A stretch of 32,523 nt of DNA from Comamonadaceae bacterium (lineage in GTDB: Bacteria > Pseudomonadota > Gammaproteobacteria > Burkholderiales > Burkholderiaceae_C): positions 1-32,523 of the forward strand of contig JAAOZX010000447.1 in assembly GCA_012274225.1 (NCBI GenBank), written 5' to 3'. The position numbers and the translations under genes are program-made. This document shows, piece by piece, positions 1-32,523 of the stretch. The stretch's first letter is position 1, and the number at the start of each line of letters is the position of its first letter. Under the pieces are notes generated by a model that worked only from the letters and a program-made list of their open reading frames with translations, had not been told where the DNA came from and did no database searches.

Positions 1-320
1 CCGAGACCGAATTCCGGCGCGATCCCATGGGTCACATCGGCGAAATTGCCCGATGGCGACGTCGGCCGGCCGCTCGTCTGGCCGTGGCCGCGCGGGTAGG
101 CGCCCGGCGCAGCGGAAAGGCGGTTGCCGTCCTTGTTGGTGAGCGCCGTGAGGACTTGCGGGATGAACAGCGGCTGGGTGAAGGGTTGGTAGCCGAAGAA
201 GCGGCCGATCTTGTCGAGCCCCGCAGCATACGTGCGTCCTTGCCGGTACGCGAACGGAACCAGCAGCCCGGCGCCCGTCGCCATGCCCCATTGGAGTACT
301 TTTCGTCTGGGTACCATCAT
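1..320 (-). CDS. Tat-exported multicopper-oxidase-like protein, N-terminal part (runs off the left edge)
   Basis: This gene begins on the minus strand at two adjacent ATG codons (320 and 317) and reads open for 106 codons to position 1, so its C-terminus lies outside the window. A purine-rich GGAAGGAT stretch sits just upstream of the start. The protein opens with MMVPRRKVLQWGMATGAGLL, a twin-arginine signal followed by a hydrophobic stretch, so export in folded form is likely. The mature part then runs through a proline-rich segment around residues 45-58 and an N-F-A-D-V-T-H region near residue 95. This resembles the region before the first cupredoxin domain of three-domain multicopper oxidases, but no copper-ligand motif is reached. 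The signal peptide and reading frame are clear from the sequence; the enzyme family is a guess from the N-terminus alone, and another Tat substrate is possible. Confidence 0.55.
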   Translation of the reverse strand, partial: MMVPRRKVLQWGMATGAGLLVPFAYRQGRTYAAGLDKIGRFFGYQPFTQPLFIPQVLTALTNKDGNRLSAAPGAYPRGHGQTSGRPTSPSGNFADVTHGIAPEFGL

Positions 321-677
321 GCCGCCATCCTTCCAGCGTTGAATCTGGACCGTCGCCGCTATGGGTGGATCGGTTGTCCAAGCTGGTCGGCGACGCATTC
401 TTCATGCCAAGCCGTCCGGCAGGGACCCGCCAAGTCCTGACGCGCGAGCGCATTTCCGGTGCGCGTGACGGCAATTTCGAGGCCGGTAATTCGCACGGCC
501 GATGCCCCTGTTGCATTGCAGCGTGTGGGTCAAGTGAACTGGGGAATGGGTGATTTACCCCCCGGCCTTGGGTAAGAACCAGTACGCCACCTCGGCCTTC
601 CCGCCAACTTGCGACTGCGAAAGCGGATAGCGATCAGCTCAGCCTTGTGCTCAAATTGAGCCCAGGAATCGAGCAGC
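321..677. other. Intergenic stretch between divergent genes
   Basis: These 357 bases separate the leftward Tat-signal gene from the rightward 182-aa gene and must hold both promoters. I see no RNA gene, repeat or convincing promoter. A 28-codon stop-to-stop stretch on the minus strand (555-641) reads like protein but has no start. Confidence 0.4.
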
Positions 678-1226
678 ATGAGCAATCAACAAAAACCTGT
701 TCAAGAGGCAATCATCCGGCTTCGGGAGGCGGCCGTCGCCGACGCCCAAAGCAGCTCGGAGGAGAGCAAGCGCAAGCTGGCCTGGGCCGAGCTGGGGCTG
801 TGGGAGGCAATCGGTGCCCTCACCCGAACGGACATCGCCGCTGCGGTCAAACGCGCGGAGAGCCGGCGCGTGCAGACGATTCAGGACAGCCTTCAGGGCC
901 TTTTTCCGGAAGGAACCGTCGTCTTCTGCAAGCCCGAACACGGCGGCTCATTTGAAATCGACGGCCTGAACAAAGGGTCGACACCGCAAAACTGCGAAGT
1001 GTTGGCAAGCGGACAGGAAAGGGGCATGGCGCGCGATGAACGCCGCGAGCACTTTCTGGTCAGGGCCGGGGCCACCGTGTTCTTCTTTCGCGTCTGCTCG
1101 GCCGCTCCGGGAAGCGGGTATGACGAGTTCGTCGCTGGCCGGGGGTACGCGCACGCTTCTGACGCCGGGGCTCCCGAGCGACTGGAAGCCTACGCGCGCG
1201 ACGCTATCCAAACCCTGTGCAACTGA
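678..1226 (+). CDS. Hypothetical protein, 182 aa
   Basis: I do not recognise this protein. Residues 1-75 are charged and predicted helical (rich in Ala, Glu, Arg and Lys), which suggests a coiled or helical-bundle N-terminus. Residues 80-182 look globular, with several Phe and Gly residues and an F-F-F-R-V-C-S strand around residue 140. There is no signal peptide or membrane segment, so it is probably cytosolic. The start ATG at 678 has only a weak purine-rich stretch upstream. Amino-acid composition is balanced, unlike the Arg/Pro-rich shadow frames nearby, which supports real coding. It converges with the universal stress gene, with a hairpin between the two stops. Confidence 0.6.
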   Translation: MSNQQKPVQEAIIRLREAAVADAQSSSEESKRKLAWAELGLWEAIGALTRTDIAAAVKRAESRRVQTIQDSLQGLFPEGTVVFCKPEHGGSFEIDGLNKGSTPQNCEVLASGQERGMARDERREHFLVRAGATVFFFRVCSAAPGSGYDEFVAGRGYAHASDAGAPERLEAYARDAIQTLCN

Positions 1227-1274
1227 GGCCACCGGCCATTCCTCGCGGTGCCACGAGCGAACGCGATGGCGCTC

Positions 1275-1302
1275 TCGGCAGGCTGTTCAAATAGCCTGCC
1301 GA
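1275..1302. terminator. Hairpin between convergent genes
   Basis: A perfect 10-bp inverted repeat (TCGGCAGGCT / AGCCTGCCGA) with an 8-nt loop lies between the stop at 1226 and the opposing stop at 1327. There is no T-run on either side, so it may act as a weak bidirectional terminator or an mRNA 3'-end stabiliser rather than a classic intrinsic terminator. Confidence 0.4.
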
Positions 1303-1326
1303 CCGGCGTGCTGCCACCGCGGTCGG

Positions 1327-1719
1327 TTATTTCGCCTTGACCGCCAACACCGGGCAGGAAACGGAAAGCAGGAGTTCCTGGGCCACGCTGCCCATGATGA
1401 GTTTTCCCACGGGGGAGCGCTTTCTGAGGCCGATGACGAGCACCGACACCTGCAGGGACTCGACCAGGGCCTCGATTTCCTCCACGGCGCTCTTGCCGCG
1501 AACGAACTGCTTGAACTCGGCATCGACGCCGGCATCCTTGAGCAACTTTTCCACCCGCTCGACTTCCTGGACATCGATCATCGATGCGTCTTCCTTGGTC
1601 CCGCCGGGACTGGCATTGACCACTACCATGCGTTCATTGCGGCGCTTGGCAATTTCCATAGCCTTGTCCAGGGCCGCGTGGCCTTCGGGACGGGCGACAT
1701 AAGCTACCAGTATCGTCAT
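1327..1719 (-). CDS. Universal stress protein (UspA family), 130 aa
   Basis: This is a single Usp domain of typical length. The N-terminal strand MTILVAYVARPEG and the C-terminal run from residue 94 (LVIGLRKRSPVGKLIMGSVA) match the Usp fold. In ATP-binding members the loop carries G-2x-G-9x-G(S/T). Here it reads G97-L-R-K-R-S-P-V-G105 followed by M-G110-S111, so the later glycines and the serine are kept but the first spacing is non-canonical. ATP binding is therefore plausible but not certain. Such proteins are cytosolic and are induced by stress or growth arrest. The gene is divergent from the NDUFA9-like gene, with 98 bp between starts that must hold both promoters. Confidence 0.9.
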   Translation of the reverse strand: MTILVAYVARPEGHAALDKAMEIAKRRNERMVVVNASPGGTKEDASMIDVQEVERVEKLLKDAGVDAEFKQFVRGKSAVEEIEALVESLQVSVLVIGLRKRSPVGKLIMGSVAQELLLSVSCPVLAVKAK

Positions 1720-1817
1720 CGGCTTGCTCCTTCCTTTTTCGGTGCCGTAGATAGTACGCCGGTTTGCAAAAGGCAGCCCACGGGCGAGTTATCCTGCGGC
1801 TTTCCGGATCTGCTGCA

Positions 1818-2726
1818 ATGAAGAAGATTCTGGTCCTGGGTGGGACGGGGTTTGTCGGCCGGCACCTGTGCCAGGCGCTGGCGCGCCTGCAGTACGGCGT
1901 CACGGTGCCCTCGCGCAATCCTTCCGGGGCGCCGGCACTTCGATCGCTGCCCGGCCTGGAGTTGGTGCCAATTGATGTCCATGACGAAGGGGCGCTGGCC
2001 CGTCTGCTGCAGGGCCACGATGCGGTCGTGAACCTGGTCGCCATCCTGCACGGCAGCGCTTTCGATTTCGAGCGGGCTCACGTTGCCTTGGTGAAAAAGG
2101 TCGCGGGCGCTTGCGCCACTGCGGCGGTGCCGCGGCTGGTTCACATCAGCGCGCTCGGCGCCGGCAAGGACGCGCCATCGATGTACCAGCGCAGCAAGGC
2201 CGCCGGCGAAGCGGTGATCGAAGCCTCTCCGCTCGATTGGACCGTGCTGCGGCCGAGCGTCATCTTCGGCGAAGGCGATCAGTTCCTCACGCTGTTCGCC
2301 CGCCTGCAAGCGGTGCTGCCGGTCATGCCGCTGGCCGGGGCGGACACCCTGTTTCAACCGGTCTGGGTCGGCGATGTGGCCGAGGCCATCGTGCAGTGCC
2401 TCCAGCGGGACGACACCGGCAAGCGCGTCTACGAAGCCTGCGGACCCGAGCGTTTCAGCTTGCGGCAATTGGTGCAGATGGCGGGCCGCTGGTCCGGGCA
2501 CGCCAGGCCGGTGATCGGTCTGCCCTCCCCAGTGGCCCGGCTTCAGGCCCTGCTGATGGAGATGGCACCCGGGCCCACCTTGATGAGCCGGGACAACCTC
2601 GACTCCATGAAGGTGGACAACGTGCCCAGTGGCAGCCTGCCGGGCCTCGACGCGCTGGGCATCACGCCTCATTCCTTGAGTGCCATCGCGCCCGCGTACC
2701 TCGGGACGGCGGCCGGAAGCCGCTGA
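1818..2726 (+). CDS. NAD(P)-binding Rossmann protein, NDUFA9 / complex I-associated family, 302 aa
   Basis: This is an atypical short-chain dehydrogenase/reductase fold. The dinucleotide-binding motif GGTGFVG sits at residues 8-14, right after strand MKKILVL. The family signature continues with a V-V-N-L-V-A-I-L strand, H-I-S-A-L-G-A and a Y-x-x-x-K-like S-M-Y-Q-R-S-K-A-A-G-E, then an R-P-S-V-I-F-G segment. Proteins of this type are related to the mitochondrial complex I subunit NDUFA9, and bacterial members are often annotated as such. A role with respiratory NADH dehydrogenase or ubiquinone chemistry is possible but not shown. I chose ATG 1818 because it starts directly at the beta-1 strand; an in-frame ATG at 1764 would add 18 atypical residues. 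It ends 6 bp from the opposing NRAMP-family stop. Confidence 0.85.
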   Translation: MKKILVLGGTGFVGRHLCQALARLQYGVTVPSRNPSGAPALRSLPGLELVPIDVHDEGALARLLQGHDAVVNLVAILHGSAFDFERAHVALVKKVAGACATAAVPRLVHISALGAGKDAPSMYQRSKAAGEAVIEASPLDWTVLRPSVIFGEGDQFLTLFARLQAVLPVMPLAGADTLFQPVWVGDVAEAIVQCLQRDDTGKRVYEACGPERFSLRQLVQMAGRWSGHARPVIGLPSPVARLQALLMEMAPGPTLMSRDNLDSMKVDNVPSGSLPGLDALGITPHSLSAIAPAYLGTAAGSR

Positions 2727-2732
2727 CCGGCC

Positions 2733-4031
2733 TCAACCCGTCATCGTGACCAGCATGGCCACCACGGCCAGCAGCATGACGCCCGTTCCAAGCCACCCCA
2801 TTGCCTTCAGCCTCGCACTTGCAACCAGGCTGCCCATGATGTCCGGCCGGCCGGACATCAACATCATGACCACCATGATCGGGACGGAGATGACACCGTT
2901 GATCACGGCACTCCAGAACAATGCCTTGATCGGATCGATTGACGTGAATCCCAGGGCCACGCCCGCCAGGGTCGATGCGGCGATGATGCCGTAGAACTCC
3001 TTGGCCGCCGCAGGCTTGCTCTCCAGGCTGCCCTTCCACCGGAACGCACCTGCCATCGCATAGGCCGCCGAGCCGGCGAGGACGGGCACCGCGAGCAGGC
3101 CGGTTCCCACGATGCCGGCGGCAAAGAGCATGAAGGCGAATTCGCCGGCGATCGGACGCAGTGCCGTGGCGGCCTGGGCCGAAGTCTGGATGTCGGTGAT
3201 TCCATGGGCGTTCAGCGTCACAGCGGTGGTCAACATGATGAAGAAGGCAACGATGTTCGAGAACGCCATTCCCATGAACGTGTCGATCTTGATGCGGCGC
3301 AGATTGCGGCCCGCCTGAGCCAGCGCGCGCTTCAGGGGCCGTCCCTCGGGATCCGCCCGCATCTCCTCGACTTCCTGCGAGGCCTGCCAGAAGAAGAGGT
3401 AGGGGCTGATCGTGGTGCCGAAGACCGCGACGACTGTGGTGATGTAGGCCTGCTTCCAGGCGATATGCGGAAGCACCGTGTGTTCGAGAACCGCCGGCCA
3501 CGGCACATGCACGACGAATACCGTGCCCACGTAGGTCAGCAGCGCCAAGGTCAGCCACTTGAGCAAGTGGGAATATTTTCTGTAGGGGATGAACACTTGC
3601 AGCAGCACCGACAGGACGCCGAAGAGCACGACATACAAATGCGAGTTGCCGCCGGCGATCAGTTTCAGCGCGTCGGCCATCGCCGAGATGTCTGCCGCGA
3701 TGTTGATCGTGTTGGCAACAACCAGCAGCGCGACGATCCCGTAGAGCAGCCATTTCGGATAGTGGCGGCGGATGTTGGTGGCCAGGCCGTGGCCGCTGAC
3801 ACGGCCGATGCGCGCGGCGATGAGCTGGATTCCCACCATCAGCGGATAGGTGAACAGCAGAGTCCAGAGCAGCCCATAGCCGAACTGCGCACCGGCCTGC
3901 GAATAAGTGGCGATCCCGCTCGGATCGTCATCGGCGGCGCCGGTGACGAGGCCGGGTCCAAGCTTGGCGATCCACGAGTCATCGTGAGGAGGCGCCTGCT
4001 GCACGGTTGCGGGGTTCTGGCGAGTGGACAT
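2733..4031 (-). CDS. NRAMP-family metal ion transporter, 432 aa, atypical metal site
   Basis: This is an inner-membrane transporter with about eleven hydrophobic helices. The helix-1 region reads GPGLVTGAADDDPSGIATYS, where canonical Mn2+/Fe2+ NRAMP proteins have D-P-G-N; here it is D36-P-S-G39, so the ligand Asn is a Gly. In helix 6 the canonical M-P-H-N becomes S209-P-Y-L, so the soft-metal-selecting Met is a Ser and the His is gone. The fold and pseudo-symmetry look intact, so the protein is probably functional but with a different substrate from Mn2+/Fe2+, perhaps Mg2+ or another hard cation. Start ATG 4031 has no strong ribosome site. It is a single gene downstream of, and in the same direction as, the lipoprotein gene, across a 181-bp gap with a hairpin. 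Confidence 0.85.
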   Translation of the reverse strand: MSTRQNPATVQQAPPHDDSWIAKLGPGLVTGAADDDPSGIATYSQAGAQFGYGLLWTLLFTYPLMVGIQLIAARIGRVSGHGLATNIRRHYPKWLLYGIVALLVVANTINIAADISAMADALKLIAGGNSHLYVVLFGVLSVLLQVFIPYRKYSHLLKWLTLALLTYVGTVFVVHVPWPAVLEHTVLPHIAWKQAYITTVVAVFGTTISPYLFFWQASQEVEEMRADPEGRPLKRALAQAGRNLRRIKIDTFMGMAFSNIVAFFIMLTTAVTLNAHGITDIQTSAQAATALRPIAGEFAFMLFAAGIVGTGLLAVPVLAGSAAYAMAGAFRWKGSLESKPAAAKEFYGIIAASTLAGVALGFTSIDPIKALFWSAVINGVISVPIMVVMMLMSGRPDIMGSLVASARLKAMGWLGTGVMLLAVVAMLVTMTG

Positions 4032-4140
4032 GCGTTGGGTATGCGGCTGGGAGGCGTTCAGCTTTTCGATGCTAGCTCATGCGCGGGTTGCCTCGGTGAA
4101 TCGCATACGTGCAGACGCCGGATGGCGGGCGCAATGCAAT

Positions 4141-4163
4141 TCGGCCGTCATTTCGACGGCCGA
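4141..4163. other. Hairpin between the lipoprotein and NRAMP-family genes
   Basis: A 9-bp perfect inverted repeat (TCGGCCGTC / GACGGCCGA) with a 5-nt loop lies 50 bp past the lipoprotein stop. It lacks a T-run on the minus strand, so it could be a weak terminator, an mRNA end or an operator for the gene starting at 4031. Confidence 0.35.
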
Positions 4164-4212
4164 TCACGATCACTGCGGGACGGCTGCTGTGCCGTCGCGC
4201 ATCAGGCGCTGG

Positions 4213-5448
4213 CTACTTCGTCGCGAAGGTCACGAGTCCCGCGGGAGCCTGCGGATCGCAAACGGAAGCGGCACAACCTGCCGGTGATGAGCCCGACGAG
4301 ACCGGCACAAACGCCTTGGAGGTCACGCCGTCCACCGCGACGGAGTGCGCATTGTTGCCGGATGGAAGCATGGTCACCAGCGTACGCGTCGCCGCATCGA
4401 CGATAGCCAGCATCGGTGTGCAGGGCGACGCCGCACTGCAGGCGCCATCGGTCGCCGCCTTGCCCGACGCCGTCCAGCGGCTGGCAGCGTTGTAATACCG
4501 GTTGGTGGCCGGATCGTAGGCCACCTGGTCGCCACCACCGGCATTGATCGACGCCAGGATGGTTCCGTTGCTGCGGTCCAGGATCTGCATCAGCAGCGGC
4601 GCTCCGGTCGTACCTTCGCGGCAGCCCACGGCGACATCGTTGTTAGGTCCGAGCGCGAGTCCGGTGGGGTCGCAATTGCCCTCGTCATAAGTGCGCACGC
4701 CGGCAAGGGCGAGGTAGTTCACGCTGCCGCCGGCCGGGATGGCGCGGATGGCCGCACCGGGCAGGGCCACGAATTCGCCGTGCGGATGTGCCGTGCTGCC
4801 GTCGTTGTTCAGGTAGAAGGTATCGCCTGCGGCGTCGTACTGGCATGCCTCCAGCCCCGCCGAAGCAGCGCCGGCCGCGTCGGTGAAGGTGACAGTGGCC
4901 ACCACGGCCTGCGTGACCGTGTTGATCAGGGTCACGATTGGCGTATCGGCCTCGGGTGTCGCGATCATGTACAGGTTGTGTACAGAGTCGAGGCACCCTT
5001 CGTCGGCGCGTTTGCCGTTCGTGCCCACCGTGATCGTCTTCACGATCTGCTTTGCTGCGGGGTCGACGATCTTGACCGAGTTGACATCGCCGACGTACAG
5101 CAGATTGCCGACCGCGTTGATGCCGTTCGGCCCCGAGATCGAATTGTCGACCTTGCCGCCGGTGAGCCCGGTTCCGGCGAAGGCATTCGCACCGGTACCC
5201 TGGATTTGGGCGACGAGAGTGCTGGTCGCGGTATCGAATACATCGACAGCGGCGTTGGATCGATCGGTCAAGTAGTAGCGGTTGGCATTCACCGTCCCGA
5301 GATCGAAGCCGAAGTTGCTGCCGCCGCCGACGCCGGCGATCGGCGTCGTACTCAGAAAGCGGGCACCGGAGGAAGGACCGCCGTCGCCGCCGCCGCAAGC
5401 GGAAAGGATCATTGCCGCCGACAGGCAGCAAATCGAAACTGGTCGCAT
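4213..5448 (-). CDS. Lipoprotein with YncE/YVTN-like beta-propeller repeats, 411 aa
   Basis: The N-terminus is a lipoprotein signal ending in the lipobox L-S-A-C with the acylated Cys at residue 18, followed by a Gly/Ser-rich linker. The rest is built of repeats with a V-x-I-x-D-x-x-x-x-x-x-V strand pattern: VDVFDTATSTLVAQI, VKIVDPAAKQIVKTI, VTLINTVTQAVVATV, MQILDRSNGTILASI and LAIVDAATRTLVTML. This is the YncE/YVTN beta-propeller style. Cys pairs in the C-terminal part (C-S-A-A-S-P-C and C-A-A-S-V-C) suggest periplasmic disulfides. Asp+2 is absent after the Cys, so outer-membrane sorting is expected. I prefer ATG 5448 over ATG 5460 because GGAGA lies a few bases before it. The ligand and role are unknown. 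Confidence 0.8.
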   Translation of the reverse strand: MRPVSICCLSAAMILSACGGGDGGPSSGARFLSTTPIAGVGGGSNFGFDLGTVNANRYYLTDRSNAAVDVFDTATSTLVAQIQGTGANAFAGTGLTGGKVDNSISGPNGINAVGNLLYVGDVNSVKIVDPAAKQIVKTITVGTNGKRADEGCLDSVHNLYMIATPEADTPIVTLINTVTQAVVATVTFTDAAGAASAGLEACQYDAAGDTFYLNNDGSTAHPHGEFVALPGAAIRAIPAGGSVNYLALAGVRTYDEGNCDPTGLALGPNNDVAVGCREGTTGAPLLMQILDRSNGTILASINAGGGDQVAYDPATNRYYNAASRWTASGKAATDGACSAASPCTPMLAIVDAATRTLVTMLPSGNNAHSVAVDGVTSKAFVPVSSGSSPAGCAASVCDPQAPAGLVTFATK

Positions 5449-5654
5449 GAATGTCTCCATTTGAAATTGATGGTGCCAGGGGCCGCCGATATTAAGCGGC
5501 TCATGCGCATCGATGGGGACATTCGCGTGTAACGTTTTATTGCGGTAGCTAATTGGCAGCCGACTGGCAGCAGCTTGGCAGGAAGATCGGCTCGATTGTT
5601 GACGAACGAGCGCTACGCCTTAAAGTGAAATCACCCGATTCACCGGAGCCGGTT

Positions 5655-6797
5655 TCACGCTCTTGCCGGGGTGATCAGATACTTCGCCCCGGTGGCGCGT
5701 TGGCCGTAGGCCGCGATATGTTCCAGCGACAGGGCCTGCGCCAGCGAAACCTGCTGGGTATAGTGGCTCGCGAAAGTCGTCTTCAGTTCTGCGGCGATGC
5801 GCTTCCTGAAGGCCTGCATCGTTCCATCTTCAAGCTTCTGCATATAGGCGAAGACCAGCCAGCCACCCATGCCCCATGCCATGCCGAAGCTGCGGCTGAA
5901 CTCGGTGGGACCGGTGTCCAGGCTGCCGTACAGGTACACCTGCTTGTGCGTCGGCGAGCCATAGCGGCTGTAGGTCGCCGCCGTTCGGACCAGCGCGGTC
6001 TCCATGCAGGCCAGGATCTGGCCCGCGAGCTTGCCGCCGCCGATCGCGTCGAAGGCCAGCGTCGCGCCCGTTGCGGCCAGCATATCGGTCAACTCCTGCA
6101 GGAAATTGGGCGAACCCGAATCGCAGACGTGAGTGGCGCCCAGCGAGCGCAGCAGTCGCACCTGCTCCGGCTTGCGCACGATGTTCACGAGCGGGATCTT
6201 TTCCTGCTGGCACAGCCGGTGGAGCATCTGGCCCAGATTGGAGGCCGCGGCGGTGTGGACGATCGCCTTGTGGCCATCGCGCCGCATGGTCGCCACCATG
6301 GTCAGTGCCGTCATCGGGTTGATGAAGCACGATGCGCCTTCGGCCGGCGTGGTGCCCTCCGGCAGCAACAGGCACTCCGCGGCCGGCAGGCAACGGTACT
6401 GCGAGTACATCGATCCGCCGAGCATCGCCACGGTCTTGCCCAAGAGCGCCTGGGCTGCCGGCGACGCGCCCGCTGCCACGACGATGCCCGCGCCCTCGTT
6501 GCCGACCGGCATGTCCTGGCCGACTCGACCGGCCATGGCTTTCATGGCGGTCTCTGGCACACGAGCCCTGAGTACGGGGCGCGCCACAGTCCCCGAAGCC
6601 TTCAAGGTGGTCAGGTCGGCAGCGCCGAACAGCAGCCCGAGATCGGAGGGATTGAGCGGCGATGCCTCGATGCGCACCAGCACATCGTCCGCCCCGGGCA
6701 CTGGCACGGGTACCTCGGCCAGCGCGAGTTCCAGCTCGCCATCGGGACGGATGAGGGAGCGAAGTTGCAGGGCCGTGCGGGGGAGGGCGTTGGTCAT
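5655..6797 (-). CDS. Zinc-free medium-chain dehydrogenase/reductase (quinone-reductase-like), 380 aa
   Basis: This is a GroES-like N-terminal domain (residues 1-150; P-L-N-P-S-D at 48-53 replaces the zinc-ligand region) followed by a Rossmann NAD(P)H domain. The cofactor loop A-A-A-S-N-L-G-Q replaces the usual A-A-G-G-V-G but keeps the position. No catalytic Cys/His zinc set is visible, which places it with quinone reductase / enoyl reductase-like MDR enzymes. The substrate is unknown. The start codons of this gene and of the divergent ureidoglycolate lyase gene are only about 35 bp apart, so their promoters must overlap and they may be co-regulated. Confidence 0.85.
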   Translation of the reverse strand: MTNALPRTALQLRSLIRPDGELELALAEVPVPVPGADDVLVRIEASPLNPSDLGLLFGAADLTTLKASGTVARPVLRARVPETAMKAMAGRVGQDMPVGNEGAGIVVAAGASPAAQALLGKTVAMLGGSMYSQYRCLPAAECLLLPEGTTPAEGASCFINPMTALTMVATMRRDGHKAIVHTAAASNLGQMLHRLCQQEKIPLVNIVRKPEQVRLLRSLGATHVCDSGSPNFLQELTDMLAATGATLAFDAIGGGKLAGQILACMETALVRTAATYSRYGSPTHKQVYLYGSLDTGPTEFSRSFGMAWGMGGWLVFAYMQKLEDGTMQAFRKRIAAELKTTFASHYTQQVSLAQALSLEHIAAYGQRATGAKYLITPARA

Positions 6798-6832
6798 TGC
6801 GCTAATGTAATCGCCCCCCTATGCTGGCTGCG

Positions 6833-7339
6833 ATGAGACACATCCAATGCCAGGATATGGACGCGGCCGGATTCGCCCGCTTCGGCGAGGTGATCGATGC
6901 GGCCGGCAGCGCGCCGGAGCCGATCAACGATGGCACCACCCGGCGATTCCCCGACCTGGCCGAATTCGATATCGGCGACAGCCGGGTTCGCCCGGTGATC
7001 GGGATGTACCTTGCCGATGCCCGGGGCTTTCCATTGCGGATTGCTGCGCTCGAGCGGCACCGGCAAGCCAGTCAGGCCTTCATTCCGCTGGGCTTGCACC
7101 GCTTTGTGGTGGTGGTCGCACCGGCCGGAGACCATCCCGAATGGGACGAGGTCAAGGCCTTCGTCACGCGGCCGGGCCAGGGCGTCAGCCTGCATCGCGG
7201 CACCTGGCATCACGGTCTGGTGGCGCTCGGTGACGGCGACCGCTTTGCCGTGATCGAAGGAGGCAACTACCGGAACGATACCCAATTGTCCAGCGCACCG
7301 CGGGAACTGTGGCTCGATGGGCCGGTCCAACCTGTGTGA
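6833..7339 (+). CDS. allA: Ureidoglycolate lyase, 168 aa
   Basis: The enzyme cleaves ureidoglycolate to glyoxylate and urea, the last step of allantoin (purine) breakdown. The sequence carries the family order: A-G-F-A-R-F-G-E-V-I-D near the N-terminus, the H-x-x-x-S-Q-A-F-I-P-L segment (E-R-H-R-Q-A-S-Q-A-F-I-P-L), and the W-H-H-G cupin-like active-site strand in R-G-T-W-H-H-G-L. Length is as usual for the family. ATG 6833 is preferred because the protein then starts M-R-H-I directly at the fold; ATG 6821 in the same frame would add four residues. Neither has a strong ribosome site. No other purine-catabolism gene is in the window, so it sits alone here. Confidence 0.9.
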   Translation: MRHIQCQDMDAAGFARFGEVIDAAGSAPEPINDGTTRRFPDLAEFDIGDSRVRPVIGMYLADARGFPLRIAALERHRQASQAFIPLGLHRFVVVVAPAGDHPEWDEVKAFVTRPGQGVSLHRGTWHHGLVALGDGDRFAVIEGGNYRNDTQLSSAPRELWLDGPVQPV

Positions 7340-7458
7340 CAGTGCCGGCAGCTCAGGCCGTTTTTTCAAAGCCCTACGGGGCAGGCTGGAACGCCAAATC
7401 GTTCAGCCCCTGCTCAGCTCGAGTGCGCTATAAGTTGTAGACATCAAAGGAGGCGAAC

Positions 7459-8046
7459 ATGAGCAGCTACCCGGCCCTGGCAATCCGCACTCATCTCAGC
7501 AGCGGCGTTCGGCTGTGCCGGCCCACCCAGGATCAGCCCGCAACCACGCTGGAGTCGGCGGCGTTGCTGGTCATGACCGACCTCACCCGGGTTGCCGCCG
7601 TGGTGGCGTCGCCCGCCACCACGGTGGACGAGGCCAACCGCTACATGATGCGGCGCGGCGTGCGCATGCTGCTGGTGCTGGACGACCAGGAGCGGCTGTG
7701 CGGCATCGTCACCGCCACCGACATCCTGGGCGAGAAGCCGGTCACGCTCGCGCGCGAGCGCGGCGTGCGCCATTCCGACATCCTGGTGGCGGACGTGATG
7801 ACGCCGGCGAGCCGGCTCGACGCGTTCGACATCCGCACCGTGAAGGGCGCAAGCGTGGGCCATGTGGTGGCCAGCCTGCGGCGCAGCCGGCGCCATCACG
7901 CGCTGGTGGTGCAGGACTCCGCTGAGGGCGTCGAGGTGCGCGGGGTATTTTCGCTCTCGCAGATCGCCCGTCAGCTCGGCACCCCGCTGCATTTGCCTGA
8001 GGCCGCCGACAACTTCGCGGAGATCGAGGCGGCGCTGGTGCGATAG
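7459..8046 (+). CDS. CBS-domain pair protein, 195 aa
   Basis: Two CBS motifs can be followed. The first runs from about residue 44 to 100 (V-V-A-S-P-A-T-T-V-D-E-A ... R-M-L-L-V-L-D-D-Q ... C-G-I-V-T-A-T-D-I-L-G). The second runs from about 108 to 175 (V-A-D-V-M-T-P ... H-H-A-L-V-V-Q-D ... V-R-G-V-F-S-L-S-Q-I-A-R). Tandem CBS modules bind adenine nucleotides and act as energy or ionic sensors; stand-alone ones usually regulate a partner that cannot be named from here. A very strong ribosome site AAAGGAGG precedes the ATG by about 6 bases, so high translation is expected. The N-terminal 40 residues are not part of the CBS fold. Confidence 0.85.
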   Translation: MSSYPALAIRTHLSSGVRLCRPTQDQPATTLESAALLVMTDLTRVAAVVASPATTVDEANRYMMRRGVRMLLVLDDQERLCGIVTATDILGEKPVTLARERGVRHSDILVADVMTPASRLDAFDIRTVKGASVGHVVASLRRSRRHHALVVQDSAEGVEVRGVFSLSQIARQLGTPLHLPEAADNFAEIEAALVR

Positions 8047-8074
8047 GGGCGAAGCGAAGCCGGCGTGGCGGGTT

Positions 8075-9304
8075 TCACTGCAGCGCCTTGCAGGCCTGTG
8101 CGATCCGCTCGCAGGCTTCCTGCAACTGCGCGTCGGATGCCGCGTACGAGATGCGGAAATAGGGCGCCAGTCCGAAACAGCTGCCCGGCACCACCGCGAC
8201 ATCGCAGGCGTCCAGCAAATAGCGGCAAAACGCCGAATCGCTGTCGATCGGTTTGCCGCCGGGTGCATGCCTTCCGATCAACCCGGCGCAGCTCGCAAAG
8301 GTGTAGAAAGCGCCTTCCGGACGACGGCAGACGATTCCATCAATGGCGTTGAGACGGTCCACCACGAGATCGCGCCGGCGCTGGAAGGCCTCGCGCCATT
8401 GCCCGACGATCTCCTGCGGCCCGGAAAGCGCCTCGACCGCCGCTGCCTGGCTGATCGAGCACGGATTGGACGTGCTCTGGCTTTGCACCACCGCCATCGC
8501 GGCGATCAGCGCCTTGGGCCCGGCGCCATAGCCGATCCGCCATCCGGTCATTGCGTAAGACTTGGAGACGCCGTTGACGGTGAGGGTCCGTTCCCGCAGC
8601 GCCGGCTCCAGCCGCGCACCCGTCGCGAATTGCATGCCGTCGTACAGCAGGTGCTCGTAGATGTCGTCACTCAAGAGCCAGACCTGGGGCTGGCGCACGA
8701 GCACGTCGAGCAGCGGCTTCAGTTGCGCCGCGCTGTAGGCTGCGCCGCTCGGGTTCGACGGTGAATTGAGCAACAGCCAGCGGGTTTTCGGCGTGATCGC
8801 TGCCTCGAGGTCCCCGGCCTGCAGGCGAAAACCATTCGCCTCGGAGCACGGCACCGCAACCGGCCGGCCGCCGGCAATCAGCACCATGTCGGCATACGAT
8901 GTCCAGTACGGTGCTGCCAGGATCACCTCGTCGCCGGGATCGAGCGTCGCCATCAAAGCGTTGTGCATCACCTGCTTGGCGCCGGCGCCCACGCTGATTT
9001 CATCGGTCGCGAAATCCAGGTCGTTCTCGCGCCGGAACTTGGTCCGGATCGCGGCCTTCAGCTCGGGCGTTCCGTCCAGTGCCGTGTACCGGGTCTGGCC
9101 CGCACGGATCGCGCGGATCGCCGCTTCCCTGATGTGATCCGGGGTGTCGAAGTCGGGTTCGCCGGCGCCCAGGATGATCATCGGGCGGCCCTGCTTGCGG
9201 CGCTCGGTGGCGAGGGCGCCGATGCGCAGGATTTCAGACACCTGGATCGAGGCGATGCGCTGGGCGCGACGGAAGGGGATGGAGGTTCGGGTGAGCGTGT
9301 CCAT
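8075..9304 (-). CDS. Pyridoxal-phosphate aminotransferase, aspartate aminotransferase family, 409 aa
   Basis: This is a fold-type I class I/II aminotransferase. Visible active-site elements are G-A-G-E-P-D-F-D (residues 46-53), A-P-Y-W with W134 stacking on the cofactor, N-S-P-S-N-P-S-G with Asn184, S-D-D-I-Y-E with Asp213/214 and Tyr216, the Schiff-base Lys248 in V-S-K-S-Y-A-M-T-G-W-R-I-G-Y, and the carboxylate-binding Arg384 in Y-F-R-I-S-Y. The reaction is likely transfer of an amino group between aspartate (or an aromatic amino acid) and 2-oxoglutarate in the cytosol; exact substrate is uncertain. It converges with the CBS gene and is divergent from the 2-hydroxyacid dehydrogenase. Confidence 0.92.
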   Translation of the reverse strand: MDTLTRTSIPFRRAQRIASIQVSEILRIGALATERRKQGRPMIILGAGEPDFDTPDHIREAAIRAIRAGQTRYTALDGTPELKAAIRTKFRRENDLDFATDEISVGAGAKQVMHNALMATLDPGDEVILAAPYWTSYADMVLIAGGRPVAVPCSEANGFRLQAGDLEAAITPKTRWLLLNSPSNPSGAAYSAAQLKPLLDVLVRQPQVWLLSDDIYEHLLYDGMQFATGARLEPALRERTLTVNGVSKSYAMTGWRIGYGAGPKALIAAMAVVQSQSTSNPCSISQAAAVEALSGPQEIVGQWREAFQRRRDLVVDRLNAIDGIVCRRPEGAFYTFASCAGLIGRHAPGGKPIDSDSAFCRYLLDACDVAVVPGSCFGLAPYFRISYAASDAQLQEACERIAQACKALQ

Positions 9305-9487
9305 GACTGCTTTCGGGCGGCTGCGGCCGCGGCGGCGACGCGGCGGATCTCGCTTCGTCGTCGGTCTTTCATGATACGCGGCTCCAGTCCGGTCCTCGCC
9401 GCAGCGCCGTGTCGTTTAGACTGGCCGCACCCTTCTTTTGGACCGGTTCGCCTGCCTGCGCAACATCTTGACCCAGGGCAACCCCGC

Positions 9488-10468
9488 ATGACGCCGCGCC
9501 AGCTACCGCCCCGCGAGCAGATCACCGTCTGCTTCGCCCACGCCGCCTACCGCATGCAGGAGCGTTTCGCGCTTCGCAACACCGGCATCCAATCGTTTGA
9601 AGTGCGCACCCTCGACGAACTGAAGGCGCGTATCGCGCAGACCGACGTGCTGTCGGTTTCCGGTTTGTGGCGCAACGAGCTCATCGCCAGTTCGCCCAGG
9701 CTGGCGTTCATCCAATCCATCAGCGCCGGCACCGACCAGTATTCGCGCGAGCTGCTGGCCCAGGCCGGCGTGCGCGCCGCCAGCGCCCAAGGGGTGAACG
9801 AGCGCGCCGTGGCCGAGCACGCGATCGCGCTGATCCTGGCGATTGCCCGCAAATTGCCGCAGGCCCGGGACAACCAGACCGCGCACAAGTGGCGCGGCAT
9901 GATCTCCGAGATCGCCCAGCGCGAGGACGAACTGGCCGGCAAGACGCTGGTGATTGTCGGGATGGGCCGGATCGGTTCCCGCCTGGCGCGCCTGGCCAAG
10001 GCGTTCGACATGCGCGTGATCGGCGTCAAACGCGACCCCACCAAGGGCGGCGATGTGGCCGACCGGACGGTGGCTCAATCCGAACTGGCGGCGGTGCTGC
10101 CCGAGGCCGACTTCGTGGCGCTCACCTGCCCCTTGAATCCGTCCACTGAAAACCTCATCGATTCGCGCGCATTCTCAGCAATGAGGCCTTCGGCCAGTCT
10201 GGTCAACGTGGCGCGCGGCCGGGTGGTGAACGAAGCGGCGCTGATCCAGGCCTTGCAGTCCGGCTCGATCGCGGCAGCCGCCGTCGATTGCGTCCTGGAA
10301 GAACCGCTGCCGTCATCCTCGCCCTTGTGGAATGCCCCCAATCTGTTCATCACGCCTCACACCGCCGGCGAAACGCAAAAGTACGAGGACAACGTGATCG
10401 ACCTGCTGCTGGAGAACCTGGACCGGCAGTGGCGCGGTGAAACCCAATTGAAGAACGGGTTTGTCTGA
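9488..10468 (+). CDS. D-isomer-specific 2-hydroxyacid dehydrogenase, 326 aa
   Basis: This is an NAD(P)-dependent 2-ketoacid reductase. The cofactor motif G-M-G-R-I-G sits at residues 158-163. The catalytic triad is seen as Arg243 in N-V-A-R-G-R, Glu272 in L-E-E-P and His291 in T-P-H-T-A-G. The length is typical for the family. ATG 9488 is chosen because the protein then starts just before the first strand (I-T-V-C-F-A); the same frame is open for 175 codons upstream, but that part lies over the divergent aminotransferase gene and is compositionally junk. The substrate (glyoxylate, hydroxypyruvate or another) cannot be decided from the sequence. The tRNA-Arg gene follows 60 bp downstream. Confidence 0.9.
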   Translation: MTPRQLPPREQITVCFAHAAYRMQERFALRNTGIQSFEVRTLDELKARIAQTDVLSVSGLWRNELIASSPRLAFIQSISAGTDQYSRELLAQAGVRAASAQGVNERAVAEHAIALILAIARKLPQARDNQTAHKWRGMISEIAQREDELAGKTLVIVGMGRIGSRLARLAKAFDMRVIGVKRDPTKGGDVADRTVAQSELAAVLPEADFVALTCPLNPSTENLIDSRAFSAMRPSASLVNVARGRVVNEAALIQALQSGSIAAAAVDCVLEEPLPSSSPLWNAPNLFITPHTAGETQKYEDNVIDLLLENLDRQWRGETQLKNGFV

Positions 10469-10512
10469 CGGTTGCGGTCCGGCCGTCGATGATAGGCGCC
10501 GGAATCCACTGC

Positions 10513-10518
10513 TATAAT
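10513..10518 (+). promoter_or_regulatory. Probable -10 box of tRNA-Arg
   Basis: A perfect TATAAT lies 11 bp before the mature 5' end of the tRNA and is followed by a GC-rich discriminator, as expected for a stable-RNA promoter. No clear -35 box is seen. Confidence 0.6.
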
Positions 10519-10528
10519 CGCCCGCTCA

Positions 10529-10605
10529 GCGGCTGTAGCTCAGTTGGATAGAGTACTTGGCTACGAACCAAGGGGTCGTGGGTTCGAATCCTGCCAGCCG
10601 CACCA
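10529..10605 (+). tRNA. tRNA-Arg (anticodon ACG)
   Basis: All arms can be drawn: acceptor GCGGCTG / CAGCCGC, D-stem GCTC / GAGT (one G-T pair), anticodon stem CTTGG / CCAAG with loop CTACGAA giving anticodon ACG, T-stem GTGGG / CCTGC with loop TTCGAAT, and an encoded CCA end. It reads CGU and neighbouring Arg codons after A-to-I editing. Its last 47 bp are repeated exactly at 13159-13205, and its 3' end is the left junction of the inserted element described separately. The gene stays complete because the element brings an identical 3' end. Confidence 0.97.
10559..10605 (+). repeat. Left attachment-site repeat (47 bp, in tRNA-Arg 3' end)
   Basis: This segment runs from the anticodon stem through CCA and is identical over 47 bp to 13159-13205. 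Sequence outside the repeat differs on both sides. This is the typical size and place of a tyrosine-recombinase attachment site in a tRNA gene. Confidence 0.85.
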
Positions 10606-10622
10606 TATCAGGCAATGAAATC

Positions 10623-10656
10623 AAGGGCTTAGAGAGTGATCTCTGAGCCCTTTTCC
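10623..10656 (+). terminator. Intrinsic terminator after tRNA-Arg
   Basis: A 13-bp stem AAGGGCTTAGAGA / TCTCTGAGCCCTT with one T-G wobble and a GTGA loop is followed by TTCC-TTT. It lies 17 bp past the tRNA and belongs to the inserted element, replacing the terminator now at 13214-13249. Confidence 0.75.
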
Positions 10657-10779
10657 TTTGTCCTGTACGATAGATCGGCCGCTGTACGATTCAAGGCAGA
10701 TCTGGCGGTTGCCTCAAGTCGTCGTTCAAGGGTGACGATCGGGCCTCTTCCTCATCGAATAGCGTGGGGTGCGCCGGCC

Positions 10780-10829
10780 GCGGATTGAATATCCGCGTGT
10801 CGGCGGTTCGATTCCGCCCCAGGCCACCA
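10780..10829 (+). pseudogene. 3' half of a tRNA-Phe gene (fossil attachment site)
   Basis: The segment holds an anticodon arm GCGGA-TTGAATA-TCCGC (anticodon GAA), a variable region, a T-arm GGCGG-TTCGATT-CCGCC, the acceptor 3' strand CCAGGCC and ACCA. This is the 3' half of a bacterial tRNA-Phe. No acceptor 5' strand (GGCCTGG) or D-arm is found upstream, so no functional tRNA can form. Position 37 is T where tRNAs carry a purine, which also points to decay. Half-tRNAs of this type are left at or carried by integrating elements, so a second, different attachment site is implied. Confidence 0.85.
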
Positions 10830-10838
10830 GTCTCCAAG

Positions 10839-10872
10839 CGTCCCAGCGCCCGATTCGGGTTCTGGGGCGTTT
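10839..10872 (+). terminator. Terminator-like hairpin after the tRNA-Phe fragment
   Basis: CGTCCCAG (10839-10846) pairs with CTGGGGCG (10862-10869), enclosing an inner CCCGA-T-TCGGG hairpin, followed by TTT. Placed 10 bp after the tRNA-Phe CCA, it may be the former terminator of that tRNA gene carried along with it. Confidence 0.4.
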
Positions 10873-10905
10873 CTACAACTCCAGCCCTATTTCTACAGCT
10901 TTCCC

Positions 10906-10933
10906 TTGCGCCCCAGGGCCATTGCCGTAATAG
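10906..10933 (+). promoter_or_regulatory. Possible promoter of the small island gene
   Basis: TTGCGC (10906-10911) and TAATAG (10928-10933) are 16 bp apart, and TAGAAT overlaps the second box at 10931-10936. They lie about 30 bp before the GTG start with a strong ribosome site. The match is modest. Confidence 0.3.
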
Positions 10934-10959
10934 AATGATTTGATAGCTAGGAGGTGAAC

Positions 10960-11130
10960 GTGGCAACAGCTGAGTTTAAAGTGGTTGAAGACGCTCGCCG
11001 TGCAGTGAGAGGCCAGTTCCGCCACTACAACCAGGTTATGGCAAACACTCAGGTGGGCTCTGTTGGGTTGGTCCGCGTGGGGAAGTCGGACAAGAAGGCG
11101 GAACCCACTAAGCCAACAAACAAGAAATGA
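10960..11130 (+). CDS. Unknown small basic protein, 56 aa
   Basis: A GTG start at 10960 is preceded by a strong AGGAGGT ribosome site, and the frame ends at a TGA only 2 bp before a strong terminator. The product starts M-A-T-A-E-F-K-V-V-E-D-A-R-R-A-V, continues through a Q-F-R-H-Y-N-Q-V-M amphipathic helix and a short V-G-L-V-R-V-G strand, and ends in a tail rich in Lys, Pro and Thr (K-P-T-N-K-K). I recognise no family. The well-formed translation signals make it a real gene. Its place directly before the dGTPase gene suggests a regulator, antitoxin-like partner or leader peptide, but nothing in the sequence proves this. It is too short for many gene callers. Confidence 0.65.
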   Translation: MATAEFKVVEDARRAVRGQFRHYNQVMANTQVGSVGLVRVGKSDKKAEPTKPTNKK

Positions 11131-11132
11131 CG

Positions 11133-11159
11133 AAAAGCCACCACATAGGTGGCTTTTTT
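11133..11159 (+). terminator. Intrinsic terminator or attenuator before the dGTPase gene
   Basis: AAAAGCCACC and GGTGGCTTTTTT form a stem with an ACATA loop and a run of six T. It lies between the small gene and the dGTPase, ending only 3 bp before the dGTPase ribosome site. Transcripts from upstream should mostly stop here unless read-through is allowed, so it may gate dGTPase expression. Confidence 0.8.
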
Positions 11160-11175
11160 GTTGGGGAAGGCACAA

Positions 11176-12540
11176 GTGCTATACCGGCAAGAAGATCGCT
11201 TGCGCGTTCAAGCTGAGGTGGAAGAAGAGCATCTCGGGCGTTCACCATTTCGCCGTGACTTTGCGCGGTTACTTCACTCGCCAGCATTCCGTCGCCTTCA
11301 GGGAAAGACACAGCTCTTCCCAGGACACGAATCTGACTTCTTTAGAAACCGGCTCACCCACAGCCTGGAAGTCGGGCAGATCGGGAAGGGAATCGCGCAG
11401 GTAATTAACGCCACTAATCCGGCATTCAAGGATCAGAAGATTGATGTTGACCTAGTGGAGTTTGCGGGCTTGGCTCATGACTTGGGCCACCCTCCCTTCG
11501 GCCACAACGGCGAACATGCGCTCGATGACTGCATGAAGAAGAACGGCGGCTTCGAAGGTAACGCACAGACTTTGCGCATCCTGGCGAAGGTCGAAAAGAA
11601 AGTGCTACGCGAGGATCCTGCCGAAGACAGATGCGGCATTACCGAGCAAGGAATCGACCGTCGGTTGGGATTGAACTTGACTTACCGCAGCCTAGCGGCT
11701 GTGCTCAAGTATGACTACGCCATTCCACTGAAAAGGGTCAAGGCCGCGCCGCTGGACAAAGGCTACTACAGATCAGAGGGGGACTTGGTTGCCGCTATCA
11801 AAGATCACGTAGGCCTGCCAGCTGGCAAGGTGAAGTTCAAGACGATCGAATGTCAGATCATGGATATTGCCGACGACATAGCGTATTCGACGTACGACCT
11901 TGAAGATGCGATGAAGGGCGGTTTTGCCCACCCGTTGCAGCTTCTCACCCGAATAATGGGTGACAAGAAGCTGGTCGAAAAGCTGGTCGAAAAGGTTGGT
12001 AAAGAAGTGGACGGCGTGACTGACATCGAGGTTTATGCAGCGGTCGCCAGCTTGTGGCATTTAAACGAGGACAGTCCTGTACTCGAAGAGTACGCAGCGT
12101 CAAAGATGATCGCCTCAGACGCCAATATGAGATGCGAATTTTCGTCGAATTTGGTAAGCCAATTCATTGGTGGTGTACACGTTGTGCCTCGTAATGGTCA
12201 GCAACTTCGGTTTTCCGAGATTCAGGTTGATCGTGATGTCCGAATTAAGATTGAAACGCTGAAGCACCTCAACTACTTGATCACCATCATGTCGCCGAGG
12301 CTGAAGATGGTCGAATACCGAGGGTACGACGTCGTCCGAACCCTCTTCGAGACCCTCGATTCTGAAGAGGGGCATTTGCTTCTGCCCGATGACCTTCAAA
12401 AATTGTACGGGCGCTTACCTGACACGGACTCGAAGCGTCGACTCATCTGCGACTTTGTGGCAGGGATGACAGATCGATACGCGATCGAGTTCTACTCGCG
12501 CTTGACGGAGTCAGGCTCCACTATCTACAAGCCCCTATGA
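11176..12540 (+). CDS. dgt: dGTP triphosphohydrolase (HD domain), candidate anti-phage dGTPase, 454 aa
   Basis: The enzyme class hydrolyses dGTP (and sometimes other dNTPs) to nucleoside and triphosphate. The family signature F-R-R-L-Q-G-K-T-Q-L-F is followed by F-R-N-R-L-T-H-S-L-E-V with metal ligand His62, then A-H-D-L-G-H-P-P-F-G-H with His101-Asp102 and His110, and I-A-D-D-I-A-Y-S with the last Asp ligand near 233-234. Length fits Dgt-type enzymes. Start GTG 11176 is chosen because GGGGAAGG lies 5 bp before it; GTG 11149 would lie inside the terminator hairpin. Some Dgt homologues outside the core genome protect bacteria from phages by draining dGTP, and the island setting here fits that role. 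Housekeeping dNTP control is the alternative. Confidence 0.93.
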   Translation: MLYRQEDRLRVQAEVEEEHLGRSPFRRDFARLLHSPAFRRLQGKTQLFPGHESDFFRNRLTHSLEVGQIGKGIAQVINATNPAFKDQKIDVDLVEFAGLAHDLGHPPFGHNGEHALDDCMKKNGGFEGNAQTLRILAKVEKKVLREDPAEDRCGITEQGIDRRLGLNLTYRSLAAVLKYDYAIPLKRVKAAPLDKGYYRSEGDLVAAIKDHVGLPAGKVKFKTIECQIMDIADDIAYSTYDLEDAMKGGFAHPLQLLTRIMGDKKLVEKLVEKVGKEVDGVTDIEVYAAVASLWHLNEDSPVLEEYAASKMIASDANMRCEFSSNLVSQFIGGVHVVPRNGQQLRFSEIQVDRDVRIKIETLKHLNYLITIMSPRLKMVEYRGYDVVRTLFETLDSEEGHLLLPDDLQKLYGRLPDTDSKRRLICDFVAGMTDRYAIEFYSRLTESGSTIYKPL

Positions 12541-12930
12541 GACAACTAGCGAAGTGGCTTTACCGTTGGTGATGTGCCAAGCCTGGGGAAGAGGGAGGCG
12601 GCGGCCAGGCTAGAGGCTCTTGATCGCTGATACAGCAGGGTCGCGCGTACGACCTCCAGTTTCAGGTTCCGTCTGAGCGAGATGTCCAAGAAGCCGGCAG
12701 CAGCAGCCCAGGATTACTCCTGACTCCTTAGGTTCTCTCTGGCAATTCAGCCTTGGATCAAGGTGGTCGACTTTTGACTAACTTTCGCCACGTCAAAACG
12801 TCGAGAACGGAATCCGCTTGCACCTTTCTTTTGGGTGCCATGCATCGTCGAGGCCTTGCCGCTGCTCACGAGATTGCGCATACATCACTCGGACGGCCAG
12901 ATTGCCGGCGTGGTATAGCCAAGCCGCGAA

Positions 12931-13020
12931 TACAACCTCTTCGTCGACCAGAACCCCGCACTTCGAGGCGACCCCCGCTACGTCCGGCTCATGGACATCG
13001 TGCGACAGCACGGGCTTTAG
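12931..13020 (+). pseudogene. Possible C-terminal remnant of a lost gene
   Basis: The frame reads about 29 residues, Y-N-L-F-V-D-Q-N-P-A-L-R-G-D-P-R-Y-V-R-L then M-D-I-V-R-Q-H-G-L and a stop, which looks like the end of a real protein (an L-R-x-D-P-R-Y ending is common in TPR-type proteins). An in-frame stop at 12916 cuts it off upstream. The antisense frame is also open, so the coding strand is not certain. Confidence 0.3.
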
Positions 13021-13059
13021 CGCATTCAGCTGTACCACCGCCCAATAGCTGTCCGTTAG

Positions 13060-13129
13060 AAATCAAGCACTTAGCCGAGTCCAACCTGAGACGCTGTGGT
13101 ACCGCCAAATGGTCTCAAGTGCTTGATTT
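13060..13129. repeat. 13-bp perfect inverted repeat near the right junction
   Basis: AAATCAAGCACTT at 13060-13072 and AAGTGCTTGATTT at 13117-13129 are exact inverted copies 44 bp apart. Inside are a weaker GAGAC / GTCTC pair and a GGTACC palindrome. The outer arms end 29 bp before the right attachment repeat. This could be a recombinase or regulator site or a structured RNA. Confidence 0.6.
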
Positions 13130-13158
13130 GCTGAGAGATTCTGGTAATGAGTTGATCC

Positions 13159-13205
13159 GGCTACGAACCAAGGGGTCGTGGGTTCGAATCCTGCCAGCCG
13201 CACCA
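13159..13205 (+). repeat. Right attachment-site repeat (47 bp, tRNA-Arg 3' fragment)
   Basis: This is an exact copy of 10559-10605, from the anticodon stem to CCA, without acceptor 5' strand or D-arm upstream. It is thus not a tRNA gene but the displaced 3' end of the original target. Confidence 0.9.
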
Positions 13206-13213
13206 ACAATGAC

Positions 13214-13249
13214 AAGAGTCAGTAGCTAATTGGCTACTGACTCTTTTTT
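13214..13249 (+). terminator. Strong intrinsic terminator, probably the original tRNA-Arg terminator
   Basis: A perfect 13-bp stem AAGAGTCAGTAGC / GCTACTGACTCTT with a 6-nt loop is followed by a T-run. It lies 8 bp past the right tRNA fragment, where the terminator of the uninterrupted tRNA gene would have been. Confidence 0.85.
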
Positions 13250-13324
13250 GTTCCTGGAGCGAGGGCTCGTCGGGTCATCGCTTGGCGGCGTGCGGGCTGG
13301 CGTTGGCGATGCGCCGCGGAGCCC

Positions 13325-13720
13325 CTACGCGGCCTGGGCCTGCGAAATCCGATAGCACTGGTGGGCGCAGTAGTCCACCAGCGAGTCGATTTCCGTGGAC
13401 TTGTCGAAAACGGCGTCGACGCCGACCTGAGCGCAGCGCTTGCGCACGCTCGAGTTGATGTAGTTGCTGAAGACCACGATCTTCTGGCTCGGCCTTTGGC
13501 GACGGATCCGCTGCGCCAGATGGATGCCGCTGCCCTGCTTGAGAAACAGGTCGACGATCACCAGGTCCCAGCGCTCGCTGTTGCCCTCCAGCCAGACCAA
13601 CGCCTCGTCTTCGGTGGCGCTGCTGCCGGCCACCCTCACGCAGGTGAGTTCCTCGAGCGTGCCTACCAGGTTCTCGCGAATGGTGGCGTTGTCTTCGATG
13701 ACATAGGCCTGGAGGTGCAC
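13325..13720 (-). CDS. Stand-alone response-regulator receiver domain, 131 aa
   Basis: A single REC domain fills the protein: acidic pair Glu9-Asp10 in Y-V-I-E-D-N, phosphoacceptor Asp57 in D-L-V-I-V-D-L-F-L, the Ser/Thr position at Ser85 in V-V-F-S-N-Y, and Lys107 in F-D-K-S. There is no output domain. The likely start is GTG 13720 (V-H-L-Q-A-Y), placed right before the first strand; the frame is open far upstream, but that part is antisense to the GGDEF-EAL gene. The ribosome site is weak. It is divergent from the GGDEF-EAL gene across 162 bp and is a natural candidate for phosphotransfer with the histidine-kinase-like protein at 16354-17079. Confidence 0.85.
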   Translation of the reverse strand: MHLQAYVIEDNATIRENLVGTLEELTCVRVAGSSATEDEALVWLEGNSERWDLVIVDLFLKQGSGIHLAQRIRRQRPSQKIVVFSNYINSSVRKRCAQVGVDAVFDKSTEIDSLVDYCAHQCYRISQAQAA

Positions 13721-13882
13721 GGAGAAATCGCCTGGGTGAATGGAGTGAGTCCTGCTTGACAGTAAGGTCGGTGACTCTGCGATACATCCGGACGAGTCCC
13801 CGTCCCCGCGTAGGAACAGGCCTACGGCGGGGAGCGCCGTATCGCCATCGCGCCTACTATCGCAAGGCACAACATCAAAGCG

Positions 13883-16357
13883 ATGAAAGGACTCATGGAA
13901 TCGGACGCCCTGCAACAGACCAGCACACTGCTGAACCTGCTCGAGCGCACCGCCTTTGTCGGCACCTGGACGCTCGATCTCGTGCATGACAGGCTCGAAT
14001 GGTCGGACCAGCTGGCTGCCATTCATGCAGCGCAGCCCGGCTACTGCCCGGAGCTCGAGGGCGCCTTCGCCTTCTATGCGCCGGAGTGGCGTGAGCGGAT
14101 CAGGGATCTGGTGCAGGCGTGCGCTGAGCGCGGCGAGCCCTTCGATGAGGAAATGCAGATCCTGACCCTGCAGGGACGCCGGGCCTGGGTGCGCTCCGTC
14201 GGGCAGGCCGCGCGCAACCCGGCCGGCGAGATCGAACGGGTGGAGGGCGCCGTGCAGGAGATCGCGCCGCACGGCCACCGCGTCGGCACCTTGCTGCGGC
14301 ACACGGTCAGCATGGGCGGCGCGATGAGCAGCGGGGAAGCGTTTGCGACAGTGGATCACGAGGGACGGTTCAGCTACGTCAACGACCAGGCCGAGCGCCT
14401 GCTGGGCCGGCCGGCCGCGGACCTGCTGGGCCGGCCGATCTGGAACTGCTTCCAGAAGACCGTCCGGTTGCGATTGGAAGAGCAGTTCCGTCGCAGCTTT
14501 GGCGATGACGAAGTGCTGGAAGTCGAAGAGCTCGCCGCGAACCTCTCGGTGCGGATCGAAGCCCGCGGTTACCCGTTCGGAGCGGGCCTGGCCGTGCACC
14601 TGCGTGACGTCACCGCGCGGCACAACTCGCAGGAGCAGTTGCGGCTGCTCGAAGGCAGCATCGCCCGGCTGAACGACATCGTCATCATCACCGAAGCCGG
14701 TCCGTTCAACGATCCGGGTCCGCGCATCGTGTTCGTCAACGAGGCCTTCGAGCGCCGCACCGGCTACAGCCGCCAAGAGGTGATGGGGCGCACGCCGCGG
14801 CTGTTGCAGGGTCACGGCACCCAGCGCCACGAGCTGGACCGCATTCGATCGGCCATGGAGCAATGGCAACCGGCCCGGGTCGACCTGATCAACTACAAGA
14901 AGAACGGCGAGGCGTTCTGGGTCGACCTGGAGGTCTCGCCGGTATGGGACGAGGCGCGCCGGCTCACCCACTGGGTGGCGGTGGGACGCGACATCACCGA
15001 GCGCAAGACGGCCGAGGAAAAGATCCAGTACCTCGCGTTCTACGACCCGTTGACCCGGCTGCCCAACCGGCAACAGCTGCTCGACCGGCTGCAGCGGGCG
15101 ATGACGGACCGCGAACATCCGCGCGAGGGCGCGCTGATGTTCATCGACCTGGACAACTTCAAGGTGCTCAATGACACACTGGGCCACCAGAAAGGCGACC
15201 TGTTGTTGCAGCAGGTCGCCGAGCGCCTGCGCTCCTGCGTGCACCGCGGCGATACCGTGGCGCGACTGGGCGGCGACGAATTCGTGATCCTGCTGGAGAA
15301 CAGCGGCCACAAGCCGCTCGCGCCCGCGGCCGAGGCCCGGATCGTGAGCGAGCGCATCCTGGGCAAACTGGGCGAACCCTACGTCCTTTCCGGCCATCTG
15401 CACCACAGCACCTGCAGCATCGGTGTGACCCTGTTCGGGCGGGCACCCTGGACTGTCAGCGAGCTCCTGAAACATGCCGACCTGGCGATGTACCAGGCCA
15501 AGAATGCGGGCCGCAACACGGTGCGCTTCTTCAATCCTGAAATGCAGGCGGTGGCCACCGCGAACGCTGCGCTGGCCGCTGATCTGCGCCAAGCCTGGCG
15601 CGAGAGCCAGTTCCTCGTCGACTACCAGCCGCAGGTGGGCGCCGACGGACGCATGACCGGGGTCGAGGCGCTGTTGCGCTGGCGCCATCCGCAGCGCGGC
15701 CTGGTGGCGCCTGCCCATTTCATTCCCACCGCTGAAGAGACTTCGCTGATCATCCCGATCGGCCGCTGGTTGCTGGAGCAGGCCTGCGCCCAGCTCGCCG
15801 AATGGGCCAAGCGGCCGGATCGGCGCCATTTGAGCATCGCCGTCAACGTCAGCGTGCGCCAGTTCCGCGATCCCGACTTCGTGGACGAGGTCATGACGGC
15901 AATCGCGAACGCGGGCATCGCGCCGCACAAGCTCAAGCTCGAGCTGACCGAGAGCCTGCTGGCCGATGGCATCGAGGTCACCGTGGCCAAGATGGGAAGC
16001 CTGAAGGACATGGGCGTTTCGTTGTCGCTCGACGACTTCGGAATGGGCTACTCGTCGCTGTCGTACCTGAAGCGCCTGCCGCTCGACGAGCTGAAGATCG
16101 ACCGCGAATTCGTCAAGGACATCCTGACCGATGCCAACGATGTCGCGATTGCACGCACCATCATCGGCCTGGCGCAGAGCCTTGGCCTCGGGGTGATCGC
16201 GGAAGGGGTTGAAACACAGGCCCAGCGAGCGTTCCTGGCGCAACAGGGCTGCCCCAACTACCAGGGCTATTTGTTCTGCCGGCCGCTGCCGATCGCGCAG
16301 CTCGAGAGCTTCATGGATGAGCTTGAGCCGGACAAGGCCGGCATCGCGCGGCTCTAG
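13883..16357 (+). CDS. PAS-PAS-PAS-GGDEF-EAL cyclic-di-GMP protein, 824 aa
   Basis: This cytosolic sensor-effector has no membrane segment. Three PAS-type regions cover about residues 15-135, 145-260 and 265-375 (the last with G-Y-S-R-Q-E-V-M-G and K-K-N-G-E-A-F-W). The diguanylate cyclase domain begins at F-Y-D-P-L-T-R-L-P-N-R and keeps an intact G-G-D-E-F motif in A-R-L-G-G-D-E-F-V. The phosphodiesterase domain keeps E-A-L in G-V-E-A-L-L-R-W, N-V-S-V-R-Q-F, E-L-T-E-S, D-D-F-G-M-G-Y-S-S and E-G-V-E. Both catalytic motifs being intact, it may make and break c-di-GMP. ATG 13895 is an alternative start with AAAGGA close upstream. It overlaps the stop of the convergent gene at 16354. Confidence 0.93.
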   Translation: MKGLMESDALQQTSTLLNLLERTAFVGTWTLDLVHDRLEWSDQLAAIHAAQPGYCPELEGAFAFYAPEWRERIRDLVQACAERGEPFDEEMQILTLQGRRAWVRSVGQAARNPAGEIERVEGAVQEIAPHGHRVGTLLRHTVSMGGAMSSGEAFATVDHEGRFSYVNDQAERLLGRPAADLLGRPIWNCFQKTVRLRLEEQFRRSFGDDEVLEVEELAANLSVRIEARGYPFGAGLAVHLRDVTARHNSQEQLRLLEGSIARLNDIVIITEAGPFNDPGPRIVFVNEAFERRTGYSRQEVMGRTPRLLQGHGTQRHELDRIRSAMEQWQPARVDLINYKKNGEAFWVDLEVSPVWDEARRLTHWVAVGRDITERKTAEEKIQYLAFYDPLTRLPNRQQLLDRLQRAMTDREHPREGALMFIDLDNFKVLNDTLGHQKGDLLLQQVAERLRSCVHRGDTVARLGGDEFVILLENSGHKPLAPAAEARIVSERILGKLGEPYVLSGHLHHSTCSIGVTLFGRAPWTVSELLKHADLAMYQAKNAGRNTVRFFNPEMQAVATANAALAADLRQAWRESQFLVDYQPQVGADGRMTGVEALLRWRHPQRGLVAPAHFIPTAEETSLIIPIGRWLLEQACAQLAEWAKRPDRRHLSIAVNVSVRQFRDPDFVDEVMTAIANAGIAPHKLKLELTESLLADGIEVTVAKMGSLKDMGVSLSLDDFGMGYSSLSYLKRLPLDELKIDREFVKDILTDANDVAIARTIIGLAQSLGLGVIAEGVETQAQRAFLAQQGCPNYQGYLFCRPLPIAQLESFMDELEPDKAGIARL

Positions 16358-17079
16358 TTGGGAGCGATCTGCAGCGGCTCGGTCACGATCGCCCGCGGCA
16401 TGCGCAGCGTGATCTGGTCGGTCCCGCGCGCCAATTCGACCGATTCGGCGGCGGCCAGAGCCTGGACGTCCGCCCACTCCAGAAGACGGTAGCCGGATTC
16501 GAACGGCATTGCCTCGGCATCGCGGCGCGGCGTGACCCGGACCGACAGTTCCGCGAAGCCGGCCACGACCTCGGCCCTGATTTGCACCTCGCATGGAGCC
16601 GCCATGGCGTCGGTCAAGGTGATCAGTGCGGCGGTCAACAGGTGACACATGGCCACTCGGGAAACCTGGAAGTCGCTGTCGCGCAGTTCCTGGGTGACCG
16701 TGATGCCGCGGAAGTTGAAATTGCCGGTCAGCAGCGCCATGCATTCGTCGACACCGTCGCCCAGTCGAATGCCTTCGTCCTCGACCGGTTGCAGCCAGGT
16801 CGCGACCTTCAGGCAGTTCATCACGGCCTCGCGTGCCAGCCGGTTGAGCTTTGAAATGCTGGCCTGCAAATCGGATGGCGGCACGCGGCCCCGCTCCAGC
16901 CGCGCATGCAGCACCTCGGCCATCATCGCGACGGCCTGCAGGTTGACCACCATGTCGTGCTTCAGTGCGGGCGCCAGGCGCCGCAGTACACCGTAGCGGG
17001 CCGCCTCGGCTGCTGCGCGGGGCCGCCGTGCCGTGGCGCTGCCCAGGTCCGCCGGAACCGCCTCGGCCGTTACCGGCAC
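16354..17079 (-). CDS. Histidine-kinase-like / phosphotransfer protein with degenerate ATPase part, 241 aa
   Basis: The region around residues 33-75 reads like a dimerisation and phosphotransfer helix pair, with A-L-K-H-D-M-V-V-N-L-Q giving a candidate phospho-His. A second part (about 95-235) has the length of a HATPase_c domain, with C-H-L-L-T-A-A-L-I-T-L-T-D-A where the N-box should be, but the Asn and the glycine-rich G-boxes are missing. It may therefore act as a ChpT-like phosphotransferase or pseudokinase rather than an autokinase. The start is GTG 17079 with a G-rich ribosome site upstream. Nearby receiver and GGDEF-EAL genes suggest a shared pathway. Family assignment is from pattern only. 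Confidence 0.65.
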   Translation of the reverse strand: MPVTAEAVPADLGSATARRPRAAAEAARYGVLRRLAPALKHDMVVNLQAVAMMAEVLHARLERGRVPPSDLQASISKLNRLAREAVMNCLKVATWLQPVEDEGIRLGDGVDECMALLTGNFNFRGITVTQELRDSDFQVSRVAMCHLLTAALITLTDAMAAPCEVQIRAEVVAGFAELSVRVTPRRDAEAMPFESGYRLLEWADVQALAAAESVELARGTDQITLRMPRAIVTEPLQIAPN

Positions 17080-17288
17080 TTACTCACCCCCGACGACCAG
17101 ATGCGCCTGCCCGCCGCCACGGCGGTGTCGCCACCGGTGGAAGGTGAGCAATATTGACGATGAAGCCCCATGTTTTCTCCTTGATCGAATGATGATGCAT
17201 GAGGCTGGCAATCGGTGGCGTAGGACGCGGCGCACGGCGCGCTGTAGGAAAAGTCTACTGCAGCGCCGCGGCTCGCTATGCTTGTTGA

Positions 17289-17852
17289 ATGAGCAAGGCT
17301 TTTACCCGCGAAACCGAAACCGACGACGAGCCCGAGGGCGACCCGCCCGATGCGGCCCCGGTTGCAAAAAACTACATCACGCCGCAGGGCTACGCGCGCC
17401 TGCGGGCCGAGCTGATGCAATTGATCGATCAGGAACGACCGCAGGTGGTGGAGGTGGTCCATTGGGCTGCCAGCAACGGCGACCGCTCCGAGAACGGCGA
17501 TTACATCTACGGCAAGAAGCGCCTGCGCGAGATCGACCGGCGCATCCGCTTCCTCACGCGTCGCCTGGAGCTGGCCGAGGTCACCGATCCTTCCGTGCAC
17601 CACGGTGGTATCCAGGCCTTTTTCGGGGCGACGGTCACTTACGCCGAGGAGTCGGGAGCCAGGCGCACCGTCACGATCCTGGGCATCGACGAGGCCGACA
17701 GCGCCCGGGGCCAGGTGAGCTGGATCGCGCCGATCGCGCGGGCCCTGCTCAAGGCGCGTGAAGGCGACCGGGTCAAGCTGGCGACGCCGCTTGGAACTCA
17801 GGAAATCGAGGTGATCTCGGTAAGCTACCCGGCGCCGGACGCTGCGGCGTGA
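17289..17852 (+). CDS. greB: Transcription elongation factor GreB, 187 aa
   Basis: GreB rescues backtracked RNA polymerase by stimulating transcript cleavage through its secondary channel. The N-terminal coiled-coil begins at Y-I-T-P-Q-G-Y-A-R-L, and its tip carries the conserved acidic loop S-N-G-D-R-S-E-N-G-D-Y. The C-terminal FKBP-like domain ends with V-S-W-I-A-P-I-A-R-A-L-L and G-D-R-V-K-L. An N-terminal extension of about 27 acidic residues before the coiled-coil makes it longer than the E. coli protein. It is convergent with spoT with one base between stops, leaving no room for a terminator. Confidence 0.95.
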   Translation: MSKAFTRETETDDEPEGDPPDAAPVAKNYITPQGYARLRAELMQLIDQERPQVVEVVHWAASNGDRSENGDYIYGKKRLREIDRRIRFLTRRLELAEVTDPSVHHGGIQAFFGATVTYAEESGARRTVTILGIDEADSARGQVSWIAPIARALLKAREGDRVKLATPLGTQEIEVISVSYPAPDAAA

Positions 17853-17853
17853 C

Positions 17854-20127
17854 TCAGGCGCCGCTGCTGCCGGGCCGGGCTCGCTGCACGCGCACCACCG
17901 AGGGCGTGCGCTTGAGCGTGCGCATCACCGCCTCGAGGTGCGCCAGGTCGCGCACCGCGATCACGAATCGCAGGTCGGTGGCGTCCTGGTCTTTCTCGTC
18001 GCCCATGTCGACGTGGGTGATGTCCGCCTCGGCGTTGGCCAGGGCCGCAGCCACCCGCGCCAGCACGCCCTTGCCGTTGGTCGCCGTGACCAGCACGCCG
18101 GCCTCGAAGGGCCGCACCGGTTCCTCAGCCCACTCGACGCTGATGAAGCGTTCGGCGTCCTTGTACTGCAGGCGCTTGGCGACCGCGCAATCGTCCACGT
18201 GCACGACCAGGCCTTCGCCGCGGCCCAGGTAGCCGACGATGGCATCGCCGGGCACCGGCCGGCAGCAGGCTGCGAACTGGACCGACGCGTTCTCGCTGCC
18301 GTCCAGGATCACCTCGCCTTGCGAGATGTTTTCGTGCGCGGTATAGCGCTCGCGCGAGATCAGCAATGCGTCGGGCTTCTCGCCGCGTTCGGCCAACATG
18401 GTCACCAGTCGCTTGGCCACGATGCTCGCGATGCGTTTGCCCAGGCCGATGTCGGTCAGCAGCTCGGCGCGCGACCGGCTGCCCGTGAAGCGCAAAAGCT
18501 TTTCCCAGATGGCGCGATGCTCCTCGTCGTCCAGCGGCAGTTTCTCCAGGCCTTCGGAACGCATGGCCTGGGTCAGCAGCTTCTCGCCAAGCTCCTGCGA
18601 TTCGGCCTGGGCCAGCGACTTCAGGTGGTGCCGGATCTTGGAGCGGGCGCGGCCGGTGCGCACGAAACCCAGCCACGCCGGGTTGGGCGTGGACACCGGC
18701 GCGGTCACCACCTCGACCACGTCGCCGTTCTTCAGTTCGGTGCGCAGCGGCACCTGCACGCCGTTGATCTTGGCGGCCACCGTGCGGTCGCCGATGTTGC
18801 TGTGGATGGCGTAGGCGAAATCGACCACCGTGGCCCCGCGCGGCAGGGCCATGATCTGGCTCTTGGGCGTGAACACGTAGACCGCGTCGGGGAAAAGGTC
18901 GATCTTGACGTGGTCCCAGAACTCGGCGGCGTCCCGCGTTTCGTGCTGGATGTCCAAAAGCGATTGCAGCCACTTGGTGCCCAGGCGATCGGAGGCTTCG
19001 GTGTCGGAGCCGCTGGCCTTGTACAGCCAGTGCGCTGCCACGCCCGACTCGGCCACCACGTGCATGGCCTCGGTGCGCATCTGGAATTCGACGTTGACGC
19101 CCGATGGACCCACCAGCGTGGTGTGCAGCGACTGGTAGCCGTTGACCTTGGGGATGGCGATATGGTCCTTGAAGCGGCCGGGCACTGGCTTGTACATCTG
19201 GTGCAGCACGCCCAGGGCGGTGTAGCAATCCAGCACCGACGGGACCACCACGCGAAAGCCGTAGATGTCGGTGACCTGCGCGAAGCTCAGGTGCTTCTCG
19301 TCCATCTTGCGGTAGATCGAATAAAGGGTCTTTTCCCGCCCGGCGATTCGCAGCACCATCCCGGCTTCCTCGAACGACGTCTCGACTTCGCGCTGCACCT
19401 TCTGGATCAGGTCGCGCCGGCGGTTGCGCGCCCGGGTCACGGCCTTGGTCAGCACCGCATGGCGCCAGGGCCGCAGGTGCCGGAACGCCAATTCCTGCAG
19501 TTCCCGGTAGGTCTGGTTCAGCCCGAGCCGGTTGGCGATCGGCGCGTAGATGTCCAGCGTCTCGGAGGAGATGCGGGTCCACTTCTCGCGTGGCACATCG
19601 GCCAGGGTGCGCATGTTGTGGGTGCGGTCGGCCAGCTTGACCAGGATGACCCGCACGTCCCGCGCCATCGCCAGCAGCATCTTGCGAAACGACTCGGCCT
19701 GGGTTTCCTCGCGGGTGTCGAACTGCAGCTTGTCGAGCTTGGTCAGGCCATCCACCAGTTCGGCCACCGGCGCGCCGAAACGCTCGATGAGCTGCGGCTT
19801 GGTCACGCCGCAATCCTCGATCGAGTCGTGCAGCAGGGCCGCCATCAGGGCCTGCGCGTCCAGCTTCCACTCCGCGCACTTGGCGGCCACGGCGATCGGG
19901 TGGGTGATGTAGGGTTCGCCGCTGGCCCGGATCTGGCCCAGATGCGCCTGGTCAGCGAAGCGGTAGGCCTTGCGGACCTGCTCGATTTCGGCCGGGTCCA
20001 GGTAATCCAGCCGGGCCATGAGCGCGGCAAAGCTCGCGGCCGCGGCGTTGACCGCTGCCGGGCTGGGCAGGGCTGGCGCCTCGGGCGGCTTGCCCTTGCC
20101 CGACGGGGGTTGCAGGACGGCGCTCAT
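17854..20127 (-). CDS. spoT: Bifunctional (p)ppGpp synthetase/hydrolase SpoT, 757 aa
   Basis: This enzyme makes and degrades the stringent alarmone (p)ppGpp. The HD hydrolase domain holds His62, His76 and the His100-Asp101 pair in A-L-L-H-D-S-I-E-D. The synthetase domain holds G-R-F-K-D-H-I-A-I-P-K and G-Y-Q-S-L-H-T-T; the R-x-K-D form (R-F-K-D) marks bifunctional enzymes rather than RelA. A TGS domain, a helical/Cys region (F-A-A-C-C-R-P-V-P-G-D) and a C-terminal ACT domain follow. It is the last gene of the leftward group gmk-rpoZ-spoT, but an intrinsic terminator lies between it and rpoZ, so it may have its own promoter or depend on read-through. Confidence 0.97.
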   Translation of the reverse strand: MSAVLQPPSGKGKPPEAPALPSPAAVNAAAASFAALMARLDYLDPAEIEQVRKAYRFADQAHLGQIRASGEPYITHPIAVAAKCAEWKLDAQALMAALLHDSIEDCGVTKPQLIERFGAPVAELVDGLTKLDKLQFDTREETQAESFRKMLLAMARDVRVILVKLADRTHNMRTLADVPREKWTRISSETLDIYAPIANRLGLNQTYRELQELAFRHLRPWRHAVLTKAVTRARNRRRDLIQKVQREVETSFEEAGMVLRIAGREKTLYSIYRKMDEKHLSFAQVTDIYGFRVVVPSVLDCYTALGVLHQMYKPVPGRFKDHIAIPKVNGYQSLHTTLVGPSGVNVEFQMRTEAMHVVAESGVAAHWLYKASGSDTEASDRLGTKWLQSLLDIQHETRDAAEFWDHVKIDLFPDAVYVFTPKSQIMALPRGATVVDFAYAIHSNIGDRTVAAKINGVQVPLRTELKNGDVVEVVTAPVSTPNPAWLGFVRTGRARSKIRHHLKSLAQAESQELGEKLLTQAMRSEGLEKLPLDDEEHRAIWEKLLRFTGSRSRAELLTDIGLGKRIASIVAKRLVTMLAERGEKPDALLISRERYTAHENISQGEVILDGSENASVQFAACCRPVPGDAIVGYLGRGEGLVVHVDDCAVAKRLQYKDAERFISVEWAEEPVRPFEAGVLVTATNGKGVLARVAAALANAEADITHVDMGDEKDQDATDLRFVIAVRDLAHLEAVMRTLKRTPSVVRVQRARPGSSGA

Positions 20128-20171
20128 GCCCTAAATGTAGCGCGCACCCGCCGCCGGCGTGCCCGGCCAAG

Positions 20172-20194
20172 AAAAAAGCACCGACCAGCGGTGC
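20172..20194 (-). terminator. Intrinsic terminator between rpoZ and spoT
   Basis: On the minus strand GCACCG-CTGGT-CGGTGC is followed by six T. It lies 32 bp past the rpoZ stop and 45 bp before the spoT start. Confidence 0.75.
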
Positions 20195-20225
20195 TCTTAT
20201 TGGCAAAAGAAGACCTTGCCGGGCT

Positions 20226-20429
20226 TCAGCCAGGCACTTTCTTGAGCATTTCCAGGCCGATCTTGCCTTCGGCGATCTCGCGCAGGGCGGTGACGCCGGG
20301 CTTGTTCTTGCTCTCGATCTTGGGCGCGTGGCCCTGGCTCAGCATGCGCGCCCGGTAGGTGGCCGCCAGCACCAGCTGGAAGCGGTTGGGTATTTTCTCG
20401 AGGCAGTCTTCAACGGTGATGCGGGCCAT
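20226..20429 (-). CDS. rpoZ: RNA polymerase omega subunit, 67 aa
   Basis: The omega subunit helps assemble and stabilise RNA polymerase by holding the beta-prime C-terminus. The sequence begins [10 protein letters not shown] and continues [14 protein letters not shown], the conserved core. The size is normal. It follows gmk with 15 bp between them, so the two are surely co-transcribed. In many proteobacteria omega also forms part of a ppGpp-binding site, which fits its place next to spoT. Confidence 0.97.
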
Positions 20430-20444
20430 GGATTGTTCCGATTT

Positions 20445-21065
20445 TCAGGTGATGTTGAGGGCTTTGAAGGTTCCGGCCCGGGCTCGGCGCTGGGCCGAGA
20501 ACTTGAGCCGCTGGGCGTGAACAATGGCCTTGAGGTCGAACAGCGCGCGTTCGAATAACTCGTTGATTATAACGAAATCGAATTCCCGGGCCTGGCCCAT
20601 CTCCTCGGCGGCATTGCGCAGGCGCAGCTCGATCACATCCGGCGAGTCCTCGCCGCGGCGCTCCAGCCGGGCGCGCAGTTCCTCCCAGCTGGGCGGCAGG
20701 ATGAAGATCAGCACGGCGTTGGTGAAGATGCGTTTGATCTGCAGGGCGCCCTGGAAGTCGATTTCCAGGATGACGTCACCGCCCTGGGTGATGCTCTCCT
20801 CGATGGCCTTTTTCGAGGTCCCGTAGCGCTGGTCGTGCACGAAGGCCCACTCGACGAAGGCGTCGGCCAGCACCATCTCGTCGAATTCGCGGGGCGAAAC
20901 GAAGAAATACTCGCGCCCGTGCTTTTCCTGGCCGCGCGGCGGCCGGGTGGTGTGCGAGATCGAGGGCTGCACCCGCGCATCGAGCTCCAGCAAGGCCTTG
21001 ACCAGGCTGGACTTGCCGGCCCCGCTGGGGGCCGCGACGACGAACAGATTGCCGGGATAGTCCAT
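20445..21065 (-). CDS. gmk: Guanylate kinase, 206 aa
   Basis: The enzyme phosphorylates GMP and dGMP to the diphosphates. The P-loop A-P-S-G-A-G-K-S-S lies at residues 12-20 and the GMP-binding part reads S-H-T-T-R-P-P-R and [15 protein letters not shown] follows. ATG 21065 is chosen since the protein then starts right before the first strand ([10 protein letters not shown]); the same frame stays open to an ATG at 21140, which would add 25 poorly conserved residues. GGGAGG is about 12 bp upstream, a little far. It is first of the gmk-rpoZ pair, 112 bp after the yicC stop. Confidence 0.95.
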
Positions 21066-21177
21066 GTCAGTAGTCAGCCTCCCGCCGGGCAGTTCGAAAG
21101 GAGCGCTGGCCGCTGTCTCTGGCAGCGCCGCGGCCTGCAAGGCCAGAGAACGAAGTGAACGTGGGGGCTCATGTCGG

Positions 21178-22095
21178 TCATTCGATGTTCTGGACCTGCT
21201 CTCGCATCTGCTCGATCAGCACTTTCATGTCCACAGAGATATGCGTGAGCTCGAGCGCCGCGGACTTCGAGCCCAGCGTGTTGGCTTCACGGTGCAGTTC
21301 CTGGATCAGGAAATCCAGCCGCTTGCCGATCTCGCCGCCCTTGTTGACCAGCCGTTCGATCTCGTCGATGTGCGAGCCCAGGCGCATCAGTTCCTCGGCC
21401 ACGTCGATCCGGATGGCAAACGCGGTCGCCTCGGTCAAGGCCCGGTCCTGCGCCGCTTCGGGCAGCGTCGCCCCCTCGGCCAGCGCCATGGCCTCCTTCC
21501 AGCGCTCCAGGAAGCGGGTGCGCTGCTGCTCGACCAGTTGCGGCACCAGCGGCGCGGCTTGCCTGGCCAGGCTGCGCAACTGTTTCAGGTGTCCCAGCAA
21601 CATGGCCGCCAGCCGGGCGCCCTCGCGCTCGCGCGCCGCCATCAGGCCGTCCAGGGTGCGGCCGGCCAGGCCTGTCAGCGCGTCGGTCCAGTCGATGTCG
21701 GCGCCTGTGTCGGTGGCCGAGAGCCGCACCACATCGGCCACGCTGAGGGCCCGCGCCTCGGGCAGCCAGCTGCGCACGTTGTCCTGCAATGCGTTGAGGC
21801 GCTGCAGCATGCGCGGCGATGGCTCACGCAACGTGTCGGCGCCGCCCGTCTCCAGCGCGGCGCGGACTTCGACCTTGCCGCGTTTGAGCCGGCTCGTGAT
21901 GGCTTCGCGCAACACCGGCTCGTGCTGCCGCAACTCCTCGGAAAGGCGGAAAGTGAGGTCCAGGAAGCGGCTGTTGACCGAGCGGATCTCCAGTCCCAGC
22001 CGGCTCGCTGCCGCGCCCTTTGCCTCCTGGCCGGGTGCGGCCTGCGCGGCGCCATGCTGGGCGCTCGCGTAGCCGGTCATGCTGTAAACTGGCAT
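21178..22095 (-). CDS. yicC: YicC family protein, 305 aa
   Basis: The conserved start M-x-x-Y-S-M-T-G-Y-A, the R-S-V-N-S-R-F-L-D segment, and the C-terminal [20 protein letters not shown] mark this family. YicC-type proteins have been described as endoribonucleases acting in RNA turnover. The length is usual, with a short Ala/Gln-rich insertion near residues 12-32. It lies upstream of gmk in the same direction, as in many betaproteobacteria, and is divergent from the Ser/Thr kinase gene across 78 bp. Confidence 0.93.
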
Positions 22096-22173
22096 CGAGG
22101 ACTCTTCAATCGTTCGGTTCGTTGCGGGATTGCGAGAATAACCGGGTTACGCGGTTGACCCTATATTCAAATT

Positions 22174-23184
22174 ATGTCAAAGGTCAAACCAGCCCCGTTG
22201 CCGCCGGACACCGTGATCGGCGGCTACCGGGTGGTTCGCAAGCTCTCGGCTGGCGGGTTTGGCGTCGTTTACCTGGCAGTGGACAACGAAGGCCAGCAGG
22301 TGGCCGTCAAGGAATACCTGCCGGCATCGCTGGCATCGCGCTCCCCCGGCGAACTGCTGCCTCAGGTGCAGCCGGAGAAACTGTCGCTTTACCGCCTCGG
22401 CCTCAAGAGTTTTTTCGAGGAAGGCCGCTCGCTGGCGCAGATCTCGCACGCCTCGGTGGTGAGCGTGCTGAACTTCTTCCGCGAGAACGAAACCGTCTAC
22501 ATGGTGATGAACTACCTGGAGGGCGCCACCCTGCAGGACTTCATCATCACCGCGCGCGAGCTGAAGAAGCAGAAGGTGTTCCGGGAATCGACGATCCGGT
22601 CGCTGTTCGACGAAATCCTGCGCGGCCTGCGCATCGTGCACCAGCACAAGATGCTGCACCTGGACATCAAGCCGGCGAACATCTTCATCACCGACGACAA
22701 CAAGGCCGTGATGATCGACTTCGGCGCGGCGCGCGAAGTGCTGTCCAAGGAGGGCAACTTCATCCGCCCGATGTACACACCCGGCTTCGCCGCTCCCGAG
22801 ATGTACCGGCGCGATTCGTCGATGGGACCCTGGACCGACATCTACGCCATCGGCGCCTGCATCTACGCCTGCATGCAGGGCTATCCGCCCAACGACGCGC
22901 CGCAGCGCCTGGAAAAGGACCGGCTGGCCCTGGCCCTGTCGCGGCTGCGCGGCGTCTATTCCGACAACCTGATCGAGGTGGTGGAATGGTGCATGTCGCT
23001 GGACCCTTTGTCTCGGCCGCAGTCGGTGTTTGCCCTGCAAAAGGAACTCAGCCGCGAGGGCGAGCGCCGCTACACCAAGCTGTCGGTGGGCGAGAAGATG
23101 CGTCTGCAGTTCGACAACATGATTTCCGATACCAAGAAGAACGTGAAGCGGGCGGCGACCGGCTTCGGGGCGAAAGCCAAATGA
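22174..23184 (+). CDS. Hanks-type serine/threonine protein kinase, 336 aa
   Basis: All kinase landmarks are present: glycine loop S-A-G-G-F-G-V-V-Y, Lys46 in V-A-V-K-E-Y-L, catalytic H-L-D-I-K-P-A-N (Asp164), D-F-G at 182-184, and an activation segment with T-P-G-F-A-A-P-E-M-Y. No transmembrane helix or PASTA domain follows; the C-terminus ends in a basic tail, so it is a soluble enzyme. It is followed after 52 bp by a PP2C phosphatase, a classic writer-eraser pair. The substrates are unknown. The gene is divergent from yicC and leads a rightward run toward rph. Confidence 0.95.
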   Translation: MSKVKPAPLPPDTVIGGYRVVRKLSAGGFGVVYLAVDNEGQQVAVKEYLPASLASRSPGELLPQVQPEKLSLYRLGLKSFFEEGRSLAQISHASVVSVLNFFRENETVYMVMNYLEGATLQDFIITARELKKQKVFRESTIRSLFDEILRGLRIVHQHKMLHLDIKPANIFITDDNKAVMIDFGAAREVLSKEGNFIRPMYTPGFAAPEMYRRDSSMGPWTDIYAIGACIYACMQGYPPNDAPQRLEKDRLALALSRLRGVYSDNLIEVVEWCMSLDPLSRPQSVFALQKELSREGERRYTKLSVGEKMRLQFDNMISDTKKNVKRAATGFGAKAK

Positions 23185-23236
23185 AAGCGCCACGCGCGCT
23201 CATTCGTTCCGTGCCCCTGAGCCGAGCGGAGGCCAA

Positions 23237-24142
23237 ATGAAATTCTCAGTCTTCCAGATCAGCCGCAAAGGCGGACGGGAAAAGAACGAGGACCGGATGG
23301 GCTATTGCTACACCCGCGAATCGGGCCTGTTCGTGCTGGCCGACGGCATGGGCGGGCATCCGGAAGGCGAGGTGGCGGCCCAGCTGGCGCTGCAGACCAT
23401 TTCGGCCCTCTACCAGAAGGAGGCCAGGCCGCTGGTTGGCGACGTGACCGAGTTCCTCTCGACGTCGCTGATGGCCGCGCATCACCAGATCATCCGCTAC
23501 GCCGGTGAAAAGGGCATGCTCGACACGCCGCGCACCACGCTGGTGGCCTGCATCGTTCAAGGCACCTCGGCCACCTGGGTGCATTGCGGCGATTCGCGCC
23601 TGTATCTGGTGCGCGCGGGCGAACTGCTCACGCGCACGCGCGACCATTCCTATCTGGAGCAGCAAAGCGCTGCGGGCGCGGCCCGCACCGACCGGATCAA
23701 CCGCAACATCCTGTTCACCTGCCTGGGCTCGCCCAACAAACCGGTCTTCGACATCACCGGCCCGGTCACGCTGCAGCAGGGCGACAAGATCATGCTGTGC
23801 TCGGACGGCCTTTGGAGCGGCCTCAGCGATGCCGACATCCTGCGTGACCTGGCATCCAAGCCGGTGTCCGATTCGGTGCCCGACCTGGTCGAGGCGGCCC
23901 TGCGCGACGGCGGCGAACACAGCGACAACGTCACCGTCATCGCGCTCGAATGGGAAACGCCTGACTCGTTCGAATCGACGCGCGGCATCTCCACCGACAG
24001 CATCATGGACGGCGTGTTCGCCTCCACCATCCAGGCCGGTGTGCTCGACACCATGGTCGAGGACCTCGACGATGCGGCAATCGAAAAATCCATCGCCGAG
24101 ATCAACGAGGCCATCCGCCGCTCGGCCGCACGCAGAAGTTGA
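23237..24142 (+). CDS. PP2C-family serine/threonine phosphatase, 301 aa
   Basis: This Mn2+/Mg2+-dependent phosphatase keeps the metal ligands: N-E-D-R with Asp19, V-L-A-D-G-M-G-G with Asp36-Gly37, C-S-D-G-L-W with Asp190 and H-S-D-N-V-T with Asp230. A C-terminal extension of about 60 acidic residues follows the catalytic core and has no recognisable domain. GGAGG stands a few bases before the ATG. It very likely reverses the action of the kinase encoded just upstream. Confidence 0.95.
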
Positions 24143-24156
24143 CCCATCACTTCGCC

Positions 24157-24260
24157 GGACGGATCAAGGGTTGCGTGGCAACCTTGCCCTGGCCTCAACC
24201 AAACCTTCAACCTTGCGGGACAGATCAAGCGTTGCGCAGCAACGTTGCTCTGTCCTCAAT
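24157..24260. repeat. Duplicated structured repeat upstream of rph
   Basis: Two related copies of about 44 bp start at 24157 and 24218. Each contains GATCAAG, a short hairpin (GGTTGC-GTG-GCAACC in the first, CGTTGC-GCA-GCAACG in the second) and a TCAA(T/C)C end. One stem pair changes on both sides (24169-24183 G-C against 24230-24244 C-G), a compensatory change that supports a folded structure. In the second copy an outer stem GGACAG / CTGTCC closes it, ending 9 bp before the rph ATG. Confidence 0.7.
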
Positions 24261-24263
24261 CCT

Positions 24264-24998
24264 ATGACTGAATTCGCAAGAACCGGCGGCCGCGCCGCCG
24301 ACCAGCTGCGCCCGGTGCGCATCACCCGGGGCTACACCATCCATGCCGAGGGCTCGGTGCTGATCGAGTTCGGCAATACCCGCGTGCTTTGCACCGCATC
24401 GGTCGAGGAAAAGGTGCCGCCGCACAAGCGCGGCAGCGGCGAAGGCTGGGTCACGGCCGAATACGGCATGTTGCCGCGCTCCACCCACACCCGCAGCGAT
24501 CGCGAAGCGGCGCGTGGCAAGCAGAGCGGCCGCACCCAGGAAATCCAGCGCCTGATCGGACGCTCCCTGCGGGCGGTGTTCGACCTCAAGGCGCTGGGTG
24601 AGCGCACCATCCAGCTCGACTGCGACGTGCTCCAGGCCGATGGCGGGACCCGGACGGCGGCCATCACCGGCGCGTTCATCGCCGCGCAGGACGCTGTGAA
24701 CCAGTTGCTGGCGCAAGGCAAGCTTGCCGCTTCTCCAATCACCGGGCCGGTGGCTGCCATTTCGGTAGGCATCGTCGGCGGAACGCCCATGCTCGACCTG
24801 GAGTACATCGAGGACGTGAGCTGCGACACCGACATGAATGTCGTGATGACCGGCGCCGGTCACTACGTGGAGGTGCAGGGCACGGCGGAAGGTGCCGCAT
24901 TCACCCGCGCCGAAATGGATGAGCTGCTGCGGCTGGCCGAGAAGGGAATCGCGGAACTCGTTTTGCTCCAGCAGAAGGCTTTGTCGGGGAAGATCTGA
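24264..24998 (+). CDS. rph: Ribonuclease PH, 244 aa
   Basis: RNase PH is a phosphorolytic 3'-5' exoribonuclease that trims tRNA 3' ends. The sequence shows R[11 protein letters not shown] at the N-terminus, [16 protein letters not shown], a phosphate-binding [15 protein letters not shown], and [14 protein letters not shown]. The length is normal. ATG 24264 is the family start; there is no clear ribosome site, because the structured repeat ends directly before the gene. It follows the phosphatase by 121 bp. Confidence 0.97.
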
Positions 24999-25023
24999 CC
25001 GCTGCCTGGACCGAGCCGCCTTT

Positions 25024-25134
25024 TTGAACGCAGAGGGCGCAAAGATTTCGCAAGGGTCGCAGAGAGTAGCAGTTAGATGCCTTTCTTCTCTGTCTCTGCG
25101 TTCTCTGCGTGACCTCTGCGCCCTCTGCGTTCAA
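25024..25134. repeat. 111-bp palindromic intergenic repeat
   Basis: TTGAACGCAGAGGGCGCA (25024-25041) and its exact inverse (25117-25134) form the 18-bp ends, with further near-inverted parts (GGTCGCAGAGA against TCTCTGCGTGACC) inside. The whole can fold into one long hairpin. It lies between rph and rdgB. Repeats built of C-G-C-A-G-A-G units are scattered in many proteobacterial genomes; this looks like one such copy. It could act as a transcript end for rph. Confidence 0.75.
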
Positions 25135-25179
25135 GAATGAGTGGCAAACCAAGCCTATCCGCCGGAGCGAGAATCACCC

Positions 25180-25785
25180 ATGCTCAAGAAGATTGTCCTG
25201 GCCTCCGCCAACCCCGGCAAGCTCGCCGAGCTGCGCGCCATGCTGGCGCCGTTGGGGGTCGAGCTGGTGCCCCAGAGCGAGCTGGGCATTGCCGAGGCCG
25301 AGGAGCCCTTCCGTACCTTCGTCGAGAACGCGCTGGCCAAGGCCCGTCATGCGGCGGCCGCCAGCGGCCTTGCGGCGCTGGCCGACGACGCCGGCCTGTG
25401 CGTGGACGCGTTCGACGGGCGGCCCGGTGTCGATACGGCCTTCTATGCCACTCAATTCGGCTATGAAAAAGGCGACGCCAACAACGTGCGGGTGCTGCTG
25501 GAGCAATTGCATGGGCAAGCCAGCCGTCGCGCCGCCCTGGTCAGCACGCTGGTGGGGGTGCGCACGCCCGACGATCCCGAGCCGCTGATTGCGGTGGGCC
25601 GCGCGTCCGGCGAGATCGCGCTCGAGCCGGCCGGCAGCAACGGCTTTGGCTTCGACCCGGTGATGTACATCCCGCATCTTGGCCAGACCTTCGCGCAACT
25701 TCCGCCGGCGCAAAAGAATGCCATCAGCCATCGCGGCCAGGCCGCCCGGCAGATGATCGAGTTGATTCGCGAGCGCTGGCTGTGA
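25180..25785 (+). CDS. rdgB: Non-canonical purine NTP pyrophosphatase (RdgB/HAM1), 201 aa
   Basis: The enzyme removes dITP, ITP and XTP from the nucleotide pool by cleaving them to monophosphate and pyrophosphate. Conserved segments are A-S-A-N-P-G-K-L-A-E-L, T-F-V-E-N-A-L-A-K-A-R, A-D-D-A-G-L-C-V-D, G-F-G-F-D-P and I-S-H-R-G-Q-A. ATG 25180 begins at M-L-K-K-I-V-L-A-S; a GTG start at 25141 would add 13 odd residues. Its stop overlaps the GTG start of hemW by four bases, so the two are translationally coupled. Confidence 0.96.
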   Translation: MLKKIVLASANPGKLAELRAMLAPLGVELVPQSELGIAEAEEPFRTFVENALAKARHAAAASGLAALADDAGLCVDAFDGRPGVDTAFYATQFGYEKGDANNVRVLLEQLHGQASRRAALVSTLVGVRTPDDPEPLIAVGRASGEIALEPAGSNGFGFDPVMYIPHLGQTFAQLPPAQKNAISHRGQAARQMIELIRERWL

Positions 25786-27014
25786 CCATTCCCATCGTTG
25801 CCGGGGCCGAGGGCGCGCTGGCTCCCAGGGATGTCCAGCACTACCTGCGGCCGGGCCTGTTGCAGCTGCCCGCACAGCCGCCGCTCGCGCTGTACGTGCA
25901 CATTCCCTGGTGCCTGAAGAAGTGCCCTTACTGTGACTTCAATTCGCACGAGCTGCGCAGCGGCGAGTTGCCTGAGCAGGCCTATCTGCAGGCGCTCCTG
26001 GCGGACCTCGAGGCGGCGCTGCCCCTGGTGTGGGGCCGCCCGGTCTCCAGCATCTTCATCGGCGGTGGCACGCCCAGCCTGTTTTCGCCCGACGCCGTCG
26101 ACCGGCTGCTGGGCGACATCCGGGCCCGGCTGCCGCTGGAAGCAGATTGCGAAATCACGCTGGAGGCCAACCCGGGCACCTTCGAGAAGGACCGCTTCCG
26201 GGCTTTTCGCCATGCCGGCGTCACCCGCCTGTCCATCGGCGTGCAGAGTTTCAACGACGAGCATTTGCAGGCGCTGGGCCGCATCCACGACCGGCGTCAG
26301 GCGATCGCCGCGGTGGAGGAGGCGGCCGCCGCTTTCGACACGTTCAACATCGACCTGATGTACGCGTTGCCGGGCCAGACGATGGCGCATCTGGAGCGGG
26401 ACATGCTGCAGGCCCTGGCGCTGATGCCGCCGCATCTTTCGGTGTATCACCTGACGATCGAGCCCAACACCTATTTCGCCCGGTTCCCGCCGCGCCTGCC
26501 CGACGATGACGACGCCTATGCCATGCTGGACCGAATCACCGAAATGACCATGGGGGCGGGCATGGACCGCTACGAGGTCTCGGCCTATGCCAAGAGTGCG
26601 CATCGCTGCCGCCACAACCTGAACTACTGGCAATTCGGCGACTACCTGGGCATAGGGGCCGGGGCGCACAGCAAGCTCAGCTTTCCGCACCGCATCGTGC
26701 GGCAGGTCCGCTTCCGCGAGCCCCGGCTGTACATGGACAAGTCGCGGGCCGGCAGCGCCTTGACCCAGGACAGCGAAGTGGCACGGGATGACCTGCCGTT
26801 CGAGTTCATGCTCAACGCACTGCGGCTGCGCGACGGCTTTGCCCTGGCGCGATTCACCGAGCGCACGGGGCTGCCTTTGACCGCCATCGAACGGCCGCTC
26901 GAGGAGGCCCGGCGCAAGGGCTTGATCGAGCGCGATCTGGCCCGCGTCTGGCCCACCACGCGGGGCTTCGATTTCCTCAGCGATCTGCAGGGCCTGTTCC
27001 TGACCTCGCCTTGA
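25782..27014 (+). CDS. hemW: Radical SAM heme chaperone HemW, 410 aa
   Basis: HemW binds heme and a [4Fe-4S] cluster and is thought to pass heme to respiratory enzymes. The radical SAM motif C-L-K-K-C-P-Y-C follows Y-V-H-I-P-W. This is the HemN-like family, but the protein is shorter than coproporphyrinogen dehydrogenase HemN (about 450-460 aa) and the arrangement next to rdgB is typical of HemW. Other landmarks are F-I-G-G-G-T-P-S, E-A-N-P-G-T, R-L-S-I-G-V-Q-S-F and D-L-M-Y-A-L-P-G-Q. The GTG start lies inside the rdgB stop (GTGA overlap). Confidence 0.93.
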   Translation: MTIPIVAGAEGALAPRDVQHYLRPGLLQLPAQPPLALYVHIPWCLKKCPYCDFNSHELRSGELPEQAYLQALLADLEAALPLVWGRPVSSIFIGGGTPSLFSPDAVDRLLGDIRARLPLEADCEITLEANPGTFEKDRFRAFRHAGVTRLSIGVQSFNDEHLQALGRIHDRRQAIAAVEEAAAAFDTFNIDLMYALPGQTMAHLERDMLQALALMPPHLSVYHLTIEPNTYFARFPPRLPDDDDAYAMLDRITEMTMGAGMDRYEVSAYAKSAHRCRHNLNYWQFGDYLGIGAGAHSKLSFPHRIVRQVRFREPRLYMDKSRAGSALTQDSEVARDDLPFEFMLNALRLRDGFALARFTERTGLPLTAIERPLEEARRKGLIERDLARVWPTTRGFDFLSDLQGLFLTSP

Positions 27015-27173
27015 ATTGATCTGGCGCAATGCCCATGATCGGGCCGATGCATTCCTCGCATGGGTCCGGCCGAATCCGGCATTTGCGCTTCACCCGCCCT
27101 GCGCCTAAAGTTCCTCGCAACCTGGGCTGCGGCTGGCCCCAGCGGATGCCAGAACAAGAACGAAGGAGTCTTC

Positions 27174-30100
27174 ATGAACGCTTCAACCCAAGCGATGCAC
27201 AACCGCGTCGATGCCGTGCTCGCATTGGCCGCCGCCCGGCTGGAGCCGGCCCGCCAGCAATTGGTCGCAGCCATCGCCGCCGAGTATTTCCAGCGACTGG
27301 ACGCGCAGGACCTGGCCGAGCGCACACCCGACGATCTGCTGGGCGCGCTGTTGTCGCACCTGCAACTCGGCGACGTGCGCCAGCCGGGCCGTGCCAAGGT
27401 CCGCATCTTCAGTCCGACACCCGGTGAGGACGGCTGGCGCACGCGCCACTCCGCGATCCAGATCGTCAACGACGACATGCCTTTCCTGGTGGACTCCACC
27501 ACGCTGGAGATCAACCGGCAGGGCCTGACCCTGCACCTGCTGGTGCATCCGATCTACGCCGTCGAGCGCGACGCCGCGGGCAGGCTGGTTTCGATGGTGC
27601 CGCGGGCGCGATCGCCCCGGGTTCCGCGCGAATCGTGGATGTACCTGGAAATCGACCGGTTGGTGGACGCGCAGCAGCGCGACGCGCTGGCGGCCGGCAT
27701 CGAGCGGGTGCTGGACGACGTGCGCGCCGCAGTGGAAGACTGGAAGTCCATGCTGGCCCGCCTGCAGGATGCCATCGCGGACCTGCAGCACGCACCGTCC
27801 GCTGTGCCCGAAGCCCAGGTCACCGAAAGCCGGGCCTTTCTCGAATGGCTGGGCGACGATCACATGACCCTGCTGGGCTACCGCCAGCACGACCTGGTCC
27901 AGGCAGAGGGCAAGCCGGCGCTGCAACTGGTGAGCGGAAGCGGGCTGGGCCTGTTGCGTGAGACCGCACAGGAAAAACTGACGTCCAGCATCCTGGCCTT
28001 GCCGCCCCTGGCGCAGGCCGCGGCCACCGCGCCGCTGCCGGTGCTGGTGGCGACCAAGGCCAATATCCGATCCACCGTCCATCGGGCCGGCTACACCGAC
28101 TACATCGGTGTCAAGCGCTACAACGACCAGGGCCAGGTCACCGGCGAACATCGCTTCATCGGACTCTTCACTTCCACCGCCTACAGTTCCCGGGTCTCCG
28201 AAACGCCGCTGCTCAGGGGCAAAGTGGGTGCGATCGCCAACCGGGCCGGGCTGCCGCCGGGCGGCCACCTGGCCAAGTCGCTGCACCACATCCTGGAAAC
28301 ATTTCCGCGCGATGCGCTGTTCCAGATTCCCGACGAGATCCTCTACCACACGGCGCTCGGCATCCTGTCGCTGGGCGAACGCCAGCGGCTGCGGCTGTTC
28401 GTCTGGGGCGACCCGTTCGAACGCTTCGTTTCCTGCCTGGTGTACGTGCCACGCGAGGCCTTCTCCACCGACCTGCGCATCAAGTTCCAGCGCATCCTGT
28501 TGCGCGCGTTCAACGGCACCGTGATCGACTTCGACGTGTCGTTGACCGACGCCGCGCTCGCGCGCATCCACTTCACGGTGCGCACCACGCCGGGGGAGAT
28601 CCCCGAGTTCGACCGCGCCGCCATCGAGCGCCAACTGGCCGCGGCCGCGCGGCGCTGGGACGACGAACTGCGCGATACCCTGGCCGAGACCCAGGGCGAG
28701 GCGGCCGGTCTCACGCTCCTCAAACGCTGGGGCTCGGCTTTCCCGCCGGCCTATCGCGATCGGGTCCCGGCCCGCGAGGCCGTGCCCGACGTGCGCAAGC
28801 TCGATGCGCTGTCGGCGCAAGCCCCGCTGGCCCTGGCGCTCTATCCGCTGGCCCCGACCGACCCGGGCGCGCTGGGCCTGAAGGTCTATCGGCGCGGCGC
28901 GGCGCTGGTGCTGTCGGACAGCCTGCCGATGCTCGAACACATGGGCCTGCGGGTGATCTCGGAATCGAGTTACCAGATCGACAGCGGCCGGCTGGGCGAG
29001 GCCGTTTCACTGCACGACTTTGAATTGCACGCGCCGCTGACGGGCGAGTTCGAATCCGAAACCCTGGCCCGGCTGTTCGAGGACGGCTTCGCGCAGGTCC
29101 TGCGCGGCGACGTGGAAAGCGACGACTTCAACCGGCTGGTGCTGCTGGCGGCACTGGCGGCTGAAGACATCGTGGTGCTGAGAACCTATGCCAAGTATCT
29201 CAAGCAGATCGGGTTTGCCCAGTCGCAGGCCACCATCGCGGCGACGCTGGCGGCGCATCCGCGCATCGCCCGGATGCTGGTGAGCCTGTTCAAGCTGCGC
29301 TTCGATCCGCAGCATCGCGATGAACCGGGCGCCAGCTCCCAGGTCAACGCCATCGAGCAGGCGCTGGAGAAGGTCAGCAACCTGTCGGAAGACCGTGTGC
29401 TGCGGCAAATGCTGGCGCTGGTGCAGGCGACGCTGCGCACCAATTTCTGGCGCACCGGCATCGGGCACTCGGGTGCGGCGGCCCCGCGCCGCAGTTTCCT
29501 GAGTGTCAAGCTCGACTCGGCCCTGGTGCCGGGATTGCCGCAACCGCGGCCGCTTTACGAGATCTTCGTCTACTCCACGCGCTTCGAGGGCATCCACCTG
29601 CGCGGCGGCAAGGTGTCGCGCGGCGGCCTGCGCTGGTCGGACCGCCCCGACGACTTCCGCACCGAGGTGCTGGGACTGATGAAAGCCCAGATGGTGAAGA
29701 ACATCGTCATCGTGCCGGTCGGCTCCAAGGGCGGTTTCGTGCAGAAGAAGGCGCCGCCCGCGTCGGATCGCGAAGCCTTCATGAGGGATGGCGTGGCCTG
29801 CTACCAGGACTACCTGCGCGGCCTGCTGGACCTGACCGACAACCTGGTGGGCGGCCGCACGGTGCCGCCGCCCCAGGTGGTGCGCATCGACGGCGACGAT
29901 CCCTACCTGGTGGTGGCCGCCGACAAGGGCACCGCCACCTTTTCCGACTATGCCAACGCGATCAGCCTGGAATACGGACACTGGCTGGGCGACGCCTTTG
30001 CCTCGGGCGGCAGCGTCGGCTACGACCACAAGGCCATGGGCATCACCGCCCGCGGGGCGTGGGAAAGCGTCAAACGCCATTTCCGCGAACTGGGCATGGA

Positions 30101-31985
30101 CACCGATCGCCACGACTTCACCGTGGTCGGCATCGGTGACATGTCGGGTGACGTGTTCGGCAACGGCATGCTGCGGTCGCGCCACATCCGTCTGGTCGCC
30201 GCGTTCGACCACCGGCACATCTTCATCGACCCGCAGCCGCAGGCCGATGCGCCGTTTGCCGAGCGCCAGCGTCTGTTCGAATTGCCGCGCTCGTCATGGG
30301 CCGATTACGACACCAGCCTGATATCCGAAGGCGGCGGTGTCTGGGCGCGTTCGGAGAAGTCGATTGCGATCTCGCCCCAGGCTCGTTCCGCGCTGGGCAT
30401 CGCTGCCGATCGGCTGGCGCCCACCGAGCTGATCTCGGCGATCCTCAAGGCGCCGGTGGATCTCTTGTACAACGGCGGCATCGGCACCTATGTCAAGGCC
30501 AGCAGCCAGAGCCAGGCCGACGTGGGTGACCGGGCCAACGACAATTTGCGCATCGACGGCAACGAACTTCGCTGCAGGGTGGTTTGCGAAGGCGGCAACC
30601 TCGGTCTGACGCAGCGCGGCCGCATCGAGGCGGCGCTGTCGGGCGTGCGCATCTACACCGATGCGATCGACAACTCGGCCGGGGTGGACACCTCCGACCA
30701 CGAGGTCAACATCAAGATCCTGCTCGGCCTGGCGATTGCCGACGGCCGGCTCACGCTGGAGCAGCGCAACGAGCTGTTGCCGACGATGACCGACGAGGTC
30801 GCCGCGCTGGTGCTGCGCGACAACTATTTCCAGACCCAGGCCCTGTCGATCGGGCGCCAGCTGGCCCCCGCCCTGCTCGACGAGCAGGCGCGCTTCATGC
30901 GCTTCCTGGAACGCATGGGCCGCCTGGACCGCGCAATCGAATTCCTGCCGAGCGAGGACGACCTGGCGCAGCGCAAGGCCCGCGGACTGGGGCTTGCCAC
31001 ACCCGAGCAGGCCGTGCTGCTGGCCTATTGCAAGATGTGGCTGGCCGACGAGCTGGTGGCCTCCGACCTGCCGGAGGACGCATGGATCGCGACCGCGCTG
31101 CAGCGCTATTTCCCCGCCGCATTGCGCGAAGCGTTCGCTGGAGATATCGCCAAGCATCCCCTGCGGCGCGAGATCATCGCCACGCATGTTCTCAACAGCA
31201 TGGTCAACCGCGTCGGCCCGACCTTCGTGCATCAGCTTGCGGAACTGACCGGCGCGACCGCCTCGCAGGTGGTCAAGGCCTACCTGCTGTCGCGCGAGGT
31301 GTTCGCCAGCGTGGAACTGTGGCAGGGTATCGAGGCGCTGGACGACAGGGTGGCCAACGATGTGCAGTCGCAGATGCTTATCGAATGGCGGCAACTCATC
31401 GCCCGCGCCACCACCTGGTTCCTGCGCTCGCGGCACCTGGACGAGCCGGCCGGTGAAGGCGCGCGGCGGCTGGCGCCGGCCGTCAGTTCGCTGCGGCTGC
31501 GGCTCGAGCCGGAAGCAGCCGGATCACCGCAGGTTGCGGCCTGGGTGCAGGCTGGTGTGCCGGCAGCGCTGGCGCGGCAGGTCGGCGCCGCCGATCGGTT
31601 GTTCAACGCGCTGGACATCGCCGAGGTCGCGGAAGCCGGGCACTGCGAGCTGGAAGTAACCAGCGAGGTTCACTTCGGCATCGGCGAGCGGCTGGGGCTG
31701 GAAAGACTGAGGCAGCAGATCGAGCTGCTGCCGGCCGAAAGCCATTGGGACAGCCTGGCCAAGGTGGCGCTGGCGGACGACCTGGCCGATCTGCAGCGTT
31801 CGATCACGCTGGACGCGGCGCGCGGCAACCCCGGATCGGCCCAGCAAAAGCTGGCTTCCTGGGAAGAGCGCAAACCGGCGGCGCTGGCGCGCGCCAAGCG
31901 CTTGGTCGCCGAACTGGCCGATGCGCCAAGCCCGGAGCTGGCCATGCTCTCCGTGGCCTTGCGCGAGCTGCGCAAACTGGCCTGA
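27174..31985 (+). CDS. NAD-specific glutamate dehydrogenase, large (180-kDa) type, 1603 aa
   Basis: This enzyme oxidises glutamate to 2-oxoglutarate and ammonia with NAD, mainly for glutamate catabolism. The long N-terminal regulatory part (about residues 1-700, ACT-like and helical) is followed by the catalytic core. Around residues 805-850 lies R-G-G-K-V-S-R-G-G-L-R-W-S-D-R-P-D-D-F-R and K-N-I-V-I-V-P-V-G-S-K-G-G-F with the substrate lysines; G-I-G-D-M-S-G-D-V-F-G-N-G-M at about 985 is the Rossmann region. A helical C-terminal part completes the usual length of about 1600 residues. ATG 27174 has an AAGGAG ribosome site; the frame is open 38 codons further upstream without one. The gene stands alone with 159 bp before it. 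Confidence 0.95.
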   Translation: MNASTQAMHNRVDAVLALAAARLEPARQQLVAAIAAEYFQRLDAQDLAERTPDDLLGALLSHLQLGDVRQPGRAKVRIFSPTPGEDGWRTRHSAIQIVNDDMPFLVDSTTLEINRQGLTLHLLVHPIYAVERDAAGRLVSMVPRARSPRVPRESWMYLEIDRLVDAQQRDALAAGIERVLDDVRAAVEDWKSMLARLQDAIADLQHAPSAVPEAQVTESRAFLEWLGDDHMTLLGYRQHDLVQAEGKPALQLVSGSGLGLLRETAQEKLTSSILALPPLAQAAATAPLPVLVATKANIRSTVHRAGYTDYIGVKRYNDQGQVTGEHRFIGLFTSTAYSSRVSETPLLRGKVGAIANRAGLPPGGHLAKSLHHILETFPRDALFQIPDEILYHTALGILSLGERQRLRLFVWGDPFERFVSCLVYVPREAFSTDLRIKFQRILLRAFNGTVIDFDVSLTDAALARIHFTVRTTPGEIPEFDRAAIERQLAAAARRWDDELRDTLAETQGEAAGLTLLKRWGSAFPPAYRDRVPAREAVPDVRKLDALSAQAPLALALYPLAPTDPGALGLKVYRRGAALVLSDSLPMLEHMGLRVISESSYQIDSGRLGEAVSLHDFELHAPLTGEFESETLARLFEDGFAQVLRGDVESDDFNRLVLLAALAAEDIVVLRTYAKYLKQIGFAQSQATIAATLAAHPRIARMLVSLFKLRFDPQHRDEPGASSQVNAIEQALEKVSNLSEDRVLRQMLALVQATLRTNFWRTGIGHSGAAAPRRSFLSVKLDSALVPGLPQPRPLYEIFVYSTRFEGIHLRGGKVSRGGLRWSDRPDDFRTEVLGLMKAQMVKNIVIVPVGSKGGFVQKKAPPASDREAFMRDGVACYQDYLRGLLDLTDNLVGGRTVPPPQVVRIDGDDPYLVVAADKGTATFSDYANAISLEYGHWLGDAFASGGSVGYDHKAMGITARGAWESVKRHFRELGMDTDRHDFTVVGIGDMSGDVFGNGMLRSRHIRLVAAFDHRHIFIDPQPQADAPFAERQRLFELPRSSWADYDTSLISEGGGVWARSEKSIAISPQARSALGIAADRLAPTELISAILKAPVDLLYNGGIGTYVKASSQSQADVGDRANDNLRIDGNELRCRVVCEGGNLGLTQRGRIEAALSGVRIYTDAIDNSAGVDTSDHEVNIKILLGLAIADGRLTLEQRNELLPTMTDEVAALVLRDNYFQTQALSIGRQLAPALLDEQARFMRFLERMGRLDRAIEFLPSEDDLAQRKARGLGLATPEQAVLLAYCKMWLADELVASDLPEDAWIATALQRYFPAALREAFAGDIAKHPLRREIIATHVLNSMVNRVGPTFVHQLAELTGATASQVVKAYLLSREVFASVELWQGIEALDDRVANDVQSQMLIEWRQLIARATTWFLRSRHLDEPAGEGARRLAPAVSSLRLRLEPEAAGSPQVAAWVQAGVPAALARQVGAADRLFNALDIAEVAEAGHCELEVTSEVHFGIGERLGLERLRQQIELLPAESHWDSLAKVALADDLADLQRSITLDAARGNPGSAQQKLASWEERKPAALARAKRLVAELADAPSPELAMLSVALRELRKLA

Positions 31986-32321
31986 TCGACCCGGGCTGCC
32001 GGTCCGATCCGGCCGCCGCAGTGTTTTGACACAGACGGCCGCCGGCCCAAGCTGATTGCAAGCTGACTGCGGGCGGGGGCGTGACGCCCAGCGGGTTGAT
32101 TCCAGGGAGGCAAGCTCGACAAGTCGGGTCATGTCGCGCGGAACTGAAGAGTTGCCCTGCATATTTCGCATGTGGGCGTGCAGGGGGGAACTTCACCAGA
32201 CGCAGTTGACTCTTTCCTTCTTCATTGCCGCCGCGGCAAGGTTCATACGGGAGAGTGCTCATCGTTGCCAGGTTCAAAATGCCGGGCGGTGATACCCTCA
32301 AACCCAGGGAGGGAGTGCATG
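31986..32321. other. Intergenic stretch after the glutamate dehydrogenase
   Basis: These 336 bp contain no gene I can support. A possible promoter (TTGCCA near 32256 and a TGATAC box near 32290) lies before the DUF2844 gene, and GGGAGGGAG at about 32308-32315 is its ribosome site. No clear terminator for the upstream gene is visible. Confidence 0.4.
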
Positions 32322-32523
32322 ATGCCCCATTGCAGAGCGATCAATCGGCACACAGCCATTGCTCTCACTTTCGGCTTGTTCGTCGCCGGCGCCGCGCATG
32401 CCGGCCTCGGCGAGCGCGCGGAATCGGTCGCGCGCGATCACGCGACGCTGCACGGAACCGCTTTGCGGGTCACGCCCATGTCCAACTACCAGGTGCACGA
32501 GATCACGCCTGAGCACGGCGGCC
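32322..32523 (+). CDS. DUF2844 family exported protein, N-terminal part (runs off the right edge)
   Basis: The frame starts at ATG 32322 (or the adjacent ATG 32319) with a strong GGGAG ribosome site and is open to the window end, 67 codons. A Sec signal peptide is visible: positively charged start, hydrophobic T-A-I-A-L-T-F-G-L-F-V-A-G-A and a cleavage site A-H-A-G. The mature start G-L-G-E-R-A-E-S-V-A-R-D-H-A-T-L followed by Y-Q-V-H-E-I-T matches the DUF2844 pattern I know from betaproteobacteria (G-L-G, D-x-x-x-L, Y-x-V-H). The function of the family is unknown; it is probably periplasmic. Confidence 0.7.
   Translation, partial: MPHCRAINRHTAIALTFGLFVAGAAHAGLGERAESVARDHATLHGTALRVTPMSNYQVHEITPEHGG

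Follow-up and report, generated by a model that had tools for sequence, protein, structure and literature searches.

A 2.6-kb island without an integrase at tRNA-Arg(ACG) carries a predicted anti-phage-type dGTPase and a small upstream gene

Cis-mobilizable elements (CIMEs) are derivatives of ICEs or IMEs that retain attL and attR, have lost the genes for integration and transfer, and reside at tRNA genes where other elements integrate. In Dehalococcoides, islands follow one another serially at a single RNA gene, ssrA, and are bounded by its 3' repeat; an integration module is present in only 16 of 31 (PMC3146451). Anti-phage dGTPases (PADLOC dGTPase; NF041026) are HD-domain enzymes, and the two-gene Clover system combines the dGTPase CloA with CloB, a nucleotidyltransferase that restrains the enzyme. 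In the type III toxin-antitoxin system ToxIN and in AvcID, a small antitoxin gene precedes the gene of the enzyme, and AvcD also attacks the nucleotide pool. Passages of PMC10511110 place a Rho-independent terminator typically between the antitoxin and toxin genes of other such systems and report that none was predicted between avcI and avcD. According to the same passages, transcriptional shut-off by phage activates defence dGTPases, and it is unclear whether these are toxin-antitoxin systems.

The window, a stretch of 32,523 nucleotides of a Comamonadaceae genome (assembly GCA_012274225.1, contig JAAOZX010000447.1), contains an island that is inserted site-specifically and lacks an integrase. 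As in a CIME, attL and attR are kept, integration and transfer genes are missing, and the tRNA is one where other elements integrate. Unlike a CIME, the unit spans just 2.6 kb and has an att-like module of a second tRNA nested inside it, and no accreted partner element is seen; an ICE or IME is a candidate ancestor. The Dehalococcoides islands share the serial use of one RNA gene and its 3' repeat as border, but differ in their serine recombinases, reductive dehalogenase cargo and tmRNA target. The features of the locus are as follows.

10529-10605, + strand: complete tRNA-Arg(ACG), the integration target (ARAGORN; Rfam tRNA, 66.2 bits)
10559-10605, + strand: attL core, the left 47-bp repeat copy, 47/47 identical to the right copy
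10623-10652, + strand: terminator hairpin on the element side, 3' of the left copy (terminator scan)
10777-10829, + strand: 3' portion of a tRNA-Phe, starting at the anticodon stem, a second, nested att-like module (similarity to C248 and L124)
10838-10877, + strand: hairpin of the tRNA-Phe module, common to L124 and C248 (read from the sequence, absent from the terminator-scan list)
10960-11130, + strand: small ORF, 56 aa, GTG start, with relatives directly upstream of homologous dGTPases
11133-11159, + strand: predicted intrinsic terminator, a GCCACC/GGTGGC hairpin with a run of six T, situated after the stop of the small ORF and before the start of the dGTPase (folding energy -17.6 kcal/mol, z-score -3.0)
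11176-12540, + strand: predicted dGTP triphosphohydrolase, anti-phage type (PADLOC dGTPase, 1.6e-120; TIGR01353 above cut-off; HD, HD_assoc)
12541-13158, + strand: right arm without a convincing gene, with an inverted repeat at 13060-13072 / 13117-13129 (ORF list, repeat comparison)
13159-13205, + strand: attR core, the right 47-bp repeat copy (repeat comparison)
13214-13245, + strand: chromosomal terminator of the tRNA, moved by the insertion to the right end (terminator scan)

The original prediction, that the 3' 47 bp of tRNA-Arg recur exactly about 2.6 kb downstream, is confirmed. The copies at 10559-10605 and 13159-13205 match at all 47 positions with a spacing of 2600 (BLAST E 8e-19). 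ARAGORN finds a single complete tRNA in the window, at 10529-10605, and the right copy therefore comprises just the 3' portion of the tRNA, starting at the anticodon stem. A terminator-like hairpin lies 3' of each copy, at 10623-10652 on the element side and at 13214-13245 on the chromosome side. The latter stands directly after the second copy, where the original tRNA terminator had been expected, and by inspection a similar hairpin directly follows the tRNA at an empty site in a congener (G005). The G+C content of 500-base windows is 0.50-0.57 entirely within the interval and 0.60-0.72 away from it, in agreement with the predicted A/T richness. No sigma-70-like site was detected by a promoter scan of 10500-13300. 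Searched against 58 congeners, the right arm gave two 56-bp matches, neither informative on ICE/IME descent.

An empty tRNA-Arg site in a relative had been set beforehand as a check, and one was found in G005, where the flanks of the window surround a single intact tRNA without an insert. Identity to the window is 78.8% over 477 bp in the left flank and 85% over 400 bp in the right flank, the right-flank match beginning after 130 bp in G005 and 120 bp from the right repeat copy in the window. Different cargo at the same tRNA, likewise anticipated, occurs in at least four congeners, each with the tRNA and a second 3'-end copy on one contig. Specifically, the insert is 3.3 kb in G081, with AriA/AriB-like genes and a 158-aa integrase C-terminus; 5.6 kb in G008; 7.5 kb in G078, with a 3'-end copy of 93% identity over 45 bp; and 11.4 kb in G027, with a 36-bp 3'-end copy. 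Further tRNA-Arg 3' fragments lie on other contigs of G034, G016, G002 and G008. On contig C7 of G034 an intact integrase abuts tRNA-Arg; the right border of this island was not located.

These comparisons, together with the integrase searches below, suggest that the island is probably a CIME-like remnant in which the integrase has been lost while the cargo and its att borders remain, the cargo being a two-gene module of anti-phage type. An element with a tyrosine recombinase would have entered tRNA-Arg(ACG) in its 3' half, so that a complete tRNA now stands at the left and a 47-bp copy at the right. Later loss of the integrase would leave the att borders and cargo as a cis-mobilizable-element-like remnant.

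The cargo consists of one enzyme and one small protein, as had been predicted. The enzyme belongs to the HD-domain dNTPase family (PADLOC, TIGR01353, HD/HD_assoc) and to the same PADLOC family as the anti-phage dGTPases; it would defend against phage by draining dGTP. Its ORF is open from 11149, and GTG at 11176 is the start that aligns with relatives. It scores 373.4 bits against NF041026, under the curated cut-off of 400 bits. Phage, plasmid and viral collections hold only distant relatives: three plasmid records at E 1e-60, two phage records at 1e-30 and one viral contig. The neighbour of the enzyme is the 56-aa ORF without a known domain, and no CloB nucleotidyltransferase was found beside the enzyme with PADLOC, NCBIfam, Pfam or PHROGs. 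The locus resembles Clover in being a two-gene dGTPase system, but differs from it in the partner, for which a restraining role is a guess.

The small ORF has no match in Pfam, NCBIfam, PADLOC or PHROGs. Its changes over the three codon positions are distributed 8:3:12, as in coding DNA. This sets it apart from type III toxin-antitoxin systems, whose order of a small upstream gene and a downstream enzyme it shares; upstream of the dGTPase the repeat comparison showed no repeat array, and there was no Rfam match except tRNA. The predicted hairpin and T-run of the window occupy the place of the terminator between antitoxin and toxin genes in type III systems. The terminator scan lists the hairpin at 11133-11159 on the - strand only.

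This layout resembles a toxin-antitoxin locus, and the small ORF is a candidate for the missing inhibitor of defence dGTPases. The terminator would keep the dGTPase scarce relative to the small protein, and the latter, with its basic tail, may be a labile inhibitor or regulator that is lost once phage shuts off host transcription. More broadly, and tentatively, the comparison of loci may point to a widely spread, undescribed toxin-antitoxin-like defence module, in which the gene for a small, basic and labile protein is followed by an intrinsic terminator and a dGTPase. In such a module the dGTPase would be released by loss of the protein on phage-caused transcription shut-off or by read-through of the terminator, and the module would persist and spread as a minimal unit bounded by tRNA att sites after the parent integrase is gone. 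Somewhat unlikely is the alternative that hairpin and small ORF are no more than the end of some unrelated gene upstream, without regulatory meaning, and that the dGTPase is a constitutive single-gene defence. Small upstream ORFs are indeed common: by the same rule, one precedes 89 of 249 control genes and 12 of 17 housekeeping dGTPases, and the mere presence of such an ORF was rejected as evidence. Moreover, L062 and L170 lack the hairpin, L166 lacks the T-run, and most distant relatives lack the hairpin, which occurs in just 2 of 23. Against an unrelated tail, a hairpin with T-run lies 3-40 nt before the dGTPase start in 11/14 near relatives, with stems of differing sequence, compared with 5/360 control genes, and, of 28 loci searched with a profile of the small ORF, 21 have their first-ranked match beside the dGTPase. 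The link of the small ORF to the dGTPase is weak or failing at L062 (rank 9), L171 (rank 2) and five distant loci (ranks 2 to 9). A Lys/Arg-rich tail, by rule, is found in 3/14 near and 7/23 distant relatives, compared with 7/249 controls and none of the 30 NF041026-type or 17 housekeeping dGTPases. The hairpin is likewise absent from all 30 NF041026-type loci (of 49 matches), a further difference from that family, and its fold is unexceptional in L061 (z -0.60) and L123 (z -1.07). The recurrence of a small gene and a hairpin beside one dGTPase subfamily provides a concrete candidate inhibitor.

In these counts, sequences were taken without correction for relatedness. The upstream sequence of L147 equals that of L169 and was counted once in the 14, and L152, a fragment, was left out. 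The leave-one-out near group excludes L168 and L170, and L125 entered only in a separate small-ORF search; the distant group excludes L134, L137, L139, L146, L148, L149 and L159-L161, where the small ORF is absent or unlike. For hairpin controls the gene start was the first start codon of the ORF, which is cruder than the dGTPase starts; six controls matched, and one of them (L171, 7872-9287) is itself a dGTPase, giving 5/360.

Consistent with the prediction of an interval without recombinase, a purpose-built integrase profile gave no match at E up to 1 among the island ORFs and at best E 0.37 against stop-to-stop segments of both island arms, and two integrases that relatives carry at this tRNA matched nothing in the interval by tblastn. 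Integration and transfer genes were not found in the island by the integrase searches, ORF inspection and, for transfer genes, Pfam searches of the two cargo ORFs. Homologous dGTPases are present in other tRNA-bounded units that, judged from sequence, also have no intact integrase: at tRNA-Met in G026 (47/47 repeat, no integrase found), at tRNA-Lys in G265 (39/40 repeat, an open 73-aa C-terminal integrase piece) and at tRNA-Leu in L143 (dGTPase and small ORF, 27/27 repeat, no integrase found). With the window, these make four genomes in which a dGTPase lies between tRNA repeats and the integrase is broken or absent from searches, suggesting how a defence gene can survive the loss of the element that carried it. 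In a 3-kb repeat test, repeats were found at five dGTPase loci (window, L062, L143, L151 and L170) and at eight controls, a biased control set in which at least five of the eight matches are genes in loci already known for repeats or islands.

The original prediction saw in the island a minimal form of mobile cargo, perhaps moved in trans and CIME-like. The CIME-like part stands, with att borders lacking an integrase and the empty site in G005; the specialised minimal mobile unit is less likely, since G081 and G265, with their truncated integrases, appear to be midway stages and point to decay of integrase-bearing islands. It is unlikely that the island is an actively mobile non-autonomous unit, whose att sites are recognised in trans by the integrase of another element, and that small dGTPase units lacking an integrase move from one tRNA gene to another. 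Such mobility would fit the exact, undecayed 47-bp repeats, the small size of some dGTPase units (1.8-2.6 kb), the presence of homologous dGTPases at tRNAs of five other types (with a repeat at Met, Lys, Leu and Asp, and lacking a right copy at Phe) and the failure to find an integrase in the window, G026 and L143 units or in the G008, G078 and G027 inserts, which carry other cargo. However, the remnants in G265 and G081 speak for decay, the L135 dGTPase unit still has an integrase-like ORF, and exact repeats reflect youth rather than activity. In addition, the tRNA-Arg integrase of G034 has only a 20.9-bit, 51-residue match in the window's genome (assembly 82% complete), which holds 12 integrase-domain matches, nine of them on three contigs, three apiece. 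No integrase remnant is recognised in the window island itself; by analogy with the decaying islands, an integrase was probably once present there and then deleted.

Arrival of the cargo by homologous recombination (e.g. natural transformation) between existing att fragments, with no site-specific recombination of the window unit, is improbable. Other tRNA-Arg inserts would provide matching ends, and in G052 a dGTPase lies between 363-bp, 87%-identical copies of the end of a Mg-chelatase-like gene, presumably of the YifB/ComM type, an arrangement suggestive of homologous exchange or of another target. On the other hand, the window repeats, like the majority of the fragments in relatives, stop at the anticodon stem; this is a usual tyrosine-integrase boundary, and no convincing homology connects the island arms with other inserts. 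Tandem tRNA genes do occur, but a right copy that is a decayed second tRNA from tandem duplication is ruled out by the single tRNA at the G005 empty site, and is further opposed by a right copy perfect over 47 bp with the other 30 bp absent and by an A+T-rich interval whose gene set is absent from the G005 site.

The island, read as a CIME-like remnant, is also composite, an aspect new here: 10777-10877 is, by sequence similarity, a tRNA-Phe att-like module. It matches the genome's own tRNA-Phe locus (C248) at 90% over 84 bp, part of the terminator included, and the complete tRNA-Phe locus of Polaromonas (L124) at 91.8% over 97 bp. Because the tRNA-Phe 3' part and terminator persist at its left edge, the cargo may formerly have been tied to a tRNA-Phe site. 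A right tRNA-Phe end was not found in the window island or in Polaromonas L124, where the same cargo is located after the intact tRNA-Phe. Both this module and the conserved cargo layout were missed in the original prediction. The start of the hairpin at 10623-10652, ATCAAGG.CTTAG, also lies 3' of tRNA-Arg on C7 of G034, with the integrase gene adjacent, and after tRNA-Arg in some genomes without a demonstrated island.

The island at tRNA-Arg in the window is bounded by an exact 47-bp direct repeat, and its parts are arranged as follows:

10529-10605, complete tRNA-Arg(ACG) gene
10559-10605, left repeat copy
10777-10829, 3' part of a tRNA-Phe gene
10960-11130, + strand, small ORF of 56 aa
11133-11159, hairpin
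11176-12540, dGTPase
12541-13158, right arm
13159-13205, right repeat copy

The complete tRNA includes the left repeat copy only, and the right copy lies outside any complete tRNA. Sequence windows that fall entirely inside the repeat-bounded interval have a G+C of 0.50-0.57, and those away from it 0.60-0.72. The exact repeat, the single complete tRNA and the lower G+C inside confirm the original prediction of an island here. Searched against its own genome (518 contigs, 82% complete), an 80-base query from the left junction matched two places in the window and no others.

An empty tRNA-Arg site, which the original prediction had proposed to look for, is present in the congener G005. Among 30 tRNA-Arg loci compared in the genus (29 relatives and the window, up to 1.5 kb of flank each), only G005 has both flanking genes in order. 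Specifically, the end of the upstream gene, a 2-hydroxyacid dehydrogenase by Pfam (78.8% identity to the window over 477 bp), is followed by a single intact tRNA, a terminator hairpin and the downstream gene (85% identity over 400 bp), with no insert. The downstream match begins 130 bp after the tRNA in G005, compared with 120 bp after the right repeat copy in the window; judged by inspection alone, the downstream gene resembles a response regulator. In G062, about 560 bp, including an unrelated ORF, separate the tRNA from the same downstream gene. The remaining 27 loci have different neighbours, or short matches otherwise arranged (G030, G009), and are uninformative on this site.

The tRNA-Phe part of the island starts at the anticodon stem and is followed by its own hairpin. 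The tRNA-Phe locus of the same genome (contig C248) is 90% identical to this module over 84 bp, reaching into the hairpin. In Polaromonas sp. AET17H-212 (locus L124), the tRNA-Phe is complete, and downstream of it come the same module, then a small ORF and a dGTPase homologous to those of the window, with a hairpin between these two. Similarity to the window covers the module (91.8% over 97 bp), small ORF and dGTPase; the right arm matches neither this locus nor the others compared alongside it. Because the Polaromonas tRNA-Phe locus shares these three parts, the cargo had a tRNA-Phe history before, or besides, its insertion at tRNA-Arg. Just past the Polaromonas dGTPase (L124 7426-7725), an integrase profile matches weakly (11.2 bits, E 0.0038). 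In congener G008 (contig C12, L075 6924-7286), a tRNA-Arg 3' fragment is followed about 300 bp on by a 23-bp tRNA-Phe end, which is also the order found in the window.

The island is best described as a remnant like a cis-mobilizable element (CIME). This kind is known; the composite att history of this one is unusual. A passage of PMC5704250 defines CIMEs as having lost integration and transfer genes and kept attL and attR; an excerpt of PMC3146451 reports 31 ssrA islands, 16 of them with an integration module.

Other inserts occur at tRNA-Arg. The hotspot search covered 60 genomes of the genus, including that of the window, 59 of which had a match among the matches listed. In at least four congeners, the intact tRNA is followed on its contig by a second tRNA-Arg 3' copy, at 3.3 kb (G081), 5.6 kb (G008), 7.5 kb (G078; 93% over 45 bp) and 11.4 kb (G027; 36 bp), and tRNA-Arg fragments lie on other contigs in at least G034, G016, G002 and G008. 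A profile built from up to 10 integrases found in this analysis detected no intact integrase in these four inserts; the one it picked up in G081 is truncated (Pfam Phage_integrase, 30.2 bits). The two G081 cargo genes are partial-length matches to AriA and AriB of PARIS, and the ATPase matches PtuA models as well; this insert, with its truncated integrase, is L063 3742-6986. Four G008 cargo genes encode a RibD_C protein, an MFS transporter, a TetR regulator and a SnoaL-like protein. On G034 contig C7, an intact integrase adjoins tRNA-Arg, with a junction resembling the left junction of the window; a search for the right border of this island found none. G034 contig C5 (L067-L069) carries three tRNA-Arg 3' fragments spaced 16-19 kb, suggesting tandem islands, with the intact tRNA on another contig. 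A perfect 13-nt inverted repeat (AAATCAAGCACTT/AAGTGCTTGATTT) at window 13060-13129, whose letters also open the stretch after a tRNA-Arg fragment on G034 C5, is perhaps a leftover element end.

Related dGTPases also lie at other tRNA genes. Of the 38 dGTPase loci that were scanned, whose flanks vary in length, seven include a complete tRNA within reach, and five of the seven also carry a tRNA 3' repeat beyond the dGTPase:

dGTPase units with a tRNA 3' repeat on the far side
Window: tRNA-Arg, repeat 47/47
G026: tRNA-Met, repeat 47/47 (45 of them tRNA), 6.5 kb
G265: tRNA-Lys, repeat 39/40, 2.5 kb
L143, Flavobacteriales: tRNA-Leu, repeat 27/27 (22 of them tRNA), 1.8 kb
L135, Chitinophagaceae: tRNA-Asp, repeat 19/19, 10 kb, integrase-like ORF

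The G026 unit carries type I restriction genes: HsdM, HsdS and an HsdR that is just 392 aa long. The G265 unit contains part of an integrase C-terminus, open over 73 aa (Pfam, 28.8 bits). Searches for an integrase in the G026 and L143 units found none. The other two of the seven are L124 (tRNA-Phe), whose available DNA has no right copy, and L140 (tRNA-Ser), likewise with none. Integrase matches at 1e-5 or better occur within the available flanks of 4/38 loci (L133, L135, L140, L167). The G052 dGTPase is flanked on both sides by the end of a Mg-chelatase-like gene, in 363-bp copies that are 87% identical (L062 7461-7823, 9816-10178), perhaps another kind of target-gene insertion. Direct repeats also flank the dGTPases of L151 (201-630/2861-3290; 72% over 430 bp) and L171 (2527-2615/9340-9428; 88% over 89 bp).

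The cargo ORF (463 codons, likely start 11176) encodes an HD-domain dGTPase with Pfam domains HD and HD_assoc. It matches the PADLOC dGTPase (1.6e-120) and TIGR01353 (344.7 bits, above cut-off), and scores 373.4 bits against the curated antiphage family NF041026, under the cut-off of 400. Close homologues (E 1e-80 or better) are sparse, in 4/399, 5/399 and 4/369 sampled genomes of the order, family and class, each count including the window's own genome. Thirty loci were taken from the species collection. A second dGTPase-family ORF of the same genome (385 aa, contig C388) is of a kind present in most relatives.

A hairpin recurs in front of the dGTPase. A strict hairpin with T-run 3-40 nt before the start is present in 11/14 distinct near-relative loci (L166 has a hairpin without T-run; L062 and L170 have none), and by the same rule in 5/360 control genes and 0/13 housekeeping dGTPases. 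A second run gave 11/14 near relatives, 2/23 distant relatives, 0/30 NF041026-type loci (30 of 49 matches) and 0/17 housekeeping genes; all these counts are raw over loci, regardless of kinship. The stems differ among relatives (GCCACC, GCCGAT, GGCCAA, GGCCGAC), and thus position and kind of structure are conserved rather than sequence. In the window, the T-run lies only 16 nt from the dGTPase start, so dGTPase transcripts presumably run through the hairpin.

The small ORF also recurs. When 3392 small ORFs from other loci were searched with a profile made from six of the upstream ones, the top matches were ORFs just upstream of a dGTPase (L125, 1.4e-14; L166, 2.4e-5; L167, 7.5e-4), with upstream and other ORFs mixed at E 0.6 and worse. 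Profile members were picked by position, which favours such results; the rank test omits each tested member. In these leave-one-out profiles, the upstream ORF ranked top among the small ORFs of its locus in 9/11 near and 12/17 distant loci (E below 0.01 for eight of the nine and seven of the 12), and 2nd to 9th in the remaining seven. Over 28 codons compared between window and L124, the first, second and third codon positions show 8, 3 and 12 changes, a pattern like that of coding DNA.

We hypothesize that the recurring small gene, hairpin and dGTPase act as a switch, and this cargo is the part of the island deserving follow-up. According to passages of PMC10511110, phage-induced transcriptional shut-off activates defence dGTPases, and whether these form a toxin-antitoxin system is unclear; a Rho-independent terminator is typical between the toxin and antitoxin genes of other systems, and none is predicted for avcID itself. 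PMC12409349 mentions a hypothesis that dGTPases sense in a way similar to the RNA-guarded dCTP deaminase, and PMC12265719 describes the Clover system. Within the partial literature covered, neither titles nor abstracts dealt with a terminator or a small partner gene for defence dGTPases.

The genome holds other recombinase traces. Contigs C24, C55 and C306 (L003-L008) each have three neighbouring tyrosine-recombinase matches, which we take to resemble recombinase-in-trio elements. Contig C113 (L079) carries a short piece of integrase domain at about 23388-23821, with an open frame of at most 131 aa and a complete tRNA-Asn some 50 bp away; this locus is perhaps another decayed tRNA island.
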